From: Deltaproteobacteria bacterium
GTDB lineage: Bacteria; Desulfobacterota; Desulfarculia; Adiutricales; Adiutricaceae
Length of the DNA: 64,000 bases
Reading direction: 5' to 3'
NCBI GenBank assembly: GCA_031279515.1
Contig: JAITII010000048.1
Span: 1 to 64,000 of the forward strand
Below the pieces are notes generated by a model. The model saw only the letters and a list, made by a program, of their open reading frames with translations, had not been told where the DNA came from and searched no databases. The position numbers were made by a program, and so were the translations under genes. Positions 1 through 64,000 of this stretch are shown here, in pieces. Each line of letters opens with the position of its first letter. The first letter of the stretch is position 1.

Positions 1-438
1 TTTGAGGCCTTTGTGAACGCCGGTAGGTCCCTGGCCATTCTGCATTTGGATTATGAGACTATCAAACCTTACCCTAAAGTTAAAGTTATTGGTGAAGATA
101 CTGGTAAATTTAAGGTTCAAAAAATGCGTTTCGGCAAAGGAGCCGGGAGTATTGATGATAAATCCATTATCATCTACAATGGTCACATAAAGATAACAGA
201 TATTCCTCTTGAAGCATACAATTACGTTGTAAATGGTAAATCACCTATTGAATGGATTATGGAACGCTACCAAGTTACATTAAACAAGGATACACAGATA
301 ACAAACGATCCTAACGATTGGGCAAGTGATCATGAAGACCCACGCTATATTTTGGATCTCATTCTAAGACTCATTAGAGTAAGCATAGAGACCCAGGAGA
401 TTGTTAAAAGCCTCCCAAAATTAAAGTTTGAACAATAA
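1..438 (+). CDS. C-terminal fragment of type ISP-like restriction-modification / predicted helicase protein (5' truncated by window edge)
   Basis: Frame is open from base 1; the C-terminal motif YVVNGKSPIEWIMERYQV...NDPNDW...YILDLILRLIRVSIETQEIVKSLP resembles the C-terminus of type ISP/COG4889-like proteins. Confidence 0.6.
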   Translation, partial: FEAFVNAGRSLAILHLDYETIKPYPKVKVIGEDTGKFKVQKMRFGKGAGSIDDKSIIIYNGHIKITDIPLEAYNYVVNGKSPIEWIMERYQVTLNKDTQITNDPNDWASDHEDPRYILDLILRLIRVSIETQEIVKSLPKLKFEQ

Positions 439-740
439 AACGTCAAAAGGCTAACGCAGCCCAAATAAGTTTTTACTGAAAGCTGCAACATAATATGTGT
501 CATCATTATATTCTACCGTGTAAATGATGACTTCTAATTCAGCCAGAATTAATTTTAAGGAAAGTTGTTGGTGAGTTCGTCTATTTTTTAGAACTACAAT
601 TCTCAGATATACCTTTGAACCTGGTACGATCTTCAACATATTTGATTGCAAATGTGTTATATAGTATCTTTTCAGTCAAAGAATAAAGTATTTTAAGTTG
701 TAAAAAAAGGAATGAAGAATAACAATTTTGGTTAGTAAAC

Positions 741-2588
741 ATGATCCAACTGTCAATCGAACAAAAACAAATTGTAGAGCATATAGATGGAGCATTACTT
801 GTAAAGGCTGGTCCAGGCAGTGGTAAAACTCGCGTTTTGACAGAACGGGTCAAGATGTTGCTTACAAAGAAAAAGCGCGGCAAAGTATTAGCATTAACTT
901 TTAGTAATATGGCAGCAGATGAGATGCGTTTGAGATTGGAAATGGATACTGAACTGAGTGATTCTTTAAAACGTGCACATGTGAGTACCATTCACTCATT
1001 TTGTCTTGATCTAGTTCAATCTAGAGGTTATCTAATCGGCTTACGTCCTGAAGTGTCTCTTCTTGAAAAGGAAGATGATCGCAGAGGGCTTTTGCGGGAT
1101 TTATTTATAAATGAACCCACTCTCTTAGAAATATCAAATAACCAGAAGAAATCTAATGACTTTATTTCAGAATGCTTAGCTACAATTTCTGAGCAAAAAA
1201 GGAAACTAATTTCTCCACAAGATTCAGACATTGAAGAACCATTTCCGAGCATATACAAAAAATACAATGATTTATTAGCTGCTCAGAATTCTATGGATTA
1301 TGATGATATACTTTTTTTTACATATCGAATACTTATGGAAAATTTTAATCTTGCCCAGCTCTATACTACAGAATACCGCTATATTTGCATAGATGAAGCA
1401 CAAGACTTGAATAAAGCTCAGTATCGTGTAATTCAGGCTCTTTGTAGAAATACTTTCAATAATATTATGATGGTAGGTGACGATTATCAATCTATATATG
1501 CGTTTATTGGTTCAAGTAGTAAATATATGACTGATTTTTTTGTTCAAGACTTCAGTCCAACAATTTACACCTTGGACGAAAATTTCCGTTCTGCAGAAAA
1601 TATAATGCAGTTTGCAAATACTTTAGTGGGAATTACCAATGATATTTCTCACTATCATTATAAAGGATATCTTGAAATTAATGGTTTTGAAAATGAAATA
1701 GAAGAGGCAAAGGATATTATTTCTAAGATCCGTTATTTAATTCACAATAAGCAAGATGAAATTGAAGGCGAATTAACATATGACAAAATTGCCATTATAG
1801 CCAGAAATAAATATGTTTTCTCAAATATTGAATCAGAACTGCAAGGTGCAAGAATACCTTTTTATTACAGGAAGAATACTTCAGGTATTTTTTTTGAAAC
1901 AGATTTTATGAAAGCCTTTGACTTTATTTTACGCTTGATAATTAATCCCTTTGATTTATATCATAAGAGATTACTTTGTAAATTAACTGGCAAAAAAACT
2001 ATAGAACCTAAGATTAATGAAAATATACTTGAAACGATTAATGATCTATTATCTAATAGCGCCTTTGAATGGTTAAGCGAATGTATTAAAGGTATAGAGC
2101 CTGAAACTAAGCTAAACTTTGATAATGTTATAAATATTTTAAACGATTATATCCCAAATTCATTGCCAGATGATGACAGATACTTGCTTCAGCAAGATAT
2201 TTTTGAGCTGGCAACACATTGGAAACATTATAAACATCGCGTGCCTTCTGAAAATAGAACCTTAGTTTCTTTTCGCCATGCAATAGCATTGGGTAAAACT
2301 CAAAAAAACGAAACTAATGAAGGAGTTGCCTTATTAACTGCTCATATGTCTAAAGGTTTAGAATTTGAAGTAGTATTTATAATCGGTTTATCCGATGGAA
2401 CGTTCCCTGATTATCGCGCTATACGCAGCGGTGAAGAAGCTATAGTGCAGGAAAAAAATAATTTGTATGTTGCCGTTACTCGCGCAAAAAGGCAGTGCTA
2501 CCTTTCCTATCCAAAATTCAAACAAATGCCCTGGGGTGATTGCAAATGGCAAGAGCCTTCTCGTTTTATTAAATTACTTGAATCTTGA
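741..2588 (+). CDS. UvrD/Rep-family superfamily I DNA helicase
   Basis: Walker A GPGSGKTRVL, motif Ia ALTFSNMAADEM, DEAQD, GDDYQSIYAF, LDENFRS, LLTAHMSKGLEFEVVFI, LYVAVTRAK. Confidence 0.93.
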   Translation: MIQLSIEQKQIVEHIDGALLVKAGPGSGKTRVLTERVKMLLTKKKRGKVLALTFSNMAADEMRLRLEMDTELSDSLKRAHVSTIHSFCLDLVQSRGYLIGLRPEVSLLEKEDDRRGLLRDLFINEPTLLEISNNQKKSNDFISECLATISEQKRKLISPQDSDIEEPFPSIYKKYNDLLAAQNSMDYDDILFFTYRILMENFNLAQLYTTEYRYICIDEAQDLNKAQYRVIQALCRNTFNNIMMVGDDYQSIYAFIGSSSKYMTDFFVQDFSPTIYTLDENFRSAENIMQFANTLVGITNDISHYHYKGYLEINGFENEIEEAKDIISKIRYLIHNKQDEIEGELTYDKIAIIARNKYVFSNIESELQGARIPFYYRKNTSGIFFETDFMKAFDFILRLIINPFDLYHKRLLCKLTGKKTIEPKINENILETINDLLSNSAFEWLSECIKGIEPETKLNFDNVINILNDYIPNSLPDDDRYLLQQDIFELATHWKHYKHRVPSENRTLVSFRHAIALGKTQKNETNEGVALLTAHMSKGLEFEVVFIIGLSDGTFPDYRAIRSGEEAIVQEKNNLYVAVTRAKRQCYLSYPKFKQMPWGDCKWQEPSRFIKLLES

Positions 2589-3125
2589 TTTACCCTGATG
2601 ATGGGCAAAAAGGTTCAAGCAGGCTGTATCTTCTATTTAAATTCGATAGTTCTCCATACTGTTCTATTCACCTCTATAATATTTTACATGATAATTTTTA
2701 TTTAGTGGGTAAATTATCTGTTGAAATAAGCAAGGATTATTTGCTTCACTTATTGTCACTTGGCTTGTTTTTAGCAAAATGTAAGTTTTCTAAGCATCAT
2801 CTCCCATCACTTTAGTCTTTACGGCACATGTTGTCCCAGGCCTTTGGTTTTCTTAGTATTTTGCTAGCTTATATCAACTGCTTACAAGGTTTTTAAGGAC
2901 TTCCTTTGCTATTATCCCTTTAGGGAAGGAAAACCTTTAAATTTCTTAAATCAACTGTATTTCATGCCAGCTTTCTTATGAAATTCTTGCTTTAATGGGT
3001 ATCGTCATCCTAATAGTTGCATGGAGGCTCTCTTGGGGGTATTTTAGATACCGGTGGCCGCATTTGGCCGCCATTTGTCTTTTTTCGCTCCCTACCAAGC
3101 CTTTTTCCCATCAAAGGAGACTTCC

Positions 3126-5246
3126 ATGAAAGGCCTCATTGTAAAACTCGCCCTTATGTTGGCGATAATCTTACCTTGTAACTGGGCCTTTGCCAGCGAT
3201 TATATAGTCCAGGTCAGTTCCGTTTCCACCCAGGAAGCGGCAATAGCCGAGTCCGATAGGCTCCTGGCCAAGGGCGTTCCCTCTTTTCAGACCACTGAAA
3301 ATATTCCCGAAAGGGGCACTGTACACAGGGTCTATGTGGGCCCCTTTGCCACTAAAGCGGAGGCAGATGCTGCAGCCCAGGCCCTCAAGTCCTCCGGAAT
3401 CATCAAAGACTTTGTGGTGCGGGAAGATACCAGGGGCGTAACTCCTGCAGCTCCTACTGCTCCGGCTACTCAACCAGCAGAAGCCCCTACAACTTCAGCA
3501 GCAGCTCCCCCGGCAGTTCAGCCTACCTCACCTATGGCAGGTCCTCCAGCCTCAGCTCCTTTACCCCCTGTTCCTCAAGGACAAGCCTCAGCGCCTTTAC
3601 CACAGGTTCCCATGGGACCCCCGATAGCTGCGACTCCTGTAGTCCCTCCCGAGGGCATGGATAGCGTTCCTGTGCTCCAGCCTTCTCTTGAGACTCCGAT
3701 CCCCAGTGCAGTACCCACAGCAGAGCTTCCAGGTGGAGGATATGGTTCTGCTCCCAGGCAAGGCCCTGGCGGTGAGAACTGGGGAGCAACCTTGCCACAA
3801 CAGCCTAGCCAAGTACAAACTACTCCCCAAGCTCCAGGAACTGTGCCAGGGGGTCAAGACGATCTAGGCTGGCCCATAGGCCCTACCCAGCCCCAGGTAC
3901 CAACGCAAAATCCAACAGGAGATCAGCAAAATAGTAACGTAGCCCCTGGTTGGCCCACCCCGCCTTCTGTCCTGGGGACCGAAGAGGGTTGGCCTGTCCC
4001 TCAGGAAGGCTCTCCTACAAGAGTAGACCCCGGAGAGACGGTGTACTGGACTGACCCAGCCAACCCTAATGCCGGGAGCACTTCTACCACGGCTAATCCG
4101 CCTCCAACTCAAAATCAAGGCTGGATACCCCCTGGAGGGGGGTTAACGCAGGCGGGGCAAGCATCTGCAGCCCCGCCTGTTCTGCCTGGGGGCTATGGTA
4201 ATGATGATAAGCTCAATGGTTTTGCCATGCTGGTGGACCTTTCAGTGGGGATGCAGAAGGAAAGCCCCTGTATGGGGCATCTTATCAAAAATGAGGCAGC
4301 TACAAAGTTAATCAGAAAGATAGTCCAAAGGGTTCCTGCAAGCCCCATAACGGCATCTTTGAGGGTATTTGGGTATAAATATGGCCTTACTGAGGCGGAC
4401 AATACTGCTCTCTACTATGAACCCTCCACTTTTAACCGCAGAAACTTTGAGCATACCCTCATGAGGCTTATGCCTTCCAATTCCATAGCGAATTTTAGCC
4501 AAGGCATTGGGGTTCTGATGGAGGATTTGGGGCAAATGGACAGTCCCAGAGGGGCTTTGTTATTTTCTGACTTTAGCGTAGCCAAAAATAGCGGCGACCC
4601 TCCTGGGCAGGCCAAGAGACTAATAGATCTCTTTGGCCCGGAGAACAGGATCTTTACCTTTTACTTAACTGATGACGAGGCGAGCATCGATTTGGCCCGC
4701 CGCATAGCAGCTGCCGGAGGAGGGGTAAGTTACAATGTTTGTGAGCTTCTGGAGAACCCGGATTTCTTGGAGGTAGCCCTGGAGGATATATTTGGTAGCA
4801 ATCTGTTAATCCCTTGCCAGGATACCGACAAAGACGGGGTCTGTGACGATAATGACACTTGCCCTGGTACCCCCTTGGGCGCCCCTGTGGACGGACGGGG
4901 CTGCTGGATAGCAGCCTATTCTTACTTTTTTGACTATGACAAGACGGCAGTTAAGGCTGCCTTCCACCCCCGGGTGGAGTATGCTGCCCAGATAATGCTC
5001 TCCAATCCCCAGCCTCCCTCTGTGGTTATTTCAGGGTATACGGATTCACAGGGGACAGAACTCTACAATCTGGACCTGGGAAAGAAAAGGGCAGAGTCCA
5101 TAAGGAATTTACTCATAAAGTTCGGGGTCCCAGCTGAGCTCCTAACAGTTCAGAGCTATGGCAAATCCAACCCAATAGCCGACAATTCCACCGAGGAAGG
5201 CCGGGCCATGAACCGCAGAGTGGAATTTACGATAGCTAATCCCTGA
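3126..5246 (+). CDS. Envelope protein: signal peptide, SPOR domain, Pro-rich linker, VWA-like region, TSP3-like Ca-binding repeat, OmpA C-terminal domain
   Basis: MKGLIVKLALMLAIILPCNWAFA signal; SPOR-like DYIVQVSSVSTQEAAIAESDRL; DTDKDGVCDDNDTCPGTP; SGYTDSQGTELYNLDLGKKRAESIRNLL...MNRRVEFTI. ATG at 3126 with AAAGGAGA upstream preferred over the ORF-track start 3054. Confidence 0.88.
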   Translation: MKGLIVKLALMLAIILPCNWAFASDYIVQVSSVSTQEAAIAESDRLLAKGVPSFQTTENIPERGTVHRVYVGPFATKAEADAAAQALKSSGIIKDFVVREDTRGVTPAAPTAPATQPAEAPTTSAAAPPAVQPTSPMAGPPASAPLPPVPQGQASAPLPQVPMGPPIAATPVVPPEGMDSVPVLQPSLETPIPSAVPTAELPGGGYGSAPRQGPGGENWGATLPQQPSQVQTTPQAPGTVPGGQDDLGWPIGPTQPQVPTQNPTGDQQNSNVAPGWPTPPSVLGTEEGWPVPQEGSPTRVDPGETVYWTDPANPNAGSTSTTANPPPTQNQGWIPPGGGLTQAGQASAAPPVLPGGYGNDDKLNGFAMLVDLSVGMQKESPCMGHLIKNEAATKLIRKIVQRVPASPITASLRVFGYKYGLTEADNTALYYEPSTFNRRNFEHTLMRLMPSNSIANFSQGIGVLMEDLGQMDSPRGALLFSDFSVAKNSGDPPGQAKRLIDLFGPENRIFTFYLTDDEASIDLARRIAAAGGGVSYNVCELLENPDFLEVALEDIFGSNLLIPCQDTDKDGVCDDNDTCPGTPLGAPVDGRGCWIAAYSYFFDYDKTAVKAAFHPRVEYAAQIMLSNPQPPSVVISGYTDSQGTELYNLDLGKKRAESIRNLLIKFGVPAELLTVQSYGKSNPIADNSTEEGRAMNRRVEFTIANP

Positions 5247-5459
5247 GCCGGAAAAGGGGCAAATACGGTAATTATTCGTGAAATTTCTAGTGCCCTTTAT
5301 TTAGGGCAAAAAAACAAGTAAAATTGACTTGAAGTATTTTTAACAGGATACTTTAGACCCCGAAAGTGGAAGCTTTAGGGTTACTCTAACTTTCTTCGAA
5401 AATTATTTAATTAGGCTCTAAAGAGCGTTAATTTTTGCTTTTTAATGTAAGGGCTTGCC

Positions 5460-5834
5460 ATGATTGGACCAGTAAATAGAGGAAATATAGCCTCAATCTT
5501 CGCGGCGGCCACTTATAAGACGGCTCTCCACAACGAAAGGACCAATGTCACCCAGCTTTTGACCCGTAGTGAAGCCCAGGCCATGGCCCACAATTCCGTG
5601 GGTCCCATGCAGCGTGCCACCTATTTAGCCCACCAGATCCAGCCGGTGTCTTTGGGACGCCATGAAAATGCCCATATCCCTGATTTGACTAAGCAAAATT
5701 ATAGCGCTTTGGCTGATAGCCAGGCTGCTTACCATGCCGCCGATTACCTCCCCAAGAATTACAATGCCTTAGGGCAGGTGGCCCAAATTGCTGACCAGGC
5801 TTCCGCCGGAGTGGTTATCAATAGGGTCATCTGA
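5460..5834 (+). CDS. Hypothetical protein (124 aa)
   Basis: ATG ORF lying between OmpA-like gene and AI-2E transporter on the same strand, with base composition like its neighbours; no family recognised. Confidence 0.6.
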   Translation: MIGPVNRGNIASIFAAATYKTALHNERTNVTQLLTRSEAQAMAHNSVGPMQRATYLAHQIQPVSLGRHENAHIPDLTKQNYSALADSQAAYHAADYLPKNYNALGQVAQIADQASAGVVINRVI

Positions 5835-5836
5835 CA

Positions 5837-7153
5837 TTGGCCTATCATCAACTAGGTAACATGTTCAATATCTCAAAATTTGCTCATGAGAACAGGGTGA
5901 TCTTGATTTGGTCGGCCTTTGCCGGGCTCATCTACCTCATGAGGAACCTTTTTGGCCTTGTCTTTATGACCTTTATCATGTGCTTTCTGGCACACACCGT
6001 GTGCCGTTGGTGCACGCACGTAACCAGTCTGCCCCGTCGCCTGGTGGTCTTTTTGACTTACGGGTTGTTCATTGTGGGCATTGTCTGTTTCGTGCTCTTT
6101 GGATTTCCCAAGATCCTAGACGAGGCCAAGCATTTCTCCGAGCAGCTGCCTAAGACCCTTTATAGCCTGAATGTCTCTTTAAACAACACCATAGAGAACT
6201 ACCCAGACCTGGCGCCCGCCCTTACCAAGGTCAAAGACGCCTTGACCATAGACGCCCTTGTCAATAAGGGCTTTCAGCTGGTTATTAGCAACATCTCCCA
6301 CGGATGGCACTATGTGGCCTGGTTTTTCATAGCCATTATCTTTAGCTTTCTCATAGTCTTAGAGCTGCCTGAACTTATTGGCAAGTTCAGGTCCCTGAGG
6401 TTTACAAGGCTCCATGTTATCTATGACGAGACAGTCTCCAGTGTCATCCAGTTCGGAAAGGTAGTGGGGGAGAACTTCCGGGCCCAGATCTACATATCTC
6501 TGATAAATACCTCCCTTACCATCTTAGGCCTTACTATTATCGGCACTGGTTCCACTGCCCTCTTGGCGGTAATAGTCTTTTCCTGCGGCCTTATTCCGGT
6601 TTTGGGGGTTTTTATCTCCTCAGTGCCCATTATCCTTGTTTCCATAAACGTGGGCGGCCTTTCCATGCTCTGGGCCTCTTTGAGCCTTATTGTAATCATA
6701 CATATAATAGAGGCCTACGTCTTAAATCCCAGGATAGTATCTGCGGTTCTACGGATAAACCCGGTAATCACCCTTATTATCCTTTATATTGCCCATAGCC
6801 TCATGGGCATGTGGGGCATGTTCTTAGGGGTACCCATCTCAGTATACATCTATAGGCAGATAATCCTCCAAAAGCCAGAGTTTAATCCCGTCTCTGAGGG
6901 TCTACCCCGCTTTGACAAAGAGGAGCGGCAGCTTTTAGACGACGAGGAGCCCTTGGAGTCCAAGAGCGTTAAAGCGCACCTTTCCTTGGAAAAGGAATCA
7001 GCAGAAGGTGCCAAAGGAGATGAGCTGAAAGGAGACTTGGAGAAATCTTTAGACTTGCAAGCTACAGAAGACGCAGAGGATAAGGTCACAAGCTCTCCGG
7101 AAGACCAGAGCAAATTTTGGGATCCAGCCACAAACGACTTTAAGGAGGACTAA
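5837..7153 (+). CDS. AI-2E family transporter (PerM-like membrane protein)
   Basis: Multi-TM ORF with SGFLIVLELPELIGKF-like and GLIPVLGVFISSVP...INPVITLIILYIAHSLMGMWGMFLGVPI segments typical of the family; charged C-terminal tail. Start (TTG 5837) uncertain. Confidence 0.85.
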   Translation: MAYHQLGNMFNISKFAHENRVILIWSAFAGLIYLMRNLFGLVFMTFIMCFLAHTVCRWCTHVTSLPRRLVVFLTYGLFIVGIVCFVLFGFPKILDEAKHFSEQLPKTLYSLNVSLNNTIENYPDLAPALTKVKDALTIDALVNKGFQLVISNISHGWHYVAWFFIAIIFSFLIVLELPELIGKFRSLRFTRLHVIYDETVSSVIQFGKVVGENFRAQIYISLINTSLTILGLTIIGTGSTALLAVIVFSCGLIPVLGVFISSVPIILVSINVGGLSMLWASLSLIVIIHIIEAYVLNPRIVSAVLRINPVITLIILYIAHSLMGMWGMFLGVPISVYIYRQIILQKPEFNPVSEGLPRFDKEERQLLDDEEPLESKSVKAHLSLEKESAEGAKGDELKGDLEKSLDLQATEDAEDKVTSSPEDQSKFWDPATNDFKED

Positions 7154-7154
7154 A

Positions 7155-7733
7155 GTGGCTCTTGTGCGTCCAAAAGTAGCCCTGGTGGGAGATAGCTTGA
7201 CCAATGAGGGGGATTTTAGGCCGCTACATTATTTTGCCGATACCTCTGTATTTGGCATAAACGGGGAGACCAGCTTTGGGGTATTTTCCAGAATCCATGA
7301 GTACCTTCAAGATTTACCGGACTATTTGTTTTTAAATATCGGCGTAAACGATTTGGCCCAGGGAGAAAGGGTAGAGTCCTTATCTGAACGCATCAAGAGG
7401 ATCTGGGAAAAAGTAGTCCAGCTATCTCCAGGAACCAGGGTGGTGGCAACTACTATCCTTCCAATATCCCATAAGCTTTTTGAAAATAGGCCGCCTGGGC
7501 TTTCCAACAAGCATATAGGCGTTCTAAACGGGGTATTGCGCCAATCGGCCTTTGCCTTCGGGGCCGATATGATAGACCTTAATGCAGCTTACTTAAATGA
7601 CGACTACGAGCTGGACCCGGAGGACACCTATGACGGGATCCACCTTAAAAAGAAGGCTTACTTCCCCTGGGTGGCATTAATAATTTCTTATCTGTCTTGC
7701 GAAATAAAGAAAAAATTGACCCAGAATAGATAG
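7155..7733 (+). CDS. SGNH/GDSL-family hydrolase
   Basis: Block I VALVGDSLTNEGDF, NIGVNDLAQG, DGIHLKKKAY. Confidence 0.85.
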   Translation: MALVRPKVALVGDSLTNEGDFRPLHYFADTSVFGINGETSFGVFSRIHEYLQDLPDYLFLNIGVNDLAQGERVESLSERIKRIWEKVVQLSPGTRVVATTILPISHKLFENRPPGLSNKHIGVLNGVLRQSAFAFGADMIDLNAAYLNDDYELDPEDTYDGIHLKKKAYFPWVALIISYLSCEIKKKLTQNR

Positions 7734-9027
7734 CCAAACTTTGAAATTAGGCTAAAAGCCCTCTAATTTTGTAAAAGGGCCTATAAACTCCCAGAAAATT
7801 ATGGAGCCTGTGGAACCTATTGTCCCTGGCTAACAGTAAAGCCAAGTTTAGCTATTGGCCCTATTTTCGGCTTTAATGGAATTTGCATAATCCGATTTGG
7901 GTTTTTAAGCCCTTCAGAGGCGGGAAAAAATTAGTCCTATCTAGTATTTAGCTCTCTTTTGGCTATTAGTTATAACTTTACGCAACTAGCAATTAGTTAC
8001 AGCTGCAAGCAAAAGCTACAAGCTTATATTTATTTTTTCTGCCAGCTCTATTATTTTAGGGCGTATTTAAAGGCCATTAGCTATTTCGATTTTTATCTAT
8101 ATTTACAAAGGGTCAAAATGTGCCCCCACACATGAGGGCGAGTTTTTAAGTAACAAGCTTCAGATTGGGGAAAATTAGTTTTTGGGCGCGGACCTATTTT
8201 CTTCTAGTTGTAAAGGATTTATTAGAAACTTATAAGAGACTTGTAAGACGCAAGGGCTAGTAAGCTTTAAAGGGCAAGCCCAATTGCCTGTGAAAAGAGG
8301 AGAAATATGTAAGGGCTTTAAGATTCTTACCCAAGTCTTCTAAGCTTGGCTTACAAGAGAAACCAATGAAATTTAATAGAATTTTTTTGTTTTGTAGCAT
8401 ATAATTCACCGATGGGTTGAAGTTGCGGGTTTTTGTAGTCTTTTATTAAAAGTTTTTACAAAAACGTAGGGAGCTCTTCCTTATAATTTCCTTATATTGC
8501 CTCTAAGTTGGTTGTTATTGTTTTTATAATTTCTATATTACTAAGATAATTTATAGATTATTGCTAAGTAATTATCTTTATAGTATATTTATATCAACAA
8601 TAAGCTTATTGAATGTTTTTTAGAGCAAGGGGCCTCTCAAAAAATCCAGCTTTTAGACTAAATATTAGGGTTTTTTATTAGTTGACAAAATATGGTATTA
8701 AAGGACCATTAGTAATTGCCTTGAAAGCTCAATAATTTTCGAGCATTTGTAGATTGTTTTGGGATTTTTTTTGCGTTTCCATTTTTGAGTTCTTAACTTT
8801 AGATTTTTTTAGCCCTAAGGGCTAGCATATGGTAAATTTAAATGCTACTATATGCTGTGTTTTTTCATTTTTGATCCCTTAGCCTTCAGGTTCTCGAATT
8901 TCGAGCACTTTTCCCCTTTATTTCAAGGCTTTTGTTTATGGCTAGAGTTTCCCCTTTTCCCGTTTCTTTTTTTCAAGCTATTTTTTCATTCCCACCTTTC
9001 ATTGACCTTAAATTCCCGGTTTCATCA

Positions 9028-11469
9028 ATGGGCAGATTGAAGCACCCCGCTGTATTACTAGTATTATCCCTTGTCATTTTGGGGGGGGTAGCTGGGATAA
9101 TTTTGCATTCTGGGAACTCTATCTACGAGAAAACTCCCTCTAAACTGGGCTTAGTCACAGGGGTTTCTAATATCTATGATGGGCATGACTTGGTAATAGC
9201 CCGCATGGAGGCCACTTATGGCAAAGATCGGGTAAAAGTAACCCGATATGAAGACTTTGGTGCAGATAGGGAAGAAAGTGTAATAAACGCTATTTTGCGC
9301 CTGGGAAACGACCCTGAAATAGGGGCAATTGTAGTCTCACCTGCGCCCATTGGGACCCTAGCTGCCTTTACGGAACTCAGAAAGACCAGACCAGAACTTA
9401 TCCTCATGGCAGCAGAACCCTCTGACGATCCCGGACCCTTGTGCTACGTAGCCGATCTGGCGATAAACTTCGATTTTGTGGCCCAGGGCTATCTGGTGGC
9501 CAATGCCGCCCATAACCTTGGGGCCAGGACCTTAATCCACGTTACCTACGAGGGCGAGCAGATGAGTTTGCCTTCTGTCCGCAGAGAGGCGGTGATGCGC
9601 CAGGCGGCTATAGATAAGGGTTTGGTATATGTGGAGGTATTGGTGCCCTCTGAGCCCGATGGCGCCAAGGTGAGTAAATATGTGGAAACTCATTACCCCC
9701 AGTGGCTGAAGCTCTACGGTCAAAGGACCCTCTTTTACGGCTCTACTCCTCTTTTGGCTAAGAGCATTGCCTCCCAGGTGGTGGAAAATGGCGGCTATTA
9801 CTGGCAGGGACCAATACCTTCCTCAGCTGCTGACTATAGCCAGGCCTTGGGCGTCACTTTGAATGCGGAGGCGGAGGACAGGGAGGCAGAATTAAAGGTC
9901 CTCTACGAAGCTATAAAGTCTAGGGGTTTGGAGGGCCATTTGGGGATTACCAAGGATTTTATCGTCTACGACATGTTTTTGGCTCTTTCTACCCTGGCTA
10001 TGGAGTCTTTAAATGGCAACAAACGCCCGGTAGTTGAGGAGCTGACTCCGATGTTGGACGGGATTTTAGAAGGGAGCTATTCTTTAACCTCCTACGTGGA
10101 TATGGTCACCTCACGGCCCGTGCCCCGCTACCTATTATTAATGGAAAATGCCTCTATTGTGATACCTGATTCCGCCATAGACCCTTTGGCGTCAATACCT
10201 CTAAAATACCAACAGGTGAGACCTATCCTCCCCTTGGATGGACAGAACTTTCACATGGGCATCTTAACAGGTGACAATCTCCAGGGCGGCGACGATTGGG
10301 CTGGAGCCAGAAAGATGGTTTCCCTCTATGGGGATGTAAAGCAAAATGGAAGAGTCTGGCATAAGACCTATGGCGATGATTTTATAAATGCGCGCCAGGA
10401 GATTATAGGTGAAATTGAGGGGTTTGCCTCAGACCCCCTCTTAAAGGTGGTGGTGGTAAATGAAGCAGTGGTGGGTACCGCTGAGGGCTTTGCCAAGTTG
10501 AAGCTGTTGCGGCCAGATATCTTACTTATTGCCACTCAAGCCCATGACCCTGAGGCTATGCTTCAAGAAGCCGATCTAGTCTTAAGTACCAACAATATTT
10601 CCCGAGGGTATCTATTAGTCTATGCGGCTAAATTGATGAATGCTGACAGCTTTGTTCATATCTCCTTTCCCAGGCACATGGCCAGACCTGAGTTATCTAG
10701 ACGCCGGGATATCATGCGGGCTGCAGCTAATGATTTGGGGCTAAAGTTTTATGAGCTAGTGGCCTTGGACCCTGCCGAGGTGGGAGAGGAGAGGGCCACG
10801 CAAAATATCCTGGCAAATTTTCCAGGTTGGCTGAGTGAGTACGGCCAAAAAACTGCCTTTTTTTCCACTAATAATGCCCACATAGAGCCTCTTATTTGGT
10901 CTGTGACCAAATATGGTGGTATTTTTGTTGAAGCCGATCTCCCCAGTCCCACTTTGGGGTACCCCAAGGTCTTTGAGCTAAACCCCTTTGATTATCAGGA
11001 CCGAGGAGGAGACTTCCTCATGGAGCTGGAGCGCAAGGTGGTGAGAAAAGGCGGGGCAGGACGCCTGGGGACCTGGGCCTATTCAGCTGGCTACTGCAGT
11101 AGCGCCGGAGCCTTAGAGTTTGGGCGCATGGTGGTAAATGGCCAAGCCGATGTGGATGATAGCTCCGCTATTTTAACCGCTCTATCTAAGTTCTCCCCTG
11201 GGGTAAGTTGGGAGGGAAGCTACTACACAGACGAGTTTACAGGTAAACCTGTACGCAATCTCTTTATGATTTACCAAGATACCTATGTTTTCGGGAGGGG
11301 CTATCTAGGGCTCACCGATTTGGAGGTGCCATTAAAATACCTGGTTATAGGAACCTCTTTTGAGGAAATAGACGAGACAAGTATCAATAGAGGGACAGAT
11401 CTTTTAGCCTCTGAAGATTTTCTAAATGGCCAAGTAGCCATAAACATGGGTTCAAAGAGAGCTTACTAA
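9028..11469 (+). CDS. Membrane-anchored/exported protein with two tandem DUF3798-like periplasmic-binding modules
   Basis: N-terminal hydrophobic segment; first half GLVTGVSN...IGAIVVSPAPIGTLAAF and second half MGILTGDNL...LKVVVVNEAVVGTAEGF...FVHISFPRHMARPELSRRRDIMRAAANDLG are homologous to each other. ORF track start is 8932; ATG 9028 is an alternative start. Confidence 0.75.
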   Translation: MGRLKHPAVLLVLSLVILGGVAGIILHSGNSIYEKTPSKLGLVTGVSNIYDGHDLVIARMEATYGKDRVKVTRYEDFGADREESVINAILRLGNDPEIGAIVVSPAPIGTLAAFTELRKTRPELILMAAEPSDDPGPLCYVADLAINFDFVAQGYLVANAAHNLGARTLIHVTYEGEQMSLPSVRREAVMRQAAIDKGLVYVEVLVPSEPDGAKVSKYVETHYPQWLKLYGQRTLFYGSTPLLAKSIASQVVENGGYYWQGPIPSSAADYSQALGVTLNAEAEDREAELKVLYEAIKSRGLEGHLGITKDFIVYDMFLALSTLAMESLNGNKRPVVEELTPMLDGILEGSYSLTSYVDMVTSRPVPRYLLLMENASIVIPDSAIDPLASIPLKYQQVRPILPLDGQNFHMGILTGDNLQGGDDWAGARKMVSLYGDVKQNGRVWHKTYGDDFINARQEIIGEIEGFASDPLLKVVVVNEAVVGTAEGFAKLKLLRPDILLIATQAHDPEAMLQEADLVLSTNNISRGYLLVYAAKLMNADSFVHISFPRHMARPELSRRRDIMRAAANDLGLKFYELVALDPAEVGEERATQNILANFPGWLSEYGQKTAFFSTNNAHIEPLIWSVTKYGGIFVEADLPSPTLGYPKVFELNPFDYQDRGGDFLMELERKVVRKGGAGRLGTWAYSAGYCSSAGALEFGRMVVNGQADVDDSSAILTALSKFSPGVSWEGSYYTDEFTGKPVRNLFMIYQDTYVFGRGYLGLTDLEVPLKYLVIGTSFEEIDETSINRGTDLLASEDFLNGQVAINMGSKRAY

Positions 11470-11471
11470 TC

Positions 11472-14366
11472 ATGAAGGCAAAAAAAATAGGGGCCAAAGA
11501 AGTGGCTCAGAACTCAGGAGGGTATGGCAAACCTCAGAGCCGTTTAGCTAGGCTAATGGCTGCCCTAAGGCCATCCCTTCCTCAGCTCTTGGTGGTATGC
11601 CTGGCTTTTTTCACCATGAGCCTTGTCTCCTATTTTTACGTGTCCACTGTCTTGAAAAAACAGGTGGACCTCTATAGCCGTAGTGAGATGACCGTGCATC
11701 AGAATGCCATCCGTAGGCTATTAAATGCCCATGAGGCGGCTTTGACCCATTCAGCTGTGACTGTTTCTTACGCTGTGGAACGTGGGGCAGGACCAGATGA
11801 GCTCCAGGGGATCTTAAAGACCCGCACCGAACTCTTTTCCCGGCAGGAGGACATGGCCGGGATCTTTGTCTCCCTGTACGGTTTTATTAATGGCAACTAT
11901 CTAGATGGCACCAGCTGGATACCTGGGGAATTTTTCTATCCCAAGAGTGCCCCCTGGTTGAGGGGGGCAATTTTAACCGATGGCGTCTATAATTCTCCTC
12001 CCTACATTGACCCCCGCACAGGTAACCCCGTAGCTGCCGTATCCACAGTGGTCTACAATAGTAGCGGAGACGCCATCGGAGTTTTGGCCATAGATTACTT
12101 TTTAAATCCCATCATAGATCAGGTGCGAAATTATCGGGTGGCGGAAACTGGGTATGGGATCTTGTTGGACGATAGCTTTCACATCTTGACCAGCCCCTAT
12201 CCCGAGTATCTAGGGCTCCCAATTTCCGATTACCCGGGCATGGAAGGGGTAGCTGAAGAGCTTACAATCCAGAGGCAAAATGCCAATTTAAACGGCTCTT
12301 CGGACGCCGAAGCCGGACTTTTTGTGGAAAAGAGGGACGTCTTGGGAGAGGACAGTATCCTCTTTTTCTCTCCCTTGGATAACGGCTGGTACATAGGGAT
12401 AGTGGCCCCTTATCGCTATTATTACTCCGAAGTTTACCGGATGCTGCCGGTCATAGTCTTAATGTCTGCGGTCTTGGCTTTCTTTGTGTGCCTTATCTTA
12501 CTTCGCCTGTCTCAGGCCAAGAAGAAGAGCGAAGAGGAATCCCACGCCAAGAGCTCCTTTTTGGCCCGCATGTCCCATGAGATAAGGACACCTATGAACG
12601 CCATCATGGGTATGTGCGAGCTAGCCCGCAGAAATATAGGAAAGCCCGAGGCCATGGAATATTTGGTGGAGATCCGCCACGCAGGGGCGGATCTCTTGTC
12701 AATAATCAATGACATCTTGGATTATTCTAAGATAAATGCAGGCAACATCTTACTTAAAGAAAATCCTTACCACACGGCCACCTTGTTCTACGACACCCTG
12801 GCTATAGTGCGGGTACGCCTGGGCTCCAGAGATATAGACCTTTCCTTTGAGATAGACCCCAATATCCCTTCCAAGCTCTTAGGTGACGAGGTAAGGGTAC
12901 GGCAGGTCATCTTAAATTTGGTCAACAATGCCGTAAAATATACACCTACAGGTTATATCCACTTCAACTTGAACTTTAAGGAATTACACCCCGACTCTAT
13001 CATTCTTTTCATCCGGGTGGAGGACTCGGGGATAGGCATAAAAAAAGAGGATTTAGGGAACCTTTTCGGAGACTTTGTGCGCTTAGACCAAGAGGGGGTA
13101 AGGCACATAGAAGGTACTGGCCTAGGCCTCGCCATCACAAGGAGCTTGTGCCACGCTATGGATGGTGATATAGCTGTGGAAAGCACCTTCGGCAAGGGCT
13201 CCACCTTTGTAGCCACCTTGAGGCAGACAGTTAGCGACTGGAAGCCCGTTGGACCTTTGTCCGCCTTTGACCGCCGGGCTTCGGGCTGGGACGGCATCGA
13301 GGAGGATGATAATCCTCCCTTTGTGGTACGGGGAATGAAGACCCTGGTGGTGGACGACATAGCCACCAACCTTGTAGTTACCAAAGGTCTGCTTGCGCCT
13401 TACGGTCTGGATGTGACAGTGACAGAGAGGGGGTCAGAGGCGGTAAAGCTCTGCGCCAATGAGAATTTCGAGCTCATCTTCATCGATCACATGATGCCCG
13501 AGATGGATGGTGCAGAGACCATGCGGCGCATCAGGGAGCTTAGAGATTTTTATAAGACAGTGCCTATGGTAGCCTTGACAGCAGCTGTCATGGCCGGCAT
13601 GAAGGAGATGTTTTTAGCTAAAGGCTTTGATGATTTTCTGGGAAAACCCATAGACCTTAAATCCTTGGATGGCATACTGGACCGTTGGGTCCCCATGGAT
13701 TACCGCCGGGAACCAGAGCGCCGCAAGGACATGGAAAAGGAAAAGCCGGCGCCATTGGAGATAGATGGCGTGGACACGTCCGTGGGTTTAAGAAATATTG
13801 GAGGGGTGAGGGCGAACTATTTAAAGGCCCTGTCTGTGTTCTGCAAGGACATGGAAGGACGCAAGGCGTCCGTAAGCAAGGTTACAGAGGGGAACATCTC
13901 TGACTTCCAGGTCCAGGTCCACGCTATTAAGAGCGCTGCAGCCAATATTGGGGCCATGGCCCTATCAATGGAGGCCAAGCTCCTGGAAGAGGCGGCTGGG
14001 GTAAAGGATTTCTACACAATACGGGCGCGTTTGGGCGGCTTTGTGATATTATTACAGCAGATTACAGGAAATGTGTGTAAGGCCTTGGAATCTTTAAAGT
14101 CAAATTCTAAGGTTCAGCCCAAAAATGGCAGTATCAACGTGGAGCGGGAGATCTTAGTCACCTTAAAAGAGGCCATAGATACTAGAGACATAGGTACTAT
14201 AGATAGGATCCTGGCCAACTTAGCCTCTAGACCCAATGACACTGAGACTCAAAATACAATAGAGCGTATTTCCAATCACGTGCTTTTGGCAGATTACGAC
14301 GAAGCAGGACTTTTGGTGCAAATCCACTTAAGTCGCGGTGAGGAAGTGGTCCATGAACGGGAGTGA
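11472..14366 (+). CDS. Hybrid sensor histidine kinase (Cache-like sensor, HisKA, HATPase, REC, HPt)
   Basis: H-box SSFLARMSHEIRTPMNAIMG, N-box VILNLVNNAVKYTPTG, G-box GTGLGLAITRSL, REC LVVDDIATNL...IFIDHMMPEMDG, HPt VHAIKSAAANIGA; N-terminal TM plus extracytoplasmic sensor region. Confidence 0.93.
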   Translation: MKAKKIGAKEVAQNSGGYGKPQSRLARLMAALRPSLPQLLVVCLAFFTMSLVSYFYVSTVLKKQVDLYSRSEMTVHQNAIRRLLNAHEAALTHSAVTVSYAVERGAGPDELQGILKTRTELFSRQEDMAGIFVSLYGFINGNYLDGTSWIPGEFFYPKSAPWLRGAILTDGVYNSPPYIDPRTGNPVAAVSTVVYNSSGDAIGVLAIDYFLNPIIDQVRNYRVAETGYGILLDDSFHILTSPYPEYLGLPISDYPGMEGVAEELTIQRQNANLNGSSDAEAGLFVEKRDVLGEDSILFFSPLDNGWYIGIVAPYRYYYSEVYRMLPVIVLMSAVLAFFVCLILLRLSQAKKKSEEESHAKSSFLARMSHEIRTPMNAIMGMCELARRNIGKPEAMEYLVEIRHAGADLLSIINDILDYSKINAGNILLKENPYHTATLFYDTLAIVRVRLGSRDIDLSFEIDPNIPSKLLGDEVRVRQVILNLVNNAVKYTPTGYIHFNLNFKELHPDSIILFIRVEDSGIGIKKEDLGNLFGDFVRLDQEGVRHIEGTGLGLAITRSLCHAMDGDIAVESTFGKGSTFVATLRQTVSDWKPVGPLSAFDRRASGWDGIEEDDNPPFVVRGMKTLVVDDIATNLVVTKGLLAPYGLDVTVTERGSEAVKLCANENFELIFIDHMMPEMDGAETMRRIRELRDFYKTVPMVALTAAVMAGMKEMFLAKGFDDFLGKPIDLKSLDGILDRWVPMDYRREPERRKDMEKEKPAPLEIDGVDTSVGLRNIGGVRANYLKALSVFCKDMEGRKASVSKVTEGNISDFQVQVHAIKSAAANIGAMALSMEAKLLEEAAGVKDFYTIRARLGGFVILLQQITGNVCKALESLKSNSKVQPKNGSINVEREILVTLKEAIDTRDIGTIDRILANLASRPNDTETQNTIERISNHVLLADYDEAGLLVQIHLSRGEEVVHERE

Positions 14367-15459
14367 TTCGGGAAAAGAGAAAAAGCGCATAATGATAGTG
14401 GATGACAATGTCACTAACCTTATGTTCGCTAAGACCAGCTTGTCGGACATCTACGATGTCTTTACTGTACCATCTGCTGCCAAGTTATTTGCTCTCCTAC
14501 CAGATATTAGTCCCCATCTTATACTTTTAGATGTCACCATGCCTGAGATGGACGGCTATGAGGCCATTAAGATCTTAAAGAGCGACTCCCGCTGGGAAGA
14601 GATACCTGTAATATTTCTCACGGCTTCCTCCAGCGGGAAGGATTACTCGGAGGGCCTCACTCTAGGGGCTGAGGACTTTATCTATAAGCCTTTCCAACCG
14701 GAGCTCATGCTGAAAAGGGTGGAAAACCTTTTGGAGCTAGCAGAGGCCAAAAAGTCCATAAAGAGACAAAAGGAGCTCTTGGGAGAAGCAAAGCATTCTT
14801 ACCAGCCTATCCCACAGGACGATACATCCCGCAAACTGGCCATTGGTTTCTTGTCCACCCTTTCTGATTACTTGGAAAATCGGGGCATGGGACCAGTATT
14901 ATTAGCCGGAAGGACAGAGAAACGCTTAGCCTTTCTGGTGAAAGGCTTAATTCAAAAACACCATTATGAAAGTACCTTGGACTCCTGGGACCTGTCTTTA
15001 GCCGGTTTCGCGGCAGAACTTCACGATCTGGGAAAGGTCTTTGTCCCCGACTCTATACTCTTAAAAAGAGGAAGGCTCACCGCAGAGGAGTTCGATCAAA
15101 TGAAACTCCACACCACCATGGGAGCAGGCCTCATAGATCGTAGCGCTTTGCAGTCCGAGGCAGAAGGGTCCGAATTTTGGCGCTATGCCAGGCTCTTTGC
15201 CCTCTACCACCACGAGAAATGGGACGGAACCGGTTATCCAGACGGACGTAAGGATAACGACATCCCCTTAGAAGGACGCCTCATGGCGCTTATCAATGTC
15301 TATGACGCTTTGGTCTCTGTGCGTCCCTATAAGAAGGCCTTTCCCCACGACTATGCTGTGCGCATTATCTTAGAAGGAAGAGGCTCGCATTTTGACCCCA
15401 AAATAGTAGATGTCTTTAAGGAAGTATCCGAGAAATTTCAAAATAGTGATATAGAATAG
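14353..15459 (+). CDS. Response regulator with REC and HD-GYP (c-di-GMP phosphodiesterase-type) domains
   Basis: IMIVDDNVTNLMF, LLDVTMPEMDGYEA, ELHDLGKVFVPDSILLK, YHHEKWDGTGYPDG, GSHFDPKIVDVF; overlaps the kinase 3' end. Confidence 0.92.
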   Translation: MNGSDSGKEKKRIMIVDDNVTNLMFAKTSLSDIYDVFTVPSAAKLFALLPDISPHLILLDVTMPEMDGYEAIKILKSDSRWEEIPVIFLTASSSGKDYSEGLTLGAEDFIYKPFQPELMLKRVENLLELAEAKKSIKRQKELLGEAKHSYQPIPQDDTSRKLAIGFLSTLSDYLENRGMGPVLLAGRTEKRLAFLVKGLIQKHHYESTLDSWDLSLAGFAAELHDLGKVFVPDSILLKRGRLTAEEFDQMKLHTTMGAGLIDRSALQSEAEGSEFWRYARLFALYHHEKWDGTGYPDGRKDNDIPLEGRLMALINVYDALVSVRPYKKAFPHDYAVRIILEGRGSHFDPKIVDVFKEVSEKFQNSDIE

Positions 15460-15760
15460 TGACCTTTTTTACCCTCTGGGATAAAAGGCCCAAAGGCCAA
15501 AGATTTCTTAGGAAGGCTTGGGTAGAATAGCTAATATTAAATCCAGCTAAATTGCCCTTTAAATAAAGCTTTTTTGCAAAAGTCCCTTTGGCGTAAAATT
15601 TTTAAAATTTACGTTTTAGTGAGAAAATACGCACCTTTTGCCAAAAGACAATCATTTTGTAAAAATATTAAAAATAAGTTGTGCCCTTGGCTACTTGAGG
15701 ATTTTACTTTTTTTTAGCTAGATTATTTTCTGCCATGGGAAAACCTAAAGCTTTGAGAGT

Positions 15761-15840
15761 TTATAGCTTTAGTGTTAGGCCCATGGCCCAAGGCATGCTT
15801 TTATAGCTTTAGTGTTAGGACCATGGCCCAAGGCAGGCTT
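15761..15840. repeat. 40-bp perfect-length tandem direct repeat x2
   Basis: TTATAGCTTTAGTGTTAGG(C/A)CCATGGCCCAAGGCA(T/G)GCTT at 15761-15800 and 15801-15840, two mismatches, abutting the stop codon of the phosphofructokinase gene. Confidence 0.95.
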
Positions 15841-17203
15841 ATTTTTCCGCTGTGAGGGGAGGCTGGCCAGTACGCTCTAAGACGCTATTCCAGAGCTCGC
15901 CCATGGGGTCCACTTTTTTACGCTGGGCAATGGCCATGGCGATAGGAACGTGGACAAAGTGGTCGTTCCACTGGCCTATGAGGCAGTCGGTCTTGCCGGC
16001 CATGGCTGCGTGGGCGGCTTTTTGGCCTAAAAAGCTGCAAAACACCTGATCTGTGGAGTTGGCTGGGGCACTGCGGATTATATAGCTGGGGTCCAGGTAC
16101 TTTAAATTGAGTTCCTGGTTCTTGGCCTTGAAAAAGGCCTTTATCCTGTCAGCTAGGTATTGGCCTATGTCCTTGTGGAGGATATTGCCTGAGGCGTCCT
16201 TTTCTTGGGCCTGTGCGGAGAAGAACTTTTGGCCAGCACCTTCTGCCACCACTATGACGGCATGGCCGCGGGTGCTAAGGCGCTTATAGAGGCGATCTAG
16301 GAGGGCCCCGGGGCCATCCACATCGAAGTCTATCTCCGGTATTAAGACAAAGTTGGCGTCTCCCCTGGCCAGGGCCGCAGTGGCTGCTATGAAGCCAGAG
16401 TCTCTACCCATGAGCTTTACTAGACCTACCCCCCAGGGGGCTCCCAAGGCCTCGGTATGGGCACTGCGGATGACCTCGGTGGCAATAGCTACGGCGGTTT
16501 CAAAGCCAAATGAGCGGGAGACCAGGCTGATGTCATTATCTATGGTCTTGGGTATTCCCACTACAGATATCTTAAGGCCCCTTTTCTTAATCTCTGCGGC
16601 CATGAAGTGAGCCCCTTTTAAGGTGCCGTCCCCGCCGATGCAGAAGAGGATGTTCATGTTGAGCCTTTCCAGTGAGTCCACCAGTTCTTCCACAGACTGG
16701 TTGCCTCTGGAGGACCCTAAGACAGTGCCTCCGAACTGGTGTATTTCTGCCACGGATTGGGGGGTAAGGTGCATTAAGGGGTGCCCAAAGGAGGGTATGA
16801 GTCCCTGGTAGCCATACTTTATGCCCAGAATGTTCTCTACCCCGTAGCGGTAATGGAGGGTCATCACCAAAGACCTGATGACATCATTTAATCCTGGACA
16901 CAAGCCTCCAGCAGTGAGGATCCCTGCTCTTACCTTGGAGGTGTCGAAGTAGATTTTGCGCCTGGCCCCGGCCTGCTCAAAGCTGGCCGGCACCTTGCCC
17001 TCCTCTTGGAACTTGTTGATGGAGGCCAAGGTGGCATCCATCAAGATCCTTTGGCTGTCATCAGTAAAGGCCTCCCAAGATAAGGTCTCTTCTGTGGCCT
17101 CCGTGTGAGGCTGGGATTTACCTAGAAGGGGGCTATTAATTTTAGTGGCACCTAGGGTTTCTATCTCCAGGAGGCTTTCTTCGGTATGGGGATCATTTAT
17201 CAC
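15839..17203 (-). CDS. pfkA: 6-phosphofructokinase (G104/K124-type, ATP-dependent-like)
   Basis: GGLCPGLNDVIRSLV, CIGGDGTLKGAH, GIPKTIDNDISL, GRDSGFIA motifs. Confidence 0.9.
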   Translation of the reverse strand: MINDPHTEESLLEIETLGATKINSPLLGKSQPHTEATEETLSWEAFTDDSQRILMDATLASINKFQEEGKVPASFEQAGARRKIYFDTSKVRAGILTAGGLCPGLNDVIRSLVMTLHYRYGVENILGIKYGYQGLIPSFGHPLMHLTPQSVAEIHQFGGTVLGSSRGNQSVEELVDSLERLNMNILFCIGGDGTLKGAHFMAAEIKKRGLKISVVGIPKTIDNDISLVSRSFGFETAVAIATEVIRSAHTEALGAPWGVGLVKLMGRDSGFIAATAALARGDANFVLIPEIDFDVDGPGALLDRLYKRLSTRGHAVIVVAEGAGQKFFSAQAQEKDASGNILHKDIGQYLADRIKAFFKAKNQELNLKYLDPSYIIRSAPANSTDQVFCSFLGQKAAHAAMAGKTDCLIGQWNDHFVHVPIAMAIAQRKKVDPMGELWNSVLERTGQPPLTAEK

Positions 17204-17650
17204 TGTGGGACCTCTTATAAGTGGCTTTATTGCATTTTGGAAAGATATTTATGTAAATTTTAGAGCTTTTTTCCCCCCCTGGCAAGAAAAGAGCTTCTTT
17301 GGCGGGAAATAATTAAAGTATACAAGATGTGGAAAATTAGCCGTCTGGTTTAGTGTAATTTTAAGGGCCCCTTATTTGTCAAAAAGCTAGGGGCAGGTCC
17401 TTTTGGATTTATGCGGGATTTGGGCTAACTTACTGGTTTCTAAGGTAATTTTACCTCTTAAGCCTGGGTAGGCGGCTTAAAACAATAGTAAAGGAAAAAA
17501 ATATTGTATAATCCTTACTCTTAGTGGGTTTTTCGGTAAAATAGCCACAGGCCCTTAGGGGGGCTTGGGGCCCAATATGGCTTAAAATCTAGTATTTTTT
17601 AAGAGATTCTGGGCGCACACTTTTTCATTGTGGGGCTATTATTTTATTTG

Positions 17651-17679
17651 TTGACCCAAAAGAATGATTGACGTATAAT
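17651..17679 (+). promoter_or_regulatory. Putative sigma70-type promoter upstream of cydAB
   Basis: TTGACC - 17 bp - TATAAT, about 180 bp upstream of cydA ATG. Confidence 0.6.
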
Positions 17680-17860
17680 TTAAAGCATAATCCGCTATAA
17701 GAATAACCTTTCAGTTCCATGAATTTTCTAAATTAGCCTATCTTCGGTAATTGCATCGGTAATTCAGTGTGTTTTTAAGTTTTTGCCTTATTGTTCCCTT
17801 TGGGGTGCAAATGGAAAAGCGCGGTTAGTATCCTAATTTTCTCTTTCACGGAGGACCAAG

Positions 17861-19186
17861 ATGGACCCTATTATACTCTCCAGGTTGCAGTTTGCCCTGG
17901 CTACGATAGTCCATTTTTTCTTTGTTCCCCTGACCATTGGTCTGAGTTTGTTTATAGCCATCATGGAAACCCGGTATGTTAGAACCGGGGATGAAAAGTT
18001 TAAAATTCAGGCTAAATTTTGGGGAAAGATTTTTCTCATCAACTTTGTTTTGGGGGTAGTGACGGGTATTGCCCTAGAGTTCCAATTCGGAACCAACTGG
18101 GCCTTGTACTCCAAGTATGTCGGGGATATTTTCGGGTCATTACTGGCAATAGAAGCCACCCTGGCCTTCTTTTTGGAGTCCACCTTTATCGCCGTCTGGG
18201 CCTTCGGCTGGGAAAAGATACCTAAAAAACTCCACTGTGCCGCCATCTGGCTTGTATTTTTTGCCGGGACTATCTCGGCGCTCTGGATCTTATTGGCAAA
18301 TGGGTTCATGCAGCACCCTGTAGGTTATGAGCACGTTGGAGACCGCTATATCCTGAAATCCTTTACGGAAGTGCTCACCAATACCTACGGCTGGCATATG
18401 TACCTCCACACGGTATGTGGTGCCTTTCTCTTGACCGGATTTCTGGTCATGGGGATCTCGGCCTGGCATCTTTATTTTGGCCAGAACAAGGAGTTTTTCC
18501 ACGCCTCCTTTAAGCTGGCCTCCTGCTTTGCCCTCTGTTTTTCCATCTTATCAGTCATCGTGGGCCATCAGTTGGGCCAGGTGACGGCTAAGTATCAGCC
18601 ATCCAAATTGGCTGCCATGGAGTCCGTCTGGGTGACGGAAGAAAACTCACCTATGTACCTTATTGTTATCCCCAAGTTCACCAGTGAAGAGGGGAACCTG
18701 GTGCAGGCATTGCCACTCCCTGGCGTCCTTAGCTTTCTGACCACTAACAGCTTTTCCCAGACTGTAACCGGCATGGATCAGATAAAACCTGATGAGAGGC
18801 CTTTGGTCTGGCCGGTCTTTTACTCTTTTAGGATCATGGCCACCTTAGGGTTCCTCTTTTTAGCCGTGGCTGTGGTAACAATCTTTTTAAGGAGGATTGT
18901 ACCCACCTTGGGGTGGGGTCTTTGGGTGTATATCTTACTCATTCCCCTCCCGTATATCACTATGCAGCTGGGCTGGATAGTGACGGAAATGGGTAGGCAG
19001 CCCTGGATAGTGTATAAGCTACTTAAGACCGCAGACGCTGGAAGTCCCCCTGTGGATTGGTATCAGGTGCTCATAACCCTTCTGGTTATGGCAGCTATTT
19101 ACGCCCTCATTTCTATAACCGGTTTTGTCATGATGATCCGTACGGCCTTAAAGGGCCCCCAGGACATGACTGAACATTACGCATAA
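17861..19186 (+). CDS. cydA: Cytochrome bd ubiquinol oxidase subunit I
   Basis: RLQFALATIVHFFFVPLTIGLSL N-terminus, FWGKIFLINFVLGVVTGIALEFQFGTNW, VTEMGRQPWIVY. Confidence 0.96.
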   Translation: MDPIILSRLQFALATIVHFFFVPLTIGLSLFIAIMETRYVRTGDEKFKIQAKFWGKIFLINFVLGVVTGIALEFQFGTNWALYSKYVGDIFGSLLAIEATLAFFLESTFIAVWAFGWEKIPKKLHCAAIWLVFFAGTISALWILLANGFMQHPVGYEHVGDRYILKSFTEVLTNTYGWHMYLHTVCGAFLLTGFLVMGISAWHLYFGQNKEFFHASFKLASCFALCFSILSVIVGHQLGQVTAKYQPSKLAAMESVWVTEENSPMYLIVIPKFTSEEGNLVQALPLPGVLSFLTTNSFSQTVTGMDQIKPDERPLVWPVFYSFRIMATLGFLFLAVAVVTIFLRRIVPTLGWGLWVYILLIPLPYITMQLGWIVTEMGRQPWIVYKLLKTADAGSPPVDWYQVLITLLVMAAIYALISITGFVMMIRTALKGPQDMTEHYA

Positions 19187-19204
19187 AGCCCAAGGAGGCA
19201 AATC

Positions 19205-20257
19205 ATGGAATGGTTACTAGATGTCTGGTTCGTTCTCTGGGGAGTTCTCTGGGGCGTATACTTTTTACTGGATGGGTACGATTTCGGCATATCCATGTGG
19301 TTACCCCTCCTGGGGGCAGGCAGCGAAAGGGAAAGGACGGCCATGTACCAGGCCACAGGTCCTTTTTGGGATGGTAACGAGGTCTGGCTCATAACCGCTG
19401 GTGGCGTTACCTTCGCCGCATTTCCCCTGGCTTATGCGGTCCTCTTCTCCAGTCTATATACCCCGCTCCTCATCTTGCTTTTCTGTCTCATCCTGCGGGG
19501 CGTTGTCTACGAGCTCCGTTTCCAGGTGTTTAACCGCTGGTATCGGCTCATTTGCGATGGGATTAGCTTTTTGGCCAGTTTGGTAGCTGCCCTTCTCTTG
19601 GGCGTAGCTTTCTCCAACCTCTTCAGGGGCCTTCCCATACAGCTCCAGGACGTACAAGGAGCCGGTCAGTTTTACATGTATCAGGGGAACATCTTAAATC
19701 TCCTGCATCCCTACTGCCTCTTAGGCGGGGTGGTCTTCATACTGCTGTTTTTAGTCCATGGGGCGCTGTATCTTTCCTGGCGCGTGGAAAAGAGCGAGCT
19801 AAAAAACAAGGCTTTTTATATGGCCAAGATAACCTGGCCCCTCTTTTTGATAGCCTTTTTAGTTTACGTAGCCTTCACCTTCCTCTGGGCCTTTGCCCCA
19901 TTTTTGGAGGGAAATTACCTCAAAGTTCCTATTCTCTTTGCCCTTCCGGCCCTGTGCGCTGTCCTCTTCCTTTTAAGCGGCTATTATATCTACTTTAAAA
20001 ATAGCCCCGGAAGGGCGGTCCTGGCCTCCTGCGGTGGGATCCTAACCTTCACCCTCACCGGAGTCATGGGTATGTACCCCAATCTCATACCCTCCAGGAT
20101 AGATCCCGCATCAAATCTCACTATCCAAGCAGGGGCTTCCACCATACCTACCCTTACCATCATGTTTTGCGTAGCTGGTGTTATGGTGCCCGTGGTCATC
20201 ATCTATCAGATCTGGGCCCACAAGAAGCTTTCCTGGGAGGTCAAGGCGGATTATTAA
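19205..20257 (+). CDS. cydB: Cytochrome bd ubiquinol oxidase subunit II
   Basis: WFVLWGVLWGVYFLLDGYDFGISMWLP, GPFWDGNEVWLITAGGVTFAAFPLAYA; directly follows cydA. Confidence 0.96.
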   Translation: MEWLLDVWFVLWGVLWGVYFLLDGYDFGISMWLPLLGAGSERERTAMYQATGPFWDGNEVWLITAGGVTFAAFPLAYAVLFSSLYTPLLILLFCLILRGVVYELRFQVFNRWYRLICDGISFLASLVAALLLGVAFSNLFRGLPIQLQDVQGAGQFYMYQGNILNLLHPYCLLGGVVFILLFLVHGALYLSWRVEKSELKNKAFYMAKITWPLFLIAFLVYVAFTFLWAFAPFLEGNYLKVPILFALPALCAVLFLLSGYYIYFKNSPGRAVLASCGGILTFTLTGVMGMYPNLIPSRIDPASNLTIQAGASTIPTLTIMFCVAGVMVPVVIIYQIWAHKKLSWEVKADY

Positions 20258-20296
20258 GTATTTTTTAATCACTTTTAATCCCTTGGGGTTTTCCCA

Positions 20297-20333
20297 AAAT
20301 ACAAAGCGCCGCCTTCGGGCGGCCTTTGTATTT
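20297..20333 (+). terminator. Rho-independent terminator-like hairpin after cydB
   Basis: AAATACAAAG-CGCCGCC-TTCG-GGCGG-CCTTTGTATTT, long stem with TTCG tetraloop and one bulge. Confidence 0.75.
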
Positions 20334-21250
20334 ATGCTAGTGACACTTAACAAGGGGCGCCAGACTTGCATCATAGCTAGAAGCCAGAATAAGTAATTGG
20401 AGAGCGTTTTATCGCGGTGGTCAAAGAGTTGGCAAATAAAATAATTACCTTTTAAGCAATGTAAATGTATTCTTTACGGTTTTTAAAAAGATGAGCAAGT
20501 TTTAACCCATGGAATGGCATATAAAAACGGCCACCTTTTATCTGGCACTATAAGGCCTCTGGGAGATACTAAAAATTCTCTCTTATCAAAAGCAGAAATG
20601 AATTTTAAAATTTTAAGATAGAATATGATAGTCTTTATAAACCGTAAAAAACCTTAGCTATATGTGTACTACAAACAAAAGAAATTTTCTAGTATCCGTT
20701 ATTTACTATTTTAGCCAAGGTAATAATATCCAGAGATTACAAATAGCTCTCAAAAAAACCTTAAGCGCGGGTTTTAAGAGGGCGAGCCAAAAAAGCAAAC
20801 TGTTTAATTAGCATTTTTATATTATTATATAAAAATCATGTAATTAATCAAGGGTAATGGGTAAGAGAAAGTCATTTTGCTAATTTTATCACCTAAGGCC
20901 GTCAACATCTAAAGTTTTTAATGAGCTAGTTAGTAAATGGGCGATAGATACTAAGCTAAAAATAATTTTGACTATCAACTATAAAGCTTAGGCAAAGTAA
21001 TCATGGATATTTAGGCTAATTTTCTTTAAAGAGGCAGTGCTATTTACCTGCCCAGAGCTATAGGAAGGGTTTTCCCTTGTGCTAATCTTAAAGTAGGACA
21101 AAAATGAGCCTATTTCCTTCGCTTTAAGGTTACTTAAAAAAATTTTTTGAGGTTTTTTTTAAACCCTAACCTTTTATGCTAAAATTGGTTTACAATAGAT
21201 TTTGAAGATTATGGTCCAAGCAAGTTAAATTAAGCCAAAAGGTGAAAAAT

Positions 21251-21769
21251 ATGACACAGCGGGAGCTAAATGGTCTTTTTCTTATTGTCCTTGTGGGTTT
21301 ATTGTGTTATGGAGTTATAAGTTTTAATGCCTTAAGTCTTTGGGCGCAGAGCACTAAGCGCAGTCCCCAGCCGGTCTTAACTAGCGAACAATTATTAGAA
21401 GAGCGGCGGAAAGTAAACTCTATAGTGAACGAGGAAAGAGAGAAAAATAGATTAGCCCCTCTTTCCTGGGACGATACCTTAGCGGCGGCGGCCCAAAAGC
21501 GCGCAGAAGAGTTAGGAATTCTCTTTGACCATAACCGGCCACAGGGAGGTGATTTTTCTAGCATCTTTGACGAGTATGGAATAAATACCAACGCCGCAGC
21601 TGAAAACATAGCCAATGGCCAGATAAGTGCCAGCCAAGCGATGGCTTCCTGGATGAGCTCAGATGGGCACAGGAGAAATATCTTAAATAGTAGCTATCGT
21701 CGTATGGGGGTGGGCGCGGCTTACGGCCCCAATGGCAGACTCAACTGGGTCCAGCTTTTCATCAAGTGA
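21251..21769 (+). CDS. CAP/SCP-domain secreted or membrane-anchored protein (copy 1)
   Basis: LVNEEREKNRLAPLSWDDTLAAAAQKRAEEL, DHNRPQGG, AENIANG, WMSSDGHRRNILNSSYRRMGVG. ATG 21251 matches the copy-2 start. Confidence 0.88.
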   Translation: MTQRELNGLFLIVLVGLLCYGVISFNALSLWAQSTKRSPQPVLTSEQLLEERRKVNSIVNEEREKNRLAPLSWDDTLAAAAQKRAEELGILFDHNRPQGGDFSSIFDEYGINTNAAAENIANGQISASQAMASWMSSDGHRRNILNSSYRRMGVGAAYGPNGRLNWVQLFIK

Positions 21770-22059
21770 TCTTTAGCTAAAGCCTATCTTTGCCTATTGC
21801 TAATTTTATCACCTACATTTTCAATATCTGGTGGTGCTGGTGAACTAGCTACTAAATGAGGGATAGATGCTAAAACAATGTTTTTCAGTATCAAGCAATA
21901 ATTTTTATCCTAAGTTATCTTAGATCTCTAAGGTAAATAATTTCGTTTTAAGCTTAGTTAAAAATTTTTTTGGGATTTTTTAAAAGCCTACCCCCCTTTA
22001 TCCTATGATGATGTTACAATTGGTCCATGTAAATTTAATTCTGCCAAAAGGAGAAGATT

Positions 22060-22581
22060 ATGACAAAACGTGAGTTAAATGGTTTTTTTCTTATTACCTT
22101 TATGGGTTTATTTTGTTTTGGAGTTATTACTTTTAATGCGTTGGGCCTTTGGGCCCAGACTGCAGAAGAGAGTCCACAGCCGGTCTTATCTAGCGAACAA
22201 TTATTAGAAGAGCGGCGCAAATTAAGCTCTCTGGTGAACGAGGAAAGAAGGAAAAAAGGCTTAGCACCTCTTGCCTGGGACGATACGGTAGCAGACGCGG
22301 CACAAGTGCGCGCAGAAGAGCTAGGTACCCAGTTTCTCCATTACCGGCCTAAGGGGAGAGGTTCTTTTCTTAGTGTCCTTGAAGAGTTCGGAATAGAAAC
22401 AAGTGCCGCGGGTGAACTCTTATCCCAGGGCCATATAAATGCCCAGGGCGTGATGGAGGAATGGATGAGCTCGGAGCCAGACAGAGACACTATTTTAAGT
22501 GAACGCCATGAACGCATAGGGGTGGGCGCTTCTTACGGCCCCGATGGGAATCTCAACTGGGAAATGCTTTTCGTTAATTGA
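22060..22581 (+). CDS. CAP/SCP-domain protein (diverged copy 2)
   Basis: Strong similarity to 21251-21769 (MTKRELNGFFLI..., EQLLEERRKL, WMSSEPDRDTIL) but GHRRNIL motif lost. Confidence 0.82.
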   Translation: MTKRELNGFFLITFMGLFCFGVITFNALGLWAQTAEESPQPVLSSEQLLEERRKLSSLVNEERRKKGLAPLAWDDTVADAAQVRAEELGTQFLHYRPKGRGSFLSVLEEFGIETSAAGELLSQGHINAQGVMEEWMSSEPDRDTILSERHERIGVGASYGPDGNLNWEMLFVN

Positions 22582-22749
22582 TCTAATGCCAAAGCCCAGC
22601 CTTATGGTTAGCTAATTTGGTGCCCTGGTAATATTTTTAATGCTAGGTATAAATGAAAGGCAGGCGGCTTAGGGCCCCGAAGGGAGCATAACTTAAAGTA
22701 CTTTTTATTTAATACCCCCTAGGGACCCGAAGAGAAATTAGAAGAGTAC

Positions 22750-22776
22750 AAAAAAGCCGCGAAACGCGGCTTTTTT
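22750..22776. terminator. Bidirectional terminator between convergent genes
   Basis: AAAAAAGCCGCG-AAA-CGCGGCTTTTTT perfect hairpin flanked by A and T tracts. Confidence 0.9.
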
Positions 22777-22807
22777 GTTGAATATAGGAATTTAAAAGGG
22801 GGGCTAT

Positions 22808-24076
22808 TTATGAGGCCCGGGTAATATTTTTAAAGACCGGGTCTATGCGCAAGGGCCCAAAGTCCGGAGCTATGGAATAGTTCCATTCGCCGTGGAATTC
22901 TGCTGGATAGATTACCACCGCCTTTAACTCTTCCTCGGTAGGTGCCAGGGGGGTAGAAAAATGCGTGTGATCTAGCTTTAAGCCCAAGGCCATGGTGCGC
23001 ACCTGGTCATTGTGGCTTACCAGGCGGACGGTAACCTCGTGATCCCTTGTGGGCTCTTCAGCATAGCCCGTGGACACAAAGGAGAAGAGCCTTTGGCTAT
23101 TGGCGTTCCACTTGCTGGTGCCCGGAGGGTAGCGGCAGAACTCTATGGGAAGCCCTATGGAATTGGAGAGCTTTTGGAGCTCGGTCTTCCACAGGGAGTG
23201 GCGGCGCAAACCTCCCACATTGTCGGCTGTGAGCATGAGGCAGCTGGCCTCAGGAAAGAGTTCCTTGCCTTCCACCATCCACCAACCGTAGATGGAATCA
23301 GAGGTAAAGGAGGCGCTTTCATAGGAGGACCTCAAGCAGGCGGATTGACGGGCCAGCTTGGGGTCATAGATACCCCTGGGGTGCTGTCCAGCAACTAAGC
23401 TGTCAAGTCCTAAGTTAATGTTAGCTATGAAGGTGGTCTCATGGGTCTCTTCTTCGATGGTGGCTTCCTTTTTACGGGATTCCACCGAGATTATGGGTTG
23501 GTTTTCCGCCATGTGAAAGGAGACCCTGTGGCTGATGTGCCTAAATTGGGAATCCCTGTCGGGGTGGATCCGACCCTCTTCGGTCTTGCGGGTGCCCATG
23601 AGGTTGTAGCCGTTTTTGCGGAGGATTTGGGCCACCTTTTCGTGACTTATCCTGTGATGGGCTGCGGTGAGCTCCTGGGCCAGGTAGCGGGTACTCTTGC
23701 AGGTCCAAAGAATTGGAGGATCGTTTTCTCCTTTGGTGGTTTCCCGCATGAGTTCCTCTAAAGAGGCCCAGATGCCCGGGTCCACGCGCTCAACCCGGGG
23801 CCTTCCGGCCCCGGCTCGGCGAGTTTTACCGGGCTCCAAGGGGGCTTCATCCAATTCCTTGATACCCTTGGTGATGGTAACCCTAGATAGGCCGCAAGCT
23901 CTGCTCACCATGGAAATACCGCGCCGTCCAATACGCTTGGCTTCGCCTGCAGCCACCAGGCGGCGTTCCCGCTCGCCAAGGTGAGGCCAGACATTTAAGA
24001 ACATTTTGGTTAAGGCAGATTCTGTTTCGATCATGGTAAATTTCCGCTTACAGTAATTGGTGTATTTTGTTTCCAA
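22808..24076 (-). CDS. ISAzo13-family transposase-like protein with degenerate DDE motifs
   Basis: RLVAAGEAKRIGRRGISMVSRACGLSRVTITKGIKELDE, WTCKSTRYLAQEL, HPDRDSQFRHI, QPIISVESRKKE, LTADNVGG, PPGTSKWNANSQRLFSF. Confidence 0.85.
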   Translation of the reverse strand: METKYTNYCKRKFTMIETESALTKMFLNVWPHLGERERRLVAAGEAKRIGRRGISMVSRACGLSRVTITKGIKELDEAPLEPGKTRRAGAGRPRVERVDPGIWASLEELMRETTKGENDPPILWTCKSTRYLAQELTAAHHRISHEKVAQILRKNGYNLMGTRKTEEGRIHPDRDSQFRHISHRVSFHMAENQPIISVESRKKEATIEEETHETTFIANINLGLDSLVAGQHPRGIYDPKLARQSACLRSSYESASFTSDSIYGWWMVEGKELFPEASCLMLTADNVGGLRRHSLWKTELQKLSNSIGLPIEFCRYPPGTSKWNANSQRLFSFVSTGYAEEPTRDHEVTVRLVSHNDQVRTMALGLKLDHTHFSTPLAPTEEELKAVVIYPAEFHGEWNYSIAPDFGPLRIDPVFKNITRAS

Positions 24077-24207
24077 TAAACCCTGGCTAGAGGACTTTAA
24101 GGAGGGGCTAAGGGCCCAGAGGAGTATTTAAAATAATAGCATAGATAGACACCGGGATAAATTAACCTAAATTTTAAATTGCCCCTTAAAGTCCTTAGTT
24201 AGCCTTT

Positions 24208-24654
24208 TTAGATGGCAGCTAAGACTCCCTCACCCCAGCTCTTGATGGCCGCAACGGATCCGTCTGGGTCTCCGTTTATCTTGAGCTTGCCGCCCACCAC
24301 CGTAGAGCCCAGTTCCGTGAGCTTGTCGGTGATGGCGTCGACTGCGCCGCAAAAGTACTTGTAGTCTTCGTCTCCACACCCGAAGACCGCCGTTTTGACC
24401 CCAGAGGCCCCAATCTTGTCAAAGGATTCGAAAAGGGGGATGAAGTCTTCCTGGAGCTCTATTTCATCATCGCCCCAGGTGGAGCAGCCGAAGAGCACCA
24501 GATCTTTACCGGCGCAAAGGCCGTCAGCTGAGACGTCGCCTGCCTTGGCCTTGTTGACGGTGTGCCCGGCCGCCTTGGCCTGGGCTTCTAACTGGCCCGC
24601 CACCCACTCGGTGTTGCCAGTTTGGGATCCATATACGATTAAGATATTTGCCAT
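24208..24654 (-). CDS. Flavodoxin
   Basis: MANILIVYGSQTGNTEWVAGQL, GCSTWGDDEIELQEDFIPLFE, AVFGCGDEDYKYFCGAVDAI; internal ATG at 24654 is the likely start rather than 24786. Confidence 0.95.
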   Translation of the reverse strand: MANILIVYGSQTGNTEWVAGQLEAQAKAAGHTVNKAKAGDVSADGLCAGKDLVLFGCSTWGDDEIELQEDFIPLFESFDKIGASGVKTAVFGCGDEDYKYFCGAVDAITDKLTELGSTVVGGKLKINGDPDGSVAAIKSWGEGVLAAI

Positions 24655-24759
24655 TAATTTACTCCTTTTTAAGGTCTTACCCCTGGATTTAACAGGGAAT
24701 TTTATTATTGGGCCAAAGGCCCTATCCTGGTGACTAGTGGATCCTAGTGATTTGTGGAG

Positions 24760-24783
24760 ATTATCATAATTGATTCTCAATTG
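24760..24783 (-). promoter_or_regulatory. Possible Fur-like box upstream of flavodoxin
   Basis: Minus strand reads CAATTGAGAATCAATTATGATAAT, AT-rich with GAGAAT/GATAAT hexamers; position about 105-130 bp upstream of the flavodoxin start. Confidence 0.35.
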
Positions 24784-25080
24784 CAATAGGGCTGTAAAGG
24801 TTTTTTTGAAGACAGGAAAATAAAATTTTTTACTAGATATTTCAGTATGTTAGCAAAAATTTGTAAGGCCCTGGCTAAGTAAATATCTAGAAAAAATAAG
24901 GACTTTGGAAAAAGAAAGTAAATTTTTTTCTGGCAAAAGATTAAAGCTTTTTATCTGGGCCAGAGCTGGCCAGAAGGGCCTAAATTGGCTCTGGTCCAAA
25001 AGGTAACAGGGGGCTAGAAGGCGCAGAGGCGCATTGTGGGGCTCTTTCTCTTCTAAAAGGCCCTGGCCCCAAAAAAGCGC

Positions 25081-25113
25081 ACTGGCGGGCGAGGGGGACC
25101 CTGGCCCGCCAGT
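25081..25113. other. Perfect 10-bp inverted repeat (hairpin)
   Basis: ACTGGCGGGC ... GCCCGCCAGT, 13-nt loop, followed on + strand by a T7 tract at about 25124-25130. Confidence 0.8.
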
Positions 25114-25135
25114 ACGGTTAGAATTTTTTTAGCTG

Positions 25136-25160
25136 CCCCAAGCCCTAGGTGGGCTTGGGG
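25136..25160. other. Perfect 10-bp inverted repeat (hairpin)
   Basis: CCCCAAGCCC-TAGGT-GGGCTTGGGG. Confidence 0.85.
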
Positions 25161-25251
25161 CTTTCCGGCGATCCCGCGCGGGCCAAATTTGCGGCTTTTA
25201 AGCCAATAAAAAACTCCAGGCAGCTGGTGGGTAGCTGGGGGGCAGCAAGTC

Positions 25252-25422
25252 TTAGCCGAATATTAAGTTAAAGAGCAGGACTATTAGCCAGATTGGCCAA
25301 AAGATAGCCCAAATGATTCCGGGCTTAAAAAACACGTAAACTAAAATCGCTACGATAATGTACCCAAAGCTCGTCATGAATGCCAGGATGGACTTGCCTT
25401 CCCTGTTTTTGAAAAACGACAT
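25252..25422 (-). CDS. Small membrane protein, 56 aa (absent from supplied ORF track)
   Basis: Translated by eye: MSFFKNREGKSILAFMTSFGYIIVAILVYVFFKPGIIWAIFWPIWLIVLLFNLIFG*; ATG preceded by AAGAGGTGAAAGGCC (Shine-Dalgarno-like). Confidence 0.65.
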   Translation of the reverse strand: MSFFKNREGKSILAFMTSFGYIIVAILVYVFFKPGIIWAIFWPIWLIVLLFNLIFG

Positions 25423-25854
25423 GGCCTTTCACCTCTTGGATTTGTGTGTCGGGTTATTTTAGGTTGATAATTTGGGCCAAAAAAACCTAAAGAAAGTTCC
25501 TAAAACACCTTAGGTGACCGGCTCGCCCCCCAAAGGTACGAAAATAAGGGAATTTTCAGCCTTTTCAAACTTAGCACACTTGGAGGGGCCTGTCAGCCGC
25601 TTTCACAAAAAATAGTCTAACTATTTGGCGTAAATAGTGGGTAATTGGGCTTACTACCAATAGGTTGTATAGTCACTTCTGAAGAGCCACTAGAATAGCT
25701 AAAAAATGGAAAAATAGAGAGTAAGGGCACAGAAGTCCCCTTGGAAATAGGGCACCTTGGATTTAAAGTTTTTTAGTATCTGTTAAAGATTAAAGCGCAG
25801 GTAATTTTTTAAGATTTTTTGAAACTGGGGTTTAGGGGCAGCTAATCTTATAAG

Positions 25855-26559
25855 CTATTCCTTGGGATTTCGAATGGCCTTGGAAGAAGAGGGGCGGCGG
25901 GGATTTAAAAATTGCACCAGAACCATGGTAACAACAGCAAAGGCCATGAGGATCCCAGAAAGCACATGGGCGCTTGCAGTGCGTCCCATTTCTACATAAA
26001 CATAGATCTGCATGGAAAGAACCCTAGTAACGTCGGGAATATTACCTCCTATCATAAGGACAACGCCAAACTCCCCTAGGGTATGGGAAAAGGCCATGAT
26101 AGCGGCGGTTAAAAAGGCAGGTCGCGCCTGGGGCAAAATGACAGTAAAAAAAGCATATGTAGGACTTGCGCCAAGGGTTTTGGCTGCCTCTAAAGGCAGT
26201 TCCCCTAAGGCTTCGAAGGCGTTTTGCAGGGGCTGGACCACAAAAGGTAAAGATGAGATGACAGAGGCAAAGACAAGGCCGCCAAAGGTGAAGGGCAAAA
26301 GTCGTAGGCCAAAATAATCAAAGAGCTGCCCTACAGGGCCACGGGGACCCAAAAAGACTAAAAGGTAAAAACCTAAGACCGTGGGCGGAAGGACTAAGGG
26401 CATCGTAGCAATAGCACCTATAATGCGTCTGAATAGTCCTTGCCCACGGGAAAGCCACCAGGCCAGAGGGGATCCAATGGCAAGGGTAAGAATTGTAGCC
26501 ACCATTCCTAATTTGAGGGAAATGGTCATGGCGGTAAAATCAGCTGAAGATAAAATCAT
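25855..26559 (-). CDS. modB: Molybdate ABC transporter permease
   Basis: PLAWWLSRG, MPLVLPPTVLGFYLL, AAKTLGASPTYAFFTVILPQARPAFLTAAIMAFSHTLGEFGVVLMIGGNIP; adjacent to modA. Confidence 0.95.
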   Translation of the reverse strand: MILSSADFTAMTISLKLGMVATILTLAIGSPLAWWLSRGQGLFRRIIGAIATMPLVLPPTVLGFYLLVFLGPRGPVGQLFDYFGLRLLPFTFGGLVFASVISSLPFVVQPLQNAFEALGELPLEAAKTLGASPTYAFFTVILPQARPAFLTAAIMAFSHTLGEFGVVLMIGGNIPDVTRVLSMQIYVYVEMGRTASAHVLSGILMAFAVVTMVLVQFLNPRRPSSSKAIRNPKE

Positions 26560-26619
26560 AGTGCCCTTTGGCTATTAAAGGTTTAAATTCGTGGTTATTT
26601 ATGCCCTAAAGGCGAAAAA

Positions 26620-27402
26620 TCATTCTGGCAGGTGATATCCATAAGATAAAATTATTTCCTTTGCCTTGGGACTCGTTTTAAGATAATCCAAAAAAGCCTT
26701 GGCAGCTGCAGAATCTGACCCGTTTTTTAGCAAAATGGCGTCCTGGAGTATAGGGCTATAAAGATCCGTGGGTATCATAAATACTGAACCTGAGCTAAGA
26801 GTATTGTCTTTGCAGACCTGGGACCAAGCAATTAGGCCAAGCTCGGCATTTCCTGAGTTTACCACCTGGAAGGTATCTGAGATATTATTGCCAGTGACTA
26901 TCTTTGACTCCAAAGCGGGCAGAAGGCCCCATTTAGTTAAAAATTCATAGCCCGCAAGGCCGTAAGGTGCTAGATCAGGGTTGGCCACTGCCAAGAACCT
27001 GAACTCATTTTTTTTCAATACTTCCCCTTGGGGATCTACGTAGCCCGGGGTTGAAGACCAGAGTACTAAAGCCCCCTTGGCATAGGTAAAACGGGTGCCG
27101 GAAACGCCCAAGCCCTCTTCTTCCAACTCTAGAGGGGTCTTGGTGTCCGCTGCCAAAAGAATGACAAAAGGTGCCCCGTTTTGAATCTGCGTCTTGAAGT
27201 TACCTGTGGACCCAAAGGACAGGACCGGTTTATGTCCTGTTTCTTCTTGGAAGATAGCAGCAATGTCTAGGGCGGGGTTGGTAAAGTTAGCTGCCACCGC
27301 CACATTGAAGTCTTCAGCTTGTGCCAGGGGGGTAAAAATTAGGCAAAAACTTAAGATGAGGCAAAAATAGCAAAGCTTTGCTAGTTTCATGGATAATTTC
27401 AT
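26620..27402 (-). CDS. modA: Molybdate ABC transporter substrate-binding protein
   Basis: Signal peptide then VAVAANFTNPALDIAAIFQEETGHKPVLSFGSTGNFKTQIQNGAPFVILLAADTKTPLELEEEG. Confidence 0.95.
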   Translation of the reverse strand: MKLSMKLAKLCYFCLILSFCLIFTPLAQAEDFNVAVAANFTNPALDIAAIFQEETGHKPVLSFGSTGNFKTQIQNGAPFVILLAADTKTPLELEEEGLGVSGTRFTYAKGALVLWSSTPGYVDPQGEVLKKNEFRFLAVANPDLAPYGLAGYEFLTKWGLLPALESKIVTGNNISDTFQVVNSGNAELGLIAWSQVCKDNTLSSGSVFMIPTDLYSPILQDAILLKNGSDSAAAKAFLDYLKTSPKAKEIILSYGYHLPE

Positions 27403-27914
27403 AAAATTTCCTCTTATGCTTACAAGATTGAAACTAAAAAATGGGTCTTTGTAAAGGGCATTGTAATCATAGTTACATAATTTAGCTAAGGCTAGAATTA
27501 TGATGATGACTTCCCTTGCATTTTAGAAGCAGGAGGCGTGCCAAAGGGCCTTTGGACCTATTAAAAGGGTTAAATCATCCCAACTTGTTAATTATGCTCC
27601 TATTTAGGCATGTTTTTAAATTCCTCTAGATAGCTCTATCCTTCTAAATGGGGGGTAAAAAACTAACAAAAATGTCTGTAAAGTTACCAAAAAGAACAAA
27701 AGTGGGGATCTATAGCTAAGGCTTAAGAAAAAGACCAGAGGAGCGAGGCCATAAAATTTACTTTTTTTCTGTGCCTTCATTTTACTTTTTTTAATAACAT
27801 AATTAAGGAATGAGGCTTAACGATTATTGACCATTTAAGAGATTTTCTAAAATTTAGATTAAAGCTTCTATTTTTAGAGCAAAGGGCGCAAAATACGAAA
27901 AAATTTTTATGCTG

Positions 27915-29267
27915 CTATTGGCCATCTTCCATATGCTTTTTTAACCAATTTCCCTTTTTGTAATATACGAAAAAGGCTATGATTGTTAAGCCCCAGGCAA
28001 TGGGGTTTGTGTAGCAGAGTAAATTAATATTATCAGAGACCAGGGTGACCCAGATAACCCTAGCTCCGCAGGTGAAGATCAAGATGATTATCATGGGTAC
28101 CTTGGCTTCTCCAGTACCTCTAATGACTGCCCCGAAGTTCTGGGTTAAAGAGAACATGAAATAAAGGGGCATGACTGAGAAGATAAAGAGGATTCCTACA
28201 TTTTGAGCTATCACGTTGGTGGGGTTAAAGATCGCCACTAAAGTTGGACCCAAGGCTATGACGACTGCAGATAAAAGGAAAGAAAGGTTTATGCTCATGA
28301 AACAGGTCTTTTTCATGATCATGGGCACCCTTTGGGGGTCTTTGGCTCCTATACTGTGTCCAGTCAAGGTGGAGGCAGCCATGGAAAAACCTTCTATGGG
28401 CATGTAGATAAAGCCTTCTATCCTGGCATAGGCGATGATTCCGGCCATTATGTCTGGTCCAAAGAGGTTTATCTGGCTCATATAATAGATGTTGGCAAGG
28501 TACTGGAGGAGGGCTTGGAACCCGGTGGGAAGTCCTACGTTTATGATACGGAGTAAGGTGGGCTTATGGATCTTAAGCTTTTTAGGTTCAAGTTTATGGG
28601 GCCCATCAGCTCTTATGAGCTTGGCAAGGACTACTGAGGCGGCTGTAATTTGAGCACAGATGGTACCAAAGGCAGCCCAGGTGACGCCTCCCCCCATTAC
28701 CCTTATCAAGAAAAAGACTAAAGTGAACTTCACGATAAGGGAACAGATGATGGCATACATGGAGGTCTTGGTGTCACCTACTCCTCTTAAAATACCGCTG
28801 CTCATGGAGTAGAGGAGGAAGGGGAACATGCTGAGGTAATGGACCCTTAGGTAGGCAGTAGCTTCTCCAAAGACCTCTGGCGGGACATTTATTAAGGAAA
28901 GGAGAAATGGGGTAGCCAGGACCCCGGCAATGGTAAGGATAACCCCGGAAATGAGAGATATGGTAATGGTCGTGTGGACCGATTGATGGAGCCTCAAAGG
29001 GTCTTTAGCTCCAAAGGCATGTGAGGTAACAATGCCGGCTCCCACAGAGATGCCCACAAATAGATAAATGAGCATCCAGGAGATCTGCATAGAGATCCCT
29101 GCCGCAGCCAGGGCCACTGAGCTCTTGTAACGGCCTAGGAAAAAGATATCCGTGACGTTGTAGATCTGATGGACAAGATTGGCCATGATCATGGGGAGGG
29201 CAAGATCTAAGATCTGTCCATAGATGCTCTTGGGCTTGGCCTCTACTGGTGCAAGAGAGCTTTTCAT
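27915..29267 (-). CDS. MATE family efflux transporter
   Basis: LALPMIMANLVHQIYNVTDIFFLGRY, YLRVHYLSMFPFLLYSMSSGILRGVGDTKTSMYA, GFSMAASTLTGHSIGAKDP. Confidence 0.93.
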   Translation of the reverse strand: MKSSLAPVEAKPKSIYGQILDLALPMIMANLVHQIYNVTDIFFLGRYKSSVALAAAGISMQISWMLIYLFVGISVGAGIVTSHAFGAKDPLRLHQSVHTTITISLISGVILTIAGVLATPFLLSLINVPPEVFGEATAYLRVHYLSMFPFLLYSMSSGILRGVGDTKTSMYAIICSLIVKFTLVFFLIRVMGGGVTWAAFGTICAQITAASVVLAKLIRADGPHKLEPKKLKIHKPTLLRIINVGLPTGFQALLQYLANIYYMSQINLFGPDIMAGIIAYARIEGFIYMPIEGFSMAASTLTGHSIGAKDPQRVPMIMKKTCFMSINLSFLLSAVVIALGPTLVAIFNPTNVIAQNVGILFIFSVMPLYFMFSLTQNFGAVIRGTGEAKVPMIIILIFTCGARVIWVTLVSDNINLLCYTNPIAWGLTIIAFFVYYKKGNWLKKHMEDGQ

Positions 29268-29870
29268 TGGTGCTTTCTGGAGTAATTAATTTTAAATTGG
29301 GATTAACTAGAAAGGATTGGCACTTTAGAAGCAATTTGGAGTGAGAGTGAGCTTAGGTTTTGGTGGAAGCTTTGATAGGCTAAAGAGAAATGGGCCTTTT
29401 TAGCCTATATTTAGCTTAAAAAACTCTAAAGCCTTTTAAAAAGATAGAAACACCTATTCTAGCCAATTTTTGCCAATATTGCGAAGCTTTTAAAGTTGAC
29501 CTAAGGTGGATGAGGCTAAATTTTTAAGTATACATTACATGGCATATTAACAATATTATTATTAAAAAATATAAGATAAAATAATAATTTAAATAGATAT
29601 GTATTTGCTCAGTTAGTTATATAAAATTTTAGAAATAGTTATTTTTTTTGTGATGATAATTATAATATATTAAAAGAGTGCTTGTTCTCACTAGGCCAGA
29701 AATGGGAAAAGTCTCTTTAAAGAAGTTAGAAATATTAAGAGATGATTGTAGGTGCTATGACCATTGTTCCTTTTGTGAGCTATAAACAAAGACTCTTTTA
29801 GGGTGCTTTAAATCAAAAAAGGGAGGCTAATCCATCGCGAAAGAGAGTAGAAGAAGTTTTTTGCCTTTTT

Positions 29871-29998
29871 ATTAGTAGTATAAGTTTTTTAATACCTTAT
29901 GCATTAGGAGTATAAGTTTTTTAATATCTTGTGCATTAGGAGTATAAGTTATTTAAGTTCTTTTGCCTTAGTAGTATAAGTGTATTATTCCAATATGA
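29871..29998. repeat. Degenerate tandem repeat, 32-bp period, about 4 copies
   Basis: ATTAG(T/G)AGTATAAGTTTTTTAATA(C/T)CTT(A/G)TGC units starting at 29871, 29903, 29935 and (degenerate) 29967. Confidence 0.85.
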
Positions 29999-30216
29999 AA
30001 GCCATAGCATAATACGTATTGTCATAAGCTTTAAATAGGCTTTACAAATATGAGCTTAAAAAGATTATTTGAAAAGGGATGTTTAAAAGAAAGGCAAAGG
30101 TGTTAGATATGTTGGGGCTTATCTAAAATAGTTATATTAAAGGAAATTAAAAAAATTATTTTAGCCATTAGCTACAAGTGTCAGTGTTTGCGAAAACTAG
30201 TAGTTTAGCGCCAGCT

Positions 30217-32298
30217 TTAAAAGTTCAGAGTATAGTTGATGGATGCCGAGGTGCCAGGCTCCCAAATGGTGTAGCCCCTTTGATTGGCTAGATAGTTATG
30301 GTACTGGTTATCAAAGATATTATCTACGGATACGGAAATCTCGTGCTTGGCAGCCCCTTGAATAGTAAAACCGAAACCTAGCGATGTGATGTTTGCCTTT
30401 TCGGAGCGGGCAACCCCAGCCGGCGTGCGAGTCTGGGGGGCTATATATCTATGCTCTATGCGGGTCCAAAAGGCATCCAGGGGATGATATTCCAAAGAAA
30501 AAAGGGCATTGAAGGGTGCCACTTGCGCCAGAGGCTGGTCATTTGCTCTATCTTGGCCGTACAAATAGGTAAGAGAGCCGTTAAGGTCAAAGCCGTAGGG
30601 GAGCGTTATGCCAGCAGCAAGTTCAGTGCCATAGATTCTTGCTGAAGCAATATTGTAGAGCCTGCGGACGGTTGGGCTTTCGGCGCGCTCGGCTATATAA
30701 TTGCCAATGAAGTTGGCAAAGATTGAAAACTTAAGATAAAAAGGGTCCCCATAGTAATCCAACTGGTACTCAAAAAAGATGCTCCGCTCCGGGGCCAGGT
30801 CTGGGTTACCGTAGAGCTCATATTGACCGGCCAGGTTAATATATTTAAATCTTTCCATAATATCAGCGGCTCTGTAGGCGGAGGAAAGGAGAAAATTGGA
30901 GCGAAGGCTCTCTGACATGTCCCAACTGGCGCCTAAGTGGAGCTGCCAGCCCCAGTCCTGTGAAGAGTGGGCAGGAAAGAGGAGTCTTTCTGAAAAATTT
31001 ATGGGGTTTTTGAAATAGAGGTCACTATTGGTTGTCTTTAGTCTATCCAGTCTTCCACCGAAATAGAAGCTTAAGTCAGGGCTGTATTCATAGGTGTCAG
31101 AGGCGAAGATTCCAATGGAGACCTGCTTAGAATCCGGGGTGGGGTGGTCAAGGGAGGTGTAGAAGTTATTGCCCATTTGTACCGTACGCAGGCGCTCACT
31201 ATTTATGCCCCAGGTCCAGAAGTCCGCGCCGGTAAGTAGGGTGTGGGAGTTAAGCTGCCAGGTGAAAACAATTTTCCCTCCCCAGGTGTCATGATCTGCC
31301 TTGGGTAAAAGCTCTATTGGTTGTGGCGTGGCAGGTCCAACATTGGTGATGCGTACCCTGCGGCGATTGGAGGTGTAGTAGAGGTCCGCTTCTAGCTTTT
31401 TGAGATAGTCCCCTCCAACTTGGAGCTCCAAGTCCTGGGAGATCAAGGTAAATTCCCCGCGGGGGTAGCGGATGTCAGCTATGTTAGGCATAGCCGTGTT
31501 GCCACCAGGGATCCCCACGTCGTGGGCTATAGTGCGTATAGCCTCTGTAGTAAGGGTTAGCGAATCCGTCGGTCTAAAGCTAAAAGAAGCTCTGCCGCCT
31601 GTGTCTTGAAACTGGCTATTTGGTACCCTGTGCCGGTCAAAACCGTAGGTAGTGCCGTAATGCCTGTAACCAGTTGAAACCAGGGCCCAAAACTTAGGGG
31701 AAGTGAATTCAAAATACCCATAAGCAAGGCCCCCTTCCGGGTTGGTGGAACCGCCTAGGTTTATTCGCCCATGGGCTTCTAAGTCGGAAGTAAACTGGAG
31801 GGGCTTGCGGGTAATGATATTTATTACCCCACCAGTTGACCCTGAGCCATAAAGGGCACTTAAGGGGCCTTTTAAGACTTCTATCCTTTCCACGTCCGCC
31901 GCATTGATATAGCCCAAGCGGGCATTCATGTCAGTGGCCGTATTGATGCGCTTTCCGTTAATTAAGATGACTATTGAAGGACCTGAAAGTCCCCTGATGG
32001 ATACGTCCTGTGCGTAGGGGCTCTCCCCTGTGCGGGAGATCCCGGGAAGCTTATCTAGGGCGTCCACTATACTTCCGTGTCTGGGGGAGGTATTTATCTC
32101 CCTTTCAGTTGCCACCTCCACACCACCGGGGATGCTTGCAACCGGAGTGGCATAGCCTCTAGCTGAGACTATTATCTCTTCTAAGGTAATTTGGCCATCT
32201 TCCTGGGCAAGAGCCCCTGGGGAGATTAAAAGGAGGCTAGAGCTAAAAATGGCAGCTATTATTGCGGCAAAAAATATATTTTTAAAGGATCTGTGCAT
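30217..32298 (-). CDS. TonB-dependent outer-membrane receptor
   Basis: Signal peptide; plug LDKLPGISRTGESPYAQDVSIRGLSGPSIVILINGKRIN...VERIEVLKGPLSALYGSGSTGGVINIITRKP; C-terminal beta-strand ending in NYTLNF. Confidence 0.95.
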   Translation of the reverse strand: MHRSFKNIFFAAIIAAIFSSSLLLISPGALAQEDGQITLEEIIVSARGYATPVASIPGGVEVATEREINTSPRHGSIVDALDKLPGISRTGESPYAQDVSIRGLSGPSIVILINGKRINTATDMNARLGYINAADVERIEVLKGPLSALYGSGSTGGVINIITRKPLQFTSDLEAHGRINLGGSTNPEGGLAYGYFEFTSPKFWALVSTGYRHYGTTYGFDRHRVPNSQFQDTGGRASFSFRPTDSLTLTTEAIRTIAHDVGIPGGNTAMPNIADIRYPRGEFTLISQDLELQVGGDYLKKLEADLYYTSNRRRVRITNVGPATPQPIELLPKADHDTWGGKIVFTWQLNSHTLLTGADFWTWGINSERLRTVQMGNNFYTSLDHPTPDSKQVSIGIFASDTYEYSPDLSFYFGGRLDRLKTTNSDLYFKNPINFSERLLFPAHSSQDWGWQLHLGASWDMSESLRSNFLLSSAYRAADIMERFKYINLAGQYELYGNPDLAPERSIFFEYQLDYYGDPFYLKFSIFANFIGNYIAERAESPTVRRLYNIASARIYGTELAAGITLPYGFDLNGSLTYLYGQDRANDQPLAQVAPFNALFSLEYHPLDAFWTRIEHRYIAPQTRTPAGVARSEKANITSLGFGFTIQGAAKHEISVSVDNIFDNQYHNYLANQRGYTIWEPGTSASINYTLNF

Positions 32299-32957
32299 AG
32301 GGTTTCCTTAAAACTATAGTCTTTTTAAAGGCTTAGAAGAGAAAATATAAGCCGTTATTCTACTTCCTTGGACAAAGCTATTTTTTACTTTGATAAATTG
32401 TAGCATGTTTTTAAGGAAAAGCAAGAATTATATAGGTTTAAGGGACTAATTCTTTTTTTGTCAATTATTTAACTTTAAATTTTGTCCTTTTATTTATGCT
32501 AGCTTAAGATTTTTTAATGGCTTTGCCCATGGGTATTATCGCACTATACTAGCGGATAGAGGGTCTTGACTAGCGGATAATAAATTACCAAATTTAAGAG
32601 TATCTTACTAAAAGAGATTTTAGAAAAGATCTATTAAATAGGCTTTTAGTTTTTTTCTATTAGTATTCCTTGATAAAAGTGCTTAAAAGATGGCGCACCT
32701 AAAAGTTTATATAATTTTTGCCTTGTTATTTATAAAAATAGTTCCAGGTTCAAGCTTTAATATTTACATAAATAAAAGGCTATAAGGGAGAGGCAAAAGG
32801 GTCTTAGCTAAAAAATGAAAAAAATAGCCTTATAGCGCAAGGTAAGATCCCATTTAGGGTTTTTACCTTTTGCTAGGCAGAAAAGAGCGCAAAAAGACCT
32901 TATAGTTGGCTTAAACAGAAAGTTTTATCTTCAAGGGATACTTTAGAAATAATATCC

Positions 32958-34364
32958 TTACCTTTGGACCTCGTAGATCTCAAAGGAATTGCCGCCTATA
33001 TAAGTTGGGTTCTCTTGGGTCTTGTCTAGTCCACCTTGGCTGGTAAGGCCCACGTATTTGCCGTCAGGGGAGACGTCCAAGCCCACAGGTCTGGGGCATA
33101 CGGGCACTCTAGTTGTCACACTAAAGCTATTAAGGTCTACGTGGACAAGCTCTCCAGCGCCATGGAGAACTGTATAGAGGCTTTTGCCGTCAGGTGAGAG
33201 GGAGATTGTGCGGGGAAGGGGGCCTACGGAAAGATTTTCTCCCTTGGGACCATTTACGACGCTTCCTGGGTTGGCCCTAAGGCTTTCTATGGCTTCATTT
33301 GCGTTTACTCTTCCTATAAATCCGTGGCGGGAATCGCTAGCATAGAGCATCCCTTGGGGGTCTATGACAAGGTGCCTGGGGGAGTCAGAGAAGGCCGAAA
33401 AGCCGCCCTCATAGGCCCCATCGGGCATGGAAAAAACAGCTATGCCTCCCCCTGACATGCGTCCCACCAAGAGATGCTTGCCATCGGGGGTAAATACTGT
33501 TCCCCTTAAGCAGTGGCCACAATTACTATCCCTGTTACCCCCTATTCCTTGTGTGGATAGCTTGGGAGGCACAACTAGGTGCATGGTATAGGTAAAATCA
33601 TCGGGGTTCCCAGAGCTTATGTCCATGATGCCTACTGTGTTATCCCCCCAATGGGTCACGGCCAAAAGGTTTCCGTCCGGGGAAACGGCAACCATTTTGG
33701 GAAGAGGGCCTGTGGGAATGACTCTCACTATCTCGTTTCTTTGGGTGTCTATGACAGCCAAGGCAGAGGGGTCTGATGCATTTCGATCAAAGTCCCTCCT
33801 GTAGTAAGGGACGAAAAAAAAGCGTCCGTCTTTGGAGAAGGCACCTTCTACCGGCTTACCAGAGAAGACATTGTGATTTTGCTTGCGGCTGTAGTACTGG
33901 TAGTCAAATAATGAGCTTTCCCCGTTTTTAAAGAGGTGTGAGTGCCCTGGGGTAAAGGTGTGGTCGATTGAGGCAATTTTTTTCAAGTCCGGAAAGGAGT
34001 ACACCAGGGTAGTGAGGCCCTCTAAGGCGTTTACATAGACCTTGGTCCCGTCTGGATAAAAATTTATAGACTTGGGAGAAATTACAGCATCGTCACGTAC
34101 AGCTCCAGGTTGCAATTTCTGGTTCGTCCTGGGGGAGTAATGCTGTCCTGCGGCAATGAAATGAGGGGAGTTTTGGCCACCAGCGCCAGAAGAATAATCT
34201 CTATTAGAGCTATTAGAGCTATTAGAGCTATTTGAAGAGTTAGGGGAATTTCCTGCAGCTTGTAAATTCTTGGTCAAAAAGACAAGAAAGAAGGCGCACA
34301 GAGCTATGGAGGTAAAATAAGCTACTTTACAGGAGGTAATAGGTAAAAATGAGGCTCTTGGCAT
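32958..34364 (-). CDS. YncE/YVTN-type beta-propeller protein, exported
   Basis: Repeated blades: VIDTQRNEIVRVIPTGPLPKMVAVSPDGNLLAVTHWGDNTVGIMDI, PRTISLSPDGKSLYTV, RPVGLDVSPDGKYVGLTSQ; N-terminal signal-like segment. Confidence 0.8.
   Translation of the reverse strand: MPRASFLPITSCKVAYFTSIALCAFFLVFLTKNLQAAGNSPNSSNSSNSSNSSNRDYSSGAGGQNSPHFIAAGQHYSPRTNQKLQPGAVRDDAVISPKSINFYPDGTKVYVNALEGLTTLVYSFPDLKKIASIDHTFTPGHSHLFKNGESSLFDYQYYSRKQNHNVFSGKPVEGAFSKDGRFFFVPYYRRDFDRNASDPSALAVIDTQRNEIVRVIPTGPLPKMVAVSPDGNLLAVTHWGDNTVGIMDISSGNPDDFTYTMHLVVPPKLSTQGIGGNRDSNCGHCLRGTVFTPDGKHLLVGRMSGGGIAVFSMPDGAYEGGFSAFSDSPRHLVIDPQGMLYASDSRHGFIGRVNANEAIESLRANPGSVVNGPKGENLSVGPLPRTISLSPDGKSLYTVLHGAGELVHVDLNSFSVTTRVPVCPRPVGLDVSPDGKYVGLTSQGGLDKTQENPTYIGGNSFEIYEVQR
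34201..34232. repeat. 9-bp in-frame microsatellite (CTATTAGAG x3.5) encoding NSS repeats
   Basis: Direct reading; lies in the 5' part of the beta-propeller gene (NSSNSSNSSNSSN). Confidence 0.95.
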
Positions 34365-34499
34365 TTCAAATCCTCTGGGGTGGTTTTAAATTTGTAACCT
34401 AAACACTGCTAATATTTAGCATATACAAACGTACCGAATTTTCGTTAGAGCTTTTCTTCGCAAAAAAGTTTCAAATTTTCATGGGCGATGTATTCTTTT

Positions 34500-35622
34500 A
34501 CTCCAGCTTCTCCCAAGCCGAAAGGCTTAAGATGAGCTCTTGTGATTTATTTAGCGGGTTTATACACTTTTTGTCACTTTCAGATATGACCAGCCGAATG
34601 TTTTCTAGCTGCCTTATTAGGTTCTCTTTACTCCAGTCGTTCTTTTAAGTTTGGCCTCAATCTCTGAGATGACAATAAGAGAAATAAAGGCACATAATAG
34701 TTTCCCTTCCGTTTCCAAAGCGAAGGTGCGCGGTAAGCTTCTTCATGTCAATATGGCACTTGTTGTCATAGAAGCCCTTTTCAATCAAGTCTTTTCGGCG
34801 GTATTTAGAGAGCACCTCTATGGCATCCAAACCTGTATTGGAAAACAAACAGAAAATGCCGCAGTTTTTTGTTAGCTCGCCAATCTTACTATAGTTGCGT
34901 TCAAATACTGGAGAGCGTCATCTTTCAGATATATTGAAAAGTAGCTTTTGTATCGTTTAACATCGCGGAGAGTCATCTTCTTATGCCTCGACGAGTATCT
35001 CTTGGAATGATTCGATGGTGCGGATAAGTTCATTTCTTTGCCGTCTTTCTAAATCTTCGGAAAAGTAGACATTCATTACGCTTGCCATGAGCTTTAAAGG
35101 TGCCTGTCTGACCACCCACTTTTTGAAATAGGCCATCCTCTCGTCAAAGGTAATCGAAGCGAATAGTTTAAAAGCTGAAAGTGGCGAAAGAGGCTCCTCT
35201 AGGAAAGTATAGTCCTCACAGTAGTCCATTACGCCAAAATGACGTTGCCTCTGGCAGCCATGTAAATGGCTGCTGTCTGTACAAGACGGGAGCGTTTACT
35301 GCCCAAACATTCATTTAGTATTCCAGTTATCCCAAGCCAGTCCCAGACGCGCTCTGCCAGACAAGCTGTTCCGAAAGAGCGGGTCGTCTTATAATTAGCT
35401 ATGACTGCCAAATCTTGTGGACAATCATCATAGTAGTCCCAATATTTTGGATTAGGTACAAGTTTTCCAGTCTTCCTAGTCAAATTTACCTATGTTGACC
35501 CTTTCGCAAGTAGGCTGTCCTTTTTCATTCCGGTAAGTCTTCAAAACCTTGTAGACGGCAGGGTAATTGCTTGAGTTGCCATTTTCCTGTAGTTCAACTT
35601 GGAGCTTTGGGTTTAGTGTCAA
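34500..35622 (-). pseudogene. Frameshifted IS1634-like transposase remnant
   Basis: Separate reading-frame fragments in order: AGGAGG-TTG start then TLNPKLQVELQENGNSSNYPAVYKVLKTYRNEKGQPTCERVNIGKFD* (35476-35622); TRKTGKLVPNPKYWDYY... (35229-35483); MDYCEDYTFLEEPLSPL... (34981-35229); YRRKDLIEKGFYDNKCHIDMKKLTAH (34657-34848). Confidence 0.82.
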
Positions 35623-36390
35623 GAAGGTACCTCCTGTATATACTATTTTTAGTGTAGATTAACGGAGCTGTTAAGCTTTTTTTCACAAAATTTGATAAAA
35701 AATGGCTTCTGCCCTAGGTCAAGTGTCTAGCATTTTTTTATATGCTAAAAATAGGCCCAGTTTAGCTTGTAAATGTGGGGAAAGCTATAAAAGAGCCAGC
35801 ATTTTCAAGGGGAAAATAATAAAAAAAGAAGATGTTATGGCCATTATAACAGCCTCTCTTTCCTTTTATAGAAAAATTAACAATTCTTGCACTTTTTTCT
35901 TGCTTTAGTTTTTAACCCCAAAATTTCTGTTTAAGAGCTTAAAAATCAGAAAGGCCCCTCTAAGCTCTTAAAATCTTTGATTGCGGCATTTACAAGGGAA
36001 AAATGGAAAGAAGCAGAAACGGGTTTAATGTTTAGGTTTTTGTCCAAATTTAAGCTTAACATTTATTTCTTGCAGCTAGAAAATAAATAAACCGAGGACC
36101 AGCGCCAGCGAGGCAAAATTTTCTAGATATTATGGGTATTTAGCTAAGGTTAGAGATATTTTATTTTTCCCTTAATACCCTTAATGGCTAAGAAAGCTAA
36201 TTGTAGGCTAAGATTCTCCTCACTTTCAGGGGCTAAGGGAATTTACTATAAATTTCATGTGTTTAACTAGAAAATTGTCTTTTTAGGGCCCTTCTAGGGC
36301 GCTTTGGCTAGGTTTCACTCCTAGATAGCTTTTTAGAGGCTGACAGTTAAGTTCCAATCCCTTCTAATTTAAGCTTGTCCATAAAAATAC

Positions 36391-36420
36391 TTGACAATGG
36401 GAAGAAGTATCTTTTATATT
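36391..36420 (+). promoter_or_regulatory. Putative sigma70-type promoter upstream of nuo operon
   Basis: TTGACA - 18 bp - TATATT about 290 bp upstream of nuoA. Confidence 0.4.
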
Positions 36421-36709
36421 CTATATTCTGAAAAACGCTTCTTGATATTTTCTACCGGCATCTTCCTAGCCAGGGCTTGAAAGGCCAAGGTCTTTTTAAA
36501 AGTGTTGATGCTCTAAGGGAAATATTTCAAAATTTTAAGCGTTTTAGCCTTATTAGCCGGCTAAAAGCTAGAGGCTTATGAAGTAATTTGGGCCCAAAAG
36601 GGTCTAACTAGTTAAAATTTATAGATTTTTTCATTTATCGCCTAATATTTTACTCTATCCCCTTAATTTGCCTTCAAATTTCCAAATCTAGTTTTCTAAA
36701 GGCCTTGAT

Positions 36710-37090
36710 ATGGTATTCGACACTCTCCATCTGGCTATCATAGTGTTCTTGGTGGCAGCCGTCATCTTTGCGGCGTCCCCTTTAGTCATAGCCGCCTTAA
36801 TCGCCCCGCGCACCAGGGGAGGCGATTACAGGATGCCCTATGAGTGCGGCGTTACCCCCTTGGGGCGAGCCTGGGACCACTACGGCTTCAATTACCACAT
36901 CTACGCCCTTATCTTTATAGCCTTCGATGTGGACGTTTTGTATCTCTTTCCGGTAGGGGTGGCCTACCGCTCCATGGGCGGCTTGTTTCCCCTGGTGGAA
37001 CTCAGTTACTTTCTTTTCTTTGTCCTTCTGGCCGTCATCTACTTTATTGCCAAAGGGGTATTCTCGTGGCCGAGACGACTCGAACCATAG
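36710..37090 (+). CDS. nuoA: NADH-quinone oxidoreductase subunit A
   Basis: [41 protein letters not shown]. Confidence 0.96.
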
Positions 37091-37614
37091 TCCCGCAGGA
37101 CGGGATAGGGCAGGCCAAAAGCGAACTCCTGCCCCCTATAATTAATCTTAGACCCATCAATTGGTTTTTTGACATAAACAGGGCCATGTCCTTGTGGCCC
37201 GTGACCTTTGGGTTGGCTTGCTGTGCCATTGAAATGATGTCAGCTTCCATGGCTCGCTTCGACATAGCTCGTTTCGGGGCCGAGGTCTTCCGTCCCTCTA
37301 TCCGTCAGGCTGACCTCATGATGGTGACGGGCACTGTAAGCAAGAAGATGGCTCCGGCTGTGGTCCGCCTCTATGAGCAGATGCCAGCACCCAAATTTGT
37401 CCTGGCTTTCGGCAATTGTGCCATTTCTGGAGGGCCTTTTAAATTCGAGGGTCAGTACGGGGTAGTGGAGGGCGTAGACAAGCTTATTCCAGTGGATGTC
37501 TACGTACCGGGCTGCCCCCCCAGACCTGAGGCTATCTTAGAGGGGATCTTTTCCATCCAGGAAAAGATCACAGGTTTCAGGTGGTGGCCCAAAGCCGAGG
37601 AGATCAAGTCATGA
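37066..37614 (+). CDS. nuoB: NADH-quinone oxidoreductase subunit B
   Basis: [37 protein letters not shown] at 37066 (overlapping nuoA) chosen as start; the ORF-track start 36844 lies deep within nuoA. Confidence 0.95.
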
Positions 37615-38213
37615 CCAGCATAGACAACTGGAGCGCCACCTGTAGGGACTTTGGGGCCCTCTATGTGACAAGACCTGATTTTTCCAAGCAAGGTATCCAT
37701 CTTTCTGCCTATCTCCCACCAGAGGCCCTTTTGGACATGGCCCAGAAGTTAAAAGATGAGGGTTTCACCCTCCTCACTATAACCACGGCCGAGTTTACAG
37801 AAGGCTTTGTAGTAAGCTATCTCTTTGACTCCTTTACCGAGTCCTCCCGCCTGGCCTTGAGGGTCCTTCTTAAAGACAAGGAAAAAGCCAAGGTCCCCAG
37901 CCTGTATTCCATCTATCAGGGGGCAGAGTGGCACGAGCGGGAGTCCTATGATTTTTTCGGGCTAATCTTTGAAGATAACCCCAACCTTGTCCCCTTGCTC
38001 TTGCCCCACGACCTGGCGGGGCCTCCCCCCTTACGCAAGGCAGCTGGAGCTTTAAGCTCCCTTAAGGCCATAAACTTCCAGGGGAAATTGGAATACGCTG
38101 ATCCGGATTTTCCTCTGGCACCGGAGCCGCAGGAGCCGGCGGAACTCGCAACAATCAGCGAGGCTGCGACGGAAACCGGCCCGAGCTCCGGCAATAATGA
38201 GGGGGGCGCATAA
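37611..38213 (+). CDS. nuoC: NADH-quinone oxidoreductase subunit C
   Basis: [45 protein letters not shown] overlaps nuoB stop. Confidence 0.94.
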
Positions 38214-39410
38214 ATGGCAAGTTGGTTGAACTTCATAAACCCCTTTACTATAGATGACGATCCAGGCACCTACCTGGGGGACTTCTATACGGATAACTTT
38301 GAAAAGGGTGCCCAAAAGGGAAACGTCATCTTAAACTTGGGTCCCCAGCACCCCTCCACCCACGGGGTCCTAAGGGTCCTAGTGGAGCTCTACGGGGAGT
38401 ATGTTTTAAGGAGCGAGCCTGTCTTAGGTTATCTCCACCGCATGCAGGAAAAAATGGGGGAGGTGAAGACCCCCTATCAGTACTTGCCCAATATGGGGAG
38501 GGTGGATTACCTGAACCCCATAGCCTGGAATTGGGCCTATGCCGGCGCAGTTGAGCTCTTAGCTGGTATAGAGGTCCCGGAAAGGGCCGAGTACCTAAGG
38601 ATAATTTCTGCCGAATTAAACAGGATAAGCTCACACCTCTTGTGGTGGGGGGCCTTTGTCTTGGACCTGGGCGGTGTTACACCCATCCTGTACGCCTTTG
38701 AGGAAAGGGAGAAGATTAACGACATCCTGCAGATAGTTACCGGCTCCAGGCTCACCATGAACTATTTCCGTTTCGGCGGAGTGGGCCAGGACGGGGATGA
38801 GAGATTCTTCGCCCTCATAGGCGAGTTCATTCCCTATATGCGCGAACGGCTCAAGATGTACAAGGATTTAGTTACAGACAACGTCATCCTGCGCCGGCGC
38901 CTGGAAGGCATAGGTCCCATGGACAGAGACCTCTGCCTGCGTTATGGGGCCACAGGCCCCATCTTAAGGGCTGCTGGAGTGGACTACGACACCCGAAAGG
39001 CCATACCCTACGGCTTGTATCACAAGTTTGAATACCGCGTGCCCATTGGCCCGCCCAATGATAACTTCGGCCGCTATATTATGCGCCTCGAGGAGATAGA
39101 GGCCTCTTTAACAATCCTCTCCCAGGCCATAGAGTCCATTCCTCAAGGCAAGCATATAATTGACAAGGCGCCCAAGCCCGCCTACAAGCTGCCCCCTGGG
39201 GAGGTCTTTTTTGCTGTGGAAGGCGCCAGGGGCCAGGTCATTTGCCATATCTTAAGCGATGGGGGTAAGACGCCTTACCGCATTAAGCTGAGGGCGCCTG
39301 GGTTTTCCAATCTATCTCTCTTTGCCGAAGCGGCCAAGGGGACCATCCTGGCAGATGCCATAGCTATCTTAGGAAGCTTGGATCTGGTCATCCCCGAGGT
39401 AGACCGCTAG
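38214..39410 (+). CDS. nuoD: NADH-quinone oxidoreductase subunit D
   Basis: LNLGPQHPSTHGVLRVLVELYGEYV, GYLHRMQEKMGE, EGARGQVICHILSDGGKTPYRIKLRAPGFSNL. Confidence 0.97.
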   Translation: MASWLNFINPFTIDDDPGTYLGDFYTDNFEKGAQKGNVILNLGPQHPSTHGVLRVLVELYGEYVLRSEPVLGYLHRMQEKMGEVKTPYQYLPNMGRVDYLNPIAWNWAYAGAVELLAGIEVPERAEYLRIISAELNRISSHLLWWGAFVLDLGGVTPILYAFEEREKINDILQIVTGSRLTMNYFRFGGVGQDGDERFFALIGEFIPYMRERLKMYKDLVTDNVILRRRLEGIGPMDRDLCLRYGATGPILRAAGVDYDTRKAIPYGLYHKFEYRVPIGPPNDNFGRYIMRLEEIEASLTILSQAIESIPQGKHIIDKAPKPAYKLPPGEVFFAVEGARGQVICHILSDGGKTPYRIKLRAPGFSNLSLFAEAAKGTILADAIAILGSLDLVIPEVDR

Positions 39411-39560
39411 GGCCGCAATTTACAAGCCAAAAAGCCCTTAAGCATTTAGCTTTCCCCCGCTCTTACCATCTAGCTCTTTTCTTTTTTTAAGACACCTTAC
39501 CTTGGAAAAGAGCCTAATCACTAGCAAAAATCAATCTATTTTAATTTACGGGGATCACCT

Positions 39561-40535
39561 ATGGATCTCTCCCTTATAACTTTTGTGCAGATATTGGTGG
39601 CGGTCATAGCTATCATTTGCCTCATGGTGGCCAATGCCGTAGTCATGGTCTACGTGGAAAGGAAGGTAGCTGGTTTTATCCAGAGGCGCCCTGGACCCTA
39701 CGAGGTGGGGCCCTGGGGGACTATCCAGGCCATCTGCGATTCCATGAAGCTACTTGCCAAGCAGATCTTCGTGCCTGCCAACGTGGATTTGGTGCTCTTT
39801 TTCCTAGCTCCGGTCCTGGCCTTCTTTCCGGTACTCCTTCTCTTTCTGCCAATCCCCTTTGGTCCCTATTTAACTCCCTGGAAAACCCCTGATGGGCTCG
39901 TCCTCATCCTAGCCTTTGCCGGATTTGGTGTACTTTCCAACCTCTTGGCAGGTTGGGCGTCCAATAATAAGTACGGGGTACTGGGAGCTGCGCGGGCAGT
40001 ATCCCAGAGTATAGCCTATGAGATCCCCCTCATGCTGGCCTTGATGGCTGTAGTCTTTCAGGCTGGCTCTTTAAATCTCTCTGTGATTGTAGAAAAGCAA
40101 GGTTGGGTTCCCTGGGAATGGAACATAGTTACTCAGCCTTTGGCCTTTTTTATCTACCTCATCTGCCTAGTAGCTGAGACCAACAGGGCACCCTTTGACC
40201 TGCCTGAGGCGGAGTCGGAGCTCACTGCCGGTTTCCACACCGAGTATTCGGGCATGGGCTTTGCCCTCTTTTTCCTCTCTGAATACGCCAATATGCTGTT
40301 GGTGTCTTTCATCTGCGCCACCTTTTTCCTGGGAGGCTACAAGGGACCCATTATAGACGGTTTTTGGTGGACCATTATCAAGGCCTATGCAGTCATGGTC
40401 TTCATAGTGTGGATCCGCTGGACCTTTCCCAGGGTTCGTTTTGACCAGCTCTTGAATATCAACTGGAAATGGCTCTTGCCCTTGGGACTTTTGAACCTCT
40501 GGATAACCGCCATAATTATCAAGGTAGTGAATTAA
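39561..40535 (+). CDS. nuoH: NADH-quinone oxidoreductase subunit H
   Basis: YVERKVAGFIQRRPGPYEVGPWGTIQAICDSMKLLAKQ, ETNRAPFDLPEAESELTAGFHTEYSGMGFALFFLSEY. Confidence 0.97.
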   Translation: MDLSLITFVQILVAVIAIICLMVANAVVMVYVERKVAGFIQRRPGPYEVGPWGTIQAICDSMKLLAKQIFVPANVDLVLFFLAPVLAFFPVLLLFLPIPFGPYLTPWKTPDGLVLILAFAGFGVLSNLLAGWASNNKYGVLGAARAVSQSIAYEIPLMLALMAVVFQAGSLNLSVIVEKQGWVPWEWNIVTQPLAFFIYLICLVAETNRAPFDLPEAESELTAGFHTEYSGMGFALFFLSEYANMLLVSFICATFFLGGYKGPIIDGFWWTIIKAYAVMVFIVWIRWTFPRVRFDQLLNINWKWLLPLGLLNLWITAIIIKVVN

Positions 40536-40536
40536 G

Positions 40537-41052
40537 ATGTTTCGCGCCATTTGGGACAATATAAAAGGTATCTACAGCTTGCTGGTGGGTATGGCCGTAA
40601 CTTGGGACTTCTTCTTCTCCCCTCGCTACACAATCCATTATCCCCGCAAGGTGGTGGAAAGGGAGAACCTGGAAAACTACCGGGGCCCCTTGGAACTAAC
40701 TAGGGGTAAAAAAGAACAGGACCAGACCCGCTGCATCTCTTGTCAGCTCTGCGTCAAGGCCTGCCCAGGCCATTGCCTTAAGGTTACCAAGGGTAAAGAG
40801 TCCAAGTCGCCGGAAAGCTGGCTCTATGACTTTAGTCTTTGCTGTCTTTGCGGGGCCTGCGTAGAAGTGTGCCCCACTGGGGCCTTGGCCTTTTCCCACA
40901 AGGTCTACATGGTGACAACTACCCGCGAGGCCCTTATCTTAGATCTCTTAAAAGATCTAAAGGAGCGGGTAGCAGAGACCCCTCTATTAGTAGAAGCACC
41001 AGATTCAACTGCATCTCAAGAGCCCAGTGCCGCTGTAGTTAAAGAGGCCTAG
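40537..41052 (+). CDS. nuoI: NADH-quinone oxidoreductase subunit I (2x[4Fe-4S])
   Basis: RCISCQLCVKACP and CCLCGACVEVCPTGAL motifs; operon position. Confidence 0.95.
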   Translation: MFRAIWDNIKGIYSLLVGMAVTWDFFFSPRYTIHYPRKVVERENLENYRGPLELTRGKKEQDQTRCISCQLCVKACPGHCLKVTKGKESKSPESWLYDFSLCCLCGACVEVCPTGALAFSHKVYMVTTTREALILDLLKDLKERVAETPLLVEAPDSTASQEPSAAVVKEA

Positions 41053-41140
41053 ACGAGCTTTTTAAAGCCCACGGAATTTTTATAATATTTAGGTATATTT
41101 TTAAACTCTAAGAGATAGGCCTAAAGAGCCTTTTTCGGTA

Positions 41141-41782
41141 ATGCGTATGGACAAAGAAGTAGTAAATCCAATCATAGACACCATCCTGGGATCTATAACT
41201 TCAGGGCTAAATTCCCTCCAGGCTTCCATGGAACCTTATCTACCAGAGCTTAGCTGGGTGGCTTATCTGGCCTTTGCCATTTACGTCCTTATCATCTTGG
41301 CAGGCGGCTTTATGTCCATTCTGTGCCGCAACCTGGTGCGGGCCATGATGGGACTGGTCCTTACCTTTTTGGGAGTAGCCGGAATGTATCTCCTTTTGGC
41401 CTCTCCCTTTCTGGCTTTTATGCAGCTCCTCATTTACGTGGGGGCGGTGTGCGTACTTATCTTTTTTGCCATCATGCTCACCCGCAATGTTTCCGATGGT
41501 GAAGAGGCGCATTGGCCCACCTTAGGTGCCTTAGGCTACGGGCTTTTGGCCCTTTTAGCGCCTTTGGGCGTCATAGGACCTCTCATTATCATGCATGCCG
41601 GAAAGATCCCCGTACAGGTGCCTGTGGAAAATCCCACAGGGGAACTAGGGGAAGGTCTTTTATCTGACTATGTGCTCCCCTTTGAGCTCATCTCCATAAT
41701 CTTACTGGTTGCCATGGCGGGCGCAGTCTACCTGGCCTTCAGGGGTTTCGGCCCAGAAAAAAGCAAGAGGCATTCAAAATGA
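41141..41782 (+). CDS. nuoJ: NADH-quinone oxidoreductase subunit J
   Basis: NLVRAMMGLVLTFLGVAGMYLLLASPFLAFMQLLIYVGAVCVLIFFAIMLT. Confidence 0.93.
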   Translation: MRMDKEVVNPIIDTILGSITSGLNSLQASMEPYLPELSWVAYLAFAIYVLIILAGGFMSILCRNLVRAMMGLVLTFLGVAGMYLLLASPFLAFMQLLIYVGAVCVLIFFAIMLTRNVSDGEEAHWPTLGALGYGLLALLAPLGVIGPLIIMHAGKIPVQVPVENPTGELGEGLLSDYVLPFELISIILLVAMAGAVYLAFRGFGPEKSKRHSK

Positions 41783-42084
41783 CCACCCTCACTTTCTTCC
41801 TTCTAGCCTCTCTACTCCTTTTGGCTATTGGCCTAGCTGGTCTTATCACCAGAAGGACACTGGTTGGAATGCTCATCTCAGTGGAACTCATGCTAAATGG
41901 TGCTGGGCTTTCCATTGTAGCGGCATATAAGTCCACTGCGGCCTCAGATGTCTTGGGGCAGCTGGCAACTCTGTTCGTGATGGGACTTGCGGCAGCCGAG
42001 GCCACCTTGGTCCTCGCCATGATCCTGGTAGTCCACAGACGCTTTGGCAAGGTCACGACCAAAGAGATTTCCCTTTTGAGGTAA
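41779..42084 (+). CDS. nuoK: NADH-quinone oxidoreductase subunit K
   Basis: GLITRRTLVGMLISVELMLNGAGLSIVA...LFVMGLAAAEATLVLAMILVVHRRFG. Confidence 0.94.
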   Translation: MTTLTFFLLASLLLLAIGLAGLITRRTLVGMLISVELMLNGAGLSIVAAYKSTAASDVLGQLATLFVMGLAAAEATLVLAMILVVHRRFGKVTTKEISLLR

Positions 42085-42085
42085 A

Positions 42086-43591
42086 GTGATGGATCCCTCC
42101 TCCAGCGTAATAGAAACTGTCAAACTGGTCATACCTTTGGTAATAACCTTCCTGGCGCCTTTTTTCATAATAGTCCTGGGAAAGAATCAGAACGCCAGGG
42201 AAGCTGTCTCTTTTGCAGCTGCTACCCTTACTGCCTTGGTTGTCATAAGCTTTGCTCCCGCCGTCTTAAAGGGGCAGGTGCTCCACTATACTCTTTTTAC
42301 CCTGCTTCCAGGCGTAACTATATCTTTCATGGTAGATGGCCTGGCTATTATCTTTGCCTTCATAGCTCCCTTTCTCTGGATCTTTGCCACTAGCTACAAT
42401 ATTGGCTATATGCGAAGCCTAAAGGAGCATGCCCAGACCCGCTACTACACCTGCTTTGCTGTAGCCATCTTTGGGGCAGTGGGCGTGGCCATGGCCGCCA
42501 ATGTGGTTACCTTGTATCTCTTCTACGAGGTGATCTCGGTCTTTACCTATCCTTTGGTCTTTCACCACCAGGATGCGGAAGGCTATACAGGAGGGAGGAA
42601 GTATTTGGTCTACCTCATGGGGACCTCCAAGCTCTTTTTGCTGCCTGCTATGATCTTGACCTATGTATTGGCCGGCACCTTGGAATTTCCCTTGGGCGAC
42701 ATGGTCCACGGGATCTTCTCTGCCCAGGTCATAGCCGAGCACCCCAATTTGGTGCGGCTCACCTATATCCTCTTCATAGCGGGTCTGGCCAAAGCAGCTT
42801 TAATCCCCTTCCACAATTGGCTCCCTTCGGCCATGGTGGCACCTACCCCGGTCTCGGCCCTCTTGCACGCAGTTGCCGTGGTCAAGGCTGGCGTGTACTC
42901 GGTATCCCGGATCATCTTATCTGGATTCGGTACTGAGCCCATGGCCCAGTTGGGACTATCCCTTCCCACGGCTTATGTGGCGGCCTTTACCATTGTCATA
43001 GCCTCCTTTATCGCCCTCACTAAAGATGACATCAAGGCGCGACTAGCTTACTCCACTGTGAGTCAGCTCTCCTATGTGGTGGTGGGCGTAGCCCTGGTGG
43101 CACCCATGGCTATCCAAGGGGGGCTCATGCACATTGGCCACCATGCCTTTTCTAAGATCACCCTCTTTTTCGGGGCAGGGGCCATCTATGTGGCCAGTCA
43201 CTTAAAATCCATAGCCAAGATGAACGGCTTGGGAAGGAGGATGCCCTGGACTTTCGGGGCCTTCGGCATAGCCTCACTCTCTATGATAGGCGTACCTCCT
43301 GTATGCGGCTTTGTCTCTAAATGGTACTTGGTAAATGGTTCTATAGACCAGGGGCAATTGGTACTCTTTGTGGCTTTGCTCCTATCCACTGCTTTAAATG
43401 CCGGCTACTTTGTCCCCATCTTTTACCGGGCTTTTTTCCTGCCTCCGGATCCAGATGCCAACATGGAGCAATACAAGGAAGCGCCCCTTTCCATGGTGGT
43501 GCCCCTGGTCTTTACCAGCGTGGTCTCAGTAGTCCTAGGCCTCTTCCCGTGGCTTTTTCAAGATTTTATCAAGGCCTTTGGCAAATTTTAA
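42086..43591 (+). CDS. MrpD/NuoL-family proton-translocating antiporter-like subunit
   Basis: NVVTLYLFYEVISVFTYPLV, AALIPFHNWLPSAMVAPTPVSALLHAVAVVKAGVY, KARLAYSTVSQLSYVV, HHAFSKITLFFGAG. Confidence 0.88.
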   Translation: MMDPSSSVIETVKLVIPLVITFLAPFFIIVLGKNQNAREAVSFAAATLTALVVISFAPAVLKGQVLHYTLFTLLPGVTISFMVDGLAIIFAFIAPFLWIFATSYNIGYMRSLKEHAQTRYYTCFAVAIFGAVGVAMAANVVTLYLFYEVISVFTYPLVFHHQDAEGYTGGRKYLVYLMGTSKLFLLPAMILTYVLAGTLEFPLGDMVHGIFSAQVIAEHPNLVRLTYILFIAGLAKAALIPFHNWLPSAMVAPTPVSALLHAVAVVKAGVYSVSRIILSGFGTEPMAQLGLSLPTAYVAAFTIVIASFIALTKDDIKARLAYSTVSQLSYVVVGVALVAPMAIQGGLMHIGHHAFSKITLFFGAGAIYVASHLKSIAKMNGLGRRMPWTFGAFGIASLSMIGVPPVCGFVSKWYLVNGSIDQGQLVLFVALLLSTALNAGYFVPIFYRAFFLPPDPDANMEQYKEAPLSMVVPLVFTSVVSVVLGLFPWLFQDFIKAFGKF

Positions 43592-43603
43592 CTTAGGTGA
43601 AAT

Positions 43604-43906
43604 ATGTCTCATGATACGGAAAAACAAGTGGGCGAGGCGAAATTGGGCGCACTTGGCTCCTTTTTGGATAGACAGCTCTCGCCGGAGCGCATACGCATCT
43701 GGCGCATTGTCTTTTTCCTGGTCCTTCTTGTCATAGCCCTCTTAAATCTTTTGATCACGAACCATCACCCCCACTTTGGATGGGATAAATATCCCTTTTT
43801 CTGGGTGGCCTTTGGGCTCATCTTGGGCGTAGTGATGATCTTTTTAGTGAAAAAGATAATCCAGCCCCTAATCAAGAGGCCGGAGGACTATTATCATGAC
43901 CTCTGA
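43604..43906 (+). CDS. Small two- to three-TM protein of unknown function within complex I operon
   Basis: 100-aa ORF between two antiporter-like genes, overlapping the downstream one by 11 bp; two obvious hydrophobic segments. Confidence 0.8.
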   Translation: MSHDTEKQVGEAKLGALGSFLDRQLSPERIRIWRIVFFLVLLVIALLNLLITNHHPHFGWDKYPFFWVAFGLILGVVMIFLVKKIIQPLIKRPEDYYHDL

Positions 43907-45674
43907 TTTCTTCCATCCGTCTATAGCCTTTATCTTGGTGGCAGCTATCTTGCCCTTTTTGCCGGGCAACAGGCGTTGGAAGTGGCTAGTTATTATTCCT
44001 CCACTCTGCGCCATCTACGCCGCCTTTAGTAATTCCCCAGGGGACTATCTGACCTTGTCGTGGCTGGGGCAGACCCTAAAACTGGGGCATGTGGACAGGC
44101 TATCGCTTATCTTTGCCCAGGTCTTTGCCATCATGAGCTTAGCTGGCATCCTGTATTCCCTCCACGTGGACGACAAGGGCCAGCACATGTCTGCCCTTCT
44201 CTATGTAGCCGGAGGTTTTGGTTGCGTCTTTGCTGGCGATTATCTGACCCTCTTTGTGTTCTGGGAGCTCATGAGCATAGGTTCCACCTTCCTGGTCATG
44301 TTAAACCGCACTAGGGAGTCCGTCTTAGCCTCCTTTAGGTATTTTCTCTACCACACTGTGGGAGGCCTTTTATTACTGGGCGGACTTCTATTGCGCTACA
44401 AGGCCACCGGGACCTTTGATTTTGGGCCCATTGCCAATGCCGCTGCCCAGAACTACGACTGGTTAATCCTAGCCGGCTTTTGCGTGAATGCCGCAGTGGT
44501 ACCACTGCACGCCTGGTTACCCGACGCTTACCCCAGGGGCACTGTAACAGGTTCTGTCTTCATGTGCGCCTATACCACCAAGACGGCTGTGTACGTCCTA
44601 GCCAGAGGTTTTCAAGGTTGGGAGATACTGGCTATAGCTGGAACCATCATGGCAGTCTACGGGGTCTTGTACGCTTCCATGGAAAACAATGCCAGGAGGA
44701 TCCTCTCCTACCACATTGTCTCCCAGGTGGGATACATGGTGGCCGGCATCGGGGTGGGTACGGCTATGACAGTAAACGGCGCCTCAGCCCACGCTTACGC
44801 CCACATACTCTACAAGGGGCTCCTATTTATGGGAGCAGGTGCGGTCCTCTACAGCGCTGGCACCCAGAAATTGGACGAGCTTGGCGGCTTAGCCGCACGC
44901 CTCCCATGGGTAATGGTTTGCTATATGGTGGCGGCCCTTTCTATCTCCGGAGTGCCTATCTTTAACGGCTTTGTCTCCAAGACTATGACTATCTCCGGTG
45001 CCTTTGAGGCCCATCAGATCTTCGTAGGCGTAGGATTGGAGCTGGCAGCTGTGGGTACCTTTATTTCTGTAGGAATTAAGCTTCCCTATTTTGCCTTCTG
45101 GGGCGGCAAACCCACAGATTTTAAGAGGGAGCTAAAACCTATACCCACCAACATGTATTTCGGTATGGGACTTTTGGCTATCCTATGTATAGCCCAGGGA
45201 CTATTCCCGCAAATCCTCTACCACTATCTACCCTTTGAAGAAGAGGCCTTTGCCTATCAGCCCTGGACGGCTTGGAATGTCTTACAAGCCTGTATGCTCT
45301 TAGGCTTTTCCGGGTTGGCATTCTATCTCATGCGCAATGTCATAACACCGCACAAGGCCTTGAATCTGGACTTTGACTATTTCTATCGCCTCATAGGAAA
45401 GCTCTTGTACTGGCTCATCTCCCTACCAGCAGCTTTCATAGACAATATCTGGACCAATGTATGGAACACGGTGGGCCTAAGGGGCCTTATGGGTTCCGCG
45501 TTCTCCACCGTGTTCTTTGACCGCAAGGTGATAGACGGGGTGGTGGACGGCTCTGCTTACTCGGTCAAAGGCATAGGTTTCTTAGGCTCTTTACTGCAAA
45601 ACGGTAAGCTCCAGTACTACCTGGGCCTTATGATCATCTTGGCCTTGGGGATCTTCGCCTTCTTCTGGTATTAA
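43896..45674 (+). CDS. MrpD/NuoL-family subunit with NuoL-like C-terminal extension
   Basis: DYLTLFVFWELMSIGSTFLVM, AAVVPLHAWLPDAYPRGTVTGSVFMCAYTTKTAVY, RRILSYHIVSQVGYMVAGIG; C-terminal FDRKVIDGVVDGSAYSVKGIGFLGSLLQNGKLQYYLGLM. Confidence 0.88.
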   Translation: MTSDFFHPSIAFILVAAILPFLPGNRRWKWLVIIPPLCAIYAAFSNSPGDYLTLSWLGQTLKLGHVDRLSLIFAQVFAIMSLAGILYSLHVDDKGQHMSALLYVAGGFGCVFAGDYLTLFVFWELMSIGSTFLVMLNRTRESVLASFRYFLYHTVGGLLLLGGLLLRYKATGTFDFGPIANAAAQNYDWLILAGFCVNAAVVPLHAWLPDAYPRGTVTGSVFMCAYTTKTAVYVLARGFQGWEILAIAGTIMAVYGVLYASMENNARRILSYHIVSQVGYMVAGIGVGTAMTVNGASAHAYAHILYKGLLFMGAGAVLYSAGTQKLDELGGLAARLPWVMVCYMVAALSISGVPIFNGFVSKTMTISGAFEAHQIFVGVGLELAAVGTFISVGIKLPYFAFWGGKPTDFKRELKPIPTNMYFGMGLLAILCIAQGLFPQILYHYLPFEEEAFAYQPWTAWNVLQACMLLGFSGLAFYLMRNVITPHKALNLDFDYFYRLIGKLLYWLISLPAAFIDNIWTNVWNTVGLRGLMGSAFSTVFFDRKVIDGVVDGSAYSVKGIGFLGSLLQNGKLQYYLGLMIILALGIFAFFWY

Positions 45675-45741
45675 AGCCTAAAGACCAGAACATTTAACTT
45701 CTGCCCCAACGTAAATTAATCTTTAGTCTCTGGAAATATAT

Positions 45742-47304
45742 ATGAATCCAAGTCCCTACCCTGTGCTCACAGTCCTCACCTTCTGGCCCCTGGCAGCATC
45801 GCTCCTCTTGGCCTTCTGCCGCAAGGAGAGCCAGGTACGGATTGTTACCTTAATCGCCTCCCTTATTGAAGTGGTCCTGGCCTATCCCCTTCTGGCCTTT
45901 CAAAGCAAGGAAGGATTTCAGTTTTTGGAGCACATACCCTGGGCTCCAGACTGGGGCCTTAACTACACTATGGGTGTTGATGGCATCAGTATCTTCATGG
46001 TCTGGCTTTCCATCTTTACCCTGCCCCTATGCGTCCTCTGTTCCTGGACCTATATAGGAAAGAGGGTCAAAGAGTTTCATGTGTGCTTACTGCTCATGAC
46101 CATGGCCTGCGTGGGGGTCTTTGCTGCCCTGGATCTGGTGCTCTTCTATTTCTTCTGGGAAGCCCTCTTAATCCCCATGTACCTCATGATAGCCATCTGG
46201 GGAGGAGATGAGAAAAGATACGCCTCTTTAAAGTTCTTCATCTACACCCTGGCAGGAAGCACGGTCCTTTTGGTGGCCATAGTAGCTTTAAGGGTTGTGG
46301 GAGGCACCTTTTCCATCCCAGAGCTTATGCAGATGGACTTTTCTTTTCGTTTTCAGTACTGGGTGTTTCTGGCCTTCTTTTTGGCCTTTGCCATCAAGGT
46401 GCCCATGTTCCCCTTCCACACCTGGCTGCCCGCTGCCCACGTCCAGGCACCCTCTGCCGGTTCTGTGATCCTAGCAGCAGTCCTTTTGAAGATGGGTACC
46501 TACGGGTTTTTACGCTTTTCCTTACCCATGACCCCGGCGGCAAGTGAGTATTTCGCGCCCCTCATGATCGCCATCTCCTTGGCCTCCATCTTATATGGAG
46601 GTCTTGTGGCCTTGGGACAGACGGACATAAAAAAGCTTATTGCCTATTCTTCTGTGGCCCACATGGGCTTTGTGACCTTGGGCATCTTTGTCTTCAGTGT
46701 CCAAGGGGTCCAGGGGGCTATCTTCCAGATGTTAAATCACGGCATTATTACAGGGGCCCTCTTTATGATGATAGGCGCCATCTATGAGCGCAGCCACAGT
46801 AGAGACATCGGAAAGAACATGGGCCTGGGTAAATTTCTGCCATTTTTCATGTTTTTCTGGGGACTCTTTGGTTTTGCTTCCTTCGGATTTCCCGGTACCA
46901 ACGGCTTTATAGGTGAATTTTTAGTCCTAGCTGCGGCCTTTAAGTTTAAGACCCTGGTGGGCATCATCGCAGTGCCCGGGGCCTTACTAGCAGCGGCCTA
47001 TATCTTAAAAGTCACCTTGAAGATGGCCTGGGGCGAACCCCCCTCACCAGAGGGTAAAGGCTGGTTGGATCTAAAGAAGAAAGAATGGGTCTATCTGGTG
47101 GGACCGGCAATACTTGTTATCTATCTTGGACTTGCTCCCTCGGGCTTTTTAAATGTCATAACCCCAACAGTTTCTGCCACCCTAACAAGCTTTGAGTCGC
47201 GTAAGTCCAATGCTCTCCCGGCTCCAAAGGCCCCAGAGGGTACCACCTTGATATTTACGGAAGAGGGCGGGGTTACCTCAGCGGGAGGTGAGAAAAATGG
47301 CTAA
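45742..47304 (+). CDS. nuoM: NADH-quinone oxidoreductase subunit M
   Basis: NYTMGVDGISIFMVWLSIF, LVLFYFFWEALLIPMYLMIAIWGGDEKRYASLKFFIYTLAGS, VPMFPFHTWLPAAHVQAPSAGSVILAAVLLKMGTYGFLRFSLP. Confidence 0.97.
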   Translation: MNPSPYPVLTVLTFWPLAASLLLAFCRKESQVRIVTLIASLIEVVLAYPLLAFQSKEGFQFLEHIPWAPDWGLNYTMGVDGISIFMVWLSIFTLPLCVLCSWTYIGKRVKEFHVCLLLMTMACVGVFAALDLVLFYFFWEALLIPMYLMIAIWGGDEKRYASLKFFIYTLAGSTVLLVAIVALRVVGGTFSIPELMQMDFSFRFQYWVFLAFFLAFAIKVPMFPFHTWLPAAHVQAPSAGSVILAAVLLKMGTYGFLRFSLPMTPAASEYFAPLMIAISLASILYGGLVALGQTDIKKLIAYSSVAHMGFVTLGIFVFSVQGVQGAIFQMLNHGIITGALFMMIGAIYERSHSRDIGKNMGLGKFLPFFMFFWGLFGFASFGFPGTNGFIGEFLVLAAAFKFKTLVGIIAVPGALLAAAYILKVTLKMAWGEPPSPEGKGWLDLKKKEWVYLVGPAILVIYLGLAPSGFLNVITPTVSATLTSFESRKSNALPAPKAPEGTTLIFTEEGGVTSAGGEKNG

Positions 47305-48865
47305 AGACCTTAATTTCAATTTTAGCTATATCTGGCCAGAGACCGTCTTCTTTATCCTGGTCTTATACCTCTTTGTAGCTACCATGCTGAGCCGAAAGTA
47401 CCCTAAAATGGCTACTTTTGCCGGCTTGTGGCCTATCCCAGCCTTGGGGATAGTGGCAACCATTCTTGCGGGATCCTCTTTCCACCTAAATGAGGCAATG
47501 TTTTTTAATAGCTATAGGATAGATGGGCTCTCGCAATTTTTTAAGGTCTTAATCTCACTGGGTTTTGTCCTAGCTGCCATTAACTCCTTTTCCCAGCCCA
47601 CATTAGCTAAATCTAGGAAGGTGGAATACTTTTTATATCTCACCCTATCTGCCTGGGGCCTTGTTATCCTTTCTTCTGCCAATGAGCTTGTGACTATCTA
47701 TCTGGCCCTGGAGCTCTCTTCCTATTCCCTCTATATCTTGATACCCGTGCGAGCCCACTCCAAAGAGGCGGCTGAAGCCGGGCTAAAGTATATCCTCTTT
47801 GGAGCAGCAGCTACTGCCATTGCACTCTACGGCCTCTCTTGGATAGTGGCAGCCCAAGAGACTACATATATAAATGCCTTGGCCTCCCTTTCCTGGACCG
47901 TGGCGGATAAACCTTTGGCAGTAATGGGTCTTACCCTCTTTTTAGGAGGCATGTTTTTTAAGCTGGCCCTCTTTCCCTTCCACTTCTGGTGCCCAGACGT
48001 GTACCAGGGGGCATCCAATGAAACTGCGGCCTTTGTGGCCACCTTACCTAAATTGGGGGCAATAATAGTCTTGATTCGCCTGGCCACCCTACTTAAGCCC
48101 AACTTAGAGATAACTGCAATACTTGCGGTCTTAGCCGCAGTCTCAGTGACCTACGGCAATCTCTGCGCCTTGGTGCAGAAAGATTTAAAGCGCATGCTGG
48201 GCTTTTCTTCAGTTGCCCACGCAGGATATATCTTAGTGGGACTGGTGGCTGGCACTGCCGAGGGTTTGGCAGCAGCGGCCTTCTACGCCATGGCCTATCT
48301 TTTTATGAACCTTTTGGCATTCTGGGTAATAGGCCGCATCTCACAAGACGGCCGTAACCTCACCTACGATGACCTAAACGGTCTAGCTGAAAGGTCCCCT
48401 GTTTTGGCTCTCTGCTTAGCAGCAGCGGCTTTTTCCCTAGTGAGTCTCCCGCCTACCGTGGGTTTTATTGGAAAGCTGTGGCTTATTACAAGTCTCTGGG
48501 GCCACGGGCACGACTGGCTTGTGATAGTGGTCTGCGTCAATAGCGCCATTGCTATCTACTATTATCTATCCTTAGTGCGGCACGCCTATACTGAAGACCC
48601 ATTCAAAAATGTGGCAAAGCCAAAGGCCTCAAAAAAGCCCTTAGAAACCGCTAGTGCAGTAGCAAGCGCTGCAGCAAGCGCGGTAGTCACCACAGCCGAA
48701 GGCGAGGTCCCGGAGGGCCCAGTGAAAGTCATAGACCTTACAGACACCAGTGCTTACAGCTATATAGGGGCCCTCTTTTTAGGTCTTTTAGTGTTCCTCT
48801 TGGGCGTCTTTCCGTCTCCGGTCTATAGCCTGGTTTTAGCTGCGGCCAAGGGACTCTTACCGTAA
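47288..48865 (+). CDS. nuoN: NADH-quinone oxidoreductase subunit N
   Basis: ELVTIYLALELSSYSLYILIP, FKLALFPFHFWCPDVYQGASNETAAFVATLPKLGAI, KRMLGFSSVAHAGYILVGL. Confidence 0.95.
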   Translation: MRKMAKDLNFNFSYIWPETVFFILVLYLFVATMLSRKYPKMATFAGLWPIPALGIVATILAGSSFHLNEAMFFNSYRIDGLSQFFKVLISLGFVLAAINSFSQPTLAKSRKVEYFLYLTLSAWGLVILSSANELVTIYLALELSSYSLYILIPVRAHSKEAAEAGLKYILFGAAATAIALYGLSWIVAAQETTYINALASLSWTVADKPLAVMGLTLFLGGMFFKLALFPFHFWCPDVYQGASNETAAFVATLPKLGAIIVLIRLATLLKPNLEITAILAVLAAVSVTYGNLCALVQKDLKRMLGFSSVAHAGYILVGLVAGTAEGLAAAAFYAMAYLFMNLLAFWVIGRISQDGRNLTYDDLNGLAERSPVLALCLAAAAFSLVSLPPTVGFIGKLWLITSLWGHGHDWLVIVVCVNSAIAIYYYLSLVRHAYTEDPFKNVAKPKASKKPLETASAVASAAASAVVTTAEGEVPEGPVKVIDLTDTSAYSYIGALFLGLLVFLLGVFPSPVYSLVLAAAKGLLP

Positions 48866-48917
48866 AAAGAGATAATAGGTAGCTAGGGCTAAAAAAACTC
48901 GCAGCGATGGCGCAAGA

Positions 48918-48945
48918 GAAAAGGGGCATAGCCCTCTTTTCTTTT
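48918..48945 (+). terminator. Terminator-like hairpin after nuoN
   Basis: GAAAAGGGGC-ATA-GCCCTCTTTTC with following T-rich tract. Confidence 0.55.
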
Positions 48946-49071
48946 GACCACTTTGTTAGCTCATTTTTCTTCTCTTCGCAGAAAAGCGCTAAGGGACATC
49001 ATTATTAAGGGTGCAATTTCACTTATGCTGGGCCAGGGCTCCTTTTCCTTTATCCGCCGTATGTAAAATAC

Positions 49072-49106
49072 AAAAAAAATGCGCAAATAATGTACCTCTT
49101 TGCGCA
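49072..49106 (-). terminator. Rho-independent terminator for minus-strand ABC operon
   Basis: TGCGCAAA ... TTTGCGCA inverted repeat followed on the minus strand by T8. Confidence 0.7.
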
Positions 49107-49270
49107 CTTAGCATAAGTTTCTGGCAAAAAGCCAGGATGCGCTCTGGCTAGGGTTTTAGTCTATTATTTCATGGGGCTAGGATTTTTTATTTAAAGTTAT
49201 TTTAAATGAGCAGAAAGATGGGATTGGCCCCTCTGCTGAAAGCTTAAAGGCCAATTTGATAAGTTATAGT

Positions 49271-50035
49271 TCACACATTTCTATATAAAATATTTACAAA
49301 ACCTGTTTCCGAACAGGTTTCTACTTTGGCCTGGACACCAAAAATGTCGTGGATAAATTCCGTAGTGAAAATTTGTGCAGGTTTGCCTTGAGCAACAATT
49401 CTTCCATTATTTATCGCATAAATATTATCACAATATGTTGCTGCAATATTTAAATCATGAATTGCTGCAATGACGGTGACATTCATTTTTTTGATCATAT
49501 CCATTGTTTGTAGTTGAAATTTTATATCGAGATGATTTATTGGTTCATCTAAGATAAGACAAGGTGTTTTTTGTGCAAGAGCACGTGCTATGATAACTCT
49601 TTGTCGTTCTCCGCCTGAAAGAGTAGAAATTTTTCTCTTCGAAAAACCTTCTAATCCAACAATAACTAAAGCTTGATGTGCTATATCATAATCATTTTTA
49701 TTATCTGCTTCCATAAGTCTTTTGTAAGGTGAGCGACCCATGAGTACAACATCTAAAACATCGAAGTCAAAAGAAGTAAAATTATGTTGAACGACAACGG
49801 CAACTTTAAGCGCAGATTCCTTTATACTCAATTCAGTGATATTTTGCCCATCAAAAAATATTGCACCGTTACTTGGCTTTAAGACTCTATATATACATTT
49901 TAAGATTGTACTTTTCCCACTACCATTTGGACCAATCAGACCCACAAATTCTTTTGGATTTATATTCATGCAGATGTTTTCTATAAGTGATTTTTTGTTA
50001 ATCTTATAGCTGATGTTAGCTAACTCAACACGCAT
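49271..50035 (-). CDS. Metal-chelate (siderophore/heme/B12-type) ABC transporter ATPase
   Basis: GLIGPNGSGKSTILKCI, STLSGGERQRVIIARALAQ, LILDEPINHLDI. Confidence 0.93.
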   Translation of the reverse strand: MRVELANISYKINKKSLIENICMNINPKEFVGLIGPNGSGKSTILKCIYRVLKPSNGAIFFDGQNITELSIKESALKVAVVVQHNFTSFDFDVLDVVLMGRSPYKRLMEADNKNDYDIAHQALVIVGLEGFSKRKISTLSGGERQRVIIARALAQKTPCLILDEPINHLDIKFQLQTMDMIKKMNVTVIAAIHDLNIAATYCDNIYAINNGRIVAQGKPAQIFTTEFIHDIFGVQAKVETCSETGFVNILYRNV

Positions 50036-51099
50036 CAGTTATCACCTCCAAATCCATAAGTTTTCTTTGCCAGTAGATATACGAAGCAAGGTGCTCCTAT
50101 GAGTGATGTCAAAATACCGATGGGCAGTTCTGTGCTTGGTAATAAACTCCTGCATAGTATATCTGCCCAAAGAAGGAAAATGCCACCAACGATGGCACTG
50201 ATAGGTATTAATTGTTTATGGTCTGTTCCTATCAACATGCGAGTGATATGAGGAATAATAAGTCCTATAAAACCTATCATACCAGCAACAAAAACAAAAA
50301 AACCTACTAAAAGTGAACTTAATAGCAAATATATATGACGATATGACCGCATATCTCTACCTAATGTTATTGCAATTTCATCACCCAAAAGCATTAGATT
50401 AAAAATTCTAGCCTGGGTATAGAAGAAAAATATAATTAACAAGGTGATAGGGACAATAATAGCTAAATTACTCCATTCTGCTCCTGCAAGACTCCCTAGC
50501 ATCCAAAATGCAATGCTTTGCATGCCTTCCATATTCCCAGCGAAGTACACAATAAAATTTGAAAAAGCTGAGCAAACGGCATTTAGCGCCATCCCAGCCA
50601 GTAATAGCTTGACTGAACTGGATGAACCACCTAGATTGCCAATCAACAAAACCAAAAAAGCTACAATCATAGCTCCCAAAAATGCAGAAAATCCCACATA
50701 GTTCTCACCGAATGATAACCCTATCCCGAGCAAAATGGCAGCAGTTGCTCCTAAAGAAGCGCCCGAAGAGATACCAAGAATATAAGGGTCGGCAAGAGGG
50801 TTCCTGACAATAGCCTGCATAACCACTCCGCAGACTGATAGGCCCATGCCAATACAAACTGCGAGTATTATTCTTGGCATGCGTAGCAAAATTATAACAT
50901 CGTAAAGTGGTGTGTTTGATGATTCTTTCCCCTTTAAGATGTCAGAAAAAAGTTGTAATATTTTTTTTGTGCTTATATCTGTTGTTCCTAAAGTAAGTGC
51001 AATAAACATGGATAATACTAAAGCCACAATTAGTATCAACATAATAATGAATAATGGCGTATTATATTTAAGTTGATATATATCTTTATAGTTCTCCAT
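50035..51099 (-). CDS. FecCD-family ABC transporter permease
   Basis: RMPRIILAVCIGMGLSVCGVVMQAIVRNPLADPYILGISSGASLGA, GMIGFIGLIIPHITRMLIG. Confidence 0.94.
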   Translation of the reverse strand: MENYKDIYQLKYNTPLFIIMLILIVALVLSMFIALTLGTTDISTKKILQLFSDILKGKESSNTPLYDVIILLRMPRIILAVCIGMGLSVCGVVMQAIVRNPLADPYILGISSGASLGATAAILLGIGLSFGENYVGFSAFLGAMIVAFLVLLIGNLGGSSSSVKLLLAGMALNAVCSAFSNFIVYFAGNMEGMQSIAFWMLGSLAGAEWSNLAIIVPITLLIIFFFYTQARIFNLMLLGDEIAITLGRDMRSYRHIYLLLSSLLVGFFVFVAGMIGFIGLIIPHITRMLIGTDHKQLIPISAIVGGIFLLWADILCRSLLPSTELPIGILTSLIGAPCFVYLLAKKTYGFGGDN

Positions 51100-52072
51100 A
51101 TAGTCCTTTTATAACTGCTTGTATTCCATCTATAGAACTAACGCTACTATTATATAGCCAATGAATTGATAATGCATATATCCGTTTATTTTTAACACAG
51201 TTAAGATTTCTTAAAACTTTTTTTTGTAAAATAGAATTTTCAGTTTCTTTAAATTTTGAATCAAGCCGTACTATGAACATTACATCTGGATTTAGTTGTA
51301 AGAGTTCTTCATAACTTATGTATCTTGGTGTAGTAAGTAAAACTCCCCCTGCTTTTTTTACTATGTCTCCAGGAAGACTATTCGCACCATAACTTATAAT
51401 TAAATCACGGGAAAAAGCAAGAATTAAGACAGTTGGTGATGATCTATATTTAACATTATTAGCTGCTTGATCAATGCGTAAATTCATTTCAGAAACTAAA
51501 TTATTTGTTTCTGCTTCTATATTAAAAATCTTACCTATATCAAGAATATACTGATATTCTTGAGATAAAGTTTTTGGTTTATCAGTTTCAACAGTTGAAG
51601 GAGGAATATATGTCATAACATTTCTTTGGTGCCAAAAATATGTTGTTCCTAGCATTTTGTCATTAAATCTTGATTGCCAAGCTATAATAAGATCAGGTTC
51701 AAGCATCAAAATTGTTTCTTTATCGATTTTTGAAAGGACTAAAAAATTTTCACTCTCAAAGTCAAGTGGATATAATTCTTTCAATAGTTTACCATTTTCA
51801 ACAGTTTCAACAATTGCGACAAGGCTATCAGATAATCCCAAGGCTAAAATTGTTTTGGCGGCATTTTCACCGACAGCAATAACTCTTCGTGGTTTTTCAT
51901 AGAATATTAATTGTATTTTTTGCCCATAAGAATCAAAATTATCTATATAAACAGGATGATATTCTTTATCATAATCTTCATTAGTTGTTAATAAATCATT
52001 CCCATAAGTATATTCAACAAATATAGAAGAGAATAATACAACTGAGATCATAAAAATTAAATTTTTATACAT
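51086..52072 (-). CDS. Periplasmic metal-chelate binding protein (FepB/BtuF-like)
   Basis: Signal peptide; PRRVIAVGENAAKTILALGLSDSLVAIVET, ILMLEPDLIIAWQSRF, SYEELLQLNPDVMFIVR. Confidence 0.88.
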   Translation of the reverse strand: MYKNLIFMISVVLFSSIFVEYTYGNDLLTTNEDYDKEYHPVYIDNFDSYGQKIQLIFYEKPRRVIAVGENAAKTILALGLSDSLVAIVETVENGKLLKELYPLDFESENFLVLSKIDKETILMLEPDLIIAWQSRFNDKMLGTTYFWHQRNVMTYIPPSTVETDKPKTLSQEYQYILDIGKIFNIEAETNNLVSEMNLRIDQAANNVKYRSSPTVLILAFSRDLIISYGANSLPGDIVKKAGGVLLTTPRYISYEELLQLNPDVMFIVRLDSKFKETENSILQKKVLRNLNCVKNKRIYALSIHWLYNSSVSSIDGIQAVIKGLYGEL

Positions 52073-52454
52073 AACTCATCCCATATAAATTTATTAAATA
52101 ATTCTAGCCAACTATGATATGATTCCAATAATATAACTAATTCATGATAAAAAATCTTACTAACTGGTGCATAAGTTCAAGCAAATTTTCATCATATAAT
52201 GATTTCTGAGAATACATCAAAAATTACAAGTTTGCAAATAATTTCTTTTTACAAACTGTGCCATCGAAACTCATTGATAATAATTGTACAACTAGTATTT
52301 CTGTAATACACTGTGCCCCTTGGTAATGGATTTAGAATGAAACAAATATAGCTTAATAATTTGTAAACATTAAAATTATAATCGAGCGATTATTTCGAGT
52401 CAACAATAAAGTATTCAAAAAACGTTACTTATTAAATTATGTGACATGATAAAG

Positions 52455-52488
52455 TCAGAAGGGGCATTGACCGAAACGCCCCTTCTGA
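52455..52488. terminator. Strong hairpin downstream of TonB receptor gene
   Basis: TCAGAAGGGGC-12 nt-GCCCCTTCTGA perfect 11-bp stem; no strong T tract. Confidence 0.5.
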
Positions 52489-52665
52489 TTATAGCAGATA
52501 ATTTATAAAATGATAATTGGAAAACTGGCAGATTTCATTATATTTGATTAATGGAACCGTTACATTTTTCAAATGGGCTCTCATGATTAGGATTTAATCC
52601 ATCTGAATCAACGAGATAAAAACCTAGTCTGTTTGATACCCTGAAGACATACTGTTGTTGACGAT

Positions 52666-54918
52666 TTAAAAGTTAAATTGAGTTCCAAGCATGAAACTAC
52701 GGCCTGGTTGTGGGTAAGCTCCTTTACCAAAAAAGTTTCTGGCTTTGGTTTCATAGGCTTCATTTGTGATGTTGTCAACTTTCAGAAAGAGGTTTATCTG
52801 TGGTTTTATTCGATAGTTAACATTAACACCCATAATAAAAAATGAGGTGTCTGTAAAATATCTGCTATCCAGTCCAGATAGCAATTCAGACGTTAAGTCT
52901 ATATTCAAATCTTTATATGAGTAAGATAGATCCAATTGATAAATATTTCTTGGCCTATATGAGTTGATCATATCATCAATTGTTGTACCATTGACAACAG
53001 GTATTATTTGCCAATTTTTAGCTTTAAATTTATCTGACACGTAGGAGTATGAAGCCCGTATTTGCCAGTTTTCATTAAACTCATGATTTATGGCAATATT
53101 AAATGCTCGTTTTTTTTGCTTAGCGTTGACAGAACGTGTGGTAGTAGTTGATGTGGCCTCATTCCAGACAGGATAGCGTCCGATAGCATTTGACATATCA
53201 AGATAGCTGAAATTAATGTCTATAATTGTTGTATCAGAGAATCGTTTATTAAAACCCAATGACCAATTAAGACCTTTTTCATCCCTAAGTCTTTCTAAGG
53301 GTGTTTCACTGTCAAATTCCATATAAGTAACAGGCCTAAAAACACTTGACACTGAAAAATACATGCTTGTTGAAGAATTAAACATAAAATTTGATTGTAA
53401 ATCATATGTTAATTGTCGTGTAGATTCATAATTTCGATTTTGTCCATCATAATTTGATCTTATATGGCTGTAATAGCTATATCTAAGTCCTGGAGCAATT
53501 GTTAATTGATCATTAATTTCAATTGTATCCTGTATCCAGGCATAAAATATGTCCCTTTTGGAATCAATTTCTGTGATACCTGTCACGTCAAAACTACCAT
53601 CATTCCCGTTATTATTAACCCTTATCCATCTATAGTCATTTTTTCTATATTGCATCCCTAGAATTAAATTATGTCTCGACAGTTTTTTAGCAAACTGAAA
53701 ATCAATACTAAGATTGTTTAAATAATTTCTTATTGGATGTCGTTTCTTTAAAATATTTTGAATTGCTGTTTCATTCATATATATAGAGGGAGGTTTATTC
53801 ATAAGCCCACCATTACCAGCATAATCCATAACTCCTATTCTGCTTCGCTCTACATATAAACGTATGAAACTTGGTATATTGTTGTCTTTATGAAAAACAT
53901 ACTGAAATGTGTACTGGTTATTTTGTGTTTTAACATAATTATTATATAAAGCTCCAAGATAAAACCAGTTCCTATACCCTGGATTGTAATAGCTCAGTGC
54001 TCTGTCAGCATATAAATCGCCGTTCCAAAGTCTGTACATTGTTGAATATTCGGGAGCTGTAGTTGGATTGCCAGCCAAAGAATTTGTGTGGGTGTAAGAA
54101 AAACTTAAAGATTGTTGTTGGGTAAGCTCTCTATCAAGGCGAAAAATAATCGCGTCTGCCCTGTAATGGGTATTTAAAAAATTTTCTGTCTTTCCTGTAA
54201 TACCATCTTTATAATCAGTATTACCATTTCTTTCACGATTTATACCAAAGAAATAACGTGTTTTATTATCTTTAGTGGAACCGGAATGAAAGGCAGATAT
54301 ATTATAACTGTGGAAAGAACCTCCTGCTAATTTGATAGCTGTTGAAGGCTCTGTGGCACCTTTTCGAGTAATAATATTTATTACACCACCGGTAGCGTCA
54401 GCTCCATAAATTGAGGCACTGGCTCCTTTTATGACTTCAATATTCTCAACATAGTCTATCGCAGTAATCATGTTGAGCATGACCCTAGCACCACCTCCAA
54501 GGCCACCAACATCCATAGCTTCGTTGCCTATTCTGATTCCATCAATCAAAATAACGACATTAGTATCTCCATTTATCGATAATTCATTTGCATAATTTGG
54601 ACCACTACCTGTCATACCAACAACATTAGCGTTATGACCAGTACCTGATACTTGGACACCAGGAACACTTTTAATTGCTTCAGTAATATTTTGATAATGA
54701 TTGTTTTCAATATCTTTTCTATCAATTACTGTTACATCACCTCCTGTACGGTAATATGACTGCTCAGTAATTCTATTACCGAATTTATCATAAAGTTGTC
54801 CTATAACAATTACCGTATCAAGATTTGAATCAATTTGTGCATGTACATTATTTATATTTGTAATAAAAATAGCAAACAAAATGAAAAAAGCTATAAAAAT
54901 CTTCGTGATTAATTTCAT
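52666..54918 (-). CDS. TonB-dependent outer-membrane receptor
   Basis: Signal peptide; GDVTVIDRKDIENNHYQNITEAIKSVPGVQVSG, VILIDGIRI, VENIEVIKGASASIYGADATGGVINIITRKG; terminal GTQFNF. Confidence 0.95.
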   Translation of the reverse strand: MKLITKIFIAFFILFAIFITNINNVHAQIDSNLDTVIVIGQLYDKFGNRITEQSYYRTGGDVTVIDRKDIENNHYQNITEAIKSVPGVQVSGTGHNANVVGMTGSGPNYANELSINGDTNVVILIDGIRIGNEAMDVGGLGGGARVMLNMITAIDYVENIEVIKGASASIYGADATGGVINIITRKGATEPSTAIKLAGGSFHSYNISAFHSGSTKDNKTRYFFGINRERNGNTDYKDGITGKTENFLNTHYRADAIIFRLDRELTQQQSLSFSYTHTNSLAGNPTTAPEYSTMYRLWNGDLYADRALSYYNPGYRNWFYLGALYNNYVKTQNNQYTFQYVFHKDNNIPSFIRLYVERSRIGVMDYAGNGGLMNKPPSIYMNETAIQNILKKRHPIRNYLNNLSIDFQFAKKLSRHNLILGMQYRKNDYRWIRVNNNGNDGSFDVTGITEIDSKRDIFYAWIQDTIEINDQLTIAPGLRYSYYSHIRSNYDGQNRNYESTRQLTYDLQSNFMFNSSTSMYFSVSSVFRPVTYMEFDSETPLERLRDEKGLNWSLGFNKRFSDTTIIDINFSYLDMSNAIGRYPVWNEATSTTTTRSVNAKQKKRAFNIAINHEFNENWQIRASYSYVSDKFKAKNWQIIPVVNGTTIDDMINSYRPRNIYQLDLSYSYKDLNIDLTSELLSGLDSRYFTDTSFFIMGVNVNYRIKPQINLFLKVDNITNEAYETKARNFFGKGAYPQPGRSFMLGTQFNF

Positions 54919-55608
54919 GTTCTAATTATCCTTTCAAATAATAGCAGGTCATCTGAGGAAATTATGGTTCAAAGACTGTAAATTTGACTAAACTTAATGT
55001 GAAATGTTGATGCCAGGCATTTTATGAAAGCACAAAGAATGAGTGAGTGTTAATAGCGATAATACAAAAAATGCAACTAGGTTTTGTAGAAATTAGGTGA
55101 ATATTGATGTAACAACTTAACTTGCTAACTTCTCTCTGGAAATTCATGATCTGAACCACATGGACAGCTTGATGAGGCATTTTGCCAGAGTAAGTTCTTA
55201 AGAATGTGCGTAAATTAGAAAAGCAAATTAATATTTCATTTTCTCTATTCACCACTGCAAAACCACAAAAATTTTGTGGTTGTTCACTTTGAGTAAAGAA
55301 GCAAAGTTTCTTACTTTAAAAACTTCTGAGAATACTTCACATGTGAGCAATTCATTGAAAATTTTAGATAAGCTTTGAACACTTAAAAATTAATTTCTCA
55401 TTTTACTCAGCTTAACCCTATAAGTTCAGTTTTTGGGAGCAACTTTTTACGTCGTGATCTTTAAAAACCACCCCAGATAAAAGCAGCCGCGAAGTTCCCT
55501 AAGGTGGTCAAATAAAAGTTCCCCTTCTAATGATATAGATGTGTTGTTCTCCAATGGGATTAGATTATTTTAAGTTACTATATCTGTTACCCCTATTTAT
55601 TGAGGAGT

Positions 55609-55690
55609 GTGTGTGAGAAAGTGAGCGAGAGAGAGAGAGAGAATGAGAGAGTTCAAGAGAGAATGAGGGAGGGGGTGAGGGAATGAGAGT
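55609..55690. repeat. Purine-rich GA/GT low-complexity tract
   Basis: GTGTGTGTGAGAAAGTGAGCGAGAGAGAGAGAGAGAATGAGAGAG...GAGGGAGGGGGTGAGGG read directly. Confidence 0.9.
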
Positions 55691-56387
55691 ATAAGCAGTA
55701 AATATACCAAGTCAAAACTGATTCGCTGAACAAAAGTTTTACTCTAGAGAAAGGCTGAAGTGCAACTATACTAATACGGCTCTTATGGGCCAAGTGACAT
55801 TTGTTAGGCAAATCTTGGTATATCATAGGACTGGATATTGTCCTAAACGAGGAGTTAAAAGAGCTGTCTCTGATAATTAACTTGTGGGATCTTTTAAGTA
55901 ACGATGTAGGAACTAGGCAAAAAAGCTCTTAGACCTAAATGTAAAAATAAATTATTTACCCGATATTAATCTTCCATTTAGATGATGTCAAGGATTTCTT
56001 TCAAAAATCTTAAACCTTCAAAGAAAACCTTCCACAGTCTTATTTTAGACTAGACATACTTTATGTAGGGTTTTATAATAATGATATTACGTAAATATTG
56101 GGCTGTACATTTTTTATGCTTGCCCTTTTTGTGATTGAATCTTTATTGTAAAGTTCTTGTTTTGTTGCGATATAGTCAACTATAGCACATGAAATTTGAA
56201 GATCGTAAATTAACGATAAACTAACTTCGATGTTAACATAGCGTAGCTTCTTAAGCTTGATATTTATCTTGTAATAGAAGCTAAATCATTGATTCAATTG
56301 TGACGCATAGCTAATATGATTTTTATTTAAGGATATTTTAGATTTAAAATGCACTCAAAATTTTTAGTCATAAAAAGTTGTTAGTCA

Positions 56388-56415
56388 TAAAAAAAGGGCC
56401 GGCGAAGCCGGCCCT
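56388..56415 (-). terminator. Rho-independent terminator of hydrogenase operon
   Basis: AGGGCCGGC-TTC-GCCGGCCCT followed by T7 on the minus strand. Confidence 0.92.
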
Positions 56416-56440
56416 AATGTAGATTGGAACTTTACAATTT

Positions 56441-58180
56441 TTAGGTGTAAAGGTCCATGTGGGGATTGTGATAAGTTGTGTGTAAGAGCTTATGGGAGAG
56501 CTCTCCTCCGGGTTTTTGGAGGTAATTTTTGTACAAGGCCTGGACCTCGGGGTTCTCGTGGCTCTTGCGGAGGCTAAGATGGCGGTCGTCGTCGTAGAGA
56601 CCTCTGATGCGCTTGGCCCTGTAGTTGATGTCGCTTGTGATGGGCTGTCCGCCACCAGAGATGCAGCCGCCAGGGCAGGCCATGACCTCTATGAAGTGCC
56701 ATTTGCGCGGATTTCCGGCCTTAATTAACTCCATAACTTGGCGGGCATTACCTAGACCGTGGGCTATGGCTACCTTTATCTTGGTGCCATCTAAATCTAT
56801 CTCCGCCTCCCTTAAGCCTCCCAAGCCGCGGATTTGGGTAAATTCTACGGCAGGTAAGGTCTTCTTGGTGACAACCTCATAGGCGGTGCGCAGAGCCGCT
56901 TCCATGACGCCTCCGGTGTTGCCGAAGATGGTGGCAGCACCAGTCCCTATGCCCATGACCGGGTCATAGGGGAGGGGTTTCAATCCTTCAAAGTCAACCC
57001 CACAGCTCTTTAGGAGCTTACCCAGTTCCCTGGTGGTCAAGACTATGTCCACATCCTGGAAGCCGCTGGCGTGCATTTCCGGGCGGGTGCACTCGAATTT
57101 CTTGGCTGTGCAGGGCATGATGGACACAGACACTATCTTGGCGGGGTCTATCTTTTCCAGTTCCGCATAGTAGGTCTTTACCAGGGCGCCGAAGATCTGC
57201 TGAGGGCTCTTGCAGGAGGAGTGGTGTTCCACCAGCTCCGGATAGAACATCTCCATGAAGTTTATCCAGCCTGGGGAGCAGGAGGTTATCATGGGCATGT
57301 GTTTGTTGGCTTCCAGGCGATGGAGGAATTCTGTGGCTTCCTCCATGATGGTGACATCGGCAGTGAAGTTGGTGTCTAAGACCTTATCAAAGCCCAGGCG
57401 CTTTAAGCCTGCCACCATCTTGCCCGTGACTATGGAGCCCGGGGCTTCGCCGAACATCTCGCCTAGAGCCACCCTCACAGAGGGTGCGGTCTGAACAATC
57501 ACCACCTTTTCGGGGTCGTCTATGGCATTTAAGACCAGTTCGGTGTCGTCTTTTACTGTGATGGCACCCACCGGACAGATGACTGAGCACTGTCCGCAAA
57601 GGGTGCAGGCCACTTCCCTTAGGCCCTTGCCAAAGGCAGGGGTCACGATGGAGCTGTAGCCGCGGTTGGCGAAGGTGTAGACCGCGCAGGTCTGCTTGTC
57701 ACTACAGAAGCGGACGCAGCGGCCACAGAGGACGCACTTGTTGGGGTCACGCACCAGGGAAGGGGAAGTGTTGTCGATTTCCCAGGTGGGTTTGGCCTTT
57801 TCAAAGCGGATCTCTTTTACTCCGAGGTCCAAGGCCAGTTTCTGCAGTTCACAGTTTTGGTTGCGGTCACAGGTGAGGCATTCGTGGGGGTGGTTGGCCA
57901 AAAGGAGTTCCACCACCAGGCGACGGGCCTCGCGGACCTTAGGGGAATTAGTAAGCACTACCAAACCGTCAGTCACCGGGAAGGAGCAGGCGGCGGCCAA
58001 GGCCCTGCCGCCTACCACCTCGACCACGCAGACGCGGCACCCGCTGTAGGGTTTAACGTCAAAGTGGTGGCATAAGGTGGGGATATTGATGCCCAGTTTG
58101 CGGGCAGCCCCCCAGATGGTGACGCCGGCCGGCACGGTAACAGTCTGGTTATCGATGGTCAGAGTTACGTTTTTACTCAT
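56441..58180 (-). CDS. hydA: [FeFe] hydrogenase catalytic subunit (HydA/HndD type)
   Basis: N-terminal 2Fe-2S GCRVCVVEV, CVLCGRCVRFC, CTLCGQCSVICPVGAI; H-cluster motifs TSCSPGW, MPCTAKKFE, EVMACPGGCISGGGQP. Confidence 0.95.
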   Translation of the reverse strand: MSKNVTLTIDNQTVTVPAGVTIWGAARKLGINIPTLCHHFDVKPYSGCRVCVVEVVGGRALAAACSFPVTDGLVVLTNSPKVREARRLVVELLLANHPHECLTCDRNQNCELQKLALDLGVKEIRFEKAKPTWEIDNTSPSLVRDPNKCVLCGRCVRFCSDKQTCAVYTFANRGYSSIVTPAFGKGLREVACTLCGQCSVICPVGAITVKDDTELVLNAIDDPEKVVIVQTAPSVRVALGEMFGEAPGSIVTGKMVAGLKRLGFDKVLDTNFTADVTIMEEATEFLHRLEANKHMPMITSCSPGWINFMEMFYPELVEHHSSCKSPQQIFGALVKTYYAELEKIDPAKIVSVSIMPCTAKKFECTRPEMHASGFQDVDIVLTTRELGKLLKSCGVDFEGLKPLPYDPVMGIGTGAATIFGNTGGVMEAALRTAYEVVTKKTLPAVEFTQIRGLGGLREAEIDLDGTKIKVAIAHGLGNARQVMELIKAGNPRKWHFIEVMACPGGCISGGGQPITSDINYRAKRIRGLYDDDRHLSLRKSHENPEVQALYKNYLQKPGGELSHKLLHTTYHNPHMDLYT

Positions 58181-58189
58181 GGGGGTACC

Positions 58190-60100
58190 TTACTTCCTGG
58201 ATATAGCTTTTTGCTTTTTGCAAGCGTCTATGCAAGAACCGCATTTGATGCATTTCCTGACGTCGATGACATGGGGTTCTTTCTTGTTGCCGTCGATGGC
58301 ATCCGCCGGGCAGACCTTTTTGCAGGCGCCGCAGCCGATGCATTTTTCCGTGTCGATCCAATAGGTCAAGAGGTCCACACACTGGCCGGCAGGGCACTTC
58401 TTTTGGAAGATATGGGCCTCATATTCGTGGCGGAAATACCTAATGGTGGACAGAATGGGGTTGGGGCAGGTCTGTCCCAAACCGCAGAGGGCCGACAGCT
58501 TGATGTTACGGGCGAGTTCTTCTAAGAGCTCTATGTCGCCAGGGAGTCCCTTACCCTGGGTGATGTTATTTAAGATGTTGAGCATGCGGGTGGAACCCTC
58601 ACGGCAGGGGGTGCACTTGCCGCAGCTCTCATCGCGGGTGAAGGACAAGAAGAAGCGGGCTAGGTCCACCATGCAGGTGTCCTCGTCCACCACCACGAGT
58701 CCTCCGGAACCCATCATGGCGCCGGCCTCTATTAAAGAGTCGTAGTCAACGGGTCTGTCTATCATGGATTCAGGTAAGCAGCCCCCGGAAGGTCCACCTA
58801 TCTGGACGGCTTTGAACTTCTTGTCGTTCTGGATGCCTCCGCCGATATTGAAGATGATCTCCCGCATGGTGATGCCCATGGGGACCTCAGCTAGGCCTGT
58901 ATTGCGGATCTTGCCAGTTAAGGCAAAGACCTTGGTGCCTTTGGAGTTGGCAGTTCCGTAAGAGGCGTACCAGTCGCCGCCATTGCGGATGATGCCGGGG
59001 ATATTGGCCCAGGTCTCAACATTATTATTGTTGGTGGGTTTCCCCCAGAGTCCGCTGATGGCAGGGAAGGGCGGGCGAGCGGTGGGCATGCCGCGTTTGC
59101 CTTCTATGGAGTGGATGAGTGCGGTTTCTTCACCGCACACAAAGGCGCCTGCTCCCTCTTTGATGTGCAGGTGGAAGCTCCAGCCAGAACCTAAGATGTT
59201 ATCACCCAAGAGGCCTAAGGTCTCAGCCTGGGCGATGGCATTGTTAAGGCGCCTAATGGCTAGGGGGTATTCAGCGCGGCAGTAGATATAACCCTCGTCT
59301 GCCCCTATGACTAGGCCGCCAATGATCATGCCTTCTAAGAGCCTGTGGGGATCGCCTTCCATCATGGAGCGGTCCATAAAGGCCCCTGGGTCACCTTCGT
59401 CGGCATTACAAATTATGTACTTTTTATCACCCGGGGCATTGCGGCAGAGATCCCACTTGCGACCGGTGGGGAAGCCGCCGCCGCCACGGCCGCGGAGGCC
59501 TGACTTTTTTACCTCTTCCAAGAGGGCATCGGTATTGTCCTTCATGGTAAGGGCCTTGGCCAGGGCCTTGTACCCGTCATTGGCGATGTATTCCATCACG
59601 TCTTCGGGGTTGATGTGGCCGCAGTTGGTCAAAAGGATACGGTTTTGCTTCGCGTAAAACTCTATCTCCTTGTAGTTGACTATGGGCTTTAAGGTCTCGC
59701 GGTCCTGGTAGAGCAGGCGCTCTACGGCATTGCCGTTTTTAATAGTTTCGTCGACTATCTCGGGGATATCGTCCGGGGTGAGGTGGACATAATAGATATC
59801 ATTGGGGTAAACAACGATAAGAGGTCCCATCTCGCAGAAGCCGTGGCATCCAATGATGACCACTTCCACTGACTTGTCTAGACCCTTGGCTTTTAGATCC
59901 TTTTCAAAGGCATCCACTATTTTTCTGGAACCTGAGGAGGTACAGCCAGTATCGCAGCAGATCATTATATTATGCGTTACGCCCTCATAGGGTTTGGCAT
60001 TCGGATCCTTGCGTACTTGAAGTCTAGGGAGGACCTTGTTTTTCAGAACGTCCAGGTCAGCTGCGGACGTGAGGCGCGAAAGAGTTTCGGTGCGTGTCAT
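58190..60100 (-). CDS. hydB: NuoF-like diaphorase subunit of multimeric hydrogenase (HydB/HndC type)
   Basis: N-terminal Trx-like 2Fe-2S CCDTGCTSSGS...GCHGFC; GLRGRGGGGFPTGRKW, ICNADEGDPGAFMDR, ESCGKCTPCREG; C-terminal CIGCGACKKVCP and CIKCGSCIDAC. Confidence 0.95.
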   Translation of the reverse strand: MTRTETLSRLTSAADLDVLKNKVLPRLQVRKDPNAKPYEGVTHNIMICCDTGCTSSGSRKIVDAFEKDLKAKGLDKSVEVVIIGCHGFCEMGPLIVVYPNDIYYVHLTPDDIPEIVDETIKNGNAVERLLYQDRETLKPIVNYKEIEFYAKQNRILLTNCGHINPEDVMEYIANDGYKALAKALTMKDNTDALLEEVKKSGLRGRGGGGFPTGRKWDLCRNAPGDKKYIICNADEGDPGAFMDRSMMEGDPHRLLEGMIIGGLVIGADEGYIYCRAEYPLAIRRLNNAIAQAETLGLLGDNILGSGWSFHLHIKEGAGAFVCGEETALIHSIEGKRGMPTARPPFPAISGLWGKPTNNNNVETWANIPGIIRNGGDWYASYGTANSKGTKVFALTGKIRNTGLAEVPMGITMREIIFNIGGGIQNDKKFKAVQIGGPSGGCLPESMIDRPVDYDSLIEAGAMMGSGGLVVVDEDTCMVDLARFFLSFTRDESCGKCTPCREGSTRMLNILNNITQGKGLPGDIELLEELARNIKLSALCGLGQTCPNPILSTIRYFRHEYEAHIFQKKCPAGQCVDLLTYWIDTEKCIGCGACKKVCPADAIDGNKKEPHVIDVRKCIKCGSCIDACKKQKAISRK

Positions 60101-60117
60101 GTATATTGTCCCTCGGC

Positions 60118-60603
60118 TTAGTTGGAGTAAGAATCCAAGATTTTAGAGATGCGATCAGGTCTTAGGCGACCATGGGCGTCAGTATCCACCATCATGACCG
60201 GAGCTAGGCTACAGGCCCCGATGCAGGCTACTGTCTCTAAGGTGAATTTAAGGTCTTCCGTGGTACCACCGGGCTTTACGCCCAGCGTGGTCTTTAGGGT
60301 TTCCAGTATGCGGGCGGAATTGCGGACATGACAAGCGGTACCCTGGCAGGAACGGATGATATGCTTGCCCCTAGGGGTGAGCCTGAATTGAGCATAAAAA
60401 GTGACCACTCCGTATATCTGGCTGATTGGAGTTTTAAGATGCCTGGCTATGGCCTCTAATGCCTTGAAGGGTAGATACCCATAGGTGTCCTGGGCCGCCT
60501 GAAGCACGGGGATCAGGGAGCCTTTGGTAACATCTACGAACTTCTCGAAAACGGGCTCCAATTTTGTCAGGTCAACGGTTTGACCGGGTGAGGTACTTCC
60601 CAT
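60118..60603 (-). CDS. hydC: NuoE-like 2Fe-2S subunit (HydC/HndA type)
   Basis: SLIPVLQAAQDTYGYLPFKALEAIARHL, VVTFYAQFRLTPRGKHIIRSCQGTACHVR, CIGACSLAPVMMVD. Confidence 0.95.
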   Translation of the reverse strand: MGSTSPGQTVDLTKLEPVFEKFVDVTKGSLIPVLQAAQDTYGYLPFKALEAIARHLKTPISQIYGVVTFYAQFRLTPRGKHIIRSCQGTACHVRNSARILETLKTTLGVKPGGTTEDLKFTLETVACIGACSLAPVMMVDTDAHGRLRPDRISKILDSYSN

Positions 60604-61745
60604 AAATGGGTACTCCTTAAATTAATATAATTTGGAACCAGGGGCGTTTTAGGCATAATCCTCAAGGCACGCCACAAGGTTAAGCGGGAAAGGGGGGGCT
60701 TAGAATCTATATTTATCTGATGTTATCAGCTATCGTATTTGAATTGTGGAGGGTATATTCTAGGCCTTACATTCATTCCCAATATTGGATTGCCGACCTT
60801 AGCTTTGCCAATATTTGATTTTTAGGGGATTTTTCTTTAAAAATCTTGAAGAAGGTCAAGGACAGGCCACAGTATAAGTAGCTTGTTTAGAGTTATTACA
60901 ACATAAGAAAAGCTTTTTGTCAAATTTTTTCTTTACATAAGCAAGCTGGGATTTTATTTAGATAAATCAACGATTTAATCATGGGATGGCCTAATTTTCT
61001 TGTGTTTGTGACGGGAAAAAGGCCCCCAGGTGCCCTAAGGCGGGTGATTTACAGCCCCAGCACCCCCCGGTCAATACTATAAGTATTATAAATCACTAAT
61101 TAAAAATTTCACAATTATTTTTTCTAGTTTTCTTTGACCCGCCGTCAATTAAATTTATGTGGGATGTAAATTATAGTAAATTATTGTATATGTTAGTTAT
61201 TTATGTAAGTTTAATTTATTGACAAAAATTACCTACTAAGTGCCTTAAATTTCTAGTTAAATTTTTGAAAATTAAAATTCAAGTCTTTCAAGGATGGTCA
61301 ATAAAAAGAGATATAGAAGAAAAAATACCCACATTGTGGTTTTTCGTAATGTAAATTTAGAAAAATTGACTATTTAGTTTTGATATCAAAGATCATAATT
61401 TGACATTTAAAAAGGCTTTAAAAATTGACAAAAATTTTTCCTGACAAAGGGAGTTAAAGAAGATAAAGAAGCTAATTTTGCCCCTGGGGTAAGAATTTAC
61501 GCGCCTCTTGCCTTGGCGCTTAGCTAGGGGTTGCCACGCAACTTGGGGGCCCCCCTGGTCAAGGTAAGAAAGGGGTCAAAGCCAGGTAAAAGGCTAAGTG
61601 TAGCTTAAACTATGATTATTTTCCGAAATATGGAAGATATTTCTAGAGAGCTTGGAAGCTTTTTAAGCCCTAAGGCTGGGGCAACTAGGCACCAGCTTTT
61701 GGATCTGTGCCAAAATAGTCCGGCTCATGGGACTTAGGCTTTGTC

Positions 61746-62852
61746 TTAGGGGGCTATGGGGCTAAAAGGGGGGCGGAACATCTTGGTAAGACCCGGGGTG
61801 CCAGGGTCGTAACCAAAAAGGTCATTCCAGAGTCTCCCGCTTTCCATGCAGAGGTAGAGGATTGTAGAGGGGCTAAGTTTTTCTCCCAAAAAGTCCATGA
61901 GGGTGCGGTACATAAGGTAGCGCAGTGGCCTAGGGTAGCGCATCTTGCCGTCATCGGCCTTTATGAATTCCTCGCTAAAGAGGCTTTTTGCCCCTTTTTG
62001 GAGCATCAAGGGCTTTAGATTAGGAAGGTATCTAAAGCATCCTAAAGAGATCCAGGCTATGGCCTGGGGGTCTACTATGGAAAAGAGAGTCTCTACGGTT
62101 TTTTGATAGCCCCTCTCCCAACCCTTATAGTGGATAAGGGGATCGAAGTGGAAGCCCACCTGATAGCCGCAGCGGGTTAGCTTTTCTGCTGCTTTTAACC
62201 TTGCTGTGAGGGTAGCAGCCCTAGGTTCTTCTTTACTTACCACCTCAGGGGAGTTAACTGAGAAACTTACAACAGTCCTTTGGCCGTGGGAAAGTCCTAT
62301 GAGCTCTTGAATCTGGCAAGTCTTGGTCTTAAGCTCCAAAAGGGCTGGGGGATACTTTGAGAAGAGCTCTACCAGTTTAGCTGCCAGATGGGTGACGTCA
62401 TCCAATAGAAGGCTATCGGTAAATTCCCCAGTGCAAAACCTGTGGGAGCGGGGCGAGGTATCAGCTAAGGGAAAATCACCATCCGGGTCTTTGGCAACTT
62501 GCTTTAGATACTCCTCTAAAGAGCTAAGGCCTTCGTCAATATTGCCAAAGAGCACCATGGCCTCGCTTCCTAAATAAGCATTGAGGATGCAGTAAGAGCA
62601 GGAGATAGAGCAGCCCTGGCCAAAGTGAAAGATATTCAACCCGCAGCAGTTGTACTGTGGGGTAGCCGGGCAAGGCCTTAAAAATGAGCCTTTATGGCGG
62701 CATAAGATAAGTGAACCCTCTTTATAGTTTTTCCAGGAGCTGGGAGGGAGGCTGGGAAGAACTTTATATTTTTTGCCTTCCAAAATGGGAAGGCCTTGGA
62801 ATTCTTCCTCAGTGAAGATATCTAGTTTTTGTCTTTCCAAGGTAGGTCCCAC
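61746..62852 (-). CDS. Spore photoproduct lyase (SPL)-family radical SAM protein
   Basis: GQGCSISCSYCILNAYLG (CxxxCxxC), RFCTGEFTDSLLLD, LELKTKT, FHFDPLIHYKGWERGYQ. GTG start overlapping the upstream gene. Confidence 0.85.
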   Translation of the reverse strand: MGPTLERQKLDIFTEEEFQGLPILEGKKYKVLPSLPPSSWKNYKEGSLILCRHKGSFLRPCPATPQYNCCGLNIFHFGQGCSISCSYCILNAYLGSEAMVLFGNIDEGLSSLEEYLKQVAKDPDGDFPLADTSPRSHRFCTGEFTDSLLLDDVTHLAAKLVELFSKYPPALLELKTKTCQIQELIGLSHGQRTVVSFSVNSPEVVSKEEPRAATLTARLKAAEKLTRCGYQVGFHFDPLIHYKGWERGYQKTVETLFSIVDPQAIAWISLGCFRYLPNLKPLMLQKGAKSLFSEEFIKADDGKMRYPRPLRYLMYRTLMDFLGEKLSPSTILYLCMESGRLWNDLFGYDPGTPGLTKMFRPPFSPIAP

Positions 62853-63781
62853 AGTTGGTTAAAGCAAGGCTTTTGGGCTATCTCAAGTACTCTTTGAAGC
62901 TCTAAGATAAGCTCCTTTGGGCTGGTAAAATTAATAGTTAAAGAAGGGCGGGTATCTTCTAGATTATCGTTTAAGTGAAGCTTGGTTTTTGCATTGAGGC
63001 CCATTTCGATAATGAGCTTATGGCGCTCTTTTAGATACTGGGTTAGCTTGGGGTAGCGAAGAGAATATAGGTAATCTCTGCCGACGGCCTCTTCATGGCG
63101 CCCTAGAGCTACAAAGGGCTGGGAGCTTAAAAGCTTTTCTATGTGGGTACCACCCTGCAGGTACAGATCGTTTAAAAGCTCTAACCAGAGCCTTCTTTTT
63201 TGATAGCTCATGCTTAGATGATGGAAGAGGCCGCGAACGGCCTCTTTGGCGCTTTGCGTAAAACTTTCCATAGCGTGGATATTTTCCAGATCCAGGCTGC
63301 CGCAGGCTAGTGAGTCTAGAAAAAGAGGGCCAAGCTCGCAAGCTTTAAGACAGGCCTTGTAGATATTGGGAGCCAATAGATCCATGCGGCCCATTAAATC
63401 TTTTTTCCCTGAGCTGCCATCGGGAAGCTCGGAAATAAGATTGGCAATAAGTGCCTTTTCAGCGGCATTAAAGCCTCTTTCCCGGTTTTCTTCTATGGCT
63501 AGCTTTAAAATAGTCTCTAAGGGATTTGTGCCACAGGTACTAATGTGCCGGGTAAAATCCTCTTCTAAAAGGACTGGCACCATTGCAATAGAGAGCTCTT
63601 TTAAGGCCTGTAGTCTTCTGGTCCCCGAGATGACTATATACTCACCCGGCTTTTGCCAGACCAAAAGGGGGTGTATGAGGCCTAGCTCTTTGATGGAGCT
63701 AACTAGGGCATTTAAGGGTCTATTCCAGGAAAAGGTAAATGGGCAGCTAAGCTCTTCTATGGGCAAGTTTATAATCTTCAT
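62822..63781 (-). CDS. ParB/Srx N-terminal-domain protein
   Basis: NRPLNALVSSIKELGLIHPLLVWQKPGEYIVISGTRRLQALKELSIAMVPVLL; EENRERGFNAAEKALIANLI. Confidence 0.85.
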   Translation of the reverse strand: MKIINLPIEELSCPFTFSWNRPLNALVSSIKELGLIHPLLVWQKPGEYIVISGTRRLQALKELSIAMVPVLLEEDFTRHISTCGTNPLETILKLAIEENRERGFNAAEKALIANLISELPDGSSGKKDLMGRMDLLAPNIYKACLKACELGPLFLDSLACGSLDLENIHAMESFTQSAKEAVRGLFHHLSMSYQKRRLWLELLNDLYLQGGTHIEKLLSSQPFVALGRHEEAVGRDYLYSLRYPKLTQYLKERHKLIIEMGLNAKTKLHLNDNLEDTRPSLTINFTSPKELILELQRVLEIAQKPCFNQLWDLPWKDKN

Positions 63782-63786
63782 GCAGG

Positions 63787-64000
63787 CTAGATTTCGGCAA
63801 TTGCATCAATTTCTACCAAGGCTCCTTTGGGTAGGGCAGAGATCTGTACTGTGGAGCGAGCTGGGTATGGCTCTTTAAAAAAAGTGGCATAGACCTCATT
63901 GGCAGTCTGGAAATTGGCAAGATCGGTTAGAAAAATGCTGACTTTTAGGACCTTGGTCAAAGAGCTCCCAGAGGCCTCCACTATGGACTGGATATTTTTA
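63787..64000 (-). CDS. RidA/YjgF family protein, N-terminus beyond window
   Basis: NIQSIVEASGSSLTKVLKVSIFLTDLANFQTANEVYATFFKEPYPARSTVQISALPKGALVEIDAIAEI; conserved PARSTVQ and ALVEI retained; frame open to the window edge. Confidence 0.93.
   Translation of the reverse strand, partial: KNIQSIVEASGSSLTKVLKVSIFLTDLANFQTANEVYATFFKEPYPARSTVQISALPKGALVEIDAIAEI

Follow-up and report, generated by a model that had tools for sequence, protein, structure and literature searches.

A transposase-derived gene of the ISAzo13 family has lost two of its three catalytic residues but has been retained as an intact, single-copy gene directly downstream of, and co-oriented with, a flavodoxin gene in every one of the 23 genomes that hold both genes, all from one bacterial family. 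The part of the protein that is most conserved is the N-terminal helix-turn-helix (HTH) region rather than the former catalytic domain, and the gene thus looks like a regulator made from a transposase. On sequence evidence, the exaptation of this gene is near certain. A DNA-binding regulatory role is likely, although it is inferred from sequence without binding, expression, or phenotype data, and control of the flavodoxin locus in particular is a working guess.

An intact ISAzo13-type gene with an altered catalytic triad

The gene was found in a stretch of 64,000 nucleotides of contig JAITII010000048.1 (GenBank assembly GCA_031279515.1), the whole of which is referred to here as the window. 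It lies on the minus strand, and because all orthologues start at the equivalent of the ATG at position 24034, we place the gene at 24034 to 22808, encoding 408 amino acids, rather than at the TTG start at 24076 that gave the limits in an earlier note. The protein matches Pfam PF07592 (E value of 8.6e-67; 226 bits, with a cutoff of 26.9) and the NCBIfam model NF033519, ISAzo13 family transposase (308 bits, with a cutoff of 200), over its full length. The three catalytic blocks read ISVES, LTADNVGG, and SKWNANSQRLF, whereas elements with an intact triad from 14 other loci, in other taxa, read ISVDTKKKE, ITADGGGSNG, and SKWNKIEHRLF. The first catalytic Asp is therefore Glu (E185, positions 23480 to 23482), and the catalytic Glu is Ser (S313, positions 23096 to 23098). 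The earlier note had reported these changes correctly as a lost DDE triad, but the second Asp (D271, positions 23222 to 23224) is kept in this protein, so that the loss concerns two of three residues in the window copy. In orthologues from one genus of the family, designated g7, the second Asp is Glu too.

A perfect symmetric hairpin, AAAAAAGCCGCG-AAA-CGCGGCTTTTTT, flanked by A and T runs, lies just downstream of the gene (positions 22750 to 22776) and reads by eye as a bidirectional intrinsic terminator, as the earlier note had stated, although a consensus terminator scan did not list it. No pair of 18-mers with 15 or more matches was found as a terminal inverted repeat within 500 bp on either side, and shuffled flanks gave best scores of 13 to 15; diverged short repeats could be missed by this search. 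Next to the gene are two tandem, similar genes for secreted-looking CAP/SCP-like proteins (positions 21242 to 21769 and 22060 to 22581), relatives of which lie near this locus in some other genomes.

Orthologues are intact and are found at one locus

The window genome (G000; genomes are given G numbers here) has one full-length copy and only two distant, partial paralogues. Among 98 genomes searched from genus to phylum level, full-length orthologues with 50 to 75% identity occur in 22 other genomes, all of the same family, and three more genomes have copies cut by contig ends. None of the 23 full-length copies, the window copy included, has an internal stop, although most pairs are far below 91% identity, and none retains the catalytic Glu, the position being occupied by S, A, C, L, Q, V, R, and other residues. 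Outside the family, only ISAzo13 transposases with about 34 to 42% identity were recovered, and the 14 examined keep the intact triad. The four nearest records, with 70 to 77% identity, are Deltaproteobacteria metagenome-assembled genomes (MAGs) whose isolate names (Gx485, Nm470, and Pcl387) look like termite gut samples. A termite origin, and any link to Candidatus Adiutrix, a genus known to have co-diversified with termites (PMC10281810), is our inference.

In all 23 genomes that hold both genes, the flavodoxin gene (PF00258, E value of 1.4e-31; positions 24208 to 24654 on the minus strand in the window) is immediately upstream and co-oriented, with 62 to 543 bp between the two genes. In contrast, the next genes differ, with nuo on either side, cyd, cit, mod, and radical SAM neighbors that come and go. 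Nine genomes lack both genes. Only G009 has the gene without flavodoxin, while G001 and G024 have contig breaks at this position. Two genomes of another genus, g6, have the flavodoxin gene without the transposase-derived gene, in another neighborhood (G006 and G026). The genomes appear to be metagenome assembled, and their incompleteness limits claims of absence. Pairwise divergence of the gene and of flavodoxin correlates at an r value of 0.82, against a maximum of 0.32 in 2,000 permutations, consistent with vertical inheritance at a fixed locus.

Selection is focused on the HTH region

With the NG86 method, dN/dS is 0.07 to 0.19 in the closest pairs for which it could be computed and 0.005 to 0.07 for the HTH, while dS is saturated for most other pairs. 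Interestingly, the pattern of conservation is inverted relative to that of transposases with an intact triad. Mean pairwise identity among orthologues is 0.857 in the N-terminal HTH region (residues 1 to 92, positions 23759 to 24034; 0.91 in its core), 0.576 in the middle region (residues 93 to 184, positions 23483 to 23758), which contains the WTCKSTR block, and 0.514 in the catalytic region, whereas the values for intact-triad elements are 0.437 (0.44 to 0.50 for the HTH), 0.579, and 0.634, respectively. The HTH of the window protein is 74 to 96% identical to those of its orthologues. This inversion is the strongest single sign that DNA binding, not catalysis, is under selection. However, the catalytic domain is still conserved at 51%, so it does something.

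The AlphaFold model gives four confident helices in residues 2 to 62, with pLDDT mostly above 90, and a second predicted helical unit in the middle region (residues 115 to 124 and 131 to 140), but it is poor outside the HTH, with a mean pLDDT of 61.5. A search of solved structures by sequence gave nothing relevant, and a fold search with this low-confidence model gave only a weak hit to the Mos1 transposase (E value of 0.005, TM of about 0.2), from which we draw nothing.

Regulatory context of the locus

The intergenic region between flavodoxin and the transposase-derived gene (positions 24035 to 24207, minus strand) contains a promoter-like segment (ATCCCGGTG...TATTAT). The promoter-spacer sequence CATCCCGGTGCCGTTATATT is conserved in genomes G002, G012, and G005, with a weaker version in the window, and as a near-full-length match it occurs at only this promoter in the five genomes searched. 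This suits autoregulation but is not proof of it. As a regulon motif the sequence was rejected, since only the gene's own promoter matched over the full length with at most 1 mismatch and shorter versions matched at few more places than a control pattern.

Upstream of flavodoxin, a TATTGCAATTGAGAATCA-type box is present in 23 of 23 cases examined and is near invariant across the family; its core in the window is ATTGCAATTGAGAATCA (positions 24771 to 24787, minus strand), the exact match being unique in the genome. The box resembles a Fur box and is also present in genus g6, which lacks the transposase-derived gene. It therefore predates or is independent of this protein and was rejected as specific evidence for a binding site of it, and flavodoxin can be controlled without the gene.

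Further catalytically dead groups in the same genomes

Three further catalytically dead ISAzo13 groups sit at fixed loci in these genomes; we refer to the flavodoxin-linked genes as group A and to the others as groups B, C, and D. These groups were chosen after the hits had been seen. Group B proteins have a conserved HTH and a catalytic half without the triad, and their genes lie upstream of and co-oriented with PLP synthase (cysK-like), JAB peptidase, ThiS, and ThiF-rhodanese genes, a cysteine biosynthesis operon, in the six genomes whose contigs extend far enough. Two further copies occur in G028 and G024, and in G028 a very long low-complexity insert separates the HTH from the rest. The copy of the window genome is on contig C78 (positions 575 to 1612, plus strand). 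Group C, with the motifs VGRGGCSF and PGTSRWDP, comprises one protein in each of six genomes of genus g8, downstream of chemotaxis-like genes for a CheA-like kinase and response regulator. Group D is found in four genomes of genus g7, downstream of a glucan phosphorylase gene, and has lost the HTH. Each group is one side of a branch with an SH-aLRT value of 100, and group C falls among elements with an intact triad. AU tests rejected neither groups A and B (P value of 0.79) nor groups A and C (P value of 0.23) as one clade, so that a single exaptation and separate exaptations both remain possible. The window genome also contains an intact open reading frame of 317 to 329 amino acids that keeps only the degenerate C-terminal half of an ISAzo13 transposase, between a TonB receptor-like gene and a formylglycine enzyme-like gene (contig C39, positions 7845 to 8831, minus strand; the same gene as positions 1471 to 2424 of a second record, L003).

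Origin and possible role of the gene

The explanation that we favor, with reasonably good confidence, is that the gene is an exapted (domesticated) ISAzo13 transposase. An ISAzo13 element came to lie next to an iron/redox-type flavodoxin gene in an ancestor of this bacterial family, after genus g6 split off or with subsequent loss there, lost mobility and catalysis, and has since been inherited vertically as a single-copy host gene. The most likely mechanism is sequence-specific DNA binding by the frozen N-terminal HTH, together with the second helical unit, with the dead RNase H-like domain serving as a dimerization or scaffold module. The protein would act as a transcription regulator that controls its own promoter and, more tentatively, the adjacent flavodoxin (electron transfer) locus. 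DNA binding, dimerization, autoregulation, and the targets are all inferred. The earlier note had proposed retention as a DNA-binding protein or regulator, and this interpretation is supported, although the regulatory function as such is inferred. The two outcomes that it had named as contrary to its proposal, degraded orthologues elsewhere and multiple recently transposed copies, were not observed.

Other explanations appear less likely. The dead protein might be a dominant-negative silencer that still binds the ends of active ISAzo13 elements and blocks their transposition, and indeed several genomes of the family carry ISAzo13 copies with an intact DDE triad, some with an HTH 58 to 59% identical to this one. 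However, the window genome has no intact-triad copy, and yet the HTH is frozen across genera while the HTHs of intact elements differ widely. Moreover, the gene is present both in the genome with the most ISAzo13 matches (G014, with 31) and in genomes with very few (G016 and G029), and the fixed pairing with flavodoxin would be unexplained. We consider this reading unlikely. A nucleoid-type or multisite architectural DNA-binding protein, for which the flavodoxin neighborhood is incidental, is similarly doubtful. A hyperconserved HTH fits many unchangeable target sites, only one gene neighbor is constant, and no regulon motif was found, but adjacency and co-occurrence with flavodoxin persist through rearrangement of everything else.

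There is little to recommend the remaining two possibilities. An enzyme using rearranged acidic residues, for example, a host nuclease or recombinase, might be suggested by the retention of D271 in this copy, the acidic E185, and the conserved GTSKWN and RLFSF blocks, but the second Asp is Glu in genus g7, the third acidic residue is missing in all orthologues, and the catalytic domain is the least conserved part of the protein. An ordinary decaying insertion sequence that happens to be intact is the least likely of all. The protein is recognizably a transposase, and decayed ISAzo13 fragments with stops exist elsewhere in the family, but 23 intact orthologues at one locus, low dN/dS values, and a near-invariant HTH contradict this reading.

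It is about as likely as not that this one family of bacteria has repeatedly turned ISAzo13 transposases into locus-bound host proteins, in which case groups A to D would include the first described DDE transposase-derived regulator family in prokaryotes. We found no described case of an ISAzo13- or DDE transposase-derived regulator in bacteria in the open-access papers searched. A natural series exists here within one family, consisting of elements with an intact triad, decaying copies, and at least four catalytically dead fixed-locus groups, so the steps of transposase-to-regulator evolution can be tested directly. It also warns that genes annotated automatically as ISAzo13 family transposase can be conserved host genes.

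Comparison with known systems

The protein shares full-length homology, domain order, and the conserved blocks around the former active site with the insertion sequence transposases of the ISAzo13 family (PF07592 and NF033519). It differs from them in the replacement of the catalytic Glu and the first Asp, the absence of detected terminal inverted repeats, its single copy and fixed locus, and the concentration of conservation in the HTH instead of the catalytic domain. Bacterial HTH regulators derived from mobile genetic elements, such as SfsB from Mu Ner (reviewed in PMC8987985), likewise represent a mobile element DNA-binding protein recruited to host regulation, but Ner is itself a regulator, and the parts of that review consulted name no DDE transposase-derived regulator in prokaryotes. 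Conversion of DNA transposases into transcription factors is well documented in animals and plants. In eukaryotic transcription factors derived from DNA transposons (ZBED6, PMC2780926; metazoan survey, PMC10027918), a transposase DNA-binding domain is reused, catalysis is lost or irrelevant, and the gene is inherited vertically under selection; the present gene differs in being bacterial, of ISAzo13/IS630-like origin, with the full dead catalytic domain retained, and linked to one metabolic gene. In the TldR proteins, which are RNA-guided bacterial transcription factors (PMC13418256), a transposon protein was also turned into a bacterial regulator, but TldR descends from a TnpB nuclease, while the protein described here descends from a DDE transposase with an HTH.
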